Of a DNA stretch of 64,000 bases, positions 1-64,000 are shown piece by piece (position 1 is the first letter of the stretch; each line of letters starts with the position of its first letter). The DNA comes from Oscillospiraceae bacterium (GTDB lineage: Bacteria; Bacillota; Clostridia; Oscillospirales; Oscillospiraceae). The stretch lies in the NCBI GenBank assembly GCA_902798545.1, contig CADBWQ010000002.1, forward strand, positions 58,807 through 122,806, in the 5' to 3' direction. Under the pieces are notes generated by a model. The model saw only the letters and a program-made list of their open reading frames with translations, had not been told where the DNA came from and made no database searches. The translations under genes and the position numbers were made by a program.

Positions 1-2
1 CC

Positions 3-1574
3 TCCCGCACCGTGCCCTATATCTCCAAGGTGACCAACGTCCCCATGGTGGATCTCGCCTCGCACATCATGCTCGGGGAGAAGCTCCGCGACCTCGGCTA
101 CGGCACCGGCCTGTGGCGCACGCCGCCCTACTATGCGGTCAAGGTCCCCGTCTTCTCCTTTGAGAAGCTCTCCGACGCAAACTCCATCCTCGGGCCCGAG
201 ATGAAGTCCACCGGTGAGGTGCTCGGCCTCGGCCGGAGCCTTGCCGAGGCCATGTTCAAGGGCCTCACGGCCGCGGGCTTCCGGATCCCCGAGACCGGCA
301 GCGGCGTCCTGCTCAGCGTCGAGACCGCCGACTATCCGGAGATTCTGAGCCTGGCCCGGCGCTTTCACGCCCTCGGCCTGCGCCTCTACGGCACCGCCGG
401 CACCGCCGCCGCCATCGCTGCGGCGGGGCTCCCCGTGACGGAGTTTTTGCCGGAGAAACTGATGCGGACGGATGCCGCAGATTTGGAGCGGGAGACCGGC
501 CTCCACCTGATCGTCTATACCGGCGCTGTGAAGGACGGCACCATGGGCGACTACATCGCCCTGCACCGCCGCGCCATGCAGCTCGGGATTCCCTGTCTCA
601 CCTCGCTGGACACGGCCAACGCCCTCGCCGACAGCATCGCCGGGCGCTACAGCCAGCTGAACACCGAGCTCGTGGACCTCAACCGCATGCGCCGCTGGCG
701 CCGGACCATCTCCTTTACGAAGATGCAGGACTGCGGCAACGACTATATCTTCATCGAAAACTTCGACGGGTCCATCTCCTGTCCCGAGTCCCTCTGCGTC
801 TCCCTCTGCCAGCCGCACTACGGCATCGGCGCCGACGGCATCGTCCTCATGGAGCACTCCTCCGTGGCGGATGTCCGGATGCGGAGCTTCAACCGCGACG
901 GCAGCGAGGGAAAGATGGCCGGCAACAACCTTCGCTGCGTGGGGAAGTACCTCTACGACCGGGGCTATCTCCGCACGGAGAACATCTCCGTCGAGACCGC
1001 CGGCGGAATCCGCCGCCTGAAGCTCCGCTGCCGTGACGGCCTGGTCAGCTCCGTCACCGTCGACATGGGCCTGGCCGGGCTGGACGCCGCCTCGGTCCCG
1101 GTCCTCCTCGATCCCGATCCTGCGTGCCCCGACGCCGCCCGCGCCTCCTTCGTCCGGGACCGCCCCGTGCACATCGCGGGCCGCGACTGGCGCGTCACCT
1201 GCCTCTCGGTGGGAAACCCCCACTGCGTTGTCTTCTCCGACGCGGTCGACACCCTGGACCTCGAGACGATCGGCCCGCGCTTTGAGTTCGATCCCATGTT
1301 CCCGGAGCGCGTGAACGCCGAGTTTGTCCGGGTCGTGAGCCGCACCGCCCTGCGCATGCGGGTCTGGGAGCGCGGCAGCGGCGAGACCCTCGCCTGCGGC
1401 ACCGGCGCCTGCGCCGCGGTGGTCGCGGCGGTCGAGAACGGCTTCTGCGACCGGGGGACCGATGTCCGGGTCACCCTCCCCGGCGGTGACCTCACCGTCT
1501 GCTATGACGGGGACGGCCGCGTCCTCCTGACGGGCGGGGCGACGGTGGTCTTCACCGGCAGCTTCGAGTACTGA
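3..1574 (+). CDS. carB-dapF: CarB C-terminus fused to DapF-like domain (5' partial)
   Basis: The frame is open to the left edge and reads SRTVPYISK, a typical CarB motif, so the gene starts outside the window. The visible part holds the end of the second ATP-grasp/allosteric part of carbamoyl-phosphate synthase large chain (LLGPEMKSTGEV) and the MGS-like regulatory domain (about residues 98-225 counted from the GTG at 12). With no stop codon it then runs into a diaminopimelate epimerase domain (about 233-520: FTKMQDCGNDYIF, FNRDGSEGKM, LACGTGACAA). CarB makes carbamoyl phosphate for pyrimidines and arginine; DapF makes meso-diaminopimelate for lysine and peptidoglycan. The second catalytic Cys is present (Cys462), but the position of the first (E. 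coli Cys73) is Ala303 (codon 918-920) in KMAGNNLRC. Either the epimerase uses another base or this half has another role. Domain identity is firm; activity of the DapF half is uncertain. Confidence 0.9.
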   Translation, partial: SRTVPYISKVTNVPMVDLASHIMLGEKLRDLGYGTGLWRTPPYYAVKVPVFSFEKLSDANSILGPEMKSTGEVLGLGRSLAEAMFKGLTAAGFRIPETGSGVLLSVETADYPEILSLARRFHALGLRLYGTAGTAAAIAAAGLPVTEFLPEKLMRTDAADLERETGLHLIVYTGAVKDGTMGDYIALHRRAMQLGIPCLTSLDTANALADSIAGRYSQLNTELVDLNRMRRWRRTISFTKMQDCGNDYIFIENFDGSISCPESLCVSLCQPHYGIGADGIVLMEHSSVADVRMRSFNRDGSEGKMAGNNLRCVGKYLYDRGYLRTENISVETAGGIRRLKLRCRDGLVSSVTVDMGLAGLDAASVPVLLDPDPACPDAARASFVRDRPVHIAGRDWRVTCLSVGNPHCVVFSDAVDTLDLETIGPRFEFDPMFPERVNAEFVRVVSRTALRMRVWERGSGETLACGTGACAAVVAAVENGFCDRGTDVRVTLPGGDLTVCYDGDGRVLLTGGATVVFTGSFEY

Positions 1575-1629
1575 TCCGGAAAACGCCGGATCCGGGGATT
1601 GATTCGAGGATGGATCCGAGGATTGATTG

Positions 1630-1658
1630 TTGCATTTTGCCCGATCCTGGCGTATAAT
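1630..1658 (+). promoter_or_regulatory. Sigma-A-type promoter for the MBOAT/DHHW pair
   Basis: TTGCAT at 1630-1635 and TATAAT at 1653-1658 are separated by 17 bases. They lie 76 bases upstream of the MBOAT start in the gap after carB-dapF. The same gap carries short repeats of GGATTGATT with no clear role. Confidence 0.6.
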
Positions 1659-1667
1659 CCATAAGAC

Positions 1668-1699
1668 AGCGCTCCGCTCCTGACGGGCGGGGCGCTTTT
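1668..1699 (+). other. Hairpin plus short T run in the MBOAT 5' leader
   Basis: AGCGCTCCGC (1668-1677) pairs with GCGGGGCGCT (1687-1696) with one G-T wobble and a 9-base loop, followed by TTTT. It starts about 10 bases after the -10 box, so it would form at the very 5' end of the transcript. It could act as a short intrinsic terminator/attenuator or simply stabilise the mRNA end. The T run is short, so termination is uncertain. Confidence 0.4.
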
Positions 1700-1733
1700 C
1701 AGTCTGAGAGTTTTGAGAGGCTTTTAGGAAAGC

Positions 1734-3170
1734 ATGGTATTTTCCAGTCTGATATTCGTATATGCCTTTCTGCCGCTGTCGCTGATCGCGTACGCGCTCT
1801 GCCGCAGTCTGCGGGCAAAGAACATCTCGCTGCTGGTCTTCTCCCTGATCTTCTATGCCTGGGGGGAGCCGAAGTATGTTCTGCTCCTGATGCTGATGGC
1901 CGCGACGGACTGGTTCTGCGCGCTGCAGATCGACTTTTCGGAGCAGCCCGGCGTCCGGAAGGCCTGGCTGATCCTCGCCGTTTTCATCGATCTGATGCTG
2001 ATCGGCGTGTTCAAGTACGCGGGCCTGGTGTGCTCCCTCTTCGGTGAGATCCCGGACCTGGTCCGGCGGATCACCCTCCCGATCGGCATCTCGTTCTACA
2101 CCTTCCAGCTTCTGACCTATGTGGTGGATGTCTACCGGGGCGATGCCGAATCTGAGCGGGAGTACTGGCACGTGCTGCTCTACGCAGCCCTCTTCCACCA
2201 GTGTGTCGCGGGGCCGATCGTCCGGTATAACAGCATCGCCGAGGAGCTCTTCATTGACCGCTCCGGCGCGGACGAGCTGACGGACGGCATCCGCCGCTTC
2301 ACCTGCGGCCTGGCCAAGAAGGCGCTCCTGGCAAACCCCTGCGGGGCGCTGGTGGACGCCGTGCTCCTGACCGACGCCACGGCCTCGGACCCGTCGCTCT
2401 TCCTTGAGAATCTCGGCCGCCTGCAGGGCGTCACGGTCCTTGGCGCCTGGATGGGGATGGCCGCCTTCATGCTCCAGATCTATCTGGATTTCAGCGCCTA
2501 TTCCGACATGGCCATCGGCATGGGAAAGGTGCTTGGCCTGCACTATCCGGAGAACTTCAACTATCCCTACGCGGCGGCGTCCGTGACGGAGTTCTGGCGC
2601 CGCTGGCACATCTCCCTCAGCAGCTTCTTCCGGGACTATGTGTATATCCCGCTGGGCGGAAACCGCTGCTCCCTGCCGCGGAACATTCTGAACACCTTTG
2701 TCGTCTGGGCCCTGACCGGGCTCTGGCACGGCGCTAGCTGGAACTTCGTCCTCTGGGGCCTGTACTGGTTCGTGTTCCTGATGATCGAGCGCTTCTTCCT
2801 GAAGCCGCTGCTCGGCCGCCTGCGCGTCCTGCCGCATCTCTACCTGATTCTGGTGGTCTTCGTCGGCTGGATTCTCTTCCGCTTCACCGATGTCCGGCTC
2901 GGCTGGACGGTGCTGCGCGGCCTCTTCGGCCTGAACGGGAACGCCGCGGCGGACTTCGTCTCGACGACGATGCTGGAAAACAACATGTTCCTGCTGATCG
3001 TCTCCGCCGTCGCCTGCACGCCGCTGCCGAAGCTCCTGTCGGAGCGGCTTGCCGTGAGCGGCATCTGGGACGGCTGCCGCAGGAGCCTCGTGCCCATCCT
3101 GCTTCTGCTGCTGTCCACCTGCGCCCTGGTCGGGGAGAGCTACAACCCCTTCCTGTATTTCCAGTTCTGA
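1734..3170 (+). CDS. MBOAT family O-acyltransferase (AlgI-like)
   Basis: This 478-residue polytopic membrane protein begins with the AlgI/DltB-type N-terminus (MVFSSLIFVYAFLPLSL). It carries the family core: FHQCVAGPIVRY, FWRRWHISLSSFFRDYVYIP, and LTGLWHGASWNF with the invariant catalytic His332. AlgI-type proteins move an acyl group, usually acetyl, across the membrane for transfer to an extracellular glycan or similar acceptor. The next gene, 12 bases downstream, encodes a DHHW/AlgX-like protein, the usual partner that finishes the transfer outside the cell. Together they form an O-acetylation cassette whose acceptor glycan cannot be named from sequence. The start is supported by an AGGAAA element just upstream of the ATG. 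Confidence 0.88.
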   Translation: MVFSSLIFVYAFLPLSLIAYALCRSLRAKNISLLVFSLIFYAWGEPKYVLLLMLMAATDWFCALQIDFSEQPGVRKAWLILAVFIDLMLIGVFKYAGLVCSLFGEIPDLVRRITLPIGISFYTFQLLTYVVDVYRGDAESEREYWHVLLYAALFHQCVAGPIVRYNSIAEELFIDRSGADELTDGIRRFTCGLAKKALLANPCGALVDAVLLTDATASDPSLFLENLGRLQGVTVLGAWMGMAAFMLQIYLDFSAYSDMAIGMGKVLGLHYPENFNYPYAAASVTEFWRRWHISLSSFFRDYVYIPLGGNRCSLPRNILNTFVVWALTGLWHGASWNFVLWGLYWFVFLMIERFFLKPLLGRLRVLPHLYLILVVFVGWILFRFTDVRLGWTVLRGLFGLNGNAAADFVSTTMLENNMFLLIVSAVACTPLPKLLSERLAVSGIWDGCRRSLVPILLLLLSTCALVGESYNPFLYFQF

Positions 3171-3182
3171 GGAGGGCCCGAC

Positions 3183-4595
3183 ATGCATCAGACAGAACAG
3201 AACATCCGGCGGCGGCATGAGCTGGAGCTGGCAGGCCCCTTTGTGGTCGTGCTGGCCGTCCTCACGCTGATCGCCTTCATCATTCCCCTCCGGCCGGAGA
3301 CCTCCATGCGCGAAAAGCGCCGCCTGCACGAATTTCCCGCCTTTTCCGCTGACGCCCTTCTGAGCGGGGAATACTTCGACGGCATCTCCCTCTGGTTCTC
3401 CGACACCTTCCCCGGGCGCGAGACCCTGCTTGAGGTCTCGGACCGCATCGACGCCCTGCACGGCCTGAACCGGAACGAGGTTGTCCTCACCCAGACCGCG
3501 CAGAACGACAACGCCGACCTCGACGCCCTCCTGGCCGAGGCCGAGGCCGCCGCTGCCGCCCGCGAGGCCGAGGCGCCCGCACAGCCCGCCGTGACCCAGG
3601 CGCAGACCCCGGCCCCGGCCGCAGCCCCGACGCCTGAACCGACGCCCGAACCCGTCGCCGACCAGAACGAGGTCATCGAGCAGTGGGCCGGCCTCAACGG
3701 CGAGGACGAGGCCAGCATCTACGGCGATCTCGTGGTCATCGACGGCACCATCATGTCCCGCCTTGGCTTTGACCAGACCGCCTCCGACCACCACGCCGCC
3801 CTGATGAACCAGGCCGGCAACGCCCTCGCCGCGAAGGGGATCCGCTTCTTCAACCTCCCCGCGCCGACCAGCGTCGGCGTCATGATGTCCTCCGAACTCA
3901 TGGCCGAGATGGGCAGCGCCGACCAGGGCAAGACCCTGCGCTACATGTTCGCCCAGGAGAACGACAACGTCGGCAAGGTCAACGCCTTCAACAACCTCCT
4001 TGCCCACAATTCGGAGTATATCTATTTCAATACCGACCACCACTGGACGGCGCTGGGCGCCTACTACGCCTACCAGGCCTTCTGCGAGACGGCCGGCTTC
4101 GAGCCCGTCCCCCTGAGCGAGTTTACCGAATGGAACATGGGCGAATTCGTCGGCACCTACACCTACTCCGTGAGCTCCCGGAACCTCAAAAAGGACGAGG
4201 TGATCGCCCTCGTCCCGCCCGACAACGAGGACATCCATATGGAGGTCATCGGCTACCCGGCCTATACCAGCGTCATCGTCGACGAGACCGAGGCGCAGCC
4301 AAACATGAAGTACAACTGCTTCATCGCCGGCGACAACCAGCTCACCACCATCACCAACGACCGCCTGCCCGACGCGCCGGACTGCCTCGTGATCAAGGAC
4401 TCCTTCGGCAATCCCTTTGTGGTCTACCTTGCCGAGCACTACCATCACGTCTATGTGCTGGATTACCGCAAGAACTTCACCGCCGTCAGCACCGTGGCCG
4501 AGCAGTACGGAGTTCAGGATGTCATCCTGGTCCAGAGCGTCGGCGTCAGCCAGACGCGCCAGGCCCTGCCCCTGCTGGATAACCTCATGAAGTAA
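3183..4595 (+). CDS. DHHW family (AlgX/AlgJ-like) surface protein
   Basis: The 470-residue protein has one N-terminal transmembrane anchor (about residues 18-37), an Ala/Glu-rich stretch and a Pro-Thr-Glu linker (PTPEPTPEPVA, about 140-160). An SGNH-hydrolase-like domain follows, with the signature Asp285-His286-His287-Trp288. The DHHW family is the Gram-positive counterpart of AlgX/AlgJ, which handles acetyl groups delivered by the MBOAT partner. The gene follows the MBOAT gene by 12 bases with a strong GAGGAGGG site, so the two are surely co-transcribed. The catalytic domain probably sits outside the membrane on the flexible linker. The acceptor is unknown. Confidence 0.85.
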   Translation: MHQTEQNIRRRHELELAGPFVVVLAVLTLIAFIIPLRPETSMREKRRLHEFPAFSADALLSGEYFDGISLWFSDTFPGRETLLEVSDRIDALHGLNRNEVVLTQTAQNDNADLDALLAEAEAAAAAREAEAPAQPAVTQAQTPAPAAAPTPEPTPEPVADQNEVIEQWAGLNGEDEASIYGDLVVIDGTIMSRLGFDQTASDHHAALMNQAGNALAAKGIRFFNLPAPTSVGVMMSSELMAEMGSADQGKTLRYMFAQENDNVGKVNAFNNLLAHNSEYIYFNTDHHWTALGAYYAYQAFCETAGFEPVPLSEFTEWNMGEFVGTYTYSVSSRNLKKDEVIALVPPDNEDIHMEVIGYPAYTSVIVDETEAQPNMKYNCFIAGDNQLTTITNDRLPDAPDCLVIKDSFGNPFVVYLAEHYHHVYVLDYRKNFTAVSTVAEQYGVQDVILVQSVGVSQTRQALPLLDNLMK

Positions 4596-4624
4596 AACCG
4601 CATAAAGGACATATAGGAATAAAA

Positions 4625-4652
4625 AGATCCCCCGCTTCTCAGCGGGGGATCT
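4625..4652 (-). terminator. Perfect 12-bp hairpin terminator
   Basis: AGATCCCCCGCT (4625-4636) and AGCGGGGGATCT (4641-4652) flank a TCTC loop. The A-rich tract before it on the plus strand becomes a T tract on the minus strand, so it best terminates the minus-strand kdpD remnant. It may also stop the DHHW operon arriving from the other side, though no T run follows on the plus strand. Confidence 0.75.
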
Positions 4653-4721
4653 CTGTATCTTCGGCTTCCTTTTTCCCGGGGCCTTTTCGTCTCCGGGCTT
4701 CCCGGTCCCGGTTTTCCGGGT

Positions 4722-5363
4722 TCAGTCGCCTTCCACCATGCGGTAGCCGACGCCGACCTCCGTGAAGATGTATTTGGGCTCGGCCGGGTTTTCCACCATC
4801 CTGCAGAGCCAGTCCGCGTCGTCCCTCGCGCCCTCCAGAAGCTCGCGCTGCTGCTCCGGCGCCAGGTACTCCCCGTTGTCCAGCACCGCCGAGATCGACC
4901 CGCTGATCCCCGTCAGCGGCGTGCGCAGGTCGTGGGACATGCCGCGCAGCAGGTTTGCCCGCAGCTTCTCGCGCTCGCTCTCCAGGCGCAGCTTCTCCTG
5001 CTGCTGCACGCGGGTCGTCAGGGTGGACGCCGCGACCCCGACCGCCAGCATGGTCATGAACGTCAGGGGATAGCCGTAGGGCGTGAAGTCGATCTGCATA
5101 TAGGGCGCCGTGAAGGCATAGTTCACCGCGATGACACTGGTCAGCGCCGCAAGAATGCCGTAGAAGTACCCCTCCGTCAGGAGCGAGACGATCAGCACCA
5201 CCAGGACAAAAATAATCGGCACATGCACGTCCGAGGTACTGATCTGCTGCAGCATGATGCAGATCAGGGACGCCAGGCCCATCGTCACCAGATACACCAG
5301 CCAGCCCCTCAGCGAAAGCGGCGCATAGGTCTTCAGTTTTTGACGCAGGTTTTCCAGATTCAT
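4722..5363 (-). pseudogene. KdpD-KdpE deletion chimera (truncated histidine kinase)
   Basis: The 213-residue product starts at ATG 5363, 6 bases after an AAGGGG site. Residues about 20-110 are the four-helix DUF4118 membrane domain of KdpD-type sensors. A HisKA domain follows with MSHDLRTPLTGI, which contains the phospho-accepting His. The kinase sequence breaks off at Asn192 in RMVEN and joins NPAEPKYIFTEVGVGYRM, the C-terminal end of a KdpE/OmpR-type response regulator. The HATPase domain and nearly the whole regulator are missing. One deletion between kdpD and kdpE explains this, since kdpE normally follows kdpD directly. Without an ATP-binding domain it cannot autophosphorylate, so signalling through it should be lost. 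The frame and a promoter-like sequence are retained, so a protein may still be made. No kdpFABC genes are in view. Confidence 0.85.
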
Positions 5364-5425
5364 TTCCGGCCCCTTTGCTGCGCCCCCCGGGCGGCGCACG
5401 GCCTCCCAAAGGACCCTTCTTCGGC

Positions 5426-5454
5426 ATTATATCATATTCGGAATGGATTCAAAA
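5426..5454 (-). promoter_or_regulatory. Putative promoter of the kdpD remnant
   Basis: On the minus strand TATAAT (5431-5426) lies 17 bases after TTTTGA (5454-5449), an overlapping TTGAAT giving a 15-base spacer. It is placed correctly for the kdpD remnant starting at 5363. The -35 box is weak. Confidence 0.4.
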
Positions 5455-5558
5455 TAAAGAAGTCGCTAAAAATGCAGAAATTCTCCCCACCCTGCGATCC
5501 GGCCGGGGCGCCCGGTGCCGGGTGCCCCGCGCCTCGCGGAGCGGGGAGACAAGGATGC

Positions 5559-6386
5559 TTACAGATAGCGCTGCCGCGGCCGGTAGAACTCGAAGATCAC
5601 CGCGTCGCGGCCGCGTTCGCTGCGCGGCTCGTGCGAGGTCCACCCGATGTTGAGCGCGCCCAGCGCCGCGCTGAGATGGACCAGCGGCGGCCGGGGGCCG
5701 ATGCGGTAGGCGATGAACTGTGGCCGGGCCAGAAAGTTTAACAGCGTGTTGTGCAGCACAAAGGCCTGCACCCCGGGGATGCCGTCCTCGGTATAGTTTT
5801 CCATTGTGGTGGCGAGCTGCCCGCGGACCAGCTCCGGCGCGTGAAGCCGGAACCACGCCACGATCAGGGGGTTGAAGCTCTCGATGCAGACGTTCCCGTG
5901 GTACTCGTCCAGCAGCGCCTTCGTCTTTTCGCAGAGCTCCCGGTTCCGCCGGCCGTTCTTCAGCTCCACGATCAGCGCCTCGCAGCCGCGGATGGAGTTC
6001 AGCACATCCTGGAACAGGGGGATCTCCTCCTCGGTTCCGCACAGGCGCAGCTTCGATAGCTCCTCATAGCTCAGCTCGTCGACCCGCGCGTGCACCCCGC
6101 ACACCCGGTCCAGCGTGTCGTCGTGGAAGACGACCACCTGTCCGTCCCTGGACAGCTGCACGTCAAGCTCGATGCCATAGCCCTCCCTGGCCGCCTGGCG
6201 GAAGGCCGGGATGGAATTTTCCGGAACCGACCGGTCCCGCGTGTGCAGGCCGCGGTGGGCGTAGTTCACCCCGCGGAAGATCGAGCGTTGACGCCGGCTG
6301 ATCCGGCCGGGGGCGACGGCGTACACGGGCAGCGCCGCGCACACGGCGGCGGCGATCAGCCCCGGTTTCAAAAGTTTTTTATTCAT
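5559..6386 (-). CDS. Glycerophosphodiester phosphodiesterase, membrane-anchored
   Basis: The 275-residue protein has an N-terminal hydrophobic segment (about residues 8-27) followed by a GDPD TIM-barrel domain. Visible family motifs are NYAHRGLHTRDRSVPEN (catalytic His-Arg and the Glu of PEN), IELDVQLSRDGQVVVFHDDTLDR (metal ligands Glu and Asp, second catalytic His) and ALIVELKNGR. The family hydrolyses glycerophosphodiesters to glycerol-3-phosphate and an alcohol. It lies 22 bases downstream of the MFS gene on the same strand and probably belongs to the MarR-MFS-GDPD unit. The anchor suggests action at the outer membrane face, perhaps on lipid headgroups or teichoic-type polymers. Confidence 0.88.
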   Translation of the reverse strand: MNKKLLKPGLIAAAVCAALPVYAVAPGRISRRQRSIFRGVNYAHRGLHTRDRSVPENSIPAFRQAAREGYGIELDVQLSRDGQVVVFHDDTLDRVCGVHARVDELSYEELSKLRLCGTEEEIPLFQDVLNSIRGCEALIVELKNGRRNRELCEKTKALLDEYHGNVCIESFNPLIVAWFRLHAPELVRGQLATTMENYTEDGIPGVQAFVLHNTLLNFLARPQFIAYRIGPRPPLVHLSAALGALNIGWTSHEPRSERGRDAVIFEFYRPRQRYL

Positions 6387-6408
6387 GGGCAGACTGTGAT
6401 TTCCTTTC

Positions 6409-7815
6409 TTATTCCACGGCTTCGATGCCGGTCACGTTCCGGACCCTGGAAGCGCGGATGTTCTTGACCAGCGCCGTGAACACGCAGAAGCTCAGCGCCG
6501 TCAGGATCGCCGCGTACACCGGCAGCGTCCGCCACGCCAGCGTCGCGTTCAGCACCAGGCCCAGCAGCACCGGCGTGATGGTCTGCGCGGACATGCTGGC
6601 CGCGTAGTAGTATCCGGTGAAGCGCCCGATCTTCTTTGACGAGCAGAGCTCCACCACCATCGGGAACGAGCAGTTGTGCACCAGCGCCATGCCGAAGCCC
6701 TTCAGCACCCACACCGCGTACAGCAGCGTCGGGAACGCAAACTCCCCGCGTTCTCCGACCGCCCGGCCCGTCGGCGCCACGAAGCACATCACGACCAGGC
6801 CCGCGAAGGTCACCGCGAGGCCCGCCGAGATGGTCCACTTGCGCCCGATGCGCTCGGCGATCCCGCCCGCAATGGCAAAGCCGACCACCGAGGCCAGACC
6901 CCCCAGGATCGTCAGCACCATCGTGGCGCTGGACGAGGACTGCAGGTGATAGATGACGTAGTTTCCGATATAGGTCCCCAGGGCGTTGTCCGACATGAAC
7001 CACAGAAACTCCGCTCCCAGAATCGCAAGCAGCATCCGCCGGTTCGCGCCTGACATGGGCCTGTCGTCGTCGATCGGGGTCTCGACCGCGGCAAGGCGCT
7101 CGCCCTCCTCCAGCTCGTCCCGGATCTCCTCCTCGATGCGGTTTTCGCGGATGGTGGCGAAGAGCACCAGCGCCGAGATCACCATCAGCACCGACGCGAT
7201 GATGAACGGCAGCTCAATGGTCCAGAGGCTGCGCTCGGCGACCGGGGCGTTGATGTAGCTGCTCAGCACGAACAGAATTCCCAGCACCGTCGCAAAGGCC
7301 CCGCCGAAATACCCCATGATGTTGATGATGCCGTTGGCCCTGGCCCGCAGGGGCTTCGGCGTGATGTCCGGCATCAGCGCGACGGCGGGGTTGCGGTACA
7401 TCATCATGAACAGCAGCACCACCGCCATCATCGAGACCATCCCGACGACGTTGTTCCTGTGGAAGAACAGCGGGATGAACGGGAAGGCCACCGCCGACAC
7501 AAAGGTGCCCACCAGGATATAGGGCATCCGCTTGCCGATGGGCGTCCTGGTCCGGTCCGAGAGGTTCCCGAACACCGGCAGCAGGATCAGCGCCGCCAGA
7601 TTGTCGCAGGCCATGATGATGCCGACAATCCACTGCACGTGCAGCAGCTTCTCCGGATCGCTGGCCTTCAGCTCCGCCGACGACAGGTCATAGATGTTCC
7701 TTGCGAAGATGTCCGTCAGGAAGGTCGGACACCACGAGTCATAGACCTGCCACAGCAGCAGAATGCCGAAAAACGCGAAGCCGATCAGCGCCGTGCGCCG
7801 GTAGTTGAGCTTCAT
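6409..7815 (-). CDS. MFS transporter (GPH/sugar-cation-like)
   Basis: The start chosen is ATG 7815 (MKLNYRRTALIGF), preceded by GGAGGA and overlapping the marR stop as ATGA. The 468-residue protein has about twelve transmembrane helices and a central cytoplasmic loop rich in Glu and Asp (EEEIRDELEEGERLAAVE, about residues 215-235). The loop-2 motif GNLSDRTRTPIGKRMPYI is typical of the GPH/SLC45-like branch of the major facilitator superfamily, which often carries sugars or glycosides with H+ or Na+. The substrate cannot be deduced. Its coupling to a MarR regulator also leaves open an efflux role. Confidence 0.85.
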   Translation of the reverse strand: MKLNYRRTALIGFAFFGILLLWQVYDSWCPTFLTDIFARNIYDLSSAELKASDPEKLLHVQWIVGIIMACDNLAALILLPVFGNLSDRTRTPIGKRMPYILVGTFVSAVAFPFIPLFFHRNNVVGMVSMMAVVLLFMMMYRNPAVALMPDITPKPLRARANGIINIMGYFGGAFATVLGILFVLSSYINAPVAERSLWTIELPFIIASVLMVISALVLFATIRENRIEEEIRDELEEGERLAAVETPIDDDRPMSGANRRMLLAILGAEFLWFMSDNALGTYIGNYVIYHLQSSSSATMVLTILGGLASVVGFAIAGGIAERIGRKWTISAGLAVTFAGLVVMCFVAPTGRAVGERGEFAFPTLLYAVWVLKGFGMALVHNCSFPMVVELCSSKKIGRFTGYYYAASMSAQTITPVLLGLVLNATLAWRTLPVYAAILTALSFCVFTALVKNIRASRVRNVTGIEAVE

Positions 7816-8282
7816 GGCAGGTCCTCCGGCTTCCTGTAGTCGTCCAGAATGTCGCACTCCGGCATCAGCTCGTCGGAGATGATCCCCAGCAGCCGGTCGA
7901 GCGTCGCCTGCTCCTCGGGCGTGAAGCGCTCCTTCATCCGCTGCACCACCGTCTTCTCATACGAGGTCAGCAGCGAGATATAGTTGTAGTATTTCTCCGA
8001 CAGGATCAGGTGGTACTCACGCCGGTCGATCTCGGAGTTCTGCCGTTCCAGGTATCCCTTCTTCATCAGGCTGTTGACCTTGTAGGTTGCGTTGGACTGC
8101 GAGATGTTCAGAAAGTCCGCGAATTCCCCGATGGTCGGGGCCCCCAGCAGGCCGATGATCTCCAGCGAGAAGGCCTCCATCGCGGAAAGGGAGCCGTCGC
8201 GCTCGCGTACGGATTCAAAAATCTTGCGGTAGAACTGGAATTTGAACTTGTCAAAGACAGAAGTAAAGTTTTCTTCGATCAA
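7812..8282 (-). CDS. MarR family transcriptional regulator
   Basis: The 156-residue protein starts at a TTG (8282) behind an AGGAGG site. The central winged helix-turn-helix is clear: PTIGEFADFLNISQSNATYKV as scaffold and recognition helix, then a wing with RREYHLILSEKY. Flanking helices provide the usual dimer interface. It is the first gene of a unit whose next gene overlaps by ATGA, so it most likely controls the MFS transporter and itself. No ligand can be assigned. Confidence 0.87.
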   Translation of the reverse strand: MIEENFTSVFDKFKFQFYRKIFESVRERDGSLSAMEAFSLEIIGLLGAPTIGEFADFLNISQSNATYKVNSLMKKGYLERQNSEIDRREYHLILSEKYYNYISLLTSYEKTVVQRMKERFTPEEQATLDRLLGIISDELMPECDILDDYRKPEDLP

Positions 8283-8321
8283 AGCAGTTGCCTCCTGTTC
8301 CTTAAAAGATTTGATATAATA

Positions 8322-8350
8322 AATATACTCTTCTTATAGTCGTTTGTAAA
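8322..8350 (-). promoter_or_regulatory. Promoter of the marR-MFS-GDPD unit
   Basis: On the minus strand TTTACA (8350-8345) and TATATT (8327-8322) are 17 bases apart, 40 bases upstream of the marR start. The 316-base gap between marR and hrcA holds this promoter, the divergent hrcA promoter and, between them, a GC-rich stretch (about 8389-8470) in which nothing else is recognisable. Confidence 0.6.
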
Positions 8351-8520
8351 CAAAAATTCAATCGTATTACATGTGAAATTTATGGATTATGCCTCCGAAT
8401 TCCGCCCTGCGCGCCTCCGTCCGCCCGCCGGGCGCGCAGGAGGGGATCCCCCCGGCGGCGGAAGGCCGCGGGGATTCATTACCAAAATGTGAATTCTGCC
8501 TTTTCCCGGGGAATACTCGC

Positions 8521-8549
8521 TTGACAAAAGCCCGCAACGATGATATATT
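8521..8549 (+). promoter_or_regulatory. Sigma-A promoter of the hrcA heat-shock operon
   Basis: TTGACA (8521-8526) and TATATT (8544-8549) with a 17-base spacer form a near-consensus promoter. Its -10 end overlaps the CIRCE operator, so bound HrcA would block polymerase. Confidence 0.85.
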
Positions 8550-8574
8550 AGCACTCGAAAAGAGAGAGTGCCAA
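8548..8574 (+). promoter_or_regulatory. CIRCE operator
   Basis: TTAGCACTC (8548-8556), nine bases, then GAGTGCCAA (8566-8574) match the CIRCE consensus with one changed base in the right arm. A separate perfect right half-site, GAGTGCTAA, lies at 8589-8597 directly before the hrcA ATG. This is the binding site for the HrcA repressor encoded immediately downstream. Confidence 0.93.
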
Positions 8575-8598
8575 CAGTCCGAGTGGGTGAGTGCTAAC

Positions 8599-9690
8599 AT
8601 GAGCATCAGCGAGAGGAAAAAGAAAATACTGGCCGCCGTCGTTGATGAATACATCCGCACGGCCGAGCCGGTTGGCAGCAAGCATCTGGCCGAGAGCGCC
8701 GGCCTGGGCTGCTCTTCGGCGACGATCCGCAACGAACTTGCGGAGCTGGTTGCCCTGGGTTACCTGGAACAGCCGCACACCTCTGCCGGCCGGGTGCCGA
8801 CGCCGATGGGCTACCGCATGTACGTCAATGAGCTCATGCAGAAGCAGAAGTACTCCCTGGAGGAGACGGAGGAGATCAACCGCCGCCTCAACGCAAAGCT
8901 CCAGGAGCTGGACGACACGATCAGCAGCATCAGCCGTCTGGCCTCCCAGATCACGGATTATCCGGCCCTGGCCCTGACGGCCGCGGCCCCCACCATGATC
9001 CGCCGCTTCGATCTCATCTATGTGGACGCGAACACCTTTATCATTGTCCTGATGCTCTCGAACAACACCGTCAAGTCGAAGCTGGTCCGCCTGCCGGTCT
9101 CCGTGGACCAGATGATGGTCCAGAAGCTCGGCGCGCTGTTCAATTCCGGCTTCACCGGCATCACCGAGGACCAGATCACCCCGCTGCTGATCCACTCGAC
9201 CGAGCGCGCGGCGGATGACGCCATGGGCCTCACCTCGGTGATCGCGGCCTTCGCGATTGAGACCCTTTCCGAGGCGGCCGCGCCGACGGCCTTTGTCTCG
9301 GGTGAGAACCGCCTCCTGAACCAGCCGGAGTTCCGCGACCCGGACAAGGCCCACCGCCTGATGAGCTACCTCTCCGGCGGGGGATACATCCTTCCGCCCG
9401 CCGCGGACGAGCCGGACACCGGCGGCGACATCCGTGTCCTGATCGGACCGGAGAACATCGCTGAGGAGCTCAAGGACTCCAGCGTTGTGATCGCCAGCTA
9501 CGACGCCGGCGACAACACCCGCGGCCTGATCGGAATCGTCGGGCCGACCCGCATGGACTACGCCGCCGTTGCTTCGAAGCTCCGCTTCCTGGCGGCCGGC
9601 CTCTCCAGACGACTGGGGAGCGGGGAAGCGCCGCCCGAGGGCCTGCACAACAAGCTGATTATCAAGAAGAACGAGGAACCTGACACATGA
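8599..9690 (+). CDS. hrcA: Heat-inducible transcription repressor HrcA
   Basis: The 363-residue product begins at ATG 8599 (MSISERKKKILAAVVDEYI). Upstream in-frame codons run through the promoter and CIRCE site, so longer starts are rejected. The N-terminal winged helix (about residues 1-100: EPVGSKHLAE, SSATIRNELAELVALGYLEQ, HTSAGRVPT) and the C-terminal GAF-like and dimerisation domain match HrcA. It represses its own operon through CIRCE and is normally stabilised by GroEL. The gene overlaps grpE by ATGA, indicating tight co-translation. The site before the ATG is a poor Shine-Dalgarno sequence because it doubles as the extra CIRCE half-site. Confidence 0.95.
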   Translation: MSISERKKKILAAVVDEYIRTAEPVGSKHLAESAGLGCSSATIRNELAELVALGYLEQPHTSAGRVPTPMGYRMYVNELMQKQKYSLEETEEINRRLNAKLQELDDTISSISRLASQITDYPALALTAAAPTMIRRFDLIYVDANTFIIVLMLSNNTVKSKLVRLPVSVDQMMVQKLGALFNSGFTGITEDQITPLLIHSTERAADDAMGLTSVIAAFAIETLSEAAAPTAFVSGENRLLNQPEFRDPDKAHRLMSYLSGGGYILPPAADEPDTGGDIRVLIGPENIAEELKDSSVVIASYDAGDNTRGLIGIVGPTRMDYAAVASKLRFLAAGLSRRLGSGEAPPEGLHNKLIIKKNEEPDT

Positions 9691-10358
9691 ACGACGAGAA
9701 GAAAGACCTGACACCGGAGCAGGCGGCCGCCGAGGCCCCTGCACCCGAAGAGAAGGAAGCCGCCCCGGCGCCTCAGACCGACGCCGATGCCGATGTCCGT
9801 CCGGAGGGCGCCGATGCGCCGAAGACGGACGATGCGCCCGACGCGGCCGATGAGGGAAAGGACCCGGGAAAGAAGGAGAAGGAAAAGCGCCGCTTCGGCC
9901 GCAAGCCCTCCCGCGAGGATGAGAAGATCGAGGCGCTGGAGAAGGAAAAGGCCGAGCTCAACGACAAGTTCCTGCGCATCTGCGCGGAGTATGACAACTT
10001 CCGCCGGCGCAGCCAGAAGGAGAAGGAGTCCCTCTACGGCGACATCCGGGCCAATACCGTGACCCAGTTCCTTCCCGTCTATGACAACCTGGAGCGCGCT
10101 CTCAGACAGGAGACCCAGGACGAGGCCTACAAGAAGGGCGTCGAGATGATTATGACCCAGTTCTGCACCACCCTGCAGAAGCTCGGTGTCGAGGAGATCA
10201 ACTGCCTGGGTGAGAAGTTCGACCCGACGATGCACAACGCGGTCATGCACGTCGATGACGAGGAAAAGGGCGAGAACGAGATCGTCGAAGTCTTCCAGAA
10301 GGGCTTTAAGCTCGGGGACAAGGTGATCCGCTTCGCCATGGTCAAGGTGGCCAACTGA
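9687..10358 (+). CDS. grpE: Nucleotide exchange factor GrpE
   Basis: The 223-residue protein has a long acidic, Ala/Pro/Glu-rich N-terminal tail (about residues 1-85). It is followed by the coiled-coil and C-terminal beta domain of GrpE: FLRICAEYDNFRRRSQKEKE, VTQFLPVYDNLERAL, GEKFDPTMHNAVMH and EVFQKGFKLGDKVIRFAMVKV. GrpE drives ADP release from DnaK. It overlaps hrcA by four bases and precedes dnaK by 102 bases. Confidence 0.95.
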   Translation: MNDEKKDLTPEQAAAEAPAPEEKEAAPAPQTDADADVRPEGADAPKTDDAPDAADEGKDPGKKEKEKRRFGRKPSREDEKIEALEKEKAELNDKFLRICAEYDNFRRRSQKEKESLYGDIRANTVTQFLPVYDNLERALRQETQDEAYKKGVEMIMTQFCTTLQKLGVEEINCLGEKFDPTMHNAVMHVDDEEKGENEIVEVFQKGFKLGDKVIRFAMVKVAN

Positions 10359-10384
10359 CCGCCGCCTGAAAATTTGCATATAAC

Positions 10385-10399
10385 CGGAGCGCCGCTCCG
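10385..10399 (+). other. Short hairpin between grpE and dnaK
   Basis: CGGAGCG and CGCTCCG form a 7-bp inverted repeat around a single base in the grpE-dnaK gap, followed by AT-rich sequence. It may be an mRNA processing or stability element that lets dnaK message levels exceed those of hrcA. A promoter of its own is not evident. Confidence 0.35.
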
Positions 10400-10460
10400 T
10401 TTATAGATGATACATTTCTTTATTTTGTAAAAACTTATCTGAATATAGGAGGACATTATT

Positions 10461-12314
<1,854 letters not shown>

Positions 12315-12341
12315 AGCGACACATTCCGCCTTACCGCTCCG

Positions 12342-12532
12342 CTCTGAACGGAGAACGGTATGGCAGAAAAGACACCTTAGCATTCCGCCCCCCAGCGGGG
12401 GCGGAATCTTAAAATGTTCTCTTTGAACGGAGAACTGTATGGCAGAAAAGACACCTTACCATTCCGCCCCCGGAGGGGGCGGAATGGCAAATAATCTCTC
12501 TGAACGGAGAACCTTATGGCAGAGAAAAGAGA
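12342..12532 (+). repeat. Triplicated dnaJ translation-initiation cassette with GC hairpins
   Basis: A unit of about 78 bases occurs three times between dnaK and dnaJ, beginning at 12342, 12421 and 12498. Each copy has CT(C/T)TGAACGGAGAAC, a ribosome-binding site, followed by TATGGCAGA. The third copy is the real dnaJ start at 12516. Copy 1 encodes MAEKTP then a stop; copy 2 opens a frame that is out of register with dnaJ. Between copies lie the hairpins ATTCCGCCCC...GGGGCGGAAT (12382-12406 and 12461-12485). This is a tandem duplication that left two decoy starts with hairpins before dnaJ. Confidence 0.85.
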
Positions 12533-13661
12533 TTACTATGAAGTGCTGGGCGTCAAAAAGGACGCCACAGCGGAAGAGATAAAAAAAGCATATCGCAAGG
12601 TCACCAAGGAGAACCACCCCGACCTGCATCCCGGTGACAAGGCCTGCGAGGAGCGCTTCAAGGAGGCCAACGAGGCCTACGAGGTGCTCTCCGACGAGGA
12701 AAAGCGCAAGAAGTATGACCAGTACGGCCATGCGGCCTTTGATCCGAACGCGGGCTACGGCGCCGGCTTCGGCGGCTTCGAGGGCTTTGGCGGCGGCTTC
12801 GGCGATTTCAGCGACATCTTCTCCAGCTTCGGCGACATCTTCGGCTTCGGCGGCGGCACGCGCAGCGCCAATCCGAACGCGCCGCGCCGCGGTGACAATA
12901 TCCGCGCCCAGCTGAACATCAGCTTTGAGGAGGCCGCCTTCGGCTGTGAGAAGGAACTGAACATCCCGCGCATCGAGCCCTGCGCCGACTGCGGCGGCAC
13001 CGGCTGCGCCCCCGGGACGACCCCGGAGGTCTGCCCGGACTGCAAGGGCACCGGCCAGGTCCGCACGACCCAGCGCACGCCCTTCGGCATGGCCCAGACC
13101 ATGAGCGCCTGCTCCAAGTGCCGCGGAACCGGCAAGATCATCCACCAGCCCTGCAAGACCTGCCGCGGCATGGGCAGCGTCCGCCGCGCCAAGAAGATGA
13201 CCGTCAAGGTGCCTGCCGGCATTGACGACGGCCAGACCATCTCCAAACAGGGCGCCGGCAACGCCGGTGCAAACGGCGGACCCGCCGGCGATCTGCTCAT
13301 CAGCGTGATCGTCCGTCCGCACGCGATCTTTGAGCGTGACGGCACCTCCGTCATCATGGAGCAGGAGATCACCTATGCCCAGGCCGTTCTCGGCGCCGAG
13401 GTCGAGGTTCCCACCCTGGACGGAAAGGTGAAGCTCACCATCCCCGAGGGGACCCAGCCGGGCGCGGTCTTCCGTCTGCGCGGCAAGGGGATTCCGTACC
13501 TGCGCGGCAGCGGCCGCGGGGATCAGTTCGTCTCGGTGAAGCTCACCGTGCCGAAGAACCTCTCCAGCCACCAGAAGGAGGCTCTGCGCGAGTTCGCCGC
13601 CGCCATGGGCGAGACGACGGGCAAGTCCTCCGGCGGCATCTTCGGCAAGAAAAAGCACTGA
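12516..13661 (+). CDS. dnaJ: Co-chaperone DnaJ (Hsp40)
   Basis: The 381-residue protein has all DnaJ parts: a J domain with the HPD motif (KENHPDLHPG, about residues 33-42), a Gly/Phe-rich linker (about 75-115), four CxxCxGxG zinc modules (CADCGGTG, CPDCKGTG, CSKCRGTG, CKTCRGMG) and the C-terminal substrate-binding domain (GSGRGDQFVSVKLTVPKNL). It stimulates DnaK ATPase and delivers substrates. The start at 12516 is preceded by CGGAGAA and is the third copy of a repeated leader cassette. It is the last gene of the heat-shock operon and is followed by a terminator. Confidence 0.97.
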   Translation: MAEKRDYYEVLGVKKDATAEEIKKAYRKVTKENHPDLHPGDKACEERFKEANEAYEVLSDEEKRKKYDQYGHAAFDPNAGYGAGFGGFEGFGGGFGDFSDIFSSFGDIFGFGGGTRSANPNAPRRGDNIRAQLNISFEEAAFGCEKELNIPRIEPCADCGGTGCAPGTTPEVCPDCKGTGQVRTTQRTPFGMAQTMSACSKCRGTGKIIHQPCKTCRGMGSVRRAKKMTVKVPAGIDDGQTISKQGAGNAGANGGPAGDLLISVIVRPHAIFERDGTSVIMEQEITYAQAVLGAEVEVPTLDGKVKLTIPEGTQPGAVFRLRGKGIPYLRGSGRGDQFVSVKLTVPKNLSSHQKEALREFAAAMGETTGKSSGGIFGKKKH

Positions 13662-13681
13662 TATCCCAGATAACCAGATAA

Positions 13682-13734
13682 AAAATCCCTTCGGGAACCG
13701 GTCACGCATGATCGATGCTCCCGAAGGGATTTTT
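13682..13734 (+). terminator. Bidirectional terminator after dnaJ
   Basis: AAAATCCCTTCGGGA (13682-13696) pairs with its complement around 13719-13733 across a 22-base loop. A T run follows, and an A run precedes it. It separates the convergent dnaJ and minus-strand lipoprotein genes. Confidence 0.82.
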
Positions 13735-13785
13735 GTCTGTAATGGCTTTTTATGGCGTTCCGTTTTTTTATGCCTTCCGGCCTGG

Positions 13786-14781
13786 TTAAAACTTCCACTC
13801 GCCATAGTCGGCGAGGTCACTGTACCACGTGAGGGACGTCGTGTGCGTCGTCCCGTCCGTGAAGGTCAGGGTCCTTGTCCGCGCGTCGGTCATGCGGTTT
13901 TCCTCGACATATTCCTCCCGCACAAAGACCAGCGTGCCCGCGGCCTGGGTGATCCGGCCGAAGCTCGCCCCGTTCGTGAGCGGCAGCGTGTCATAGGGGA
14001 TTGTGACGCTGCGGCTGCCGGTGGCGTTGTTCTGAATCTCAAGGCTGAAGTCCTCGCTCCGTCCGTAGTAGACCAGGCCCTTCTCATACGCGGGGCTTGG
14101 CAGGACCCAGGCGCTCTCGTTGGTGGGCCGGTCCTTCTCGTCGGGGATGACGCCCACGTTGACGGCCCGCCCGATATAGTCCTCGACGTTTTCCATGCTG
14201 ATCTTCACGAAGACAAAGCGCTCTTTGATATAGTCCTCCAGCTCCCGGCTCCTCAGGAAGTTCAGGTGCAGCTCCGGCACGCTCAGCTTCGTGTAGGCGC
14301 CGTCCTGCACAATGTCCACCGTGGTCTTTCCCCGGGTCCCGCGCAGGATCAGCTGGCTCGCGTCCTCGCTCAGTTCCCAGGTCCCCGCCGTTGTCCCGCT
14401 GGTATAGCTTCCGTCCTCCATCAGGTTCAGCTCGCCGTACCACGAGACGATCGGCCGGAACAGCGGCAGGTGGTCGGACAGCTCCGACCATTTCCCCAGC
14501 ACCGTGCTGCGCGCCCGCAGCTGCGCCGCGCGCTGCGCCTCGGCCTGGGCCTCCGCCGCGGCCGCGGCTTCCGCCTCGGCCTGCTGCAGCGCCTCCGCCC
14601 CGGCGTCGGGGAGTTCGCCCGCCGGCTCGTCCTCCCGCAGCCCGGGCAGGCGCCAGTTTTCCAGCGCCTCGATCTTCTGCGACAGGGTCATGTCCTTCTC
14701 AAAGATGCCGCATCCGCTCAGCGTGCCTGTGCCCAGCAGCATCATGCAGAGAAGGGGGATCAGAACCGCTCTCTTTACCAT
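13786..14781 (-). CDS. Lipoprotein of unknown function
   Basis: ATG 14781 (MVKRAVLIPLLCMMLLGTG) is chosen because it gives a clean signal peptide ending in a lipobox, LSGC. It sits one base after the gtrA stop. The mature part begins with an Ala/Glu-rich helical stretch (about residues 55-85). Then comes a beta-rich region with a lipocalin/DUF5640-like opening (GKWSELSD, LNLMEDGSYTSGTTAGTWEL). The function is not recognised. It is the last gene in the GT-C/GtrB/GtrA series, which suggests a role at the cell surface. Confidence 0.72.
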   Translation of the reverse strand: MVKRAVLIPLLCMMLLGTGTLSGCGIFEKDMTLSQKIEALENWRLPGLREDEPAGELPDAGAEALQQAEAEAAAAAEAQAEAQRAAQLRARSTVLGKWSELSDHLPLFRPIVSWYGELNLMEDGSYTSGTTAGTWELSEDASQLILRGTRGKTTVDIVQDGAYTKLSVPELHLNFLRSRELEDYIKERFVFVKISMENVEDYIGRAVNVGVIPDEKDRPTNESAWVLPSPAYEKGLVYYGRSEDFSLEIQNNATGSRSVTIPYDTLPLTNGASFGRITQAAGTLVFVREEYVEENRMTDARTRTLTFTDGTTHTTSLTWYSDLADYGEWKF

Positions 14782-14782
14782 C

Positions 14783-15223
14783 TCACTCTGCCTTCTTCTT
14801 GCGAAAGACAAGCAGCTTCGAAAAGACGTAGTTGCTCACGACCACCACCACCGAGATCAGCACCGTCGCGATGTAGAAGTTCATGTTCAGCACGTTAATC
14901 AGCACCAGGTTCAGCAGCATCTGGATCCCCAGCGTCGCGAGGCGCGAGGCCACAAATCCGGCCGCCTCCTTCAGGATGTCCGGGTTCGTGCTCCGGAAGA
15001 CCCATTTCCGGTTCGTGGGATAGGCGAAGGCCACGCCCGCGACGAACTCCACGATGGTCAGGATGGTTGTCTGCACCGGAAGGGGATGGGCCGTGCCGGC
15101 GTAGAAGACGATGTTCCACAGAAACTTCACGCCCCAGGCGACCACCGTCGTCATGACCCCCACGATCAGATAGACGATGATCTCCCTGTGCTTGATGCAG
15201 AGCGCTTTGATCTTTTCCATCAT
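14783..15223 (-). CDS. GtrA family membrane protein
   Basis: The 146-residue protein has four predicted transmembrane helices and the GtrA signature: IVYLIVGVMTTVVAWGVKFL near the N-terminus and AYPTNRKWVFRS in the middle. GtrA-like proteins act in the transfer of lipid-linked sugars across the membrane, usually with a GtrB-type prenyl-phosphate glycosyltransferase. Just such a gene lies directly upstream and overlaps by four bases. The pair probably makes and flips a polyprenyl-phosphate sugar used by the adjacent GT-C enzyme. Confidence 0.87.
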   Translation of the reverse strand: MMEKIKALCIKHREIIVYLIVGVMTTVVAWGVKFLWNIVFYAGTAHPLPVQTTILTIVEFVAGVAFAYPTNRKWVFRSTNPDILKEAAGFVASRLATLGIQMLLNLVLINVLNMNFYIATVLISVVVVVSNYVFSKLLVFRKKKAE

Positions 15224-16131
15224 CCTCGAAACTCCTCAATGATATATCTGGGTCTCCCCTTGATTTCGTCGTAGATCCGCGCGATGTAGTACCCGATGAT
15301 GCCGAGCGAGATCATCATCACGCTCCCGATGAAGAGCAGCAGTATGATCACCGTCGTGAAGCCGCCCAGCGCCGTGCCGTTGAGCTTCTGCACCAGCGCC
15401 ACCACCGAGAACACGATCGAGATGATCAGCGTGATGATTCCGAACACCGTCACCAGGTGCAGCGGCATGGACGAGAAGGACCCGATGTTCGTGATCGCGT
15501 ATTTCACGAGCGCCCTCGTGGACCACTTGCTCTCGCCGGCGGTGCGCTCGCGCACGTCATAGGTGACCTCCGTCTTCTTAAACCCGACCCAGAAGCTCAG
15601 CGCCCGGAAAAAGACGTTGCGCTCCGGCATCGCGTTCAGCGTGTCCACCACCTTCCGGTCCAGCAGCTTGAAGTCCGAGGACGAGGCCATGTCGATGCCC
15701 GTCGCCCGGCTGATCAGCCCGTAGAAGCTCCCCGCCGCGAAGCGGTGGAACAGGCTCTCCTCGCCGCGGTCGTGCTTGATGCCCTCGACCACCTCATAGC
15801 CCTGCTCCCACAGGCGGTACATCTCGACGATCTTCTCCGGCGGGTGCTGCAGGTCACAGTCCAGCACCACACAGCAGTCGCCACGCGCTTTCTCGAGCCC
15901 TGCGAACATTGCGGCCTCCTTGCCGAAGTTCCGGCTGAAGCACACGCCGCAGACGCGCCCGTCCCGCTCCCGCGCGGCGCAGATCTCCTCCCAGGTGCGG
16001 TCCTTTGACCCGTCGTTGACGAACAGCAGCTCGAATTCGATCCCGGCTTCGTCCAGGATGCCGGCGAGGGTCTCCGCCGCCACCGCGATCATTTTTTCCT
16101 CGTTATAGGCCGGTAGAATGACTGATAACAT
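15220..16131 (-). CDS. GtrB-like prenyl-phosphate glycosyltransferase (GT2)
   Basis: The 303-residue protein has a GT-A catalytic domain (SVILPAYNEEKMI, FVNDGSKDRTWEEI, CVVLDCDLQHPPEKIVEMY) and two C-terminal transmembrane helices (about residues 228-292), the layout of DPM1/GtrB enzymes. These move a sugar from a nucleotide donor onto undecaprenyl phosphate. It is embedded between a GT-C glycosyltransferase and a GtrA protein, so the three form a plausible pathway for extracytoplasmic glycosylation. The sugar cannot be assigned. Confidence 0.88.
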   Translation of the reverse strand: MLSVILPAYNEEKMIAVAAETLAGILDEAGIEFELLFVNDGSKDRTWEEICAARERDGRVCGVCFSRNFGKEAAMFAGLEKARGDCCVVLDCDLQHPPEKIVEMYRLWEQGYEVVEGIKHDRGEESLFHRFAAGSFYGLISRATGIDMASSSDFKLLDRKVVDTLNAMPERNVFFRALSFWVGFKKTEVTYDVRERTAGESKWSTRALVKYAITNIGSFSSMPLHLVTVFGIITLIISIVFSVVALVQKLNGTALGGFTTVIILLLFIGSVMMISLGIIGYYIARIYDEIKGRPRYIIEEFRG

Positions 16132-16134
16132 GGT

Positions 16135-17700
16135 TTATCTCCTCAAAACATAGGTATCGCTCAGCGCGTACTGGTACAGGTGCTCCGCCTCCGCGTATCC
16201 GGTCGCCGCCTCCAGCCTGTCCAGCGTCTCGTCCGGGTCCAGGCCCGAGCCCCAGATCCCGTCGATGTCGATGTACACCACGAGCTCTTCGCTCTCCGCC
16301 CGGTCCAGATACTCCGCCAGGGCGGGGGAGTCCGGATCCCCGGTCACAAAGACCTCCGGGAAGGCCATCAGCTGCAGCATGTCCTGGGTCACGCCCGCGT
16401 AATAGTCCGTCACGTACAGGCACTTTGCGTCGGCGTGGGCGGCCACCGCCTCGTTATAGGCGCGGTGCTCGTCATAGATATAGTCCGGCACCGTCCGCAG
16501 CGACGCAAAAAGCCCCAGGGCCAGGATCAGCCCGAAGAGCGCGCGGAAGTCGATCTGCCTGCTGCAGGCCAGCATGCAGAACCCCGCCCCCGCCGCGGCG
16601 ATGGGCATGATGTTATAGATGTACCGCCCCTCCAGCACCGGCGAGATGATCGCCGGCACGAACACCGTCGGAATCACCGGCAGCACCACTGCCAGGAAGC
16701 GCCAGTCGCCCCTCACAAGGCGGCTGTCTTTCCGGATCAGCGCCGCCAATGCCCAGACCAGGAAGCATGCCGCCGCGGCCGCGATCGTGATCCCCAGTCC
16801 CACGCGGAACTGGCCGAAGTAATACCGCAGGCGCCCTGCCCAGGCCGCCACGTTCTTCAGGTTTTCCACCGGGTCGCTCTCCGGACCCAGGCGGTGTCCG
16901 GTCATCTGGGTGAAGATCGCGGGAAAGCACCCCAGCATCGCCGCGACCCCCAAAAAGGCGCAGAGCGCGAAGCGCGCCGCCGCGCCGGCCCTCCGCCGCG
17001 CGACCAGCACGATCACCGCCGTGCCGCACAGGAAGAAGGCATAGAACACGAAGTAATACTGCGTCATCAGCCCCGCGAAGATTGTAAGCCCGATGCCGAG
17101 CTCCTTCCTCAGCTCCGGCGCGCGCAGCTCCTTTGCCGTCAGCAGCGCCAGCAGCACCGTCAGTGCCGTCACCAGCACGTACATCCGGATCATCAGCATC
17201 GTGCTCAGACCCACCTGGCTCAGTCCGTAGAGCGCGGCCGTGGCGGCCGCCACGGTGGGCTTCCCGTAGAGCTCCATCCCCAGCGCATAGACCAGCGCCA
17301 CCGCCCCCAGATAGATCATCAGGTCCGGAATCAGGCCGATCCACTTGGAAAACTGCCCCCGCGCCAGCGTCGAGACGAAGTTCAGCATCCAGTAGTACAG
17401 CGGGGGATGGACGTCCTGCACCTGGTTATAGTAGACCGAGCCGGCGTCGAAGCCCTGCTCGCCCTCCGTCACCGCCAGATAGTCGTAAAAGTCCTCCCGC
17501 GTGATGATCTGTTCGCCGATGCGGTCGTGCTCGCCGTGCCCGATGAAGGGCATATAGTGGCTGTTCGCCAGGCCGTAGGTATAGATCTCGTCGATGAACA
17601 TGCCGCTCTTCCAGAGGCCAAAGTGCAGCCCGACCCCCAGCACCAGCAGCAGCGCCAGCACCAGGGGCAGCGCCTTTCTCCGCTCAGAGCGCGCTGCCAT
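16135..17700 (-). CDS. Membrane glycosyltransferase, GT-C fold (GT39-like)
   Basis: The 521-residue polytopic protein has an N-terminal transmembrane helix followed by GMFIDEIYTYGLANS, whose acidic pair is the usual GT-C catalytic site in the first outer loop. The second conserved motif is VQDVHPPLYYWMLNF. About ten hydrophobic segments follow. GT-C enzymes use polyprenyl-phosphate sugars as donors and act outside the membrane on proteins, lipids or polymers. The gene lies three bases upstream of the GtrB-like gene that would make its donor. The acceptor is unknown. Confidence 0.82.
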   Translation of the reverse strand: MAARSERRKALPLVLALLLVLGVGLHFGLWKSGMFIDEIYTYGLANSHYMPFIGHGEHDRIGEQIITREDFYDYLAVTEGEQGFDAGSVYYNQVQDVHPPLYYWMLNFVSTLARGQFSKWIGLIPDLMIYLGAVALVYALGMELYGKPTVAAATAALYGLSQVGLSTMLMIRMYVLVTALTVLLALLTAKELRAPELRKELGIGLTIFAGLMTQYYFVFYAFFLCGTAVIVLVARRRAGAAARFALCAFLGVAAMLGCFPAIFTQMTGHRLGPESDPVENLKNVAAWAGRLRYYFGQFRVGLGITIAAAAACFLVWALAALIRKDSRLVRGDWRFLAVVLPVIPTVFVPAIISPVLEGRYIYNIMPIAAAGAGFCMLACSRQIDFRALFGLILALGLFASLRTVPDYIYDEHRAYNEAVAAHADAKCLYVTDYYAGVTQDMLQLMAFPEVFVTGDPDSPALAEYLDRAESEELVVYIDIDGIWGSGLDPDETLDRLEAATGYAEAEHLYQYALSDTYVLRR

Positions 17701-18121
17701 CGTTCTCCGTCTGATTCACGATCGCCTCAAAGTCGTCGATCCGCCCGTCCAGGGTCTTCTCCGCCTCTGCCGCGGCCCCCGCCGCGGCGGGATCCGCCTG
17801 CTGTGCGCCGGCCTTATAGGCATCGATTTCGGCCTCCTTGGCCGCGATGGCCTCGCGCAGCGCCGTCGCCTGTGCAAACAGCGGGGCGAAGGCCCCCTCG
17901 CCGAGGCCGGACGCCTGCTCATAGCAGAGCTTTCCGATCTCCGCGAACACGCGCTCCAGCTCCCTGTGGTCCCGGCCCAGGTCCAGGGTCAGCTTCGTCG
18001 CGTTTCCGAAGGACTTCGCCCGCTGGGCGCCCTTCTCGATGACGCCGGTGATGCCGGCGTCCTGGGCCGCGTCTCTGGCCCTGTTCAGGATGCCTCCGAC
18101 CAGGTCTTTGTAATCAGCCAT
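17684..18121 (-). CDS. Small coiled-coil protein, unknown function
   Basis: The 145-residue protein starts at ATG 18121 behind AGGAGGG. It has a short helical N-terminus (MADYKDLVGGILNRARDAAQD), a central helical region that could form a coiled coil, and an Ala/Gly-rich linker near residue 110. There is no signal peptide or membrane segment. It overlaps the GT-C gene by 17 bases. The N-terminus resembles small Firmicutes proteins that carry a C-terminal zinc ribbon, but no cysteine pairs are present here. No function is assigned. Confidence 0.7.
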   Translation of the reverse strand: MADYKDLVGGILNRARDAAQDAGITGVIEKGAQRAKSFGNATKLTLDLGRDHRELERVFAEIGKLCYEQASGLGEGAFAPLFAQATALREAIAAKEAEIDAYKAGAQQADPAAAGAAAEAEKTLDGRIDDFEAIVNQTENDGSAL

Positions 18122-18235
18122 GTTGCCCTCCTGTGGCGTTTGTGCCTGTGGTTTCGTGTTGATGCTTATGGTTATGGTTATGGTGTCTTCTTATTTGTTT
18201 TACCTGTTGCTTCTTACTTGTGATTGTGCCTGTGC

Positions 18236-19141
18236 TTACGCCTGTGATTCTGTCTCTGTGTTCGTGTCCGTCTCCGGCTGCGGGTCCCCGCCGCGAAGGA
18301 GCCGGCGGTTCTTCCGGTTCAGGAACAGCAGCACCCCGCCCGTCAGCGCCAGCGCGATGCTCAGCGCCTGGGACACGCGGATCTCCGTGTTCCAGAGATA
18401 CAGGCTGTCCGTCCGCAGGCCCTCGATCCAGGCGCGCCCCAGCCCGTACCAGAACAGGTACATCAGGAAGTACTGCCCGTCGTAGCGGCGCCTTCTCCTC
18501 CGGGAGAGCAGGATCAGCGCCGTGAGTCCCACAAGGTTCCACACGCTCTCGTACAGGAAGGTCGGGTGGACAAAGATCGTCGATCCGTCCGGCGCTGTCA
18601 GACCCATCCGGCAGAAGATCTCCGTCTCGGCGCCGAAGGCCTCGCGGTTGAAGAAGTTGCCCCAGCGGCCGATGCACTGGCCGATCAGCACGCCGAAGCT
18701 CATCAGGTCCAGCATTGCCGGAAAGCGGATCTTCTTCACCCGGCAGAACAGCGCGCAGATCAAAATCCCCGCGATGATCCCGCCGTAGATCGCAAGGCCG
18801 CCTTCCCAGATCGCCAGGATCTCCCCCGGGTGGGCCAGGTAGTAGTCCGCCTGGAACAGCACGTAGTACAGCCGCGCCCCGAGGATCGCCCCCGGGATCA
18901 GCCAGATCATCATGTCATAGAAGCTGTCCGGCGCGATGCCGAATTCCGGCGCGCGGTGCGCGCAGTAGACGATCGCCAGGAAGAAGGCCAGCGCGATCAC
19001 CACGCCGTAGAGATAGATCTCCCGCCCGAACAGCGTGAAGGACGCCGGGGGATCGAGCCTCAGCCCGCCAAGGAAGGGGAAGCTGATCACCGATTCCCTC
19101 TGGATGGTCTCAATGAGGACCGGGAAAAGGGGAGACATCAT
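18236..19141 (-). CDS. lgt: Prolipoprotein diacylglyceryl transferase
   Basis: The start is set at the tandem ATGATG (19141/19138) behind AGAAGGAAGG. Longer frames run inside the upstream protease gene. The 301-residue protein has about seven transmembrane helices and Lgt motifs: LIPGAILGARLYYVLF, WEGGLAIYGGIIAG and the signature GQCIGRWGNFFNREAFG. It transfers diacylglycerol from phosphatidylglycerol to the lipobox Cys of prolipoproteins, several of which are encoded nearby. The ATG overlaps the stop of the M16 gene. The C-terminal tail is polar (PQPETDTNTETESQA). Confidence 0.95.
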   Translation of the reverse strand: MMSPLFPVLIETIQRESVISFPFLGGLRLDPPASFTLFGREIYLYGVVIALAFFLAIVYCAHRAPEFGIAPDSFYDMMIWLIPGAILGARLYYVLFQADYYLAHPGEILAIWEGGLAIYGGIIAGILICALFCRVKKIRFPAMLDLMSFGVLIGQCIGRWGNFFNREAFGAETEIFCRMGLTAPDGSTIFVHPTFLYESVWNLVGLTALILLSRRRRRRYDGQYFLMYLFWYGLGRAWIEGLRTDSLYLWNTEIRVSQALSIALALTGGVLLFLNRKNRRLLRGGDPQPETDTNTETESQA

Positions 19142-20424
19142 CCTTCCTTCTTCGCCCGGACCATCGAGATCGCAAGGCGCTCCTCCTGCAGCGCCTCGCG
19201 CAGGAAGTCCTCGCACTCGCGCTTTTCGATCGACGCCGTCACCGCCGGATAGTCCAGATAGCAGAACCCGTCGAACTCGTCCAGCGCCAGCGACACGCAC
19301 ACGTCGTCAAAGTCCTCCATCGCGTGCAGGGCCGAGCCGATCCCGGCCCGCCGGGTCCGCTCGAAGAGGCCGTCGTCCAGGCCCTCGCGGTTCACGCGTT
19401 CGACCTCCTCCGTCAGCGCCTTCAGCACCGCGTCCGGGTCGCGGCTCTCGCCGCCCAGGATCACCGTCCCCACCCCGGTCGAAAAGTCCGCGTCCGCGTC
19501 GAAGAAGCGGTTCAGCAGGCCCTCTTCATACAGCCGGTTATAGAACGGGCTCGACGGCCCGGCCAGCAGCCGCAGCGCCAGCGATGCCGTGAGCTGCTGG
19601 CGGAAGAGCTTCTCGCCCTTTTCCGCCGGGCGGATCTTCGCCCCGATCAGAAACTGCGGCGCCGCCACCGGCATCTCGATCACGCGCCGTCTCTCCACCG
19701 GGAGAAGGTCCTCCTCCGCGCCGAAGTCGACCTCGGGCACCGCGTGCCCCGTGCCGGGGGTCTCCTCCTCGGCGATCGTGAGGATGCGCTCGGAATCCAC
19801 GTCCCCCGCCACGCACAGCACCATGTTCTGCGGGGTGTAGAAGGCCCTGTGGCATTCATACAGCGTCTCCGCCGTGATTTGGGCGATGCTCTCCACCGTG
19901 CCGATGACTTTTTCCCGGATGGGGTGCCGCCGGTACAGCTGCTCCAGCAGGCCGTAGTAGTTGGCCGTGCCGGGGTTGTCCTCGCCCATGTGGATCTCCT
20001 GGCCGATGATGCCCTGCTCCTTCGCCACGGTCTCGGCCGTGAAGTACGGCGTCGACACGAAGTGCAGCAGCATTCTCAGATTCTCCTCAAACAGGCGCGT
20101 GCAGTGGAAGTAGTACGCCGTCACGTCCGACGAGGTGAACGCGTTCGGGTCCGCGCCGTTCTGCGACAGCAGCGTCAGGGCGTTGTCGCCCTCCGGCAGG
20201 TCGAACATCTTGTGCTCCAGATAGTGCGCCACGCCCGCGGGGGTGTCGTGCGTCACGCCGTCCAGCGTGAACTTGCGATAGGTCCCGCCGTAGTCCGTCG
20301 CGAACACCGCATAGAAGCCCGAAAAGCCCTTCTTCGGCAGGACGCGTACGCGCAGGCCGTTCTTCGCCGTGCCGCTGTACAGCACGTCGCCGGTCCCCGG
20401 ATAATCAATCCTCTGCATGCTCAT
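19138..20424 (-). CDS. M16 metallopeptidase, EF-P modification-associated YfmH-like
   Basis: The 428-residue protein carries the inverted zinc motif of M16 peptidases in AHYLEHKMFD (HxxEH) and the supporting sequence DVTAYYFHCT. The second half is the catalytically silent M16 repeat. Together with the next upstream gene (overlap 20 bases) it matches the YfmF/YfmH pair that NCBI links to EF-P 5-aminopentanol modification in Bacillus. The other pathway genes (ymfI and others) are not in view, so the pathway role is by homology. It could also act as a general processing peptidase. Confidence 0.85.
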   Translation of the reverse strand: MSMQRIDYPGTGDVLYSGTAKNGLRVRVLPKKGFSGFYAVFATDYGGTYRKFTLDGVTHDTPAGVAHYLEHKMFDLPEGDNALTLLSQNGADPNAFTSSDVTAYYFHCTRLFEENLRMLLHFVSTPYFTAETVAKEQGIIGQEIHMGEDNPGTANYYGLLEQLYRRHPIREKVIGTVESIAQITAETLYECHRAFYTPQNMVLCVAGDVDSERILTIAEEETPGTGHAVPEVDFGAEEDLLPVERRRVIEMPVAAPQFLIGAKIRPAEKGEKLFRQQLTASLALRLLAGPSSPFYNRLYEEGLLNRFFDADADFSTGVGTVILGGESRDPDAVLKALTEEVERVNREGLDDGLFERTRRAGIGSALHAMEDFDDVCVSLALDEFDGFCYLDYPAVTASIEKRECEDFLREALQEERLAISMVRAKKEG

Positions 20425-21751
20425 CGTCCTCTTCGGCGCCCCCTTCCGTGTCCGGCCCGTCTCCGTCCGGCTCTGTCTCGCCCTGCCGCAGCAGGTAGAT
20501 CTGGTCGCATTCCACGCTCGCGGCGACCGCCGTGACGCGCTCGGGCGTCACCTCCGCCACCAGCGCCGCCAGGTCCGTCGGGCCATAGTCCGCCCCGGCC
20601 ACCGCCTGCGAGATATAAAAGCTCTCCAGCGCGCTCTGGGAATCGGGGACCGAGCGCAGGTCCGAAATCACCCCGGCCTTCGCCGTCTCCAGCTCCTCCG
20701 CCGTGAATTCGCCCTTTCGCAGCGCCTCCAGCTGGGCGAAGATCTCCGTCTTCGCCGCGTCAAAGTTTGCGCGCTGGATCCCGCTTGATACCAGCAGCAG
20801 GCCCTTCCGGATGTCGATGATGGAGCTTGCGTAATAGCACAGCGAGAGCTTCTCCCGCACGTTCAGGAACAGCTTCGAGCTCGGGCTCCCGCCGAAGAGG
20901 TCGTTGAACACGTACAGCGCCGGAAAGTCCGGCTCCTCCATGCACTCGCCAAGGCGCCACCCGATGACAAGGTTCGCCTGGGCGACGTCCATCTCCTCCT
21001 CGGTGAAGCGGGGCTCGGCCTCCAGCGCGTTCATGCGGATCTCGGTGCCGATCTCGTCGTCGATCTCGCCCCGCGGCAGCGTGGCGAGGCGCTCGCGCAG
21101 GAAGGCCTTCATCTCGCCGAAGTCAGCCCGCCCGCAGTAGAACAGCTCAATCGGGCAGCTCTGCAGCAGCGCCTTGTAGTGCCGGCTGAGCTTTTTGTAG
21201 TTGATCCCGCGGCAGCTCTCCTCATCGCCGTAGCGGCTCACCGCAAAGTCCTCGCAGCAGCACATCTCCTCGATGCAGCGCGTCACGGCATAGCTGCGCT
21301 TGTTGTTCACCCGCGACGCGATCAGGTCCAGCATCTTGTCCCGCTCGCTCTCCACGTACGCCGGCAGCAGCAGGCCGCCCCGCGTCACGGGGGCGAGCAG
21401 CATCTCCAGCGTCAGGCCCAGCGCCTCCTTCCGCACGCCCTCGTCCCCGGGCAGGAAGTCGTCCTCCGGGAAGCTTGCGTAGAAGCCGCAGCTCTGAATC
21501 TCACCGATCCGCCGGATCACCGGCTCGATCGCCGTGCCGTAAAGCTCCTCCATCCGCGCGCTCAGCGCCGCCATGTTGGGATACGCGGCGGTGCCGCGCC
21601 GCAGCACGAAGGGGATCAGCGCGTTCATCGCGGCCGTCTCGCGGTTGAGCTGGGCCAGCATGTTCACGCTGAAGCAGGCGGTTTTGAATTTCTCCTCCCG
21701 CAGGTGGGTCAGCCACACCCCGGGCCGGATCTCTGTTCTGGAGTATTCCAA
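20405..21751 (-). CDS. M16 family protein, EF-P modification-associated YfmF-like
   Basis: The protein is about 448 residues. Two starts compete: TTG 21751, 10 bases after AGGAGG, and GTG 21760, only one base after it; the former is preferred. The fold is M16 (AALSARMEELYGTAIEP, NVREKLSLCYYASSII) but no HxxEH is present, so it is probably the non-catalytic partner of the YfmH-like peptidase downstream. The C-terminal end is acidic (DTEGGAEEDDEHAED). It reads away from the divergent ylxM-ffh operon. Confidence 0.82.
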   Translation of the reverse strand: MEYSRTEIRPGVWLTHLREEKFKTACFSVNMLAQLNRETAAMNALIPFVLRRGTAAYPNMAALSARMEELYGTAIEPVIRRIGEIQSCGFYASFPEDDFLPGDEGVRKEALGLTLEMLLAPVTRGGLLLPAYVESERDKMLDLIASRVNNKRSYAVTRCIEEMCCCEDFAVSRYGDEESCRGINYKKLSRHYKALLQSCPIELFYCGRADFGEMKAFLRERLATLPRGEIDDEIGTEIRMNALEAEPRFTEEEMDVAQANLVIGWRLGECMEEPDFPALYVFNDLFGGSPSSKLFLNVREKLSLCYYASSIIDIRKGLLLVSSGIQRANFDAAKTEIFAQLEALRKGEFTAEELETAKAGVISDLRSVPDSQSALESFYISQAVAGADYGPTDLAALVAEVTPERVTAVAASVECDQIYLLRQGETEPDGDGPDTEGGAEEDDEHAED

Positions 21752-21919
21752 GCGATTCACTCCTCCTTCCGGGGCCGCACGTCTGCGCTGCGCGGTTCCG
21801 GGATCTCTGTATGACATTGATAATGTCTTACTATACCATAAAAGCGGCCAAAATGATAGAGACAGAAATAAAGAATTGATGAAGATTTCCGCCCGCCGCC
21901 CGGTGACAAGAAAAAAACC

Positions 21920-21948
21920 TTGACACCCGCTCCACCCTGTGTTATGAT
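21920..21948 (+). promoter_or_regulatory. Promoter of the ylxM-ffh operon
   Basis: TTGACA (21920-21925) and TATGAT (21943-21948) have a 17-base spacer and lie 36 bases upstream of the ylxM start. Confidence 0.8.
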
Positions 21949-21983
21949 CTCCTCGCTTTGAGAGTGAGAGAGGGGGCCGTCGT

Positions 21984-22409
21984 ATGCCGAACAGCCGTCC
22001 GGGCGGGTCGGCGCCGCCTTCCGCCGCTGCGACGGGGGGGCCGCGGGACCGCGTGCGATGCGGTCTGCTGCTGGATTTTTATGGTGAGCTTCTCTCCCCG
22101 CGCCAGCGGGAGTGCTGTGAGCTCGCCTACAACGACGATCTCTCCCTGACCGAGATTGCCGAGGCCTGCGGCATCAGCCGCCAGGGCGCCTGGGACAATC
22201 TCCGCCGCGGGACCGCGGCGCTTGAGGATATCGAAGCCCGCACCGGCCTGCTGCGCCGCCATACCGAGACCGTTGCCCGCCTGAAACGCCTGCAGGCGAC
22301 GCTTCTGTGCCTGGAGGAAGGCTGCGGCGCGGACGGCGCGCAGAGGGCGCTTGCCCGCACGGCGCTGGATGAGCTCGGCGCGATCCTCGAGGGGTCGGCG
22401 CCATGCTGA
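21984..22409 (+). CDS. ylxM: YlxM/p13-like SRP-associated HTH protein
   Basis: The 141-residue protein starts at ATG 21984 behind GAGAGGGGG. After a poorly conserved N-terminal stretch of about 23 residues it shows the UPF0122/YlxM helix-turn-helix: LLLDFYGELLSPRQRECCEL, DLSLTEIAEACGISRQGAWD. The rest is helical. YlxM is nearly always encoded directly before ffh, as here, and can modulate SRP GTPase activity in some Gram-positives. Its stop lies 20 bases before the ffh start. Confidence 0.88.
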   Translation: MPNSRPGGSAPPSAAATGGPRDRVRCGLLLDFYGELLSPRQRECCELAYNDDLSLTEIAEACGISRQGAWDNLRRGTAALEDIEARTGLLRRHTETVARLKRLQATLLCLEEGCGADGAQRALARTALDELGAILEGSAPC

Positions 22410-22428
22410 AGATGGAGGACTGAGGTTT

Positions 22429-23802
22429 ATGGCCTTTGAGAACTTATCCGAAAAGCTGACCGCGGCCTTCAAGCGGCTGCGCGGGAAGGGCCGCCTGACG
22501 CCCGGCGATATCAAGGAAGCCATGCGTGAGGTTCGTCTCGCCCTGCTCGAGGCGGACGTCAGCTACAAGGTCGTCAAGGACTTTACCAAAACCGTGACCG
22601 AGCGGGCCAGCGGGGCCGAGGTTCTCGAAGCCCTTTCCCCGGCCCAGATGGTCATCAAGATCGTCAATGAGGAGCTCTGCAGCCTCATGGGCGGCGAGAA
22701 CCAGAAGCTCAACATCTCGTCGAAGACGCCCTCGGTCGTCATGCTGGTCGGCCTCCAGGGCGCCGGCAAGACCACCAACGGCGCCAAGCTCGCCGGGTAC
22801 ATCCGCAAGCAGGGCAAGCGCCCCCTTCTGGTCGCCTGCGACATCTACCGTCCCGCCGCCATCAAGCAGCTCGAGACCGTCGGTGCCCAGCTCGACATCC
22901 CAGTCTTCCAGATGGGCCAGACCAATCCCGTCGACATCGCGAAGGCCTCCATCGAGCATGCCCGCAAGCACGGCAACGACATTGTCTTCCTCGACACCGC
23001 CGGCCGCCTGCACATTGACGAGACCCTCATGGACGAGCTCAAGGCCATCAAGGCCGCCGTCGACCCGGCGGAGATTCTTCTCGTGGTCGACGCCATGACC
23101 GGCCAGGATGCCGTCAACGCCGCCACCGCCTTTGACGAGGCCCTCGGCATCACCGGCGTCATGCTCACCAAGCTCGACGGCGACGCCCGCGGCGGTGCCG
23201 CGCTCTCGATCCGCGCCGCCACCGGCAAGCCCATCAAGTTCATGGGCACCGGTGAGAAGCTCGACATGATTGAGCCTTTCCACCCCGACCGCATGGCCTC
23301 GCGCATCCTGGGCATGGGCGATGTGCTCACCCTGATCGAAAAGGCGGAGCAGAGCTTCGACCAGAAAAAGGCCGCCGAGGCGGCTGAAAAGCTCCTCTCC
23401 AACCGCTTCACCCTGACGGACTACCTCGACCAGATGAACCAGCTCAAGGGCATGGGTGATCTGGGCGACCTCGCCGGGATGATTCCGGGGATGGACGCCA
23501 AGGCGCTCAAGGGCGCCAAAATGGACGACCGGCTTATGGCGCGCCAGGAGGCGATCATTCTCTCCATGACCAAGGCCGAGCGCCAGAACCCCGCGATGCT
23601 GAACTCCTCGCGGAAAAAGCGCATCGCCGCCGGCTCCGGCACCTCGGTCGTGGACGTGAACCGCCTGCTCAAGCAGTACGACGCCATGCAGCAGATGGTA
23701 AAGCAGCTCTCCGGCAAGAATATGAAGAAGCTGCAGAAGAAGATGGGCCGCATGGGCGGCGGGGGCGGTTTCCCCGGCCTGGGCGGCGGATTCCACTTCT
23801 GA
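22429..23802 (+). CDS. ffh: Signal recognition particle GTPase Ffh
   Basis: The start is ATG 22429 ([17 protein letters not shown]); longer frames run into ylxM. The 457-residue protein has the N domain, the G domain ([35 protein letters not shown]) and the Met-rich M domain (about residues 325-440), with a Gly-rich end. Ffh binds SRP RNA and signal peptides and delivers ribosomes to FtsY. It heads the conserved ffh-rpsP-khpA-rimM-trmD cluster. Confidence 0.97.
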
Positions 23803-23906
23803 TCCCAAACCGTGATGCCCGCGGCCGGAGGCCCTCCGCCTCCCAGGCCGTTTGCATAAATTCCCCGCGTGTAAAAAAGAAACTTGATGATGGAGGTGAA
23901 GATAGG

Positions 23907-24143
23907 ATGGTTAAAATCAGACTTCGCAGAATGGGTGCAAAGAAGGCTCCCTATTATCGCATTGTTGTGGCGGACTCCCGCTTCCCGCGCGACGGCCGCT
24001 TCATTGAGGAAGTCGGTATCTACAACCCGTCCTCCGACAGCGACAAGCTGACGGTCGACATGGAGCGCGTGAAGTACTGGATCTCCAACGGCGCCCAGCC
24101 GACGGATACCGTACGCGGCCTGATCAAAAAGCTCGAAGCATAA
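23907..24143 (+). CDS. rpsP: 30S ribosomal protein S16
   Basis: The 78-residue protein matches S16 along its whole length ([40 protein letters not shown]). ATG 23907 lies behind GGAGGTGAAG. It sits between ffh and khpA, the usual order. Confidence 0.97.
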
Positions 24144-24156
24144 ATAAGGAGTTTCC

Positions 24157-24387
24157 ATGAAAGAGCTATTGACCTACATTGTGCAGAGCCTTGTGGATCA
24201 CCCGGATGAGGTCTCTGTGACCGAGCGCAAAGTCGACGGCGAGACGGTCTTCGAGGTCCGTGTGGCCGACGGCGATATGGGCAAGGTCATTGGCCGGCAG
24301 GGCCGGATCGTGAAACAGATCCGTGTGCTGATGCGGGCTGTTGCCCAGAGAAAGGGCAAAAAAGTCTCGGTCGAGATTCTGGACTGA
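24157..24387 (+). CDS. khpA: KH-domain RNA-binding protein KhpA (YlqC)
   Basis: The 76-residue protein is a single KH domain with the GxxG loop in VIGRQGRIVKQIR. The C-terminus KKVSVEILD fits YlqC/KhpA. In Gram-positives KhpA pairs with KhpB (Jag) and affects cell division and RNA metabolism. ATG 24157 follows AAGGAG by six bases. It lies 13 bases after rpsP. Confidence 0.92.
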   Translation: MKELLTYIVQSLVDHPDEVSVTERKVDGETVFEVRVADGDMGKVIGRQGRIVKQIRVLMRAVAQRKGKKVSVEILD

Positions 24388-24496
24388 GCACGGAGTGTGG
24401 AGTTTGCCTGGGCGGATGGCTGCCCGGGGTGAACTTCACATTTCCTGTTTCTGGAAGAATGATCATGCGCTCCTCGCGCGTGAAGGAGATTGTTTT

Positions 24497-25417
24497 TTGA
24501 AGAACCGGTGGAGAGGGATGCTCTGCCTGCTGCTGATCCTGGCCTTGTGCCTCGGCCTTTCCGGCTGCAGCGCGTTCCAGATGCAGATGGCCAAGACGGC
24601 CAACCGCATGTCAAAACTGAAGAGCTTTCAAACCGATGTCGAGGCCTATGTCGGCACGCTCTTTGACGTCGGCGGCCAGAAGATCCGCATGGAGGGCGCC
24701 GTGACCGGCGGTCTTGACGTCGACTGTGACCCGCCCGTCGTCCGGACCGACCTCGTCCTTGAGACCCTCGGCGTCGAGCGCGCGATGCGCTTTGACGTCT
24801 GGCGTGAAAACGGCGAATGGCGCTTTGCCCCCTGGGGCGAAGGGCCCGCTCTGCCGTCCGCGGAATCCGGCGCCAGGGCTTCTGAGGAGGAAAAGAGCGG
24901 CTGGACCGAGGTTCTGAACCTCCTGGTCAGGTGCCAGGAGTACTTCGCCGACCCGGTGGAGAATACCGTGAACGGTGTTCTCACAAAGCGCTATGACGGG
25001 GTCATCCCCGCGGCCCTCCTGGACGAGGCCCTCGGCCTCCTGGAACTCAGCCCGCGGCCGGACGCCCCCGCCGTGCCGGAGGACGCACCCGGTGATGCGG
25101 ACGCGGACGCCAATGCCGCCGAGATTATCCCGGATGACACCGCCCCGGCGGACAGTGAGGCCGCCGAGGCCGCCGAAGCCCCGCCCGCCGAAACCGGGGA
25201 CGCCCTCCGGGGCCTTCCGGTCAGCATCTGGATCGACCCCGAGGACCGCATCGTCCAGGTCGACGCGGATCTCACGCTCTTCCTGCGGGACGTGGCGGAC
25301 CGGGGAATGGAGCGGCTCCTCACGGAGTACGGCGCGGCGGACCTGGACCTCAGCCAGGAGCTGCAGTTTGCGGACACGCGGCTGACCTTCTCGCGCTTTG
25401 TCGAGGGCGGCCGCTGA
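24497..25417 (+). CDS. Lipoprotein of unknown function in the rimM-trmD operon
   Basis: TTG 24497 is preferred as start: it is eight bases after GGAG and gives a proper signal peptide (MKNRWRGMLCLLLILALCLG) with lipobox LSGC. The 306-residue product has a beta-rich N-terminal half that recalls LolA-like lipoproteins (KLKSFQTDVEAYVGTLFDVG). A low-complexity acidic, Ala/Pro-rich linker (about residues 190-235) separates it from a C-terminal piece with IWIDPEDRIVQVDADLTLFL. It is unusual to find a lipoprotein between khpA and rimM. The function is not recognised. Confidence 0.75.
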   Translation: MKNRWRGMLCLLLILALCLGLSGCSAFQMQMAKTANRMSKLKSFQTDVEAYVGTLFDVGGQKIRMEGAVTGGLDVDCDPPVVRTDLVLETLGVERAMRFDVWRENGEWRFAPWGEGPALPSAESGARASEEEKSGWTEVLNLLVRCQEYFADPVENTVNGVLTKRYDGVIPAALLDEALGLLELSPRPDAPAVPEDAPGDADADANAAEIIPDDTAPADSEAAEAAEAPPAETGDALRGLPVSIWIDPEDRIVQVDADLTLFLRDVADRGMERLLTEYGAADLDLSQELQFADTRLTFSRFVEGGR

Positions 25418-25433
25418 GGGAGGCGGAACACAC

Positions 25434-25925
25434 ATGAAACAGCCTTATATCGAAGCCGGGCGCATCACCAATACCCACGGTGTGCGCGGCGAGGTGAAGA
25501 TCGAGGTCTGGCTCGATTCTCCGGCGGATCTCGCGCGCATTCCGCGCATCTTCGTCGACGGCCGGGAACTGCGCCTGCGCGCCGCAAAAACCCAGAACCG
25601 CTTCGCCATCGTCTCCCTTGAGGGGGTGGACGACGTGAACGCCGCCATGACCCTGAAGGGGAAGACGGCCTTCATCGCGCGCGAGGATGCGCATCTCCCC
25701 GCCGGCGCCTATTTTCTCCAGGATCTCCTCGACGCCCTTGTCATCCGCGAGGACGGCACCGAGGTCGGCCGCCTGACCGAGATCCTGGAAAAACCGGCGA
25801 ACAACGTCTATGTCGTCACCGACGATAAGGGAAAGGAAACCCTCATCCCCGCGGTCCCGGCCTTCATCGTCGCGGCCGACGCGGACCGGGGCGTCGTCAC
25901 GGTGCGCCTGCTGGAGGGCATGTGA
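25434..25925 (+). CDS. rimM: Ribosome maturation factor RimM
   Basis: Starting at ATG 25434, the 163-residue protein has the N-terminal RimM barrel (EAGRITNTHGVRGEVKIEVW) and the PRC-barrel (YFLQDLLDALVIREDG, NNVYVVTDDKGKETLIPAVP). RimM assists 30S head assembly. It is 16 bases after the lipoprotein gene and three bases before trmD. Confidence 0.95.
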   Translation: MKQPYIEAGRITNTHGVRGEVKIEVWLDSPADLARIPRIFVDGRELRLRAAKTQNRFAIVSLEGVDDVNAAMTLKGKTAFIAREDAHLPAGAYFLQDLLDALVIREDGTEVGRLTEILEKPANNVYVVTDDKGKETLIPAVPAFIVAADADRGVVTVRLLEGM

Positions 25926-25928
25926 GCC

Positions 25929-27233
25929 ATGGCGGAGCTTCGTGTCGATATCCTGACGCTCTTCCCCGAAACCGTCGGCGCCGTTTTGCATGAGAGCATC
26001 CTCGGCCGCGCGGTGAAGAAGGGGATTCTTGACATCCGCTGCACCCAGATCCGGGACTATACCGACAACCGCCAGTGCCAGGTGGACGACTACCCCTACG
26101 GCGGGGGCTTCGGCTGCGTCATGATGGCCCAGCCGCTCAAGTCCTGCCTCGACGCGGTGGTGTCGGACGCGGGGCCGCGCCGGCGCCGCGTGGTGTATCT
26201 CTCGCCCCAGGGCGCCCCCTTTACCCAGGACACCGCCCGTCGGCTGCAGCGCGACTATGACCATCTGGTCCTGGTCTGCGGCCACTATGAGGGCGTGGAT
26301 GAGCGCTTTATCGAGGCCTGCGTCGACGAGGAGATCTCCCTCGGCGACTTTGTCCTCACCGGCGGCGAGATTGCCGCCATGGCCGTGACGGACGCCGTCT
26401 GCCGGCTGGTGCCGGGCGTCCTCTCCGATCCCCAGTGCTACATCGGCGAGAGCCACTGGGACGGCCTTCTGGAATACCCCCAGTACACCCGCCCGGAGGT
26501 CTGGGAGGGCAGGGAAGTGCCGCCGGTGCTCCTCCAGGGCGACCATGAGAAGGTTTCCCGCTGGCGCCGCCTGATGCAGTTTGCCCGCACCCGGAGCAAG
26601 CGCCCGGACCTCTTCGCGGCCTTCCTGCCGAAATCCGACGGGGACCGTGAACTCCTGCGCGAGCTGGAGAAATCCGACCGCACCGCGCGCCTCACCGCGC
26701 CCGTCACCTGCCGCCCGGCGGCGGAGGGGGACCTTGCCGCCCTGCTCGCCATCCGGGACGCGGGGAAACGGACCCTCGCGCGCTATCACGTGGACCAGTG
26801 GCAGGGGGAGGAACTCTCGGATGCCTTTCTCCGCGACGCCGTCGCGGAAGGGAAGTGCTTCGCCGTCCTGCACGGCGATGACATCGCCGCCTTCTTCGTC
26901 CTCGACACCGAGCCCGTCCCCGGCTATGACGCCATCCGCGACGGAAAGTGGAGCGAGGTGCCGGCCTATGCCGCCCTGCGCGCCCTCGCCGTCGCCGATG
27001 CCTGGCGCGGCAGCGGCCTTGCCGGTCTTGTCATCCGCTTTGCCGAGGGTGAGGCCCGCCGCCTCGGAGTGCGCTGCCTGCGCGCCGACACCCACCGGAA
27101 GAACCGGCCCATGCTGCGCCTCCTGCGCGAGAACGGCTTCCGCTACCGCGGGAATGTCGAGATTCCGGCCGAACCCGGCCATGATGCCCGGCGCCAGGCC
27201 TATGAAAAACTGCTGAAGGAGAGACGAACATGA
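25929..27233 (+). CDS. trmD: TrmD tRNA m1G37 methyltransferase fused to a GNAT acetyltransferase domain
   Basis: The 434-residue protein is far longer than typical TrmD (about 245). Residues 1-245 are a complete TrmD: VDILTLFPE, DDYPYGGGFGCVMMAQPL, VCGHYEGVDERFIE and EISLGDFVLTGGEIAAM, the trefoil-knot SAM site. Residues about 258-430 form a GNAT domain: VTCRPAAEGDLAALLAIRDA, then the acetyl-CoA motif AVADAWRGSGLAGLVIRFAE and RKNRPMLRLLRENGFRY. TrmD methylates G37 of tRNAs and prevents +1 frameshifts. The GNAT partner could modify a tRNA-linked substrate, a ribosomal protein or an unrelated amine. Both domains keep their key motifs and no stop separates them. Confidence 0.92.
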   Translation: MAELRVDILTLFPETVGAVLHESILGRAVKKGILDIRCTQIRDYTDNRQCQVDDYPYGGGFGCVMMAQPLKSCLDAVVSDAGPRRRRVVYLSPQGAPFTQDTARRLQRDYDHLVLVCGHYEGVDERFIEACVDEEISLGDFVLTGGEIAAMAVTDAVCRLVPGVLSDPQCYIGESHWDGLLEYPQYTRPEVWEGREVPPVLLQGDHEKVSRWRRLMQFARTRSKRPDLFAAFLPKSDGDRELLRELEKSDRTARLTAPVTCRPAAEGDLAALLAIRDAGKRTLARYHVDQWQGEELSDAFLRDAVAEGKCFAVLHGDDIAAFFVLDTEPVPGYDAIRDGKWSEVPAYAALRALAVADAWRGSGLAGLVIRFAEGEARRLGVRCLRADTHRKNRPMLRLLRENGFRYRGNVEIPAEPGHDARRQAYEKLLKERRT

Positions 27234-27409
27234 AACGCACAAAGATCTTCACCCTCGTGATGGCCATTTTCTGGAGCATCATCGGCGTGCTGGCGCTGGT
27301 GCTGGCCGCGCGCACCCCGGACCTGAACATCAGCATGAAGATCGTGCTGGCCTTCCTGGTCTTTGTGGCCGTCGTGGGCAACTGGCTCCGCTGGTACAAG
27401 ACCCGATGA
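27230..27409 (+). CDS. Small two-helix membrane protein (59 aa), unknown
   Basis: This short gene begins at ATG 27230 inside the trmD-GNAT stop (ATGA overlap) and ends at TGA 27409, which overlaps the rsmA ATG at 27406. The double overlap strongly supports translation. The product has two hydrophobic segments (about residues 6-26 and 34-52) joined by RTPDLNISM and a basic end (RWYKTR). No family is recognised. It may be a small membrane component co-regulated with ribosome maturation enzymes, or only positioned there. Confidence 0.75.
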   Translation: MKRTKIFTLVMAIFWSIIGVLALVLAARTPDLNISMKIVLAFLVFVAVVGNWLRWYKTR

Positions 27410-28281
27410 CCGGCGCCCTCACCGACCCCGCGGCCATCCGCCTGCTGCTGGACAGGCACGGCTTTCGCTTTTCCAAGGCCATGGGCCAGAACTTCCTCAT
27501 CGACGCCTCCGTCCCCGCGCGCATCGCCGACAGCGTCCTGGCCGGCCCCGATTCGGCCGTGCTGGAGATCGGCCCCGGCATCGGCTGCCTCACGGCGGAG
27601 CTCTCCGCCCGGGCGGGGAAGGTCCTCTCTGTCGAGCTCGACCGCTCGCTGCGCCCCCTCCTGGCCGAGACGCTTGCCGATGCCGATAATACCGAAATCC
27701 TCTTCGCCGATGTGATGAAGCTGGACCTGCGCGCCCTGGCGGAGGAGAAGCTCGACCTTCCGGAGAAGCTCGTCTGCGCGAATTTGCCGTACAACATCAC
27801 CACGCCTGTGATTACGAAGCTCATCGAGGCGGACTGCTTTTCGCGCATCTGCGTCATGATCCAGCGCGAGGTGGCCGAGCGCATCTGCGCCGGCCCGGGG
27901 ACCAAGGACTACGGCGCCTTCGGCCTCTTTGTCCAGTGGCATTATGCGCCGGAGCTCCTCTTCACCGTACCGCCGCACTGCTTCCTGCCCCAGCCGAAGG
28001 TCACCTCCGCGGTGATCCGCCTGACCCGGCGCACGGCGCCCCCCGCCGACGTCCGGGACGAGGGGCTTTTGTTCCGCGTGATCCGCGCCGCCTTCAACCA
28101 GCGCCGCAAGACGCTCTCCAACGCCCTGAGCGCCGCGATGCCGGAACTGACGAAACCTGACTGTGAAAGAATTCTCAAACTTTGCGATTTGGACACAAAT
28201 ATTCGCGGTGAAAAGCTGAATCTTGGTGATTTTGCAAGAATCAGCAACGAAATAACAAATTTTACGGATTGTAATTTGTGA
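27406..28281 (+). CDS. rsmA: 16S rRNA dimethyladenosine transferase RsmA (KsgA)
   Basis: The 291-residue protein has the family motifs: GQNFLIDASVPARIAD, the SAM-binding VLEIGPGIGCLTAELSARAG, the catalytic NLPYNITTPV and the C-terminal domain with FNQRRKTLSNAL. It dimethylates A1518 and A1519 (E. coli numbering) of 16S rRNA late in 30S assembly. It is the last gene of the ribosome-maturation operon and starts with an ATGA overlap. The 3' end is visibly more AT-rich than the rest of the gene. Confidence 0.96.
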   Translation: MTGALTDPAAIRLLLDRHGFRFSKAMGQNFLIDASVPARIADSVLAGPDSAVLEIGPGIGCLTAELSARAGKVLSVELDRSLRPLLAETLADADNTEILFADVMKLDLRALAEEKLDLPEKLVCANLPYNITTPVITKLIEADCFSRICVMIQREVAERICAGPGTKDYGAFGLFVQWHYAPELLFTVPPHCFLPQPKVTSAVIRLTRRTAPPADVRDEGLLFRVIRAAFNQRRKTLSNALSAAMPELTKPDCERILKLCDLDTNIRGEKLNLGDFARISNEITNFTDCNL

Positions 28282-28291
28282 TTAAAATGTA

Positions 28292-28321
28292 TTGATTTTC
28301 AGCCCCCTTTTGTGGTACATT
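28292..28321 (+). promoter_or_regulatory. Putative ppdK promoter
   Basis: TTGATT (28292-28297) and TACATT (28316-28321) are 18 bases apart in an AT-rich gap about 70 bases before the ppdK start. Confidence 0.45.
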
Positions 28322-28389
28322 ATGCCTTGGCCTGAAAGTATGAATATCTAGATTGATTTTTTAAGAAAAAAGTGGAAAGGATTATGACA

Positions 28390-31254
28390 ATGAGCAAAAA
28401 GTATGTCTATCTGTTTTCGGAAGGCAATGCGAACATGCGCGAGCTGCTCGGCGGAAAGGGTGCCAACCTTGCCGAGATGAGCAACATCGGTCTCCCCGTG
28501 CCCCAGGGCTTCACCATCACCACCGAGGCCTGCACCCAGTACTATGCCGACGGCCGTAAGATCAATGACGAGATCATGGCCGAGATCATGAAGAACGTCG
28601 AGACCATGGAACAGATCAACGGCAAGAAGTTCGGCGATCTTGAGAATCCTCTTCTGGTCTCCGTCCGTTCCGGCGCGCGTGCCTCCATGCCCGGCATGAT
28701 GGACACGATCCTGAACCTCGGTCTGAACGACGACGTCGTCGCCGCCATGATCAAGGGCAACCCGGATCCCAAGTTCGAGCGCTTTGTTTATGACTCCTAC
28801 CGCCGCTTTATCCAGATGTTCTCCGACGTCGTCATGGAAGTCGGCAAGAAGTACTTTGAACAGCTCATCGACGCCATGAAGGAAGCCAAGGGCGTGACCT
28901 ATGACGTCGAGCTGACCGCCGCCGACCTCAAGGAGCTGGCCGAACAGTTCAAGGCCGAGTATAAGAAGCAGATTGGCGAGGATTTCCCCTCCGACCCGAA
29001 GAAGCAGCTCTACGAAGCCATCCGTGCCGTGTTCCGCTCCTGGGACAACCCCCGCGCCAATGTCTATCGCCGTGACAACGACATCCCCTATTCCTGGGGC
29101 ACCGCCGTCAACGTCATGCCGATGGTCTTCGGTAACCTCAACGACAATTCCGGTACCGGCGTTGCCTTCACCCGCAACCCCGCCACCGGCGAGAAGAAGC
29201 TCTTTGGTGAGTTCCTCACCAACGCCCAGGGCGAGGATGTCGTCGCCGGCGTCCGCACCCCGATGCCCATCTCCGAGATGGCCGAGAAGTTCCCCGAGGC
29301 CTTTGACCAGTTCGTGAAGGTCTGCGGCATCCTCGAGGAGCACTACCGCGACATGCAGGACATGGAGTTCACCGTCGAGAACGGCAAGCTCTACATGCTC
29401 CAGTGCCGCAGCGGCAAGCGTACCGCCCAGGCCGCCCTGAAGATCGCCTGCGACCTCGTGGACGAGGGCATGATCGATGAAAAGCGCGCCGTCGCCATGA
29501 TCGAGCCGCGCACCCTGGACACCCTGCTGCACCCCCAGTTTGACGCCGACAAGCTCAAGGCCGCCACGCCCATCGGCCGCGGTCTCGGTGCGTCCCCCGG
29601 CGCCGCCTGTGGCCAGATCGTCTTCTCTGCCGAGGATGCCAAGGCCTGGCAGGCCCGCAAGCAGAAGGTCGTCCTGGTCCGCCTTGAGACCAGCCCCGAG
29701 GATATCGAGGGCATGAAGGCCGCCCAGGGCATCCTGACCGTCCGCGGCGGCATGACCAGCCACGCGGCCGTTGTGGCCCGCGGCATGGGCAAGTGCTGCG
29801 TCTCCGGCTGCGGCGAGATCAAGATGGACGAGGAGAACAAAAAGTTCGAGCTCGCCGGCAAGACCTATCACGAGGGTGACTGGATCTCCATCGACGGCTC
29901 CACCGGCTGCATCTATGACGGCGTCATCCCCACCGTGGATGCCACCATCGCCGGCGAATTCGGCCGCATCATGGGCTGGGCCGATCAGTACCGCCGTCTC
30001 CAGGTCCGCACCAATGCCGACACCCCCTACGACGCCGCCAAGGCCCGTGAGCTGGGTGCCCAGGGCATCGGCCTCACCCGTACCGAGCATATGTTCTTCA
30101 ACTCCGACCGCATCGGCGCCTTCCGCGAGATGATCTGCGCCGATACCAAGGAAGAGCGCGAAGCCGCTCTTGCCAAGCTCGAGCCGATGCAGCAGGAGGA
30201 CTTCGAGGGCATCTACGAGGCCATGCAAGGCTATCCTGTCACCATCCGCTTCCTGGATCCACCGCTGCATGAGTTCGTCCCCACCGAGGACGAGGACATC
30301 GCCACTCTGGCCGCCGTGACCAACAAGACCGTTGACCAGATCAAGAATGTCATCTCCAACCTGCACGAGTTCAACCCCATGATGGGTCACCGCGGCTGCC
30401 GTCTGGCCGTCACCTATCCCGAGATCGCCGAGATGCAGACCCGTGCCGTCATCAAGGCCGCCCTGGCCGTCTCCGCCCGTCATCCCGACTGGAACCTGGT
30501 CCCCGAGATCATGATCCCCCTGGTGGGCGAGGTCAAGGAGCTCAAGTTCGTCAAGGACGTCGTCGTCAAGGCCGCCGATGAGCTGATCGCCGCCTCCGGC
30601 GCCGATCTGAAGTACATGGTCGGCACCATGATCGAGATTCCGCGTGCCGCCCTGACCGCGGACGAGATCGCCAAGGAAGCCCAGTTCTTCTCCTTCGGCA
30701 CCAACGACCTGACCCAGATGACCTTCGGCTTCAGCCGTGACGACGCCGGCAAGTTCCTCGGCGCCTACTATGACCACAAGATCTATGAGAGCGATCCCTT
30801 CGCCCGCGTGGACCAGATCGGTGTCGGCCGCCTCGTGAAGATGGCCGTCGAGCTCGGCCGCTCCACCCGCCCGGACCTGCACCTCGGTGTCTGCGGCGAG
30901 CACGGTGGTGACCCCAGCTCCGTCGAGTTCTTCCACCAGGTCGGTCTGGACTATGTCTCCTGCAGCCCGTTCCGCGTGCCCATCGCCCGCCTCGCCGCCG
31001 CCCAGGCCGCCATTAAGGACCTGGAGAAGCAGGAAGAGGAGAAGACCGAGGCCAGCGCCGAAGAGGCCGCCAAGGCCGAGCTGAACGAGAAGATCGAGGC
31101 TGCCCGCGCCGCCCTGAAGGACGCCGCTGAGAAGTTCTCCGCCGTCGCCGCCGACAAGACCGACGATCTTAAGGGCTTCGCTTCCGTCGCCTTCAAGAGC
31201 CTGAAGGCCGGCCTGGAAGAGGCGAAGAAGACCTTCGACCAGGAGAAGAAGTAA
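28390..31254 (+). CDS. ppdK: Pyruvate, phosphate dikinase with C-terminal extension
   Basis: ATG 28390 (MSKKYVYLFSEGNANM) is favoured, nine bases after GGAAAGG; ATG 28384 is possible. The protein has the nucleotide-binding domain (GGKGANLAEMSNIGLPVPQG), the swivelling phospho-His domain (GGMTSHAAVVARGMGKCC) and the PEP/pyruvate barrel (FSFGTNDLTQMTFGFSRDD, GVCGEHGGDPSSVEFF with the catalytic Cys). PPDK interconverts pyruvate + ATP + Pi with PEP + AMP + PPi and is a main glycolytic enzyme in many anaerobic Clostridia. Normal PPDK ends soon after ASCSPFRVPIARLAAAQA-like sequence. Here about 80 more residues of charged Ala/Lys/Glu helix follow, ending KKTFDQEKK. High codon bias suggests strong expression. 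Confidence 0.96.
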   Translation: MSKKYVYLFSEGNANMRELLGGKGANLAEMSNIGLPVPQGFTITTEACTQYYADGRKINDEIMAEIMKNVETMEQINGKKFGDLENPLLVSVRSGARASMPGMMDTILNLGLNDDVVAAMIKGNPDPKFERFVYDSYRRFIQMFSDVVMEVGKKYFEQLIDAMKEAKGVTYDVELTAADLKELAEQFKAEYKKQIGEDFPSDPKKQLYEAIRAVFRSWDNPRANVYRRDNDIPYSWGTAVNVMPMVFGNLNDNSGTGVAFTRNPATGEKKLFGEFLTNAQGEDVVAGVRTPMPISEMAEKFPEAFDQFVKVCGILEEHYRDMQDMEFTVENGKLYMLQCRSGKRTAQAALKIACDLVDEGMIDEKRAVAMIEPRTLDTLLHPQFDADKLKAATPIGRGLGASPGAACGQIVFSAEDAKAWQARKQKVVLVRLETSPEDIEGMKAAQGILTVRGGMTSHAAVVARGMGKCCVSGCGEIKMDEENKKFELAGKTYHEGDWISIDGSTGCIYDGVIPTVDATIAGEFGRIMGWADQYRRLQVRTNADTPYDAAKARELGAQGIGLTRTEHMFFNSDRIGAFREMICADTKEEREAALAKLEPMQQEDFEGIYEAMQGYPVTIRFLDPPLHEFVPTEDEDIATLAAVTNKTVDQIKNVISNLHEFNPMMGHRGCRLAVTYPEIAEMQTRAVIKAALAVSARHPDWNLVPEIMIPLVGEVKELKFVKDVVVKAADELIAASGADLKYMVGTMIEIPRAALTADEIAKEAQFFSFGTNDLTQMTFGFSRDDAGKFLGAYYDHKIYESDPFARVDQIGVGRLVKMAVELGRSTRPDLHLGVCGEHGGDPSSVEFFHQVGLDYVSCSPFRVPIARLAAAQAAIKDLEKQEEEKTEASAEEAAKAELNEKIEAARAALKDAAEKFSAVAADKTDDLKGFASVAFKSLKAGLEEAKKTFDQEKK

Positions 31255-31275
31255 TCCTTTCCAAAAATAACCCTG

Positions 31276-31311
31276 AAAGCAACCTGTTAATTTTCCTTAA
31301 CAGGTTGCTTT
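31276..31311 (+). terminator. Intrinsic terminator after ppdK
   Basis: A perfect 15-bp stem (AAAGCAACCTGTTAA, 31276-31290, with its complement 31297-31311) and a six-base loop lie 21 bases after the ppdK stop, followed by T-rich sequence. Confidence 0.9.
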
Positions 31312-31383
31312 CTTGCCGTTTTTCCTGTAAAATAAAACAGATAGAATTTTTGAACTTTTCAGCGTCAGATTGGCGATTTTCGA

Positions 31384-31412
31384 TTGACGCCGGGAAGATA
31401 TACTATTATAAT
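31384..31412 (+). promoter_or_regulatory. Promoter of the polysaccharide locus
   Basis: TTGACG (31384-31389) and TATAAT (31407-31412) with a 17-base spacer precede the sugar-phosphate transferase gene by about 70 bases. Confidence 0.75.
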
Positions 31413-31463
31413 AAAAATGTTGCGCTGTGCCTGGCAATGCCCCTGGGGGGAGACACGGCCCGT

Positions 31464-31487
31464 ATGAAGGAAGTAGATTTCTTTTGA
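31464..31487 (+). CDS. Possible 7-residue leader peptide MKEVDFF
   Basis: ATG AAG GAA GTA GAT TTC TTT TGA spans 31464-31487 and its stop overlaps the TTG start of the next gene (31484-31486). The layout suggests translational coupling, in which ribosomes ending the leader re-start at TTG. A GGGGGGAG stretch lies upstream but a little far from the ATG. Such a short frame can occur by chance. Confidence 0.3.
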   Translation: MKEVDFF

Positions 31488-32974
31488 ATCACCTGAAGGG
31501 AAAAGAAGAGAACCGGAAACAGCTCAGTCTGATGTGCCTCAAACTGGTGCATCTCGGGCTGACGCTTGCCATGTTCTATGTCGCCTGGCTGTATTTCCAT
31601 TACGGCCGGCTCTCCGGCATGAACAAGTATGGCTTCCGCTATAACTATTATGTTCTCGCCGGATATGCCGTCTGCGTGGCCTTCTTCAACCGGACGTATA
31701 ACTCCTATCTCCTGGGGTATTCGCGAATCCGGAGTCTGGTCTTCGCCCAGTTCCTGGCCCAGCTCTTCAGTTCCGGTATCATGTGGTTTATTGTGTGCCT
31801 CGCCTGGAAGCACTGGGACGACCCGCTGGTCTTCTTCATCCTCCTGATCCTGCAGCTGATTCTGGATGCCGTCTGGTCTTATTTCGCCAATGGGTACTAT
31901 TTTAAGCTCTACCCCCCGAAGAAGACCATTCTCATCTATCGCAATGAACTGGACAAGAAGCGCTTCGGCAGCATCCAGGGCAAGCCGACCGAGCGGCTTT
32001 ATAAGGTCGTGGAAGAATTCCAGTACGACGGCTACAGCTTCAAGGCCATCCGGGACCGCCTGGAGGGCTACGAGGCAGTCTTCGTGGCGGGGGTCCATTC
32101 CCGCTGCCGCAACGGCATCGCCAAGTACTGCAAGGAAGAGGGGATCGCCGGTTTCTTCCTCCCGCACATCGGTGATGTTATCATGCAGGAGGCGCGGCAT
32201 ATCCAGTCCTTTGACGCCCCGGTCCTTTTTGTTACCCGGTCCCAGCTCAACCCGGAATACGCCATCCTCAAGCGCGTCTTTGACATCGCGTCCTCGGGCG
32301 TGGCGCTGATTCTTCTCTCTCCGATCATGCTCATCACCGCCGCCGCGATCCATTTCTATGACGGCGGCCCCGCAATCTATAAGCAGGTGCGCCTTACCAA
32401 GGACGGCAGAGAGTTCCAGATTTATAAGTTCCGCTCCATGCGGGTCGATGCCGAGAAAGACGGCGTCGCCCGTCTCTCCACCGGCGACAATGACGACCGC
32501 ATCACGCCAATCGGAAAGATTGTACGCAAGTGTCGATTTGATGAACTTCCGCAACTTTGGAATATATTTAAGGGGGACATGAGCGTTGTCGGCCCCCGTC
32601 CGGAACGCCCGGAGATCGCCCGGCAGTATTATGAATTTCTTCCGGATTTCAAACTCCGCCTGCAGGTGAAAGCCGGTCTCACCGGCTATGCCCAGGTCTA
32701 TGGCAAGTATAATACGGACCCTTATGAGAAGCTGGAGTTTGATCTGCTGTATATCAATGACATGAGCCCCTTGACCGATATCAATCTGATCTTCGCCACC
32801 TTCGGGATCTTATTCTCCAAAGACAGCACTGAGGGCTTTGAAGGCGAAGGCGGCGTCACAGGCGTAGCAACATACAGGAAGGAAACCATTACCCAGGCCA
32901 CCGGGATCGATTATGACGATGAAAAACTGCGTGAAGAGAGCGCAGAAGAAGTAAGGCGGCAGTGGGAAGACTGA
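31484..32974 (+). CDS. Polyprenyl glycosylphosphotransferase (initiating sugar transferase)
   Basis: Translation probably starts at TTG 31484 (MNHLKGKEENRKQLSL), giving 496 residues; no better ATG precedes the first helix. Four N-terminal transmembrane helices and a CoA-binding-like cytosolic region are followed by a fifth hydrophobic segment (SSGVALILLSPIMLITAAAI). The catalytic bacterial sugar transferase domain follows: YKQVRLTKDGREFQIYKFRS, KCRFDELPQLWNIFKGDMSV, GPRPERPE. These enzymes load the first sugar-1-phosphate onto undecaprenyl phosphate. It opens the surface-polysaccharide locus. The GC-rich composition up to here drops just downstream. Confidence 0.9.
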   Translation: MNHLKGKEENRKQLSLMCLKLVHLGLTLAMFYVAWLYFHYGRLSGMNKYGFRYNYYVLAGYAVCVAFFNRTYNSYLLGYSRIRSLVFAQFLAQLFSSGIMWFIVCLAWKHWDDPLVFFILLILQLILDAVWSYFANGYYFKLYPPKKTILIYRNELDKKRFGSIQGKPTERLYKVVEEFQYDGYSFKAIRDRLEGYEAVFVAGVHSRCRNGIAKYCKEEGIAGFFLPHIGDVIMQEARHIQSFDAPVLFVTRSQLNPEYAILKRVFDIASSGVALILLSPIMLITAAAIHFYDGGPAIYKQVRLTKDGREFQIYKFRSMRVDAEKDGVARLSTGDNDDRITPIGKIVRKCRFDELPQLWNIFKGDMSVVGPRPERPEIARQYYEFLPDFKLRLQVKAGLTGYAQVYGKYNTDPYEKLEFDLLYINDMSPLTDINLIFATFGILFSKDSTEGFEGEGGVTGVATYRKETITQATGIDYDDEKLREESAEEVRRQWED

Positions 32975-33100
32975 CAATAGACAGGACGATATCGCTCCGG
33001 AGGGCTGTTTTGTTCTCCAGAGCATTTCGTGTTGTTTGAGGGGAAATTTGTCCCCCTACAAATGTAACTAAACGTAATGATTGTTTAAGGATGTGGACCA

Positions 33101-34288
33101 ATGGGAGAACAGAAAAAAGCGGTAGTAGTCGGTGGAAGCAACGGTATCGGACTGGCTATCAGCAAGAGGCTCTGCGAACGAGGGTATTTCTTGGAGATAT
33201 GCAGCAGAACAGAACCGGATCACAATGTACTTGATGGCAAGTATTATCACCATAATTACTGTGATCTTCTAGATTTTGATGAGGAGCTGTTTTATTCGTT
33301 AGCGGCAGATCAGAATGTAGAGCTGCTTATGGTGACGGCTGGTATCGGTCGTGTGGCTGACTTCCAGTTCCATCACACAGCAGAAATCGAAAAGATGCTG
33401 ACAGTGGATACGGTTTCTACGATCAAAATCTTCCGTATTTTCTATGATCGCATCCTTAACGATAACTGCTTCTACGCCGGTGTAATGGGAAGCATTTCTG
33501 GATGGATGTCCACACCGAGCGCGGCTGTGTATGCGGCTGCTAAGGCAGGCGTGGTCCGTTTTGTAGAGTCCGTGAATATCGAGCTTGAGGCATATGGCTC
33601 AAAGAACCGGATTCTCGATGTTAGTCCGGCAAGTTTTAAAGGTTCGAAGTTCTACGGCGGGAAGAATGATTTGAGCATAACCGGCCCGCTGGCAGAGCAA
33701 ATCCTAGAACACTTATTCAGCCGTGATACTCGCTTCATTCCGCAGTATGAAGAAACATTTAAAGCGGTTCTGGAGCGGTACGCAGCAGATCCTCATGAGT
33801 ATGGCCTTCATAGTTATGAGTACAAAAAAGAATCTGGCCGCCTGGATAACAACAAACGTGTGAAGATTGGTTATTTGTCGGGCACATTTGATTTGTTCCA
33901 TGTTGGCCATCTTAATCTGCTCCGACGCGCTAAACAGCAGTGCGACTACTTAATTGTCGGTGTCCATGGTTCCGGTGCCTGGAAAGGTAAAGAAACCTTC
34001 ATTCCGTTCGAGGAGCGGAAAGCTATTGTCGGCGCATGTAAGTATGTTGACAAGGTTGTGGATTCCTGCACAGAGGATTCAGATGCATGGGACCTGTGGC
34101 ATTACGACAAGCTGTTTGTTGGTTCAGATTATAAGGGAACACCAAGGTTTCAGCGGTATGAGGAGTACTTTGCCGATAAGGGCGTAGAGATTGTTTACTT
34201 CCCTTATACGCAGAGCACGAGCAGCACGCAGATCCGGAAGACTGTCATGCTCAAGACTAAAGATATCAAGATTGATGAGGAAGGCTAA
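33101..34288 (+). CDS. SDR dehydrogenase-cytidylyltransferase fusion
   Basis: The 395-residue protein joins two enzymes. Residues about 1-235 are a short-chain dehydrogenase (VVVGGSNGIGLAIS cofactor loop; catalytic Tyr144 and Lys148 in VYAAAKAG). Residues about 255-390 are a TagD-like glycerol-3-phosphate cytidylyltransferase-type domain: YLSGTFDLFHVGHLNLLRRA with HVGH at 267-270, and the ending TQSTSSTQIRK. Fused reductase-cytidylyltransferases that make CDP-ribitol are known, but they use an IspD-type cytidylyltransferase; here it is TagD-type. The likely job is to reduce a sugar or ketose phosphate and activate it as a CDP-polyol. Two CDP-glycerol-type transferases follow, which would use it. 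The exact polyol is unknown. Confidence 0.85.
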   Translation: MGEQKKAVVVGGSNGIGLAISKRLCERGYFLEICSRTEPDHNVLDGKYYHHNYCDLLDFDEELFYSLAADQNVELLMVTAGIGRVADFQFHHTAEIEKMLTVDTVSTIKIFRIFYDRILNDNCFYAGVMGSISGWMSTPSAAVYAAAKAGVVRFVESVNIELEAYGSKNRILDVSPASFKGSKFYGGKNDLSITGPLAEQILEHLFSRDTRFIPQYEETFKAVLERYAADPHEYGLHSYEYKKESGRLDNNKRVKIGYLSGTFDLFHVGHLNLLRRAKQQCDYLIVGVHGSGAWKGKETFIPFEERKAIVGACKYVDKVVDSCTEDSDAWDLWHYDKLFVGSDYKGTPRFQRYEEYFADKGVEIVYFPYTQSTSSTQIRKTVMLKTKDIKIDEEG

Positions 34289-34291
34289 TCG

Positions 34292-35440
34292 ATGCGCCAG
34301 AGGCTGATTTACATACTCAAACACAACGCATTTATTCAGAAAATGTACCGCGTCATTATGAGCTTTGTGTTCAAGGTTTTGGGCACATTTCTTCCGACAG
34401 ATGATAAGCTTGTGATTTTTGTTTCCTTTATGGGTATGGGATTCAATGACAGCCCCAAAGCGATTTATGACTACATGCAGAGCCACTCTGAGTACAAAGG
34501 ATATCGTTGTGTGTGGGCTTTCGAGCATCCAGAGAAATATCCTGAGCTTGAAACAGTAAAGATCGACTCTTTTGCATACTTCAAGACTGCGCTGAAAGCC
34601 AAATACTGGATCACAAACACGAATATTGAGCGTGGCCTAAAGTTTAAAAAGCGTTCTCAGGTCTATCTGAACACATGGCATGGTATTGCTCTCAAGCATA
34701 TCGGAAATGACTGCCCTGGTCGTAAGGACTATAACTTCGATACGGTTGATCACCTGGTCGTCTCCGGTGACCATGACGAAAAGGTATGGAAGAGCGCATT
34801 TAACGCGGATGAGAGGACCTATCTCCGCTGCGGTATGCCAAGGAACGAAGAACTGTGGCTGGCGACAGAGGATCGTAAGAAGGATCTGCGGGAAAAGCTG
34901 GGATTGCCGAAGGACAAGAAGGTCATCCTCTATGCTCCTACATGGCGCGAGAGCACTGACGGCGGCAAGAGCTACGAGATCAAGCCGCCGATACATTTCG
35001 ATGTGTGGAAGAAACAGCTGGGCGATGAGTTTGTAGTGCTCTTCCGGGCTCATCATCAGACCACAAAGGTTCTCGGTGTTCAATACGATGAATTTGTCAG
35101 AGACGCTTCCGATTACCCGGCAGTAAATGATCTGATGATTGCGTCGGACATGCTTATCACTGACTACAGCGCTATAGCGTTTGATTACGCTGTCCTTTGC
35201 AAACCGATGTTCATTTATGCTTACGATTACGATAGTTATCTAGCTGAGCGTGGAACCTATTTCGACATAGATGATAGGTATCCGAACAAGAGCTGCAAGA
35301 CAGAGGACGAACTGCTGACACGGATTAAGGGTATAGACTACGTTGTCGAGTGTGCAAATACGAGGCGATTCCGCGATGAGTTTATTCAATACGGAATCGG
35401 TGCTACCGAAGCATGCGTGAAGGCTGAGTTTGGGAAATGA
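34292..35440 (+). CDS. CDP-glycerol glycerophosphotransferase family protein (1)
   Basis: The 382-residue protein matches the TagF/TarF/TarB superfamily: KYWITNTNIERGLKFKKRSQ, LNTWHGIALKHIG with the catalytic-type His, KVILYAPTWRES, and MLITDYSAIAFDYAVLCKPM. Such GT-B enzymes move a phospho-polyol from a CDP donor onto a growing chain or a sugar. The gene lies three bases after the SDR-cytidylyltransferase, its probable donor source. It is paralogous to the enzyme at 36564. Whether it primes, polymerises or decorates cannot be told. Confidence 0.88.
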   Translation: MRQRLIYILKHNAFIQKMYRVIMSFVFKVLGTFLPTDDKLVIFVSFMGMGFNDSPKAIYDYMQSHSEYKGYRCVWAFEHPEKYPELETVKIDSFAYFKTALKAKYWITNTNIERGLKFKKRSQVYLNTWHGIALKHIGNDCPGRKDYNFDTVDHLVVSGDHDEKVWKSAFNADERTYLRCGMPRNEELWLATEDRKKDLREKLGLPKDKKVILYAPTWRESTDGGKSYEIKPPIHFDVWKKQLGDEFVVLFRAHHQTTKVLGVQYDEFVRDASDYPAVNDLMIASDMLITDYSAIAFDYAVLCKPMFIYAYDYDSYLAERGTYFDIDDRYPNKSCKTEDELLTRIKGIDYVVECANTRRFRDEFIQYGIGATEACVKAEFGK

Positions 35441-35452
35441 GGATGGAATCCT

Positions 35453-36553
35453 ATGAATGTTTTAATGGTGACAAATAAGGTGAAAACTTACGCGCTTGGC
35501 TTTCAGAATGTCATTGGTCCTTTGTCAGAACTTGGGCATTCTGTTGTCTGGGCAGCTGATTTCTCACAGTTTGTTGCCGATAAGAGTGTAATTCCTTGCC
35601 AAATCGAACAGATTAGTGTAAACACAAATCCTCTGAATCCGGGAAACCGGAAAGCCTATAAACAGTTATTGGATATTATTGAAAAACACAAGATAGAGGC
35701 CGTGGTTTGCAGTACACCCATAGGTGGAGCTTTGGCTCGTCTTGCAGCTAAGAAAAAGCACGTTTCACCGGTGGTGTATGAAGCTCACGGCTTTTTGTTT
35801 TTCAAAGGGGCTCCGCTGATTAACCGCACCGTTTACAAGTGGGAGGAAGATATCCTTGCTCATTATACTGATGTGCTAATCACAATCACCGAAGAAGACT
35901 ATCAGGCTGCACAGAAGCTGAAGCTGAGAAGTGGTCGGGAGCCTTACCTCGTTCACGGTGCTGGGGTGAAAGTCGGCGTTACGGTCGATATCGACAGAGC
36001 TGAGAAGCGTAGAAGCATTGGTGTACCAGAGGATGCCTTCGTAATCGTCTCCGCCGGTGAACTTAACAAGAATAAAAACACCGAAGTAATTGTGCGGGCT
36101 CTAAAGACTGTTGACGGCGCACACTACGTTGCATGTGGTGTGGGTCCGGAAGAGGAGAACCTGAGGAAACTTGCTGAAGAGCTTGGCGTATCCGATCGGT
36201 TCCATCTGATGGGCTACCGAACTGATATGCCTGAGATCATGGCGTGCGCAAATGTGTTCACCATGATGTCTTTCCGTGAGGGTATGCCCCGCGCCATTCT
36301 TGAGGCAATGGATCTAGGGCTTCCGTGCGTTGGGTCGGATACGAGAGGCATCAGGGATCTAATTGATAAAGACGGAGGTTATATCTGCAAGCCCACGGAT
36401 GTCGCGGCATTTGCCGAGGCGTTTGTGAAAATCAGAGATAATCCCAAAGCGCGGGAGAACATGGGCAAACACAACAGAGAGAAGGCCAAAGGATACTCTG
36501 CTGATATCGTTCGCAAAGAGTTACTGGATATTTATTCTGAAGTGCTGAAATAG
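35453..36553 (+). CDS. Glycosyltransferase family 4
   Basis: The 366-residue GT-B protein has the N-terminal Rossmann half (VLMVTNKVKTYALGF, VVYEAHGFLFFKGAP) and the GT4 donor half (IVSAGELNKNKNTEVIVRAL, FHLMGYRTDMPEIMACANVF, SFREGMPRAILEAMDLGLP with the EX7E motif). The layout recalls CapM/EpsD-type enzymes. It lies between the two CDP-polyol transferases, 12 bases after the first. The sugar is unknown. Confidence 0.9.
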   Translation: MNVLMVTNKVKTYALGFQNVIGPLSELGHSVVWAADFSQFVADKSVIPCQIEQISVNTNPLNPGNRKAYKQLLDIIEKHKIEAVVCSTPIGGALARLAAKKKHVSPVVYEAHGFLFFKGAPLINRTVYKWEEDILAHYTDVLITITEEDYQAAQKLKLRSGREPYLVHGAGVKVGVTVDIDRAEKRRSIGVPEDAFVIVSAGELNKNKNTEVIVRALKTVDGAHYVACGVGPEEENLRKLAEELGVSDRFHLMGYRTDMPEIMACANVFTMMSFREGMPRAILEAMDLGLPCVGSDTRGIRDLIDKDGGYICKPTDVAAFAEAFVKIRDNPKARENMGKHNREKAKGYSADIVRKELLDIYSEVLK

Positions 36554-36563
36554 GTGGCCGGAT

Positions 36564-37751
36564 ATGGGTATAAAAGACGAACTGATGAAGATCGTAAAGA
36601 CTTCTTCAAGCATCAAGAAAGTTTACAACATGGTCGGCAGCGGACTGCTGAAGTTCGTAGGATTGTTCATCTCCCAGGATGAAAAGCTGATTCTGATCAA
36701 CAGCTTTGGTGGGAAGAAGTATGACGACAGCCCAAAGGCAATCTATGAGTATCTGAAACAGGACGAGCGATTCAAGGATTATAAGGTCGTCTGGGCTTTC
36801 CACGAGCCAGAGAAGTTTGATGTTCCCGGTGCAACGGTCATAAAAACGGATAACTTGAAATACTTCATCACCGCCATGAAAGCTCGTGTGTGGATCACAA
36901 ATTCCGGCATAGAGCGCGGTCTCTCTTTTGAGAAAAAGGGAACCATCTATATCAACACCTGGCACGGTACGCCCATCAAGTACATGGGTTCGGATGAGTA
37001 TAAAATCGATCCCTCACAGATGCCGGTTTGTAAGTATGACAGGCAGAATGCACAGAGTAAGTTTGAAGCTGATGTCTTTTCCCGTGTTTTCAACATCCCT
37101 TACGAGAGAATGCTGGTTTGTGGGTATCCACGCAATGACATTCTCATAAGTAATGACAGGGAAACCCAGAACAAGTACAAGGAAAAGCTGGGGCTTCCTC
37201 TTGACAAAAAAGTAATTTTGTATGCCCCTACGTTCCGTGAGTATGAACGTGACTCTGCCCGAAACTGCGTTTTGAGACCACCGATCGACTTTGAGAAGTG
37301 GAAAAAGGTACTCGGAGACGATTATGTCGTTTTGATGCGCTGCCATTATGAAGTGGCGAAGCTGCTTAATGTAGGTATTGATGGTGAGTTTGTGAGGGAT
37401 TTTTCAGATTACCCTACGCTAAATCATCTGATGCTTGCATCGGATATGCTGATTTCAGATTATTCCAGCATTGTATTTGATTACGCCATCCTTGACAGGC
37501 CGATTATCGTTTACACCTACGACTTTGAGACCTACAAGGAAAAACGCGGAATGTATCTCGATGTCAGGGAGGAACTGATTGGTGGATCGGTATCAGAGGA
37601 TGAGCTGCTTGGCATTATTAAAAATCTCGATAAACAGGAAGCTCTGAAGAAAGTCAGGGAATTCCGTGGCAAGTATGTGACTGCATATGGTCACGCGACG
37701 GAAGGCACCGTGGATGCCCTGTGGGAGCTGATCCAGAGGAGTAAGAGATGA
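36564..37751 (+). CDS. CDP-glycerol glycerophosphotransferase family protein (2)
   Basis: The 395-residue protein is a clear paralogue of the gene at 34292 (VWITNSGIERGLSFEKKG, INTWHGTPIKYMG, KVILYAPTFREYERD, DMLISDYSSIVFDYAILDRP). It may act at a different step, for example primase versus polymerase. It overlaps the next gene by four bases (ATGA). Confidence 0.88.
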   Translation: MGIKDELMKIVKTSSSIKKVYNMVGSGLLKFVGLFISQDEKLILINSFGGKKYDDSPKAIYEYLKQDERFKDYKVVWAFHEPEKFDVPGATVIKTDNLKYFITAMKARVWITNSGIERGLSFEKKGTIYINTWHGTPIKYMGSDEYKIDPSQMPVCKYDRQNAQSKFEADVFSRVFNIPYERMLVCGYPRNDILISNDRETQNKYKEKLGLPLDKKVILYAPTFREYERDSARNCVLRPPIDFEKWKKVLGDDYVVLMRCHYEVAKLLNVGIDGEFVRDFSDYPTLNHLMLASDMLISDYSSIVFDYAILDRPIIVYTYDFETYKEKRGMYLDVREELIGGSVSEDELLGIIKNLDKQEALKKVREFRGKYVTAYGHATEGTVDALWELIQRSKR

Positions 37752-38611
37752 GTATAGCGGATAAGCTGAAGAAAGCGATCACCGGAGGAGAATGGTTTGT
37801 AGCTTACAAAGTTCTCGGCAAAGATGGAGAATTCGTTTTAGCGAAAGCTCCGAGCAATCAGTGGTGTGCTGATCCGTTTGTGTATGAAGCGGATGGTGAG
37901 CATTATATATTCGTTGAACAGTATGTAAACGAAAAAGAAAAGGGCTGTATCGGATATTTTCACTTTGAAAATGGGATTCCCGTTAACAAAGGGATTCTCA
38001 TTGAAAACAGCTACCACATGAGTTACCCTGATGTGTTCGAGTATGATGGGCGGTTCTATATGATTCCGGAGTCATCTGCTAATAGCACGGTGGATCTGTA
38101 CATTGCAGATCATTTCCCGGAAAAATGGAACAAGGTTAAAAGCCTGATCAGCGGCAGCAAATATGTTGATTCGACAGTATATCAGGAGGGCGATCAGTAT
38201 TACCTGATTACCTACACGATGGTTGGCGGTTATGAGGTTCACGTTTTTGCTCTGGATATGAAGGAGCAGATAGTAGATCTGATCTCAAAGAAACGGTACG
38301 ACAAGAACGTAGCTCGCCCGGGCGGAAGGCTGTTTGTTGAAGACGGAAAACTCATGCGTCCCGCGCAGGACTGTTCAAAGAAGTATGGCGAAGCGCTCAT
38401 CATCTATCAGGTAGATGATTTGAACCAGAATGGCGAATTTGTTGAACATGAGGTCAGAAGGATAGAAGCCGGGACGCTTCGTGCAGAGAACAATCCGGAA
38501 CGCGTCCATCAGTTGACGAATGACGGGATATATGAAGTGTTCGACGTCTATAAGGAGAAGCTTGATCTACTTCATGCACCGAGAATTTATCTGAGGTCAA
38601 GAAGAAAATAA
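37748..38611 (+). CDS. GIPC-transferase N-terminal-like propeller protein
   Basis: The 287-residue soluble protein has repeated beta-strand pairs with aromatic-rich repeats (WCADPFVYEADGEHYIFVEQ, SYPDVFEYDGRFYMIPESS, YVDSTVYQEGDQYYLITYTM, GGRLFVEDGKLMRPAQDC). They fit a five-bladed propeller related to glycosidase family 43-like folds and to the domain named after plant glucosamine inositolphosphorylceramide transferase. Bacterial members occur in polysaccharide clusters, sometimes fused to formyltransferases. It probably binds or transfers a sugar; catalysis is unproven. It overlaps the upstream gene by ATGA. Confidence 0.7.
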   Translation: MSIADKLKKAITGGEWFVAYKVLGKDGEFVLAKAPSNQWCADPFVYEADGEHYIFVEQYVNEKEKGCIGYFHFENGIPVNKGILIENSYHMSYPDVFEYDGRFYMIPESSANSTVDLYIADHFPEKWNKVKSLISGSKYVDSTVYQEGDQYYLITYTMVGGYEVHVFALDMKEQIVDLISKKRYDKNVARPGGRLFVEDGKLMRPAQDCSKKYGEALIIYQVDDLNQNGEFVEHEVRRIEAGTLRAENNPERVHQLTNDGIYEVFDVYKEKLDLLHAPRIYLRSRRK

Positions 38612-38637
38612 ACTGTGCTCAATAGGAGACATGAAAT

Positions 38638-39543
38638 ATGGAAAAAATATGCGTTTTGATGTCAACATATAATGGCGAAAAGTATTTGGATGAACAAATA
38701 CAATCCATTATTAATCAAGAAGGTGTTAATGTTCAGTTGTTAGTAAGGGATGATGGGTCAACAGACCATACGACACAAATCTTACAAAAATACCAGGATA
38801 ATGGATTTTTGAACTGGTATACAGGGGAATCAAAAGGGTGTGCAATGAGCTTCATGGATCTTATTGATAGGGCTCCAGAATGTGAGTACTATGCTTTTTC
38901 CGACCAAGATGATTGGTGGGAGCCTAAAAAACTGCTTGTTGCCCTTAATAGACTTAGCAGTTTTGATAAGTCTAAAAGCGCTTTATATTTTTCGAGAACT
39001 GAACTTGTAGATTCGGACTTAAGGACTATAAAGCAAAGATCTAGAAGACTATTCCAAAAACTAAATATCCCAGCCGCATTAATAATTAATAACGTTGGCG
39101 GACTTACGATGGTATTTAATCGATACTTGGTTGAGCGTCTGAGAGAGTACCATCCAGGATATGTTTCTATGCATGATTCCTGGGTATATAAGGTGTGTTT
39201 AGTAACGGGTGGACAAATATTTGCTGATGAGGATAGTTATGTTAAGTACAGGCAGCATGGGAATAATGTGTTGGGTGGAACGAAAAATTATAAACGAACT
39301 TGGACAAGGCGAATAAAGAATATTACGGACGCACCATGTTATAGAAGTAGAGGGGCAAAGGAATTAAGAGTTGGCTATGGGACATATATGAATGATAAAG
39401 ATAAAAAGATGGTTACAGCATTGAGTGATTATAAAAAAAAGATGAGGTATCGTCTTTATTTATTATTGAATCCAAGAGCTAGCACTCCATTTCTCTTTTA
39501 TACCCTGTATTTTAAACTAGCAGTGTTGTTTGGATTATTTTGA
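38638..39543 (+). CDS. Glycosyltransferase family 2 (rhamnosyltransferase-like)
   Basis: The 301-residue GT-A enzyme has CVLMSTYNGEKYLDEQIQSI, VRDDGSTDHTTQIL and AFSDQDDWWEPKKL (DQDD metal site), typical of WbbL/RfbF-type rhamnosyltransferases. A hydrophobic C-terminal tail suggests membrane contact. From here to about 42.3 kb the sequence is strongly AT-rich with many AAA, ATA and TTA codons, unlike its neighbours. RmlBDC genes downstream could supply dTDP-rhamnose. Confidence 0.88.
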   Translation: MEKICVLMSTYNGEKYLDEQIQSIINQEGVNVQLLVRDDGSTDHTTQILQKYQDNGFLNWYTGESKGCAMSFMDLIDRAPECEYYAFSDQDDWWEPKKLLVALNRLSSFDKSKSALYFSRTELVDSDLRTIKQRSRRLFQKLNIPAALIINNVGGLTMVFNRYLVERLREYHPGYVSMHDSWVYKVCLVTGGQIFADEDSYVKYRQHGNNVLGGTKNYKRTWTRRIKNITDAPCYRSRGAKELRVGYGTYMNDKDKKMVTALSDYKKKMRYRLYLLLNPRASTPFLFYTLYFKLAVLFGLF

Positions 39544-39694
39544 TGAGCAAACGCTAAGTAAAAAAGCTTGGCATGTCGTAAATGTAATCAGTTTTTCGGG
39601 CTGAGATAGTATTTGTTACCATAAAAATCCGGCAAATATATGAATTATATATCTTTCATACTTGAAACAAGGCTTTTTATGGGGAGGTTCTCCA

Positions 39695-40849
39695 TTGAGT
39701 GTATTTATAATTGTTTTGGACATATTTTTGCTTTTGGTATTTATTAGAATATGCGATAAGTATCATACAAAATATAGAGCTATCTCGCTCATGCTGATAA
39801 TAGTTATTGCTATAATGATGGGTGGGAATACTGCAAATCCGGATATATACGTATACAAGTATACGTATATCCACGGGCGAAACAGTGTAGAAGTGTTATA
39901 CACATGGATAATCGAGTTATCTAAAATGATAGGGTTAAGTTTTGAAGAGTTTAGGTTAGAAATCTATTGCGTATCAATTGTCTTGATTTTTTATGCTGCT
40001 GCTAAGCATATGAGGAATGTAATTCCGTTCATAATATTATACTTCATTTTCCCGATGATGTTTGATTCAGTCCAGACACGCAATTTTATGGCGATGGCAA
40101 TCATGCTTAATGCTATACCGTTATTGGTTAACCGAGATAGACCACATATTATTAAATATATCATATTAACTGTTTTAGCTGCAGGATTTCAATTAGCGTC
40201 CTTGTTTTATATGGTATTTTTGCTTATCCCTATAATCCAGAAGAGTAAAAATATCAGACGATTCACAATTGTTATTCTTGGAATGTGCATCGTGTTTTCT
40301 CTCAATAGGTCAACTTTATCTGCAGCTCTTACTTATGTATCTTCTGTTTTAGGCACACTAGAAACACGTATTTCACAATACGGCACGATTTTGACACAAT
40401 GGGGATTTCTTTATTCGTGGCTAGTTCATTTTATTATTTTCGGAATTTCTTATCTATTAAAACGCTACATTATTTCTGATTCCGCAGACGGCGAGAATGA
40501 CTATGCAGTACCGATAATACAATTCTGCTATTGGATTAGTGTTATTTCTATTATTTATTTTCCCTTTTATGTTGTTGGATCATTTTTTGATCGGTTATAT
40601 CGGACGGTGCTTGTGATATCATATATGTTTTGGCTTTCTGCCATTCAGGGTTCAACTTTACAGGCTCAACCTACACATCAAAACAACTATGGTAAATTAA
40701 TTGTGGACAAGAGAGTACTTCAAGTCGGCCTCATTATTGTTGGTTTTGCGACATATATGTTTTTTCGGCATATTAATGCGCAATACCATGAAACGATTGT
40801 TTCCACTTTTTTTCATAATAACTGGATATTGAACAAAATTGTTGGTTAA
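39695..40849 (+). CDS. EpsG-like polysaccharide polymerase (Wzy role)
   Basis: The start is TTG 39695 (MSVFIIVLDIFLLLVF), seven bases after GGGGAGG; an upstream in-frame TTG at 39662 has no such site. The 384-residue protein has about ten transmembrane helices and the EpsG family pattern (MMGGNTANPDIYVYKYTYIH, FDSVQTRNFMAMAIML). EpsG proteins are the likely polymerases of exopolysaccharide repeat units. It is very AT-rich. A gap of 151 bases separates it from the GT2 gene. Confidence 0.82.
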   Translation: MSVFIIVLDIFLLLVFIRICDKYHTKYRAISLMLIIVIAIMMGGNTANPDIYVYKYTYIHGRNSVEVLYTWIIELSKMIGLSFEEFRLEIYCVSIVLIFYAAAKHMRNVIPFIILYFIFPMMFDSVQTRNFMAMAIMLNAIPLLVNRDRPHIIKYIILTVLAAGFQLASLFYMVFLLIPIIQKSKNIRRFTIVILGMCIVFSLNRSTLSAALTYVSSVLGTLETRISQYGTILTQWGFLYSWLVHFIIFGISYLLKRYIISDSADGENDYAVPIIQFCYWISVISIIYFPFYVVGSFFDRLYRTVLVISYMFWLSAIQGSTLQAQPTHQNNYGKLIVDKRVLQVGLIIVGFATYMFFRHINAQYHETIVSTFFHNNWILNKIVG

Positions 40850-40889
40850 CAATATTTAATTATAGGCGTGATGCGGGGGTGATGAGTAG

Positions 40890-42305
40890 TTGAATGTAAA
40901 GCTGTCAGGACTAGTTAGAAACTTTTCTTATACTATAATTGCTAATCTCGTTGCACTATTTATTTCTATGCTAGTTACATTTATAGTCCCTAAGGCTATA
41001 AGTGTTGAGGATTATGGCTTTTTTCAGCTCTATCTATTTTACGCTTCTTATGTTGGCTTTTTTCATTTCGGGTGGATGGATGGGCTTTTTCTAAGATATG
41101 GGGGAGTGTATTATGAAGATTTGGATAAGAGCCTGTTTAAAGGTGAATTAATTCTATTTTTTATTTTTGAAGCATTTCTTTCTGCGATTCTTTGCGCATG
41201 TGCATGTATTATTAACACAGATATTAATAATAAATTTGTATTTGGTATTACTGCTGCAAGTATTGTACTTATAAATGTACGAGTGTTCTTTATGGATATT
41301 CTACAATGCACTGGGAGAATTAAGGAATATTCTATTTTAAATGTTGTGGGCAGGATATTATATATTTGCTTAGTGATTCTGCTTATACAGTTTGGTTATA
41401 GACGGTTTTATGTGTATGTTATTGCTGATATCTGTGGAAGAATAGTTTCTACTGCCTACGGAGCATTTAAGTGCAAAAAAATAGTATGCGCAGATAAATG
41501 CGAGTATCATCTTGCTTTAAATGAATCGAAAGAAAATATCAAGGTAGGAATAAAGCTCCTTTTTGCAACCATTGCAAGTAGTCTTATTATTGGGGTCGTG
41601 AGACTAGGAATTAATAGCGCTTGGGATATCACGACATTTGCAAAAGTATCTCTGACATTGTCAATTTCCAATCTTTTAATGGTTTTTGTAAGAGCGGTTG
41701 CACTTGTTCTTTTTCCAACGCTGAGACGTATTGATGCGGGTAAACTTGATCAGGTATACGATATAATGCGAAGTGCAATAATGATTCCATTATTGGGAAT
41801 GCTCGTTTTTTATTATCCTATCAGGATTATTGTAGGTACTTGGTTACCACAATATGCTGAAAGCCTGAAATATATGGCATTGTTGTTTCCAATGTGTATT
41901 TATGAAAGCAAGATGAGCATGTTGATTGAGACTTACATGAAAGTCTTACGCAAAGAACATGAATTAATGGTGATTAATGTTCTTACCTTGGTTTTAAGTC
42001 TTTTTGTTACAGGAATAAGCTGCTATGTAATTAGAAGCCTTGATATTGCAGTGTCTTCAATTGTGTTATTATTAGCTTTCAGATGCGTGTGTTCAGAACT
42101 AATTCTTATGCGTAGTGATACCTCCAGAGTCCGGAAGGATATTGTATTTGAGCTTTCTCTCACGTTGGTTTTCATCGCTTCGAGTTGGTTTGTAGGAGGC
42201 ATAAATGGGACAATTATTTATCTTATTGCATACATATTGTACATAATACAAAAGAGAAATGATTTTGCGAGACTCATTTACACTATAAAAAAGCATCCGT
42301 CGTAA
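40890..42305 (+). CDS. Wzx-like polysaccharide flippase (MOP superfamily)
   Basis: The 471-residue protein starts at TTG 40890 and has about twelve to fourteen transmembrane helices. The N-terminus NFSYTIIANLVALFISMLVT, followed by VPKAISVEDYGFFQLYLFYA, is typical of oligosaccharide-lipid flippases. It would export the lipid-linked repeat unit for the EpsG-like polymerase just upstream. Composition is strongly AT-rich. Confidence 0.87.
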   Translation: MNVKLSGLVRNFSYTIIANLVALFISMLVTFIVPKAISVEDYGFFQLYLFYASYVGFFHFGWMDGLFLRYGGVYYEDLDKSLFKGELILFFIFEAFLSAILCACACIINTDINNKFVFGITAASIVLINVRVFFMDILQCTGRIKEYSILNVVGRILYICLVILLIQFGYRRFYVYVIADICGRIVSTAYGAFKCKKIVCADKCEYHLALNESKENIKVGIKLLFATIASSLIIGVVRLGINSAWDITTFAKVSLTLSISNLLMVFVRAVALVLFPTLRRIDAGKLDQVYDIMRSAIMIPLLGMLVFYYPIRIIVGTWLPQYAESLKYMALLFPMCIYESKMSMLIETYMKVLRKEHELMVINVLTLVLSLFVTGISCYVIRSLDIAVSSIVLLLAFRCVCSELILMRSDTSRVRKDIVFELSLTLVFIASSWFVGGINGTIIYLIAYILYIIQKRNDFARLIYTIKKHPS

Positions 42306-42364
42306 AAACCTTGGGGTATTTCAAACGGACAAATATCTATATAAGGAAGGTAAGGTGATAGACA

Positions 42365-43384
42365 ATGACCATCATCGTAACCGGAGGAGCTGGATTCATA
42401 GGCTCGAACTTCATCTTCCATATGCTTTCAGCTCATCCGGACTACAGAATTGTGTGTCTGGATAAACTGACCTATGCTGGAAACTTGTCCACGCTGAAGG
42501 ACATCATGGACAAACCGAATTTCCGTTTTGTCAAACTGGACATCTGTGACCGCGAGGGCGTCTATCAGCTTTTCGAAGAGGAGAGGCCAGATATTGTCGT
42601 CAACTTCGCAGCAGAAAGTCATGTGGACCGTTCTATCGAAGACCCCAGCATCTTCCTCCAGACAAACATCATTGGTACGAGCGTACTCATGGATGCCTGC
42701 CGGAAGTATGGAATTGAACGGTATCATCAGGTGTCTACAGATGAGGTTTATGGTGATCTTCCGCTCGACCGGCCAGACCTTTTCTTTACGGAAACAACAC
42801 CAATTCACACATCAAGTCCTTATTCAAGCAGTAAGGCGGGAGCGGATCTCCTTGTTCAGGCCTACAATCGTACTTTTGGCTTACCGATTACAATCAGCCG
42901 ATGCAGCAACAACTATGGTCCATATCATTTCCCGGAAAAACTCATTCCGCTGATGATTGCCAACTGTCTGAATGATAAACCATTGCCTGTCTATGGTGAA
43001 GGTCTCAATGTACGCGACTGGCTGTACGTCGAGGATCATTGCCGGGCCATCGATTTGATCATCCACAAGGGCCGCGTCGGTGAAGTTTATAACGTTGGTG
43101 GTCACAACGAGATGCGGAACATCGACATCGTGAAGCTGATCTGCAAGGAACTGAATAAACCGGAAAGCCTGATTACGCATGTAACAGACCGGAAGGGACA
43201 TGATATGCGCTACGCAATCGATCCAACTAAGATCCATGAGGAACTGGGGTGGTTGCCGGAGACAAAGTTCGAAGATGGCATTAAGAAGACTATTAAGTGG
43301 TATCTCGAACACCGTGACTGGTGGGAAGAGATCATCTCAGGCGAGTATCAGAACTACTACGCTAAGATGTATGGAGATCGTTAA
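42365..43384 (+). CDS. rmlB: dTDP-glucose 4,6-dehydratase RmlB
   Basis: The 339-residue protein has the SDR cofactor loop (IVTGGAGFIGSNFIFHML), STDEVYGDLP, and the catalytic SSPYSSSKAGADLLVQAY (YxxxK), all characteristic of RmlB. It catalyses the second step of dTDP-L-rhamnose synthesis. rmlD and rmlC follow; rmlA is not in the window and must be elsewhere. ATG 42365 follows AAGGTAAGGTGAT. Confidence 0.95.
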   Translation: MTIIVTGGAGFIGSNFIFHMLSAHPDYRIVCLDKLTYAGNLSTLKDIMDKPNFRFVKLDICDREGVYQLFEEERPDIVVNFAAESHVDRSIEDPSIFLQTNIIGTSVLMDACRKYGIERYHQVSTDEVYGDLPLDRPDLFFTETTPIHTSSPYSSSKAGADLLVQAYNRTFGLPITISRCSNNYGPYHFPEKLIPLMIANCLNDKPLPVYGEGLNVRDWLYVEDHCRAIDLIIHKGRVGEVYNVGGHNEMRNIDIVKLICKELNKPESLITHVTDRKGHDMRYAIDPTKIHEELGWLPETKFEDGIKKTIKWYLEHRDWWEEIISGEYQNYYAKMYGDR

Positions 43385-43442
43385 AACCCCGCTGTGTGGA
43401 TATACACAGAGAAATAAGGAGCCGACCCAAGGCTGAGAGCTT

Positions 43443-43664
43443 TTGAAAGTATTTGTAACTGGAGTAACCGGCCAACTCGGGCATGATGTCGTCAAAGAGT
43501 TGGTGGCAAGAGGACATACGGCTATCGGAAGCGGTAGTCGATCGAGTGCTGATATGAAGATATTCGTAACAGGAGTTGGAGGACAGCTCGGGCATGATGT
43601 TGTCAATGAGCTGGAGCGACGGAACCACGAGAGCGTCGGTTCTGATATTCAAGAAAACTATAGT
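43443..43664 (+). repeat. 111-bp tandem duplication at the rmlD 5' end
   Basis: Two units (43443-43553 and 43554-43664) encode the same Rossmann strand-turn-helix. They share long identical stretches such as CTCGGGCATGATGT but differ at many third positions, so the duplication is not recent or was followed by selection. Confidence 0.85.
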
Positions 43665-44468
43665 GGTGTGTCTGATGGATCAGCTGTGACCACTGTCCCC
43701 TATGTTCAGTTTGATATAACGAATCGAGATGCAGTTATACACACAATTGAAGACATCAAACCAGATGCCATTATTCATTGCGCGGCGTGGACAGCGGTAG
43801 ACGCTGCAGAAGATGAGGAAAACCAGGAGAAGGTTCATGCTATTAATGCCGTTGGTACACAGAATATAGCTGATGTGGCGAAAGCTGTTGATGCGAAGAT
43901 GCTCTATCTATCTACGGACTATGTATTTGATGGTCAGGGGACGAGACCATGGCAACCGGATGACAAGAACTATGCACCGCTGAATGTCTATGGGCAGAGC
44001 AAACTAGATGGTGAGCTGGCGGTTAGTTCTACGCTTGAGAAATTCTTCATTGTCCGCATTGCATGGGTGTTTGGATTGAACGGCAAGAACTTCATAAAGA
44101 CGATGATTAATGTCGGAAAAACGCATGATACAGTCCGCGTGGTGAATGACCAGATCGGTACACCGACATATACCCTGGATCTTGCCCGGCTCCTGGTTGA
44201 TATGATTGAAACGGATAAGTATGGTTATTACCACGCGACCAACGAGGGCGGTTACATCAGCTGGTATGATTTCTGCTGCGAATTCTATAAGCAATATGGC
44301 TTGTCCACCACAGTCATTCCTGTGACCACGGCTGAATACGGACTTTCTAAAGCAGCCCGGCCGTTTAATTCCAGACTTGATAAGTCCAAACTTAAAACTG
44401 CGGGTTTTACTCCATTACCCACATGGCAGGATGCTGTTGCAAGATATTTGAAGGAGGCGGAGCTGTGA
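43443..44468 (+). CDS. rmlD: dTDP-4-dehydrorhamnose reductase RmlD with duplicated N-terminus
   Basis: The frame begins at TTG 43443 and encodes 341 residues. The first 37 codons (MKVFVTGVTGQLGHDVVKEL...) are a near-copy of the following segment, which starts at ATG 43554 (MKIFVTGVGGQLGHDVVNEL). The dinucleotide-binding strand-turn-helix is thus present twice. The rest is normal RmlD: IIHCAAWTAVDAAEDE, YLSTDYVFDGQG, PLNVYGQSKLDGE (YxxxK). It reduces the 4-keto sugar to dTDP-L-rhamnose. Neither start has a strong ribosome site. If ATG 43554 is used the product is a normal-length 304-residue enzyme. It lies one base before rmlC. Confidence 0.92.
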   Translation: MKVFVTGVTGQLGHDVVKELVARGHTAIGSGSRSSADMKIFVTGVGGQLGHDVVNELERRNHESVGSDIQENYSGVSDGSAVTTVPYVQFDITNRDAVIHTIEDIKPDAIIHCAAWTAVDAAEDEENQEKVHAINAVGTQNIADVAKAVDAKMLYLSTDYVFDGQGTRPWQPDDKNYAPLNVYGQSKLDGELAVSSTLEKFFIVRIAWVFGLNGKNFIKTMINVGKTHDTVRVVNDQIGTPTYTLDLARLLVDMIETDKYGYYHATNEGGYISWYDFCCEFYKQYGLSTTVIPVTTAEYGLSKAARPFNSRLDKSKLKTAGFTPLPTWQDAVARYLKEAEL

Positions 44469-44469
44469 C

Positions 44470-45075
44470 ATGGGCCAGATAACTGTACAGAAGAATCTTA
44501 ATGGAATTGAAGGACTGCATCTCATTATCCCCACAGTGCATGGCGACAGACGTGGATATTTTGTTGAAACATACAATCAGAAGGACATGGAGGAGCAGGG
44601 GATCTATATCACCTTTGTTCAGCACAATCAGAGTATGAGCACGAAAGGTGTTCTCCGTGGCCTTCATTTCCAGAAACAATTTCCGCAGACGAAACTGGTC
44701 CGTGTGATTAAAGGTTCTGTGTTCGACGTCGCTGTGGATCTGAGAGCTGACAGCCCAACCTATGGGAAGTATCACGGCGAAATCCTCACAGAAGAGAACA
44801 AGCATCAGTTCCTCATCCCTCGTGGATTTGCTCATGGATTCCTGGTGCTGAGTGATGTGGCAGAGTTCTGTTATCTCTGCGATGACTTCTATCATTCTAA
44901 TGATGAAGGCGGGATGGCCTGGAATGATCCGGCGATCGGTATTCAGTGGCCGAAGCTGGTGGGAGAGTATAAGGGAACGGCGAGTGCTGAAGGCTATACC
45001 GTTGATTGTGTACCACTGAACCTGAGTGACAAGGATCAGAAGTGGCTCGGTATCAAGGACACATTTAAGTTTTAG
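44470..45075 (+). CDS. rmlC: dTDP-4-dehydrorhamnose 3,5-epimerase RmlC
   Basis: The 201-residue cupin has the RmlC motifs: DRRGYFVETYNQKDMEE, FVQHNQSMSTKGVLRGLHFQ, GSVFDVAVDLRADSPTYGK and PRGFAHGFLVLSD with the catalytic His. It epimerises C3 and C5 before RmlD reduces C4. It is the last polysaccharide gene before the accessory island. An inverted repeat (CTGTAAAAA...TTTTACAG, about 45124-45162) follows but lacks a T run. Confidence 0.95.
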   Translation: MGQITVQKNLNGIEGLHLIIPTVHGDRRGYFVETYNQKDMEEQGIYITFVQHNQSMSTKGVLRGLHFQKQFPQTKLVRVIKGSVFDVAVDLRADSPTYGKYHGEILTEENKHQFLIPRGFAHGFLVLSDVAEFCYLCDDFYHSNDEGGMAWNDPAIGIQWPKLVGEYKGTASAEGYTVDCVPLNLSDKDQKWLGIKDTFKF

Positions 45076-45195
45076 AGCTTCTCCTGTAGGTGGCCGTAGG
45101 GTGCTGTCGGCTGGAAAAGGGTTCTGTAAAAACAAAAGACATTTACAACATCTGTTTTACAGCTAAAGAAAGTAGCAATGAGAGGAAGTAAAACC

Positions 45196-47499
45196 ATGAT
45201 AAAGCTCGATTTGCATATTCATTCCTATGCGAGTAAGTACAAAGAGGGCAGAGGAATTGTAGATGCCTCCACGATTGAGAATGTTAACGTTTTGCTTCAA
45301 AAGCTTAATGAGTATGACGTTGCACTGTTTTCTATCACAGATCATAATAGGTTTTGGCCGGAACTATATGAAAAACTTGATGAATTGATTGCTTCAGGGC
45401 AATATCCCCAAGTACATGGGCTTTTAGCTGGCGTAGAATTTGATGTTCAAATTGACCCAGAGATGTCGAAGTGTCACATCATTACTGTCTTTGATGCTCA
45501 GAACAATAAGGAAAACTATCAAAAGATTTATGATGCCATCGAGCAGCACAAGCTGGAAGACAAAGATGCTTACTATTCAAAAAGAGATTATGAGGATTTG
45601 CTCCGAGAAATTGGACTTGATGTAATATTAATTGCCTGCCAAAGGAATAGCCTAGATAGACACAATGGTCACCATAATTCACTTAGTGAAACTACAATGG
45701 AGCCGCAAAAGCTACTGATGGCAGGCTACATTAACGCACTTGAATTCCAGAGGCCTAATGTCGAGGGCATTCTGAGGGACAATCTTAAGAAGGTTCCAGT
45801 ACAGGTAGGACTGATTACGGGGAGCGATTGCCATGAATGGGCGGCCTATCCGAATCATGATGCTAGACGGGGTAATCCGGAGTTTGTTCATCCCAGAGCA
45901 AATATTCTTCCTACCTTCAAAGGGTTATTGATGGCGGTGACTTCTCCAGAAACGAGAATTAATCAGCAAGAAAACAGGAATAGAGAATACGTACAATACA
46001 TTCAGCTCGGTGATAAAACAATTCCGTTGACTAATGGGCTGATAGCTATCATCGGAGAAAACGGCTCTGGAAAATCTTCGTTGTTGAAGATACTCCAGGG
46101 GAAAACATCAGAGTCTTTCGTTAAGAAAATTCGAGATAAGAATTCTATAACCTATTCGGAGACCGATGGTTCCAAGAGACTTTACATAGAGCAAGGCCAA
46201 ATTGTAGACAAATTTGGAAAAGGAAGCCTATTTCCCCCTGACAATTTCTTGCCGGTGGATCATTCAGAGTTTCGGGCCGCGTACACTTCATTTTCAAAAG
46301 GAATACTTGATTGCATAAAGAAAAAGATAAAAACAAGGGAGGCGTATAAACAGCTTGAAGTGGAGTCATTAGAATATAATGAATTAATCCATTCGGCCTC
46401 ATATTATATCAATTTGCTTGTAGACAGTGACTACGCAGAAATCGATAATGTGCATGAGCAATATGACAAGGATCTTCACAATTTGTTGGAAACATTTTTC
46501 CGCATGCGATCCGATAATTATTACGTTAACTTCCAAAATGAGCTGAATCAGATTATTGAATTGTTAGGCAAAATCTATGGGGCAGTTCATGAAGCTTCTG
46601 ATGCAAAAGTGGTTGAGAGGTTGGTTAAGAATCATATTGTTTCAGCCCAGATAGAGTATGATCAAAAAGTCAAAGAAGCGGCAACATCACAACAGTTGGA
46701 TCAACGGGATTATTTGGAAAAAAGAAAAGCATTCATTAGTAAGATTGTTAATGCCGCAAGAAAGAATTCTGAGGATACTCATTTCCCGGATAGCCCAAGA
46801 GTAATTCATGGATGTAGTATAAACCCACGCCATGGATTCAGTTTCAATTCTGAAGCAAAATATAATGATAGAGATGTAATAGACGATTTTCTCGGGAAAA
46901 TGTTTACTTCAGACTATAAAACGTTTGAGGCACTACAGACTATTGAGACATATGATGCGTTAAAAAACGCAATATATCGCTGTACATCAATCGAACAAAT
47001 AGACAGGCAATTCGAGCACAATTTAGATTCTTTCTTGGACGAGATGTGCAAGACTACAGATTATATAGTGGATACTTCCCAGCGCAATGAAACTTTGGGA
47101 AATACTCTTGGAGAACTGTCACTGGCGTATTTTAAATATATGACAGAGCATGAAACAGAGAGATGCATATTTTTGATTGATCAACCGGAAGACCATATTT
47201 CTAATAATAACATAAGCCAAAAGCTTCTTAGATACTTCAATTCAATCAGGACAAAGAAGCAGATCATTATGGTTACACACAACCCACTTTTAGTTGTCAA
47301 TCAGGATGTAGACCAAGTCTTATTTGTTCGGAAAAACGGTGATAAAATAAATGTTGTTTCCGGTTGTCTTGAATATGAAGATGAAGATATTAATATTCTG
47401 GATCTTATTGCAAAGAACATGGATGGCGGAAAAGATTCGATCGAAAAGAGGTTAAAAGTCTATGGAAAAGAAAATCGTCTTGACAATGCAGCCATCTAA
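45196..47499 (+). CDS. PHP-domain/SMC-like ATPase (TrlF-type)
   Basis: ATG 45196 is used because GAGAGGAAG precedes it; ATG 45178 is possible. Residues about 1-255 form a PHP phosphoesterase domain with intact metal ligands: KLDLHIHSYAS (H7, H9), SITDHNRF, LLAGVEFDV, LITGSDCHEW. Residues about 270-767 form an SMC/RecF-like ATPase: Walker A IIGENGSGKSSLL, a coiled-coil insertion, an ABC-signature-like LGELSLAYFKYM, Walker B CIFLIDQPEDHIS and the His switch MVTHNPLL. This architecture matches proteins labelled TrlF family, usually found in defence or accessory islands. A nuclease or phosphatase gated by ATP-driven DNA or RNA sensing is a fair inference. Its 3' end overlaps the next gene by 38 bases. 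Confidence 0.82.
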   Translation: MIKLDLHIHSYASKYKEGRGIVDASTIENVNVLLQKLNEYDVALFSITDHNRFWPELYEKLDELIASGQYPQVHGLLAGVEFDVQIDPEMSKCHIITVFDAQNNKENYQKIYDAIEQHKLEDKDAYYSKRDYEDLLREIGLDVILIACQRNSLDRHNGHHNSLSETTMEPQKLLMAGYINALEFQRPNVEGILRDNLKKVPVQVGLITGSDCHEWAAYPNHDARRGNPEFVHPRANILPTFKGLLMAVTSPETRINQQENRNREYVQYIQLGDKTIPLTNGLIAIIGENGSGKSSLLKILQGKTSESFVKKIRDKNSITYSETDGSKRLYIEQGQIVDKFGKGSLFPPDNFLPVDHSEFRAAYTSFSKGILDCIKKKIKTREAYKQLEVESLEYNELIHSASYYINLLVDSDYAEIDNVHEQYDKDLHNLLETFFRMRSDNYYVNFQNELNQIIELLGKIYGAVHEASDAKVVERLVKNHIVSAQIEYDQKVKEAATSQQLDQRDYLEKRKAFISKIVNAARKNSEDTHFPDSPRVIHGCSINPRHGFSFNSEAKYNDRDVIDDFLGKMFTSDYKTFEALQTIETYDALKNAIYRCTSIEQIDRQFEHNLDSFLDEMCKTTDYIVDTSQRNETLGNTLGELSLAYFKYMTEHETERCIFLIDQPEDHISNNNISQKLLRYFNSIRTKKQIIMVTHNPLLVVNQDVDQVLFVRKNGDKINVVSGCLEYEDEDINILDLIAKNMDGGKDSIEKRLKVYGKENRLDNAAI

Positions 47500-47821
47500 G
47501 GATATTGATATTGTAATAAATGATTACAATCGAATTACCATTGGACAGGCCAGTAGAGCGGTAAAAGCTGACGACATATATAATCTTTTGGGGTACGAAC
47601 GGGGAGATATCTACACTGTAGAGAGCGTAAACGAACAAAATATAGATGTCCCAGTTTTGCAGTTTTTCGTGGAATTGTTTAAAGATATAACTGATCGTTT
47701 GAATCGATTGAGTGAGACGCAGAACGATGACTTAGATGAGAATGCGGAGGGAGAGGAAGAAACCACAGGAAGAGGTACGTATTCATTTGATCAGATGGAT
47801 GATGAGGAACTTCCTTTTTAG
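47462..47821 (+). CDS. Small acidic partner protein with SSB-like C-terminal tip
   Basis: The 119-residue protein overlaps the PHP-ATPase gene by 38 bases, so the two are translated together. It opens with a small beta/alpha region (KKIVLTMQPSKDIDIVINDY), then a helix, and ends in a flexible acidic tail: DDLDENAEGEEETTGRG, then FDQMDDEELPF. The last residues match the C-terminal peptide of SSB, which recruits repair and replication proteins. The SSB of this same genome ends YEELEDDGELPF. No OB fold is visible. It could compete with SSB for partners or dock the ATPase to the SSB interactome. The family is not recognised. Confidence 0.75.
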   Translation: MEKKIVLTMQPSKDIDIVINDYNRITIGQASRAVKADDIYNLLGYERGDIYTVESVNEQNIDVPVLQFFVELFKDITDRLNRLSETQNDDLDENAEGEEETTGRGTYSFDQMDDEELPF

Positions 47822-47977
47822 GTTTTTGCTTTATGTCGAGCACCTATGGATCCCACTTCGCTTAAATATACGCATGACGAATGCCCTGAAAAACGCCGGG
47901 AAAACGCGGTAATCCGGCTTTCTTTTCCAAAGGTCCGATTAGAACGGCCTGTTTACTCTGAGGGAGGAGAATGATAT

Positions 47978-48133
47978 ATGGCCCGACCAAAGAAGAAAAA
48001 TACAAATCCGGCTCTCTCTATGGAGCAACTACTATCTCAAGCAATCGAGCTTTTCCAGGAGCCCTATGATGATCGGGGTGAGCGGGACGCTTCCTTGCCG
48101 TCCATCCGGACGGTTGCAACCGCCCTAGCGTAA
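47978..48133 (+). CDS. Short 51-aa protein, probably a truncated mobile-element gene
   Basis: ATG 47978 follows a strong GGGAGGAGA site. The product begins MARPKKKNTNPALSMEQLLS and continues SIRTVATALA before a TAA. The start looks like that of small helix-turn-helix proteins carried by conjugative elements in Clostridia, in which the recognition helix would follow where this stop occurs. It is therefore likely a truncated copy that is still translatable. Confidence 0.5.
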   Translation: MARPKKKNTNPALSMEQLLSQAIELFQEPYDDRGERDASLPSIRTVATALA

Positions 48134-48153
48134 TAACAAAATCAAGGACGCTT

Positions 48154-48456
48154 ATGGAAGAGACGCTTATCTACTATCTGGAGCAGCATGGGGAAACTGT
48201 TACGTCAAAAGGCGATTTGATCAAACTCTATGGTCAAGTAAAAAGCCTACGAGGAATGACACAGAGCAGCACTTATGATAAGCGGGTCATTGATTTGCTT
48301 AGCGGACTTGAAAAAATCGTCAATAGCATTGCCAACATGCGAAATCTGAACAGCGATGCTCACGGTGCTGGAAGCGGCAGAATTAACATCAAAGAGAAAG
48401 AGGCCAGACTGGTAATGAATTCCGCGATCAACTATTGCGTGTATATGCTGGGATAG
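48154..48456 (+). pseudogene. Abi C-terminal domain fragment (abortive-infection-like)
   Basis: The 100-residue frame corresponds only to the C-terminal domain of abortive-infection-type proteins (Pfam Abi_C-like): LLSGLEKIVNSIANMRNLNS, DAHGAGSGRINIKEKEARLV. The MRN...DAHG pattern is an Rx6H arrangement as in HEPN-type domains. Full family members have a large N-terminal part that is missing here. It starts 20 bases after a truncated ORF, so it is probably a remnant, though a start codon and AGGA-like site are present. Confidence 0.55.
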
Positions 48457-48552
48457 GAATGTGTCGGAGAGAAAGCCTTCGCGGACCGACCGGCAGCTTT
48501 TAAAAACAGCGATACAGCCGTTGCATGTCGCAGAATGCAGATAGAGGTGTCC

Positions 48553-49410
48553 ATGGAGAAGAATGATCCATTTTTTCTAATTAAGACTGAGAATTATGGG
48601 ACAGGGTCGCCGTTTTTTGCCAGATTACTGCTCTTTATATTGCAGCTAAGAGATCTGTTGTTGCCTTCTGAAGAAGCAAGGCTGGAATTTGATAGGATAT
48701 ATGATCGCTTTTTTGAACCGGCAAAATCCGCATATCTTTCCTTTCGAAGCCTGGTGAATACTCATAATGAATATGTAGAAGAGCTTATCTCCAGTCATTT
48801 GATCTCAGTACAGAATAATACTATCTCTGTGGATAAAACTATTGATTCTGATGTACGAAGGTTGACGAACTCAATCTTATCTGAAGCAGATATTGCATTT
48901 AAAGGCTATATAAATGAGTTCTCTACATTATTTGATGGTTTGCATCTTGGCTTCATGGCACAAAAAGAAAAAGATTACCAGAAAGGACTGGAAAACCTTC
49001 GTGCCATGGATAGTCTACTGGCTGATTACGTGGATGAAAATCGAAAGACATGGGAAAGAAGGCTGAATAAAACACGAAATGAAATGGTGCATGGTGGCTG
49101 GCAACTGCCACAGTACCAGTTTGGTTTTAATAAGGAAGCTGATCGACTAGAAATGTATCCTCCTCAGATTGAGGGTATGATGTATTTGGATTTTTTGGGT
49201 ACTATTCTCTCTGGTTTGTTCACATTTGTGGAGGAAATGACAGTTTATCTATTATCTACGCAGCTTCGGTTTCAGATTGTTTATCAGATACCAATAGAAA
49301 ACCGGAAGAAAGAGAATCTGGCAAGATTTGCCTTGGGCTATATAACAGATCAATACCTTGATCCCTGGGAGCTCATTTATACTCGCCCGGATTATAGTCT
49401 CACAGAATAA
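48553..49410 (+). CDS. Helical protein with RxxxxH (HEPN-like) motif, unknown
   Basis: ATG 48553 (MEKNDPFFLIKTENYG) follows GAGGTG; ATG 48535 is an alternative that lacks a site. The 285-residue product is mostly alpha-helical. It contains RRLNKTRNEMVHGGWQLP, where R-N-E-M-V-H is the Rx4H signature of HEPN ribonucleases. No other domain is recognised. Genes on both sides are defence-like, which fits an RNase effector or toxin. The assignment rests on one motif and helical content, so it is tentative. Confidence 0.55.
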   Translation: MEKNDPFFLIKTENYGTGSPFFARLLLFILQLRDLLLPSEEARLEFDRIYDRFFEPAKSAYLSFRSLVNTHNEYVEELISSHLISVQNNTISVDKTIDSDVRRLTNSILSEADIAFKGYINEFSTLFDGLHLGFMAQKEKDYQKGLENLRAMDSLLADYVDENRKTWERRLNKTRNEMVHGGWQLPQYQFGFNKEADRLEMYPPQIEGMMYLDFLGTILSGLFTFVEEMTVYLLSTQLRFQIVYQIPIENRKKENLARFALGYITDQYLDPWELIYTRPDYSLTE

Positions 49411-49439
49411 AGATGTTCGAAGTCAGGGGAGGAATGATT

Positions 49440-49690
49440 CGGATGTGGTATCCCGGTTCCGGACGATGTGGATGCCAACGAGTTTGATAACGTGCTCCGG
49501 AATATCCAGAACTACATTGTTATGGAGTCGCTGCGGATATTTACAGCGGGGAAGATGAGAAAACACTGGTCAGGCTTTGCAGAGCATTAAAGCAATGCAG
49601 AAGGACTTCAAACCTGGAAAGAACTACCATGAAAAACTATCCTTGACATTCAGCGACATGACATTCCATGACATTCAGAGAGATGAAAAT
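49440..49690 (+). pseudogene. Frameshifted gene remnant
   Basis: Coding-like segments in different frames follow each other: VDANEFDNVLRNIQNYIVME, YSGEDEKTLVRLCRALKQ and AMQKDFKPGKNYHEKLSLTF. They suggest a decayed gene with at least one frameshift. The family is not recognised. This fills most of the 465-base gap between the HEPN-like gene and the araC-like gene. Confidence 0.4.
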
Positions 49691-49694
49691 CCCG

Positions 49695-49753
49695 GCCATA
49701 AGTTTACATAAAAATATTATGTAAAATATTATGTAATTATGTAAACTTATGGC
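49695..49753. repeat. 17-bp perfect inverted repeat with internal TTATGTAA repeats
   Basis: GCCATAAGTTTACATAA (49695-49711) and its exact complement (49737-49753) flank 25 bases that contain two copies of AATATTATGTAA. The TTATGTAA core therefore occurs three times in one direction and once reversed. It may be an operator, a recombination site or a mobile-element end. It lies about 120 bases from the end of the minus-strand araC-like gene. Confidence 0.85.
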
Positions 49754-49875
49754 ACATAGATCTTATTTGGCTACAATCATTTGTTCTAGGGTAATTTCTC
49801 AAGCGGTTCTCAAATCTGGAGAAGTGTGGGAGTTGCAGCGAAAATAGCGGATCCGTACGCCTAGGGAGCCAAACA

Positions 49876-50328
49876 TCAATCTTTTCTGTGTAACCGCATG
49901 TCTTTGGCCGTTATTCCGAAATAGTTTTTAAATGCTTTCCCAAAATATGTATTATTGTTATACCCGACGGCGATAGCCACTTCATTTACATTGAGTTTTC
50001 CTTCCTGTATTAACTCTTTTGCTTTTTCCATTCTGACCGAAATCACGAAATCTTTATAGTTCATTCCTTCTTCTTTTTTAAATAGTTTACTGAAGTAAAA
50101 ACTCGACAGACCCAGTTCTCTCGCTATATTTTTCAGAGACACATCCCCTGAACAATTCTCTATAACAATTCTTTTTGCCATTTCAATCAGACGATGGTAA
50201 TTCGACATCCGGTCATTTTCTATTCCTATCCCCAACGCTTTCGATGTGGACTTTATAAATGCGTATAGAATATCTACCGCTTTATTCAGACCTTCTGCCG
50301 ATTGCAGATCTGAGTCGATTGTTATCAA
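49876..50328 (-). CDS. AraC-type DNA-binding domain protein (N-terminally truncated)
   Basis: The 150-residue frame contains a full AraC/XylS DNA-binding domain in its last 100 residues: DVSLKNIARELGLSSFYFSK and LNVNEVAIAVGYNNNTYFGK, ending FKNYFGITAKDMR. The first 50 residues look like the tail of a larger sensor or YesN-type regulator. The only available start is a TTG (50328) without a ribosome site, so this is probably a 3' fragment cut at its 5' end, next to the TIR gene promoter. Confidence 0.65.
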   Translation of the reverse strand: MITIDSDLQSAEGLNKAVDILYAFIKSTSKALGIGIENDRMSNYHRLIEMAKRIVIENCSGDVSLKNIARELGLSSFYFSKLFKKEEGMNYKDFVISVRMEKAKELIQEGKLNVNEVAIAVGYNNNTYFGKAFKNYFGITAKDMRLHRKD

Positions 50329-50412
50329 TAAGATGATGTGGGATAGCGGAACCGTAGGTATGGAAGATCTAAAAGCAGAAACTATTTCAATGCCGGAAAA
50401 TCATTGGTTTAG

Positions 50413-50441
50413 TTGCGCCCCTATGAGATTCCGCGTATAAT
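50413..50441 (+). promoter_or_regulatory. Putative promoter of the TIR gene
   Basis: TTGCGC (50413-50418) and TATAAT (50436-50441) have a 17-base spacer, 16 bases upstream of the first ATG. Confidence 0.5.
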
Positions 50442-50456
50442 AGCTGTAGGGCTGTA

Positions 50457-52208
50457 ATGAATATGAATATGAAGGGCGTGAGCTTAATGATTTGGATGGG
50501 TTTTCTAGATAGTATGCCATTGGCTCCTGTTGAAGAAGATATGCTTCGCTTTGCAAATGATAATCTTTTCAGTCTGGTCGAGATGCAGATTGACTTATAT
50601 GAGAGTTTAAAAGATGAATACAATCCGGAGTATCTTTTCCCTACAAGAAAATTTGCCAAAGAACCGGAGAAATGCATCGATACCTTGTATGAATTGCGAG
50701 ATACGATTCAGAGCGACGTTATCTATAACAGTCTTCCGCCATTACAGAAATATGTGCTGTACAATTTGATGGAAATACGCATAGATGAATATAAGCATTA
50801 CGGTGATGACTTCCGCTTTAAATTGCCGGATAGATTAAAAGAAAGAATCCGAGAGGAATATGTTGATATATGTGGATTCGACCAGGAGCCGGATGAAGCA
50901 TACAAGACTGCCATTGAGATTCTAGAGTCGCCTGACGAATATATTCCCAATTGCTTTGAAGATACGGACTTTTTGGAGGAAGATCTTCGCAAATATGTTT
51001 GGCTCGCAATCAACAATAAGGATCTCTTTTTACGCACGATGAGCTATGAAGAACTGGATGGGCTTATAGAGGTAATGCCTGGGGATATCGCCAGACAGTA
51101 TACAGAATTCAGAAAAAAGCAGGCGGTAATTGGGCAGGCTCTGAAAAAAGAAGATTCTTCAAGACCAACCGTTTTCCTCTCATATAATCATAAAAGCGAT
51201 ATTGTTGACGAATTAGAAAGCAGACTATCTGAAATCGCAGATGTTCGCAGAGACAAGAATAGCTTAGGCTACTGGGACAATCTTACTGCTTTTATGAATT
51301 CGATTCGTAAGGCTGACTTCGCAGTGCTGGTAATCTCTGACTGGTACCTGAAATCTGTACCATGCATGTATGAGGTCATGCAGCTTATGAAAGATGAGGG
51401 TTGGAACCAGCGCGTTATGTATATAGTTGAAGACAATGCGAGAGGAATATATAAGGTACAGGAACAGCTGGATTATATTAAGTATTGGAAAGAGAAGGAA
51501 GAAAAGCTTGCTGAAGAACTCAAAGCGCTTGATCCAGCGGAAACCATGTATCAGGCAGAGGAATTAAGAAAAATTCGGCTGATCAAGCTTCATATTGGGG
51601 AGTTAATCGAAAAAGTCTGCACGGTTAATAATCCAGATGCGAAAGATGCAATAGCAGCTGTAGTTAACAGAGTTTTACCATCTTCCACGGGGAATACAAC
51701 CGATCCAAAAACTAATAATGATGATAATGAAGAGAATAAGAAACAGGCATCGAGACATGAATACAACAGGATATTTGCTATTCGAAAACTGACAGAAGAC
51801 GAGTTCCGGAAAGAAGAAGAGAGACAACTTGAGAATTATATCTTCGATCCTGAAGACCCATTATGTGGCTCATGGGAAGATATAGTAAGCCAACGCTGCC
51901 ACATGGAGATTTACAGGCATGATGGGAAATACTTTATAAGAATACAGTGGGCTTCATCAGCTTGGGAATACCATGAATGGTCAATGTCCGGTGAATGGAA
52001 TGAAAAGATGCAGGCGATTTGCTGTACTGATGAGTGCAGCAGAATGATAACAGGTCTGGAGCGCGGAAATACAGGGAAACTGGAAATTACGACTCTTTAT
52101 AACAATGGTATCAGTAAGCTGTTTTTTCACAAACGAGAATGCCACTGGCTTGACGCGAGTGACACGACGGGCTATCGCTGTAGATTTGTTAAAATGAACA
52201 ATAAATAG
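50457..52208 (+). CDS. TIR-domain protein with novel flanking domains
   Basis: The 583-residue protein (ATG 50457; ATG 50487 also possible) has three parts. Residues about 1-225 are helical and unrecognised. Residues about 232-345 are a TIR domain: RPTVFLSYNHKSDIVDELES, DVRRDKNSLGYWDNL, AVLVISDWYLKSVPCMYEVM with the likely catalytic Glu306. A charged linker is followed by a beta-rich C-terminal domain (about 455-580) rich in Trp (GSWEDIVSQRCHMEIYRHDG, SAWEYHEWSMSGEW). Bacterial TIR proteins commonly cleave NAD+ or make cyclic ADP-ribose signals in antiphage defence. The C-terminal domain could be a ligand-binding sensor. It stands alone with its own promoter. Confidence 0.78.
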   Translation: MNMNMKGVSLMIWMGFLDSMPLAPVEEDMLRFANDNLFSLVEMQIDLYESLKDEYNPEYLFPTRKFAKEPEKCIDTLYELRDTIQSDVIYNSLPPLQKYVLYNLMEIRIDEYKHYGDDFRFKLPDRLKERIREEYVDICGFDQEPDEAYKTAIEILESPDEYIPNCFEDTDFLEEDLRKYVWLAINNKDLFLRTMSYEELDGLIEVMPGDIARQYTEFRKKQAVIGQALKKEDSSRPTVFLSYNHKSDIVDELESRLSEIADVRRDKNSLGYWDNLTAFMNSIRKADFAVLVISDWYLKSVPCMYEVMQLMKDEGWNQRVMYIVEDNARGIYKVQEQLDYIKYWKEKEEKLAEELKALDPAETMYQAEELRKIRLIKLHIGELIEKVCTVNNPDAKDAIAAVVNRVLPSSTGNTTDPKTNNDDNEENKKQASRHEYNRIFAIRKLTEDEFRKEEERQLENYIFDPEDPLCGSWEDIVSQRCHMEIYRHDGKYFIRIQWASSAWEYHEWSMSGEWNEKMQAICCTDECSRMITGLERGNTGKLEITTLYNNGISKLFFHKRECHWLDASDTTGYRCRFVKMNNK

Positions 52209-52218
52209 TATTGCGCAG

Positions 52219-52335
52219 TCTGTTCGGAAGAACAGCTCTGTCGCCACAATCGCCCGTTTTGTTCATGAGCAGTTTCCGGATATGAACGATGAGATGGTGA
52301 CGGCTGTTGCTGACGGAATGAAAGGCACTTTGTAA
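52219..52335 (+). pseudogene. C-terminal gene fragment
   Basis: An open stretch of 38 codons without a start encodes SVRKNSSVATIARFVHEQFP and ends DGMKGTL. It has the composition of a real protein end but no upstream portion. It is probably debris of a mobile-element gene. Confidence 0.4.
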
Positions 52336-52349
52336 GTGGGGGAGCGTAC

Positions 52350-52559
52350 ATGAACGAGTATTCAAGGATCATACTGTAGCAGTACTGTGCCAGACACAGA
52401 AAGAGAAAACTGGCCAGGTTGGTTGAATTGTCTTATGATCCTGCTGCCGACGTGACGGATATCGATGCACTATACCTTGAGAAACTCATTGACCAGACAG
52501 AGGATGAGGAGATTCGCTCAGCGCTGCAGGATCTGGACGACTATCTGTTTGGCTGGTGA
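52350..52559 (+). pseudogene. Small gene inactivated by a nonsense codon
   Basis: ATG 52350 behind GGGGGAG starts MNEYSRIIL, then a TAG at codon 10, then QYCARHRKRKLARLVELSYD and on to DDYLFGW. The frame after the stop stays open for 59 codons with a protein-like composition, so one substitution has probably destroyed a gene of 69 residues. The family is not recognised; such small proteins are common in conjugative elements. Confidence 0.6.
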
Positions 52560-52758
52560 TTTTTCTTGCTATCTGCCCATCCGGACATCCCGGCGGATTG
52601 ATGCTGAGTCTGCGCCGACACGAAGCAGCGCACGGGAATATGTGGCTGAACAGGCACTGAGGTTTTTGATGAAGAACGGCTTCTGGAAGAGACTGGATGA
52701 TGCCGGAATTTGTGACGAGGAGCTGGAAAAGGCCATGTGGAAAACGTTCGATTCATAG
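52560..52758 (+). pseudogene. C-terminal fragment with EELEKAMWK end
   Basis: The frame encodes TSRRIDAESAPTRSSAREYV and ends RLDDAGICDEELEKAMWKTF-DS. No start codon with a ribosome site is present in the homologous part. Its end is nearly identical to another fragment at 53136-53306, so both derive from related genes or a duplication. Confidence 0.45.
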
Positions 52759-52792
52759 ATCCGCGGTGATCTGCGCTGCGGGATAAATAAAA

Positions 52793-52814
52793 ACCGCCGT
52801 ACTGCAACGGCGGT
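52793..52814 (-). terminator. Hairpin terminator
   Basis: ACCGCCGT and ACGGCGGT flank a six-base loop. The A-rich run on the plus-strand left side gives a T run on the minus strand. It lies 45 bases beyond the stop of the minus-strand gene at 52860. Confidence 0.65.
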
Positions 52815-52859
52815 CGATAAGGCTTCGGTTTGTGATCAGTCTGTTTTTTAAATATCTCG

Positions 52860-53042
52860 TTATGACATGGCTTCCCGCACAGGGTTGACGCGGCGGAAAC
52901 GCATTGCCATTTCCGGGGTTGTTTCCGGGCAGTCTTCGTCATAGGTGATGGGCATCTTTTTGGCTTTGTCCAACTCTGCCAGTTCTGCATCGCTGAACTG
53001 CCGGTTGACCACCTTGAACTGATCAATTGAAGGCGTGGACAT
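52860..53042 (-). CDS. Small hypothetical protein (60 aa)
   Basis: ATG 53042 (MSTPSIDQFKVVNRQFSDAE) follows GAGGTG by seven bases. The product is acidic and ends EDCPETTPEMAMRFRRVNPV-REAMS. Similar short proteins in gut Clostridia accompany toxin-like genes, but that relation cannot be confirmed here, and no partner toxin is next to it. It has its own terminator and is bracketed by a 44-bp direct repeat. Confidence 0.6.
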   Translation of the reverse strand: MSTPSIDQFKVVNRQFSDAELAELDKAKKMPITYDEDCPETTPEMAMRFRRVNPVREAMS

Positions 53043-53135
53043 AGTATACACCTCTGTTTCCAATCCTATTCTACACAGTATTTGTGACAAATTCAAGATG
53101 TTCTTATGAAATGTCAGCGATTCTTCCGCCTTTGA

Positions 53136-53306
53136 TTGTGGTACTGTGGCTGTACCGTTGACGGCATTGAGGGCTGGGGAGCGGCTCCCGGAAAGACGGC
53201 CGCAAAGAAGAAAGCCGCATTCATGGCGCTGGTGAGGCTGTATCAGAGTGCCGGAATTTGTGACGGGGAGCTGGAAAAGGCCATGTGGAAAATGATGGAA
53301 GGATGA
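53136..53306 (+). pseudogene. C-terminal fragment, paralogue of the 52560 fragment
   Basis: A 56-codon open stretch reads DGIEGWGAAPGKTAAKKKAA, then FMALVRLYQSAGICDGELEK, ending AMWKMMEG. An internal ATG at 53223 has no good ribosome site. It shares the AGICDxELEKAMWK end with the earlier fragment. Confidence 0.45.
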
Positions 53307-53529
53307 GCGCCTGCCGGAGGGTTATCAGCAGCCGGAACTGTTTGCCAAGATAAACGGAAAGATTTGTGTGCTTCCGCTGAACGGCCTGTCTCAGAAAGAG
53401 GAGAAGCAGGAGGATAAGTCCCCCAAGAAAACCTCTGTCCTTGCTCGACTTCAGGAGAAGAAGGAAGAAGCCGCAAAGCTTAACCAGGGCCGACAGAAAC
53501 CGGAAAAGACAAAAAGTGTGGAACGCTAA
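53307..53529 (+). pseudogene. C-terminal fragment of a conjugative-element-type protein
   Basis: An open stretch without a start encodes RLPEGYQQPELFAKINGKIC, then VLPLNGLSQKEEKQ, and a Lys/Glu-rich tail ending KPEKTKSVER. It resembles the ends of proteins seen in Clostridial conjugative transposons (INGKxxVLPLNG). It is debris rather than a working gene. Confidence 0.45.
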
Positions 53530-53548
53530 AAGCGCATGATAAATAATG

Positions 53549-53563
53549 GTTAGGATTCCTAAC
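53549..53563. promoter_or_regulatory. 15-bp palindrome, likely XRE operator
   Basis: GTTAGGA-T-TCCTAAC is a perfect palindrome around one central base, ten bases before the -35 box of the XRE gene. Autoregulation by the encoded repressor is likely. Confidence 0.6.
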
Positions 53564-53572
53564 AAAAAGATG

Positions 53573-53601
53573 TTGCAATTTCTGACTCAATGGCGTATAA
53601 T
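53573..53601 (+). promoter_or_regulatory. Promoter of the XRE-ImmA/Fic operon
   Basis: TTGCAA (53573-53578) and TATAAT (53596-53601) have a 17-base spacer, 26 bases before the XRE start. Confidence 0.7.
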
Positions 53602-53626
53602 ATCAGAGCTGGCAAAGGAGGAAGCC

Positions 53627-53944
53627 ATGAAAATCAATGAAAAAATGAAGGAGCTAAGAATGCAACTACATCTTTCCCAGGATTATGTTGCGAAGTATCT
53701 GGGAGTGAATCGCTCTACAGTTACGCAGATGGAAAATGGGAATCGGAAGATTCTTGCAGAAGAGGTATCGAAGCTTTGCACGCTCTTTGGCGTGTCTGCT
53801 GACACATTGATTTACGACACTGAACTGAGCCAGCCAGCAAATGTGTTCGCAAGGAGCTTTGATAATCTTGATGATACGGACAAGGCTGAAATTATGAACC
53901 TGATTCGGTTCAAAGAACAGATGAAGGCGCAGAGGAGTAAGTAA
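53627..53944 (+). CDS. XRE-family transcriptional regulator
   Basis: ATG 53627 lies six bases after AAAGGAGG; the longer frame runs through the promoter. The 105-residue protein has an N-terminal Cro/CI-type helix-turn-helix (LRMQLHLSQDYVAKYLGVNR, STVTQMENGNRKI) and a short C-terminal helical region. Its stop overlaps the next start as TAATG, so it is co-translated with the ImmA/IrrE-Fic protein, as is usual for XRE-ImmA pairs in which the protease may cleave the repressor. Confidence 0.88.
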   Translation: MKINEKMKELRMQLHLSQDYVAKYLGVNRSTVTQMENGNRKILAEEVSKLCTLFGVSADTLIYDTELSQPANVFARSFDNLDDTDKAEIMNLIRFKEQMKAQRSK

Positions 53945-55311
53945 TGCAGTTTCAAGCAGAGGCAAAGTGTATCGATGATCCTGAGCAGTTGGCGGCGATA
54001 TATCTCTCCAAATACTTTGGAAATCAGAGGATAGAATACCCGATAAATCCTTTTCAGATGCTGAAGGATGAGGGCGTTCTTTTCTCGCTGATGGACTTCA
54101 AAAAGCTGGAAGGTGTTTATATCCCGGCATCTGGAGACGATGATATTCCAATCGTCGGTATCAACGCTAATCGTCCGATTACACGCCAAAGGTTTACTGC
54201 TGCACATGAACTCTGTCATCATTTCCGCGATGCCGATAAGGAAATATCCTGCCCAATCTCGGGTAAGAAGAATGCTATCGAATCTTATGCTGAACGGTTT
54301 GCCGCTGCGTTGCTAATGCCCATAAATGAGCTACGTAACCAGGTGCGGAGAAGACAGAAAAATGGCCGACGGTATATTACATATGATGACGTACTGGAAA
54401 TAGCTGACTATTTCGGAGTAAGCTTTGAGGCATGTCTGTTTCGAATCGCCTATCGGGTACATGCAATTGACGGGAACACAGAATCGACGGCGTTAAGGAA
54501 ACGAGCAGCAAAATATCAGCCCGAGAAAGAGCGAAAGAAACGTCATTTTTCATACGCGAAGCTGTATGTGGGGCTGATTGACTGTTATCGAGAACAGCTT
54601 TCTTTTGAGCCGTCAGACTTTGCAAGGAATTTATTCCAGACAAATTACATCTACAATGACAGCAGAATGGAAGGTCTTGATGTAACAATCGAACAGGCTG
54701 CGGAGATTGTTACTGACCTCAGGCTGAACATGCAGAACAGTGAGTATTGCACAGAGGAAAATGAAGTATATATGTCTATTGCGGGGCATCACGATATGTA
54801 TCAGGATATATTTGCGGTACCCGTGAAAGATTCGCTTAGCGTATATGATATGTTTCCGCTGAATAAGAAGCTGTTTTCACACTACCCTTATCCCGACTAT
54901 GGTGGAAGTACCAGGCAGAACAATACGTTGGTAATCGGAGCAAAATTTGAGACCGTTGATTATAATGATATTTTCACGGAACTTTCAAAGATCGATGCAG
55001 AAATAAGGGATTTCTACAATCGTCGGACTGAGATGCCGATGAGTGAGTACATAAAGCATGTAGCACGTATTCACCATTGGATAACAGTTGTTCATCCTTT
55101 CCCGGAAGGAAATGGACGAACCTCCAGAGCTTTTATGAATGTCCAGCTTGTCCGTGCGGGAATGGTACCAATATATATCAAAGTTGAGGATAAACGCGAG
55201 TATATTAAAGCACTGGAACGAGCTGACAAAGAGAAGGACTACGAAGAATTATATGAAATTGTTTTTAAACTGATTCTTCGCTCCTATATAGATTTGAATA
55301 AAAGCATTTGA
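53944..55311 (+). CDS. ImmA/IrrE metallopeptidase fused to a Fic domain
   Basis: The 455-residue protein has two catalytic halves. Residues about 30-165 form an ImmA/IrrE (COG2856) peptidase with zinc motif His88-Glu89-Leu-Cys-His92 in FTAAHELCHHFRD. Residues about 225-440 form a Fic domain with motif HPFPEGNGR (384-392) and an inhibitory-helix-like segment, IYNDSRMEGLDVTIEQ. Fic domains transfer AMP or another phosphate-containing group to proteins; ImmA-type enzymes cleave their paired XRE repressor on stress. One polypeptide would thus sense stress, relieve repression and modify a target. Both active sites look intact. It lies in an operon with the XRE gene. Confidence 0.88.
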   Translation: MQFQAEAKCIDDPEQLAAIYLSKYFGNQRIEYPINPFQMLKDEGVLFSLMDFKKLEGVYIPASGDDDIPIVGINANRPITRQRFTAAHELCHHFRDADKEISCPISGKKNAIESYAERFAAALLMPINELRNQVRRRQKNGRRYITYDDVLEIADYFGVSFEACLFRIAYRVHAIDGNTESTALRKRAAKYQPEKERKKRHFSYAKLYVGLIDCYREQLSFEPSDFARNLFQTNYIYNDSRMEGLDVTIEQAAEIVTDLRLNMQNSEYCTEENEVYMSIAGHHDMYQDIFAVPVKDSLSVYDMFPLNKKLFSHYPYPDYGGSTRQNNTLVIGAKFETVDYNDIFTELSKIDAEIRDFYNRRTEMPMSEYIKHVARIHHWITVVHPFPEGNGRTSRAFMNVQLVRAGMVPIYIKVEDKREYIKALERADKEKDYEELYEIVFKLILRSYIDLNKSI

Positions 55312-55444
55312 CAAGCCATTACAGAAGCCTTGCACCTACGTCCATTCATATTTCAGACAAGGATTATTCAGAAATAAGAACTTGCAATAGTGAACAATTT
55401 CGGCTAAAATAAGATGCAATCGTTTTTTGGACGGAGGCGATCCT

Positions 55445-56671
55445 ATGGCATATATTCATCGTACCCTTGAACAAAAGATTATAGATATCAGCAGGGACTA
55501 TAGCTGCCTGCTCTTGATTGGTCCGCGCCAGGTGGGAAAGACCACAATGCTGGAGCACCTGATGGAAGGTTCTGGGCGTCAGAAAGTAACTCTGGATGAT
55601 GTAGAGAATAGACGACTTGCACAGTCTGACCCAGCACTGTTTCTTGAGATGCATCCAGCGCCCGTGCTTATAGATGAAGTTCAGTATGCTCCTCAGTTGT
55701 TTTCTTACATTAAGATCAACGTGGACAACGGTGCGGCACCGGGTTCTTATTGGCTGACGGGTTCCCAGGCATTTCAGCTGATGGAACTGGCACAGGAGTC
55801 ACTTGCTGGAAGAACTGCAATTGTCCATATGTCAGCCCTGTCCCAATCTGAGTTGTATGGAGATGGGACAACAGAGCCTTTATCACTTAAGCTGGAAAAT
55901 CTGAATCGGCGCAAAGAACATCTTTCCAGTTGTAATTCTATGGAAATGTTTGAACGAATATGGAATGGCGGGATGCCCGGTCACAGGAGTGGTAGGTTTA
56001 CGGACAGGGATGTGTTCTACAGTTCCTACATTCAGACGTATATCAATCGAGATGTTTCAGATATGATTCCAGGGGTGGACAAGCTGCTGTTTGCGGACTT
56101 TATCAGAGCAGCGGCTTGCCGTGTGGGCCAGATGCTGAATACGCATGATATGGCACAGGATGTGGGCGTTTCAGATGACACTGCAAAGAGGTGGCTGCAG
56201 GTTTTGGAAAAATTGGAAGTCGTTTTCTACCTCCGTCCTTATTCGAATAACCTTCTGAAAAGAACAGTCAAGACACCAAAGATGTACTTCTTTGATACTG
56301 GACTCGCGGCGTACCTGACGAAATATTCAAGCCCGGAAATTCTGATGAATGGGGCGATCAATGGAGCTATCCTGGAGAATTACACGGTCGCTGAGATTCG
56401 GAAGACCTGGCTGAACAGCGCCAAGGAATGTCCGTTGCACTATTACAGGGACAAAGACACCAATGAGATTGATATGGTGATTGAAGCAGACGGCGAGCTT
56501 CATCCGCTGGAGATCAGGAAGAGCACGAATCCAGGAACTGAGCTGGCATCTGCTTTTAAGGTGCTGGATAAAGGTTCCGTTCCGAGGGGAGCCGGAGCGA
56601 TTCTGTGCTTACGGGAAGAAATCTCTGCCATTGACAGAAACACTTTCATTCTCCCAATCTGGATGATTTGA
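55445..56671 (+). CDS. AAA ATPase with DUF4143
   Basis: ATG 55445 follows GGAGGCGAT. The 408-residue protein has the AAA_14 domain (LLLIGPRQVGKTTMLEHLME Walker A; PAPVLIDEVQYAPQLF Walker B; YWLTGSQAF) and the C-terminal DUF4143 region (YFFDTGLAAYLTKYSSPEIL, YYRDKDTNEIDMVIEADGEL, a nuclease-like DxxxE...K pattern). The family is widespread in gut bacteria and archaea and its role is not settled. It stands alone and is followed by a terminator. Confidence 0.85.
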   Translation: MAYIHRTLEQKIIDISRDYSCLLLIGPRQVGKTTMLEHLMEGSGRQKVTLDDVENRRLAQSDPALFLEMHPAPVLIDEVQYAPQLFSYIKINVDNGAAPGSYWLTGSQAFQLMELAQESLAGRTAIVHMSALSQSELYGDGTTEPLSLKLENLNRRKEHLSSCNSMEMFERIWNGGMPGHRSGRFTDRDVFYSSYIQTYINRDVSDMIPGVDKLLFADFIRAAACRVGQMLNTHDMAQDVGVSDDTAKRWLQVLEKLEVVFYLRPYSNNLLKRTVKTPKMYFFDTGLAAYLTKYSSPEILMNGAINGAILENYTVAEIRKTWLNSAKECPLHYYRDKDTNEIDMVIEADGELHPLEIRKSTNPGTELASAFKVLDKGSVPRGAGAILCLREEISAIDRNTFILPIWMI

Positions 56672-56719
56672 GAAGAGACCAAAATAAGATAGAATCGTAT
56701 ATTAGCCGAAACATATGAA

Positions 56720-56750
56720 AGCGTAGGAAATTGCTATCCTGCGCTTTTTT
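56720..56750 (+). terminator. Terminator after the AAA/DUF4143 gene
   Basis: AGCGTAGGA and TCCTGCGCT pair with one wobble around an eight-base loop, followed by TTTTT. Beyond it, up to the next gene, only the promoter at 56923 is recognisable. Confidence 0.7.
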
Positions 56751-56922
56751 CATGCCCTGCGGCAGGGAGAAAGGAGAATCCGATGCAGAGAATGCCGTTT
56801 CTGAGCGATTCAGATATGTCGCTCTTTGTGAAAGTGATCCGGCGGGCTCTTTTTTGTTTGTGGTATCGCCTCGTAAGAATTCATGTTGTTCAAAAAATAA
56901 CAAGGCATTCACAACTTGTCCA

Positions 56923-56951
56923 TTGACTTGAAACTGAAAAAGAGTTAGAAT
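56923..56951 (+). promoter_or_regulatory. Promoter of the AbiEi-like gene
   Basis: TTGACT (56923-56928) and TAGAAT (56946-56951) have a 17-base spacer, 32 bases before the start. Confidence 0.65.
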
Positions 56952-56983
56952 ACAAAACAAAGTTGAAAAAGGAAGGTGCTGTC

Positions 56984-57943
56984 ATGGAATACCTGAATCG
57001 TGTACTTGGAATTAAGGTTATGTACCAGGATCAGGCTTTGGCGTCTATGCCGAATTTCATTATTGCCCGATACAGGATACAAAAAGTGGTACTTGACGGC
57101 AAGGACGCTCTTTTCGTCTACCCTAAGGATGAACTCGAATCGGTGAATGCTGTAAAGAAGCATGTTGAAAGAATAGAGGATGTGCAAGGAGCGCCAGCTA
57201 TTCTTGTACTTGATCATCTCACGTACCGGCAAAAAGAATATCTGCTGCGTGATCACATTCCATTTATTGTGGAAGGAAAGCAGATTTATCTTCCTTTTAT
57301 GGCAGTGTATTTGCAGGAGCGCAGTGACAGCGAGAGGAAAGAAGCAGATATCATGTTGCCTTCGGCGCAACTTCTTCTCCTGCATTACATTTATCACGGT
57401 TGTGGTGAAATGATGACGAGCGAAGCTTCTCAGAAACTGAATTTCACATCAACTTCAATTTCGCGGGCGTCAAGACAGCTGGAAGAGATGGGGCTGGTAC
57501 GGACAGAAAAGAGAGGAGTCCAAAAGGTTATCTATTCCGAGAAAACACCAGAGGAACTTTTTTATGCTGCAAAAGACAGCATGGGAAATCCTGTGAAAAG
57601 GACAATCTTTGTGCCCAAAGCTGATGTAGGTGAAGATTTGCTAATGAGTGGATATACAGCACTCTCCGAATACACGATGATGAATCCTCCGGCAGTAAAG
57701 TGCGTTGCAGCGGATAGCATCTCGGCATGGGAAAAGAAGTCGTCCATGAGGCTTCAGAATTCGGATGACCAATATGAGGTTCAGCTCTGGCGATATGATC
57801 CAAAGAAGCTGGTTACTGATCATTGTGTAGATAGGCTTTCTCTTGCATTGGCGCTAGGTGATGACCGTGATGAAAGAGTAGAAGAAGCAGTAGAAGAAAT
57901 GCTTCAACAAGTCTGGAGGGATATCGATGGTCAGAGGAATTGA
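56984..57943 (+). CDS. AbiEi-like winged-helix regulator (orphan antitoxin)
   Basis: ATG 56984 follows AAAGGAAGG. The 319-residue protein has an N-terminal region of unknown fold, a central winged helix (about residues 130-195: LLHYIYHGCGEMMTSEASQK, STSISRASRQLEEMGLVRTE) and a C-terminal domain. Size and layout resemble the regulators that precede AbiEii-type nucleotidyltransferase toxins in type IV systems. Just such a gene start follows with a 17-base overlap, but that toxin has been deleted (next entry). The protein may still repress its own promoter. Assignment to AbiEi is by context and layout and is moderate. Confidence 0.6.
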   Translation: MEYLNRVLGIKVMYQDQALASMPNFIIARYRIQKVVLDGKDALFVYPKDELESVNAVKKHVERIEDVQGAPAILVLDHLTYRQKEYLLRDHIPFIVEGKQIYLPFMAVYLQERSDSERKEADIMLPSAQLLLLHYIYHGCGEMMTSEASQKLNFTSTSISRASRQLEEMGLVRTEKRGVQKVIYSEKTPEELFYAAKDSMGNPVKRTIFVPKADVGEDLLMSGYTALSEYTMMNPPAVKCVAADSISAWEKKSSMRLQNSDDQYEVQLWRYDPKKLVTDHCVDRLSLALALGDDRDERVEEAVEEMLQQVWRDIDGQRN

Positions 57944-58060
57944 CAGCTTCAGGGACTGGTTTCAAGAATGGCATCTGAAGATGTGGACCTGAAGCAGATT
58001 GGAATTCGCAATAAAACGAAACAGATGATTCTGGAACAACTGAGAACCGTATATGGATGA
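57927..58060 (+). pseudogene. Deletion remnant of the partner toxin gene
   Basis: The first 14 or so codons (MVRGIDSFRDWFQEW) overlap the end of the AbiEi-like gene. In another frame from 57968, MASEDVDLKQIGIRNKTKQM then ILEQLRTVYG to the TGA at 58058-58060 looks like the end of the same protein. The middle, where a nucleotidyltransferase core would be, is missing. A single internal deletion that shifted the frame explains this. Confidence 0.55.
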
Positions 58061-58846
58061 CGTTGAGAATTGTTTTACAGGGCAGACTTTATTTTGACGT
58101 TGCCCCATTGCAATGTGCTGAATCTTCATTTATTCTCTGGTCCGGAAAAACAGGAAGGGAGTTTGGGCACATATGACCAACAGGTATGATTTCAACGCCT
58201 ATGATACGGCGATCGCATTGATTCTCACCAGATACCATAGCCATAACCAATTATTCAAAAGATGGGTTGCGATTGGCAATTGAAAGCAATACCGATGGAG
58301 TTGAAGCGCATGAGCTTACAGAAAAAGTATTCCTGATTAGGAAGTGATTAAGAGACAATAGCTTTCAGGTTTGCGGAGTATTGATGAGGTGTATCGATAA
58401 ATCCGGTAACCGAAAAAGAATATGTTAAGCAAGGAAAAATGGAAAGAACACCAGCCACCCCGCCCACAGGCGCAGCAGTTCCAGGGATGAACAGGCACGC
58501 CGGTTGGCAAGGAGGCAGCGACATTTTGCCGACATCTTATCCCTTGCGCACACCGCAGTCGGCAGAGTTTACCACCAGATGGACGTAAACCAGTCATCTA
58601 TGCCAGCCCGGTGAACACCTTTCCTGCTTCGTAGTGTCCGACGACGGCGGACAGCTTGTTCAGTGGGCAAGCATGATCATTTCCAAAGTCATGTTCCGGC
58701 GGCGGTAATCATATCGATACAATCAAATACACTTTTCAAGGCGATTGAGACCAAATGGTCTTGGTCAGGTCGTAATACTTTTTATGCCAGGGTTTTCTCC
58801 TGACGAAAAGAGGCCCCTGAATACAACATAAAAATAGGAGAAAAGG
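58061..58846. other. Gene-poor stretch with coding debris
   Basis: No intact gene is supported here. A 36-codon frame at 58173-58283 (MTNRYDFNAYDTAIALILTR) lacks a well-placed ribosome site. A coding-like segment near 58435-58490 reads KWKEHQPPRPQAQQFQG then a stop. Another near 58635-58710 reads VSDDGGQLVQWASMIISKVM. These look like decayed mobile-element genes. Base composition changes to GC-rich at the kinase gene that follows, so the right edge of the accessory island is near 58.8 kb. Confidence 0.5.
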
Positions 58847-60016
58847 ATGAATTGTGAAGTAAGATTTCAGGAGATCTATGGGCGTGAGGCGGAAGGGGTG
58901 GCGTTCGCGCCTTACCGGGTCTGCCCGATCGGGGCCCACTCGGATCATAATCTGGGGAAGATCACCGGGTTTGCGATCAATAAGGGCATTCACATCGCAT
59001 ACAGCGTGAAGAACAACGGTATTGTGGAGATGTCTTCTCTTCAGTTCGCCAAACGGGCGCAGTGGCATATCCGGGAAATCGGCAATAAAACCGGGGACTG
59101 GGCGGATTATCTGCGCGGGGCCACATGGGCTCTGAGCAGGGCGCACACGCTTTCCGTGGGCCTCTGCGGTGTGATCGAGGGGTCCCTGCCGATCGGCGGG
59201 CTCAGCTCCTCCGCGGCGGTTGTTCTGGCGTTTCTGGCCGCGCTGTGCCGGGTGAACCGGATTGAGCTTACGCCGCGGGAGCTGATTGACATCGCCTATG
59301 ACGGGGAGAAGAACTATGTCGGCGTCAATATCGGCACGCTGGATCAGAGCTGTGAAGTGCTGGGGAAGAAGGATCATCTGCTGTACCTGGACTGCAGGGA
59401 CGACAGCTATGAACTGATTCCGACGGCCCCTTCCATGCGGCCTTATCAGATTGCGGTTTTCTTCTCCGGGCTGGAGCACAGTCTGGCCGGATCCAAATAC
59501 AACATGCGTGTGGATGAGCTGCGGGCGGGCGTGTATGCGCTGCAGGCCTTCTCCGGCATGGAATACGGAAAGTTCGACCAGGCAAACGCCCGGGACGTGG
59601 CCTGGGACGTGTATCAGACGTATAAGGACAGGCTGCCGGAGCCGTGGAGGAAGCGCTGCGAGCACTGGTATACCGAGTTTCGGCGTGTGGAAGCCGGGGC
59701 CGAGGCCTGGCGGCGCGGGGACCTGGAGGAGTACGGCCGCCTCAGCTTTGAGAGCGGCTGGTCCTCCATCCACAACTGGGAGTCCGGCGCGCCGGAGCAG
59801 ATCCGCCTCTATGAGATCATGCGCGAGACGGACGGCATCTACGGCGGGCGTTTTTCCGGGGCCGGGTTCAGGGGCTGCTGCGTGGCGCTGATTGACCCAG
59901 GCCGGGCGGATGAGATCCGCGTTGCGGTTGAGCGGAAGTATCTGACGTCCTTCCCGGAGATGAAGGGGAGATACAGCTTTCATCTCTGCGAGAGCGCGGA
60001 CGGGGTGCGGGCATGA
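58847..60016 (+). CDS. GHMP-family sugar kinase (galactokinase-like)
   Basis: The 389-residue protein starts at ATG 58847 behind GGAGAAAAGG. It has the GalK-like substrate motif APYRVCPIGAHSDHNLGK, the ATP motif GSLPIGGLSSSAAVVLAFLA and the third motif GRFSGAGFRGCCVALI. GHMP sugar kinases put phosphate on C1 of an aldose. The HSDHN box differs from the EHTDY of true galactokinases, so the substrate may be another sugar, for example a uronic acid or hexosamine. It overlaps a nucleotidyltransferase gene by ATGA, which implies a kinase-to-NDP-sugar salvage route. Confidence 0.87.
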   Translation: MNCEVRFQEIYGREAEGVAFAPYRVCPIGAHSDHNLGKITGFAINKGIHIAYSVKNNGIVEMSSLQFAKRAQWHIREIGNKTGDWADYLRGATWALSRAHTLSVGLCGVIEGSLPIGGLSSSAAVVLAFLAALCRVNRIELTPRELIDIAYDGEKNYVGVNIGTLDQSCEVLGKKDHLLYLDCRDDSYELIPTAPSMRPYQIAVFFSGLEHSLAGSKYNMRVDELRAGVYALQAFSGMEYGKFDQANARDVAWDVYQTYKDRLPEPWRKRCEHWYTEFRRVEAGAEAWRRGDLEEYGRLSFESGWSSIHNWESGAPEQIRLYEIMRETDGIYGGRFSGAGFRGCCVALIDPGRADEIRVAVERKYLTSFPEMKGRYSFHLCESADGVRA

Positions 60017-60792
60017 AATGTCTGATTCTGGCGGCGGGATACGCCACAAGACTCTATCCCCTGACCGAGAACTTTCCGAAGCCCCTGCTGAAGGTACGGG
60101 ACAAGACCATTCTGGACTGGCTGCTGGAGGACATCGACGGGGCCGGTGTCGTGGATGAATATGTGGTGATCACGAACCACCGCTTTGTGCATCATTTCCG
60201 TTGCTGGGCCGACGGGCACGATCTTCCGGTTACCGTCCTGGATGACGGCACCGAGAGCAACGAGACGCGTCTGGGCGCGGTGTGGGACATCCAGTTTGCC
60301 ATTGAGCGTCTGGGCCTTGTGGAGGATCTTCTGATCATCGCGGGGGACAACCTGCTGGATTTCAGCCTTCGTGGATTCATCGCCTACCAGAGGGAGAAGA
60401 ACACCACCTGTGTGATGCGCTATCATGAGCCCTCGGTGGAGAAGCTGCATAAAACCGGCGTCGCCGTGGTGGATGCCGATGACCGCGTTCTGGAGATGGA
60501 GGAAAAGCCCGCCCGGCCGAAGAGTCACTGGTGTACGCCGCCGTTTTACATCTTCCGGGCGGAGGATGTGCCGCTCATCAAAACGGGCATTGCGTCCGGC
60601 TGCGGCACGGACGCGCCCGGCAGCCTGATCGCATGGCTCTGCGCGCAGACGCCCGTGCATGCGTATGAGATGCCGGGGAGACGGTATGACATCGGCGATC
60701 TCGCAAGCTACGAGGAGGTGCGCCGCACCTACAACGGCGTCATAAAAACACCGCCGTTACAGCACGGCGGTGTCAATCAGACTTATCGTTAA
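60013..60792 (+). CDS. Sugar-1-phosphate nucleotidyltransferase
   Basis: The 259-residue protein has the signature LILAAGYATRLYPLTENFPK followed by PLLKVRDKTI, then AGDNLLDFSL for metal binding, EMEEKPARPKS and the late YDIGDLASYEEV. It resembles MurU/RmlA-type enzymes without a hexapeptide tail. It would activate the sugar phosphate made by the kinase it overlaps. A hairpin (60748-60773) lies inside the last codons, so the extreme C-terminus (after about VIKTPP) may be poorly conserved or an extension. It does not look like a dedicated RmlA. Confidence 0.85.
   Translation: MKCLILAAGYATRLYPLTENFPKPLLKVRDKTILDWLLEDIDGAGVVDEYVVITNHRFVHHFRCWADGHDLPVTVLDDGTESNETRLGAVWDIQFAIERLGLVEDLLIIAGDNLLDFSLRGFIAYQREKNTTCVMRYHEPSVEKLHKTGVAVVDADDRVLEMEEKPARPKSHWCTPPFYIFRAEDVPLIKTGIASGCGTDAPGSLIAWLCAQTPVHAYEMPGRRYDIGDLASYEEVRRTYNGVIKTPPLQHGGVNQTYR
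60748..60773 (-). terminator. Hairpin at the nucleotidyltransferase 3' end
   Basis: ACACCGCCGT and ACGGCGGTGT flank a six-base loop, with AAAAA on the plus-strand left, hence a T run on the minus strand. It probably ends transcription of the minus-strand phd-doc unit. The core is the same as in the hairpin at 52793-52814. Confidence 0.6.
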
Positions 60793-60800
60793 ATCCTGGA

Positions 60801-60950
60801 TTACTGCTTCAGAAGCTTGAGATATTTCTGCTGATCCTCTGACTACGGCTCTCCGGATACGATGGCCTGGGAAGGGAAGAAGCCCGGAGCCTGAACCAGG
60901 AACTGACATTCGATTCTTCTGAAAAGCACCCCGTAGGGAGCAAGATAGAC
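60801..60950 (-). pseudogene. Gene-end fragment with a nonsense codon
   Basis: On the minus strand a 49-codon stretch reads VYLAPYGVLFRRIECQFLVQ, APGFFPSQAIVSGEP, a TAG (60845-60843), then SEDQQKYLKLLKQ and a stop. A TGA borders it upstream. The composition is clearly protein-like but the family is not recognised and no start remains. Confidence 0.5.
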
Positions 60951-60958
60951 TCAAAGTG

Positions 60959-61336
60959 TTATTCCAGACGATCCTGGACCCAACGCAGCAAATCTTTATC
61001 GGTAACAGATCCCGCTGCGAGATGCAGGATGATTTCCGAAAGGTCTGCGCTGCTGGCTTTGAGGGCCAAGTGATTTAGATCCAGGGTGATTAGAAGTGCC
61101 AAGGCACCGATTCTTTTGTTCCCGTCGTGAAACGGATGATTCATCACCAGACCGTAACACAGTCGGACCGCTTTTTGAACAACAGAGGGATAAAACTCAT
61201 ACTCGCCATATCCCTGAAAAGGGGCTTGCAGAGCTGAGTCTAGCAGATTCTCGTCCCGTAGACCGTGTGTCCCACCGTAACGATCAATGAGTTGCTTATG
61301 CAGGATGAGTATTTCATCCTTTGTTAAGCGAATCAT
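60959..61336 (-). CDS. doc: Doc-type toxin (Fic fold)
   Basis: The 125-residue protein has the Doc form of the Fic motif, NHPFHDGNKRIGALALL, and the N-terminal KDEILILHKQLIDRYGGTHG, both typical of Doc/death-on-curing toxins. Doc phosphorylates EF-Tu and halts translation. Its ATG overlaps the stop of the phd-like gene upstream, forming a standard antitoxin-toxin operon. Confidence 0.92.
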   Translation of the reverse strand: MIRLTKDEILILHKQLIDRYGGTHGLRDENLLDSALQAPFQGYGEYEFYPSVVQKAVRLCYGLVMNHPFHDGNKRIGALALLITLDLNHLALKASSADLSEIILHLAAGSVTDKDLLRWVQDRLE

Positions 61337-61575
61337 TTGGCAAGCTCCTTAAAAGCGTCATCATAGAGATCCATCATCTTGCTTGCGGATGCAAGGACTT
61401 CGGATTTCGCTGCATCTTCGACTTGATCTGCAATGGCAAACTGGATGACCAGATAGCGAGGAGCATTGTTTTTGAAAACAACAGCACGGCCATACTGATC
61501 AGCAATGCGGGTTACCTTGGAAAAGTTCTGATTCGCTTCGGTCATCGAAACGACAGTATTGGTATCAATGGTCAT
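61333..61575 (-). CDS. phd: Phd/YefM-family antitoxin
   Basis: The 80-residue protein starts at ATG 61575 behind AAAGGAGC. The N-terminal Phd/YefM DNA-binding fold is seen in VVSMTEANQNFSKVTRIADQ and AVVFKNNAPRYLVI. The C-terminal helix (KMMDLYDDAFKELAK) would neutralise Doc. The product normally represses the operon together with the toxin. Confidence 0.9.
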   Translation of the reverse strand: MTIDTNTVVSMTEANQNFSKVTRIADQYGRAVVFKNNAPRYLVIQFAIADQVEDAAKSEVLASASKMMDLYDDAFKELAK

Positions 61576-61604
61576 AATGAAGCTCCTTTCTTGTGGGTAA
61601 TGAC

Positions 61605-61633
61605 AGTATACAACAGATGATAGGAGAAATCAA
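61605..61633 (-). promoter_or_regulatory. Promoter of phd-doc
   Basis: On the minus strand TTGATT (61633-61628) and TATACT (61610-61605) have a 17-base spacer, 30 bases before the phd start. Confidence 0.65.
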
Positions 61634-61796
61634 TCAATAAATTCTAAGACTATATAATCCTGCTCCTATCCTGCAACATGGGTGAAGCAAATTACAATAT
61701 ACCAAACGGACAATACATTGTCTATTTCCCCAAAACTGATCCGTGCTGATCACAGCTAAAAATAGCGTCTCGTTCTCCGGCCCTCTGCGAAGCCTC

Positions 61797-61898
61797 TTGC
61801 CACGGCTGCGAAAGTATTGTACAATAGCTGAGGAAAGAATCGGAAAGAATCGGAAGGGGATGACAGGCATTGAATAAACCGACCGTGTCCTGTACAAT
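61797..61898 (+). promoter_or_regulatory. Tandem promoters before the DUF5662 gene
   Basis: TTGCCA/TACAAT (61797-61802 and 61820-61825) and TTGAAT/TACAAT (61870-61875 and 61893-61898) each have 17-base spacers. Between them GAAAGAATCG is directly repeated. The rest of the 356-base gap between phd and this gene holds nothing else recognisable apart from the phd promoter. Confidence 0.55.
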
Positions 61899-61931
61899 GG
61901 TGCGCGGCCTCCGCCGAGGGGCGGGGCAGTG

Positions 61932-62486
61932 ATGCATGCGCTTTCGCATCTGCGGACGGTCCGCGAACACCGCCGGCTGGTCCGCCGCTACTGCTTCCGC
62001 GTCGGACTCTACAGGCAGGGGCTGCTGCATGACCTGAGCAAGTATTCCCCGGCGGAGTTCTGGCGCGGCGCGAAGTACTATCAGGGCAACCGCAGCCCGA
62101 ACGATGCCGAGCGCGCGGCGACGGGCCTGTCGCTGGCCTGGCTCCACCACAAGGGGCGGAACCGGCACCACTTTGAATACTGGATCGACTGGCGGAAGGA
62201 CCCGGAGGGCGGCGTTGTCTACGCCGGCAACCGCATGCCCATGCGCTATGTGGCCGAGATGTTCTGTGACCGCGTGGCGGCGAGCCGGGTATACCTGAAG
62301 GAGAAATACACGGACGCAAGTCCCTGGGAATATTTCATGAACGGGCCGCCGGGTGTGATGATGCATCCGGACACCACCGAAGAACTGAAAGAGATGCTCC
62401 TGATCCTGAAGGACCGGGGAGAGGAGGCCGCCTTCCGCCATGTGCGGGAGCGGCTGAAGAAGAGCCGGGAGGATAAGAGCTTCTGA
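61932..62486 (+). CDS. DUF5662 family protein
   Basis: The 184-residue protein (ATG 61932; GTG 61929 possible) matches DUF5662 in layout. It has an N-terminal HLRTVREHRRLVRRYCFRVG, GLLHDLSKYSPAEFWRGAKY, and a His-rich centre, LAWLHHKGRNRHHFEYWIDW. The HD-like spacing LHDLSKYS ... HHKGRNRHH suggests a metal-binding, possibly phosphohydrolase, fold. The function is not established. It is followed 22 bases later by a chagasin-like gene. Confidence 0.82.
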   Translation: MHALSHLRTVREHRRLVRRYCFRVGLYRQGLLHDLSKYSPAEFWRGAKYYQGNRSPNDAERAATGLSLAWLHHKGRNRHHFEYWIDWRKDPEGGVVYAGNRMPMRYVAEMFCDRVAASRVYLKEKYTDASPWEYFMNGPPGVMMHPDTTEELKEMLLILKDRGEEAAFRHVRERLKKSREDKSF

Positions 62487-62508
62487 CGATGCCGAAAGGA
62501 GACACACG

Positions 62509-62928
62509 ATGAAAAGACTGCTGACCGTTATCGCGCTTCTTGTGGTGCTCACCGCTGCGGTGATCGGCGCCGGTGCGCCGACGCATCCGGCCGAACCCGC
62601 CCGTCAGGAGGCGGCCTTTGTGCCAAACCAGGTGGACCTGTATCTGCCCTCCAACCCGACGACGGGCTACGCGTGGGTCTGTGAGGTGGAGGACGCGTCC
62701 CTTGTCGCGGTCCGGGATCAGTTCTTTGAGGACAGCGGCGAGCTCGGCTTTGTCGGCGTCGGCGGGACCCACTGGTTCCACCTGTCCGGGCTGCGCCCCG
62801 GGACGACGTCCGTGACCTTCCGCTATCTCCGCTCGTGGGAGCCGGACACCCCGGCCGCCCAGACGACCTATCGCATCAGCGTGGACGAGCGGCTCAACGT
62901 CCTGATCTGGGGCGTCGAAGTCGCCTGA
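62509..62928 (+). CDS. Chagasin-family (I42) cysteine protease inhibitor, secreted
   Basis: The 139-residue protein has an N-terminal signal sequence (MKRLLTVIALLVVLTAAVIG). A chagasin fold follows, with its three inhibitory loops: LPSNPTTGYAW (BC loop), GVGGTHWFHLSG (DE loop) and YLRSWEP (FG loop). The family blocks papain-like cysteine proteases. In a gut bacterium it may guard against own or foreign cysteine proteases. ATG 62509 follows AAAGGAG. Confidence 0.9.
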   Translation: MKRLLTVIALLVVLTAAVIGAGAPTHPAEPARQEAAFVPNQVDLYLPSNPTTGYAWVCEVEDASLVAVRDQFFEDSGELGFVGVGGTHWFHLSGLRPGTTSVTFRYLRSWEPDTPAAQTTYRISVDERLNVLIWGVEVA

Positions 62929-62935
62929 GGACAGA

Positions 62936-62966
62936 AAAACCGCTCTGCCGACGGCAGAGCGGTTTT
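62936..62966. terminator. Bidirectional terminator
   Basis: AAAACCGCTCTGCC and its exact complement flank a GAC loop, with T on both exits. It separates the inhibitor gene from the convergent rpsR. Confidence 0.88.
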
Positions 62967-62992
62967 ACATTTAACTTCGAATCGACGGACGA

Positions 62993-63232
62993 TCAGTCGG
63001 TCACGTAGGGCAGAAGAGCGACCTGGCGGGCGCGCTTGATGGCCTCGGTGAGCTCGCGCTGATGCATGGCGCAGGTGCCGGTCGTACGGCGGGGGAGAAT
63101 CTTGCTGCGCTCGGAGAGGAAGCGGCGAAGCTTCGCGGTGTCCTTATAGTCGATGAAAGTGGCCTTGTCCGCGCAGAACTGGCAAACCTTTCTGCGGCGG
63201 CGGGTCTTCGGGTTGTTCTTGTCAAAAGGCAC
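62993..63232 (-). CDS. rpsR: 30S ribosomal protein S18
   Basis: The 79-residue protein matches S18: [40 protein letters not shown] and [14 protein letters not shown]. The N-terminal CxxC together with the later Cys may bind zinc. It is the last gene of the rpsF-ssb-rpsR operon. Confidence 0.97.
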
Positions 63233-63277
63233 GGTAGTGGAACCTCCTTCTTTAAATAATCAGATGATGCGTTCAGA

Positions 63278-63754
63278 TCAGAACGGCAGCTCGCCGTCAT
63301 CCTCCAGCTCCTCATAGGGGCTGGGAGCGACCTGCGGAACCGGCGTGTTCTGAGGGGCGGAGCTGAAGCCGCCGAAATTGCCGGACTGACCGCCGTAGCT
63401 GCTCTGGGAGTAGCCGCCGGCGTCAGAGTCGCGCTTGCTGTCACCAAAGTAGACGTTGTCAGCGCTGACTTCCCAACTGGTGCGGTTGTTGCCCTCGCGG
63501 TCCTGCCACTTGCGCGACTGGAGCCGTCCGGAGACAACAATCATGCGGCCCTTCTGGAAATACTTGCTGACGAATTCACCGGTCTGCCGCCATGCGACAC
63601 AGTCGATGAAATCCGTCTGGCGCTCTCCGCCGTCACGGCCGCCAAAGTCGCGGTCGACCGCAACCGTGAAGGAAGCCACGGGAACCTGAGACTGCGTATA
63701 ACGGAGCTCGGGATCTTTGACAAGGCGTCCCATCAGGACGATGTGGTTTAGCAT
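63278..63754 (-). CDS. ssb: Single-stranded DNA-binding protein
   Basis: The 158-residue protein has the OB fold (MLNHIVLMGRLVKDPELRYT, FIDCVAWRQTGEFVSKYFQK, GRLQSRKWQDREGNNRTSWE), a Gly/Ser/Gln-rich linker (about 110-145) and the acidic tip EELEDDGELPF that recruits partner proteins. It lies between rpsF and rpsR as in most Firmicutes. The tip is the reference for the similar end of the small protein at 47462. Confidence 0.97.
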   Translation of the reverse strand: MLNHIVLMGRLVKDPELRYTQSQVPVASFTVAVDRDFGGRDGGERQTDFIDCVAWRQTGEFVSKYFQKGRMIVVSGRLQSRKWQDREGNNRTSWEVSADNVYFGDSKRDSDAGGYSQSSYGGQSGNFGGFSSAPQNTPVPQVAPSPYEELEDDGELPF

Positions 63755-63765
63755 GGTGATCCTCC

Positions 63766-64000
63766 TTATTCCGGACGTCTGGTGATCAGACGGCGAAGAA
63801 TCCCATCGGTGATGCCGAGAATACGATCGAGCTCGGCGGGGAAGTCGGGACCGCTTGTGAACTTCATCAGCACATAGGTACCCTCGGAGATGTAGTTGAT
63901 CTCATAAGCGAGCTTGCGCTTGCCCATTTCCTCCAACTCATCCAGAGTACCATTTGCTTCCACAAGTGCCTTGAACTTTTCAACAACCGCTGCGGTCTCC
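63766..64000 (-). CDS. rpsF: 30S ribosomal protein S6 (5' partial)
   Basis: The minus-strand frame is open to the window edge and reads ETAAVVEKFKALVEANGTLD, then EEMGKRKLAYEINYISEGTY and the S6 end ILRRLITRRPE. The true start lies outside the window. It is 11 bases before ssb. Confidence 0.93.
   Translation of the reverse strand, partial: ETAAVVEKFKALVEANGTLDELEEMGKRKLAYEINYISEGTYVLMKFTSGPDFPAELDRILGITDGILRRLITRRPE

Follow-up and report, generated by a model that had tools for sequence, protein, structure and literature searches.

An overlapping PHP-SMC-like ATPase and partner gene pair of an Oscillospiraceae bacterium, with an SSB-like tip on the partner

The window, being the whole 64,000-nucleotide stretch of Oscillospiraceae DNA analyzed here, harbors two overlapping genes, a large ATPase gene followed by a small partner gene, as evidenced by the ORF list and translation. 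This pair most likely represents a two-gene relative of the Ppl/TrlF PHP-ATPases, yet one that is distinct from them, and the SSB-like tip at the C terminus of the window partner is an optional module of the system. The features on which this assessment is based are as follows.

45180..45188, + strand: probable ribosome-binding site of the ATPase gene (GAGAGGAAG), read by eye in the sequence
45196..47499, + strand: PHP-SMC/Rad50-like ATPase of 767 aa (below-cut-off TrlF, Spaf_1101, and Ppl matches; SMC/Rad50 structure matches)
45196..45975, + strand: PHP-type domain, approximately aa 1-260, with C148 in place of the usual His (TrlF model over aa 3-316, motifs, and fold; limits approximate)
46054..46077, + strand: Walker A, GENGSGKS, aa 287-294 (motif in alignment)
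46264..46770, + strand: helical insert separating the ATPase halves, approximately aa 357-525 (secondary structure of the model)
47101..47130, + strand: ABC signature-like run, NTLGELSLAY, aa 636-645 (motif in alignment)
47170..47193, + strand: Walker B, FLIDQPED, aa 659-666 (motif in alignment)
47448..47451, + strand: probable ribosome-binding site of the partner gene (GAGG), within the ATPase gene, read by eye in the sequence
47462..47821, + strand: partner gene, 119 aa, overlapping the ATPase gene by 38 nt (ORF; homologue at the 3′ end of 50/50 ATPase genes)
47462..47737, + strand: folded non-OB domain of the partner, E2-9 E15-19 E23-27 H36-43 E50-56 H63-92 (AlphaFold2 model)
47738..47791, + strand: acidic linker of the partner, aa 93-110, probably disordered (low pLDDT, with block values of 51 and 61)
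47792..47818, + strand: SSB-like C-terminal tip, QMDDEELPF, aa 111-119 (sequence)
63278..63754, - strand: resident SSB, ending EELEDDGELPF, for comparison (sequence)

The overlapping ATPase/119-residue partner pair reported in the first-pass annotation is real, its ORFs, overlap, and coordinates having been confirmed. A longer ATPase with an alternative start at position 45178 is possible, and the GAGAGGAAG run lies just 5′ of position 45196; the partner ATG has its GAGG 10 nt upstream. The ATPase possesses an SMC/Rad50-like head, displaying the Walker A, signature-like, and Walker B motifs that the annotation had recognized, in addition to a switch His (VTHNP) and the head fold. Foldseek analysis of the ATPase model returned SMC/Rad50 heads with E values down to 6e-8, at low whole-chain TM-scores (0.12 to 0.21 by query length), as well as PolIII alpha (4iqj) over 233 to 239 columns, the latter match presumably representing the PHP part.

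Assignment of the PHP-type domain is based on the TrlF model match, the motifs, and the fold; the Pfam PHP model did not match the window ATPase, being absent from the 11 families that did so at E ≤ 1. The PHP active site had been described as intact, which was upheld only in part: of the PHP metal-ligand pattern, H7, H9, H50, E81, H94, D211, and H213 are present, but position 148 (the His of “ILIAHQ”), occupied by His in 20 of the 24 ATPases aligned, is Cys in the window protein and Ser in L016, L017, and L033, the relatives nearest to it. This replacement may reflect a weakened PHP site.

Conserved linkage of the two genes, which the annotation had called for, was looked for and was found in all 50 ATPase genes compared, each of which carries a homologous small gene at its 3′ end. 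Between them, two partner profiles match all 50 partners (E ≤ 0.01), 33 of which had served to build these profiles, and the clade A and clade B profiles match each other with an hhalign probability of 95. When applied to 3,188 ORFs (E ≤ 0.01), the clade A profile matched partner ORFs only, including those of L093 and L094, which are absent from the profile. Across the genome-contig loci, the partner start is offset from the ATPase 3′ end by -7 to -61 nt, most commonly by -16 or -22 nt; the partner ORFs of L093 and L094 open farther upstream, with homology starting near the ATPase stop. As a control, 10 plasmid TrlF-type loci (among which L105 and L106 share a nearly identical stretch) were inspected, and a homologous partner was present in none; short ORFs near the ATPase end in L112, L113, and L114 and a 385-aa ORF in L111 do not match the partner profiles. 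Similarly, the ORFs of 78 and 93 aa adjoining the distant ATPases L005 and L124 to L126 show no partner-profile match (E values of 0.15 to 39), the 93-aa ORF of L124 to L126 being overlapping and tipless. We consider it very likely that the partner is a dedicated subunit of the ATPase.

The set of 50 contains L033, in which the ATPase ORF begins within the PHP domain, and L020 to L023, whose partners are identical. Excluded from it were L018, L027, L046, and L048 (broken or partial ATPase ORF, with a tipless partner in all four); L061/L120 (one contig, with a split ATPase and a tipless partner); L047, L052, L053, L057, and L060 (cut or broken, partner not visible); L059 (weak match); L001 to L004, L085, L086, L088, L089, L102, and L103 (repeats of counted places); and L005 to L015 and L121 to L126 (distant).

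The partner is predicted by AlphaFold2 to comprise a compact non-OB domain and a flexible tail, with an element order that differs from that of the OB fold. Consistent with the earlier statement that no OB fold is present, no SSB or OB-fold family was matched among the Pfam and NCBIfam models. Foldseek returned no match to the partner model at E ≤ 0.001 in PDB or BFVD, the partner profile had no PDB match below an E value of 0.28, and comparison of 34 partners with Pfam, NCBIfam, and PHROGs yielded single weak matches only. Plasmid and phage records contained no match to the partner.

The window partner carries the SSB C-terminal tip motif, i.e., an acidic run followed by a terminal [IL]PF. 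Its close likeness to the resident SSB (MDDEELPF versus EDDGELPF), as pointed out previously, extends to a second SSB of the same genome, which ends EELDDDGELPF and thus shares DDGELPF with the first; a third SSB-type protein is tipless. Small genes adjoining PHP-ATPases were to be checked for such an end, and this search was borne out in part: the tip is present in 7 of the 50 partners (the window, L024, L026, L037, L087, L093, and L094), the six others all belonging to Coriobacteriia, and this recurrence argues for a function. It is absent from the remaining 43, including the window’s three nearest relatives. As tipless relatives had been named beforehand as counter-evidence, the tip is ruled out as the defining feature of the system and is demoted to an optional module, rather than removed.

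The tip goes beyond what chance would give. The fetched loci contain 1,524 distinct ORFs with a length of 80 aa or more, of which 21 end in [ILVM]PF: 7 are partners, 12 are SSBs, and 2 are neither. A strict acidic filter retains 19, comprising all 7 partners, 11 of the SSBs, and one ORF next to an SSB-like gene; because these loci were chosen for partners and SSBs, both are enriched, and the informative part of the count is its low background. The pattern D/E-D/E-x-[ILVMF]-P-F-stop, which is too narrow for SSB ends, occurs at two places in the window’s 3.0-Mb genome, namely, in the partner and on C25, with none in a reversed control.

The history of the tip was assessed on an ATPase tree of 47 rows (without L021 to L023), on which it requires at least three changes, two of them forced by well-supported branches. 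A single clade of the seven tipped rows was rejected (P = 3.5e-5), as was a clade of these seven plus the tipless L032 (P = 0.003; a grouping picked after the tree was seen), and the tip is thereby ruled out as the marker of one clade. The placement of L032, L024, L019, and L020 is unsure because these rows are long; there may be only two independent origins of the tip, or it may have been gained once, early, and then lost several times. Retention is observed in two pairs of partners and across three synonymous changes: linker identity is 8/25 versus 72/82 for the domain in L037/L087 and 4/18 versus 53/82 in L093/L094, and I-P-F is kept in both despite one and two synonymous changes, respectively, with the preceding run remaining acidic. 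Furthermore, the I or L of the tip is that of the resident SSB in all seven genomes with a tipped partner, an agreement which may simply reflect the SSB convention of each lineage. Given this drift of the linker next to a retained I-P-F, and the agreement in I or L with the resident SSB, the tip has the appearance of an SSB-tip mimic under selection, added onto a core able to work without it, and it probably functions as such.

All seven tipped partners are encoded in genomes that have an SSB ending in [IL]PF. Such an SSB is also present in 6 of 10 tipless-partner genomes examined (those of L016, L017, L030, L032, L051, and L095), and absence of the host SSB tip is therefore no general explanation for tipless partners; in the L034 genome the SSB ends are LPFN and LPFK, and no [IL]PF-ending SSB is encoded by the L019, L020, or L028 genome.

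The ATPase is patchily distributed. Within the window’s family, the window ATPase itself was the sole match in 400 genomes at E ≤ 1e-100 and in 200 genomes at E ≤ 1e-20, and the class of the Parafannyhessea genome possesses the ATPase in 17 of 396 genomes. Phage records contained no match to it, and none of 42 plasmid records at E ≤ 1e-5, or of 426 at E ≤ 0.1, covered at least 80% of it. Viral contigs scanned with a single protein yielded nothing, whereas a scan with an alignment retrieved family members and distant kin. Restriction-modification and mobile genes are among the neighbors of 14 relatives (86 of 108 listed ORFs from 14 loci were scanned); the restriction-modification neighbors, including N6_N4_Mtase in 4 of the 86 ORFs, are few by raw count. 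The window itself contains Abi_C, TIR, and Fic genes. It is these neighbors and the kinship with Ppl/TrlF, and only these, that point to an anti-phage or anti-mobile-element role, which we regard as reasonably likely.

On balance, we favor as the best overall explanation a coupled Ppl/TrlF-related pair in which the tip of an adaptor docks the ATPase at SSB-coated single-stranded DNA (ssDNA). The pairing of the genes, the homology of the partners, and the recurrence and retention of the tip are shown; the non-OB fold and flexible tail are predicted; and complex formation, catalysis, docking, and defense are inferred. The two genes would be translationally coupled, the overlap allowing the partner to be made in step with the ATPase. 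The large protein would act as a metal-dependent PHP phosphoesterase gated by the Rad50/SMC-like ATPase, its substrate, by analogy with Ppl, probably being DNA ends or ssDNA, while the small protein would be its dedicated subunit, in the role of regulator or adaptor. In the window’s genome and a Coriobacteriia lineage, this adaptor would bear a flexible linker with a terminal SSB-tip look-alike, which may occupy the pockets that host repair and replication proteins have for the SSB tip, thereby bringing the ATPase to SSB-coated ssDNA. Proteins with such a pocket include those of the RecO, PriA, RecQ, and RecJ/ExoI types.

The tip might instead be a mere acidic tail, without specific partners, that serves solubility or DNA mimicry or arose by chance, its PF end being coincidental. 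An acidic tail is seen in many tipless partners, too, with the net charge over the final 20 residues averaging -3.3 in the 43 tipless and -5.3 in the 7 tipped partners, but an acidic run precedes PF in all seven PF-ending partners, just 2 of the 1,524 ORFs end in [ILVM]PF without being a partner or an SSB, and the PF end survives linker turnover in both pairs, all of which makes this reading rather unlikely. To a similar degree improbable, in our view, is an internal switch, whereby the tip would bind a pocket, resembling those that receive SSB tips, in the ATPase or PHP domain itself and keep the enzyme off until displaced by SSB tips crowded on ssDNA, such that the tip reads SSB rather than docking onto repair enzymes. 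In its favor are the constant presence and overlap of the partner, a tip that is the same in kind as the resident SSB end, and several defense systems that reportedly respond to phage SSB or SSB-ssDNA (PMC10732053, PMC12904381); tipless members, however, would need a different switch.

A toxin-antitoxin arrangement, in which the small protein is an inhibitor (antitoxin) of the ATPase-nuclease whose release is adjusted by the tip, would be compatible with the favored docking explanation but is itself unlikely. It is suggested by a second gene that is small, acidic, and overlapping, with a folded domain and a tail, and by the best match of the ATPase profile search, the Rad50-like ATPase AriA, which is labeled “antitoxin” in PDB; yet that match is restricted to the ATPase core, and the enzyme gene comes first in the operon. 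Structural kinship to SMC, Rad50, and RecN heads would also suit a RecF/Rad50-like housekeeping DNA repair module without a defense role, which the tip recruits to gaps in the manner of other SSB-interacting factors. The patchy distribution, the restriction-modification and mobile genes among the neighbors, and the relatives on viral-collection contigs all speak against it, and we judge it very unlikely.

The docking explanation and its switch variant can be drawn together in a bolder, and still tentative, proposal: the dedicated subunit of a PHP-SMC defense enzyme may, at least twice, have gained a tail that resembles the one on the host SSB and is tuned to the host’s own tip, such that the enzyme is brought to repair sites where SSB is bound or has free SSB tails as its switch. 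If true, an immune enzyme mimics the cell’s own ssDNA hub. The SSB-like tip suggests a new way of steering a defense-like enzyme to exposed DNA. According to the reports, it is not known how some of the defense systems that reportedly respond to phage SSB or SSB-ssDNA detect them (PMC10732053, PMC12904381); a defense-type enzyme whose own subunit ends in an SSB-like tip would directly link such systems to the SSB hub. Tipped and tipless partners constitute a natural comparison set.

A literature search that took in few subscription papers and no preprints returned, among the matches listed, no report of this gene pair and no SSB-tip look-alike on a defense subunit. The partner resembles SSB (PF00436) in its flexible tail with an acidic [IL]PF tip but differs from it in its modeled fold, SSB having the OB fold. 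AriA of PARIS, Rad50, and SMC heads belong to the same ATPase head family as the window ATPase, and we know of no PHP domain or SSB-like tip among them. The Spaf_1101 family AAA-like ATPase model (NF045781) matches over aa 32-757, at 65.8 bits versus a cut-off of 475. The best match was to the TrlF family AAA-like ATPase (NF045780), at 145.3 bits, with its best stretch at aa 3-316 (the PHP and Walker A region) and likewise below the cut-off (350); the TrlF proteins of the 10 plasmid loci are longer (873 to 1024 aa versus 767 aa) and, unlike the window ATPase’s family, lack the homologous partner. Ppl (NF042955), a PHP protein that protects against phages and includes an NTPase domain, resembles the window protein in combining a PHP-type domain with an SMC-like ATPase, and its model matches all 24 aligned family members at E ≤ 1e-5, although the window ATPase scores 38.4 bits against a cut-off of 1000, with its best stretch at just aa 659-753. 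Ppl is characterized by an ssDNA 3′-5′ exonuclease activity that NTPs inhibit. It is described as a single-gene system (PMC12904381), whereas each of the 50 ATPase genes of the window’s family is followed by its small gene.

The first-pass annotation had claimed that the gene for the PHP-ATPase overlaps that of its 119-residue partner, and this is borne out in the window, with purine-rich runs resembling ribosome sites (as read by eye) lying directly 5' of both genes.

45196-47499: ATPase gene (767 residues), ORF in the window
47462-47821: partner gene, sharing 38 nt with the ATPase gene

Relatives of the ATPase were recovered from 12 of 398 genomes in a phylum draw (E ≤ 1e-10), from 44 loci in one scan of genome contigs, from 17 of 396 genomes in the class (E ≤ 1e-60) and 8 of 140 in the family of a Parafannyhessea genome (G597), and from 2 of 391 in the class of the window genome, while the window's family held none besides the window's own (400 genomes at E ≤ 1e-100; 200 at E ≤ 1e-20). 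The proposed linkage of the two genes proved to be conserved, as a small ORF begins inside or adjoins the ATPase 3' end in 50/50 ATPase genes compared. All 50 products are hit at E ≤ 0.01 by one of two partner profiles, which were built from 33 of these same sequences (weakest hit, locus L038, 0.0033). The profile for clade A, one of two groups on the ATPase tree, was built from 16 sequences and matched partner ORFs exclusively among 3,188 ORFs; its hhalign probability against the clade B profile is 95.

The AlphaFold2 model of the partner (19 sequences, mean pLDDT 84.2) predicts three strands, a helix, a strand and a long helix across residues 2 to 92, followed by a tail of lower confidence. 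Judged by this order of elements, the modeled fold is other than OB, in agreement with the first reading. A Foldseek search with the model returned no match at E ≤ 0.001 in PDB or BFVD, and comparison with named families gave no convincing match.

The expectation that small genes beside PHP-ATPases end like SSB holds for 7 of the 50 partners, each with an acidic run before the PF end; the other partners are tipless.

SSB-like C-terminal ends of partner proteins
Window: MDDEELPF
L024: EDDAIPF
L026: SDWGDIPF
L037: YSEDIPF
L087: GDDEIPF
L093: ADEDIPF
L094: DEEDIPF

Loci L024, L026 and L037 bear the name Atopobiaceae or Atopobium, and L087, L093 and L094 were drawn from the G597 class. In the window genome two resident SSBs end in DDGELPF, and in the other six genomes the SSBs end in DIPF, such that the I or L of the tip is that of the resident SSB in 7/7 genomes, a count that represents two lineages. 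Among ten genomes with tipless partners that were looked at, six have an SSB with an [IL]PF end. Outside partners and SSBs, an [ILVM]PF end occurs in 2 of 1,524 ORFs, and a strict acidic filter leaves one, which adjoins an SSB-like gene. At locus L064 of the window genome (contig C6, near 107385), a 211-residue ORF (1872-2507) ending in EDEGELPF directly follows a tipless SSB-like gene and has no Pfam match at E ≤ 0.01; here the tip may be carried by the neighbor of the SSB instead of the SSB. The genome's second match to the tip-like pattern (contig C25, 10031-10051) would read EEQFPF-stop.

On the 47-row ATPase tree, all seven tips fall in clade A (21 rows) and none in clade B (26 rows). The window is sister to the tipless L016, L017 and L033 (support 100/99), and the remaining six tips form a seven-row clade with the tipless L032 (100/99). 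At least three tip changes are needed, two of them forced by well-supported branches, the positions of the long rows L032, L024, L019 and L020 being uncertain. A single clade of the seven tipped rows was rejected (p = 3.5e-5), as was one including L032 (p = 0.003), a grouping picked after the tree was seen. The tip may have been gained once, early, and then lost several times. Within two close pairs, linker identity is 8/25 and 4/18, with gaps, against 72/82 and 53/82 in the domain; I-P-F is identical within both, with one and two synonymous changes, respectively.

In the window, rmlC directly precedes the pair, which is followed by an Abi_C ORF, a TIR gene, an HTH gene, an ImmA/IrrE-Fic gene and an AAA_14/DUF4143 gene. 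The Abi_C (abortive infection C-terminus) domain lies in a 100-residue ORF (48154-48456), possibly the remnant of a longer gene. The 583-residue product of 50457-52208, in the same island, has a central TIR domain, and 53944-55311, preceded by the overlapping HTH gene (53546-53944), fuses a Fic domain to an ImmA/IrrE-type peptidase domain. Among the 25 families listed for 86 neighbor ORFs of 14 relatives are N6_N4 methylases (4), resolvases (3), Mob_Pre (3), ResIII (3) and one restriction enzyme each of the DpnII, ApaLI and TdeIII types, raw counts which hint at, and do not prove, defense and mobility.

The AlphaFold2 model of the ATPase (24 aligned sequences, mean pLDDT 87.7) places an N-terminal alpha/beta domain, taken as PHP, before an ATPase interrupted by a long helical insert. 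SMC, cohesin, condensin, Rad50, RecN and Wadjet JetABC chains are among the best 50 of 80 Foldseek matches at E ≤ 0.001 (best E, 6e-8, yet with low whole-chain TM-scores), as is PolIII alpha over 233 to 239 columns, taken to be its PHP domain. The nearest PDB sequences in a profile search are AriA and Rad50. Pfam matches over cut-off were AAA_21 and ABC_tran, and no PHP model was matched in that search.

The first-pass description of an intact PHP active site stands for seven expected metal-binding positions and fails at the His of "ILIAHQ". Of 24 aligned ATPases, 20 have His at this position, whereas the window ATPase has Cys (residue 148) and those of L016, L017 and L033 have Ser. Because Cys can bind metal, and Ser does so more poorly, PHP catalysis by the window ATPase is predicted to be likely though not assured. 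At loci L095, L096 and L097 the PHP His is replaced by Tyr (LVAYQ versus LIAHQ), and the small partner gene is present; L096 also reads GIDCH instead of GSDCH, retaining D and H.

According to a review, Ppl is a single-stranded DNA 3'-5' exonuclease which requires 3'-OH ends, and NTPs restrain its PHP and NTPase domains (PMC12904381). The large protein would, by analogy, be a PHP enzyme that is gated by ATP and attacks DNA ends, with the partner as a coupled subunit that would regulate or position it and whose tip could bind SSB-interacting factors. Alternatively, the tip could rest on the enzyme itself until displaced by SSB. Both are proposals, and docking on SSB-interacting factors is favored. 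A literature search, with most subscription papers outside its scope, returned no description of this two-gene family and none of a defense subunit bearing a look-alike of the SSB tip; in a more novel reading, which is possible, an immune enzyme would mimic the SSB hub of its host.

Overlapping genes 3' of distant TrlF-like ATPases at L007 (1791-2975, 394 residues) and L111 (4525-5682, 385 residues, annotated RNA-binding domain-containing) encode proteins with similar N-termini, which by sequence appear to be another recurrent partner of such ATPases.

The NCBIfam models for TrlF, Spaf_1101 and Ppl score the window ATPase at 145, 66 and 38 bits, below their cut-offs of 350, 475 and 1000, which places it as a relative of all three, yet outside each family. 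A homologous partner gene was absent by partner profile from 10 plasmid TrlF loci examined. More distant ATPases (L005 and, from a viral collection, the PHP-ATPases L124, L125 and L126) have a small ORF at the same site which the profiles do not match, that of the viral loci overlapping, 93 residues long and without an SSB-like tip. Since the pairing is conserved, while TrlF loci and distant ATPases are without a partner that the profiles match, the ATPase and its partner constitute a separate family alongside TrlF and Ppl.
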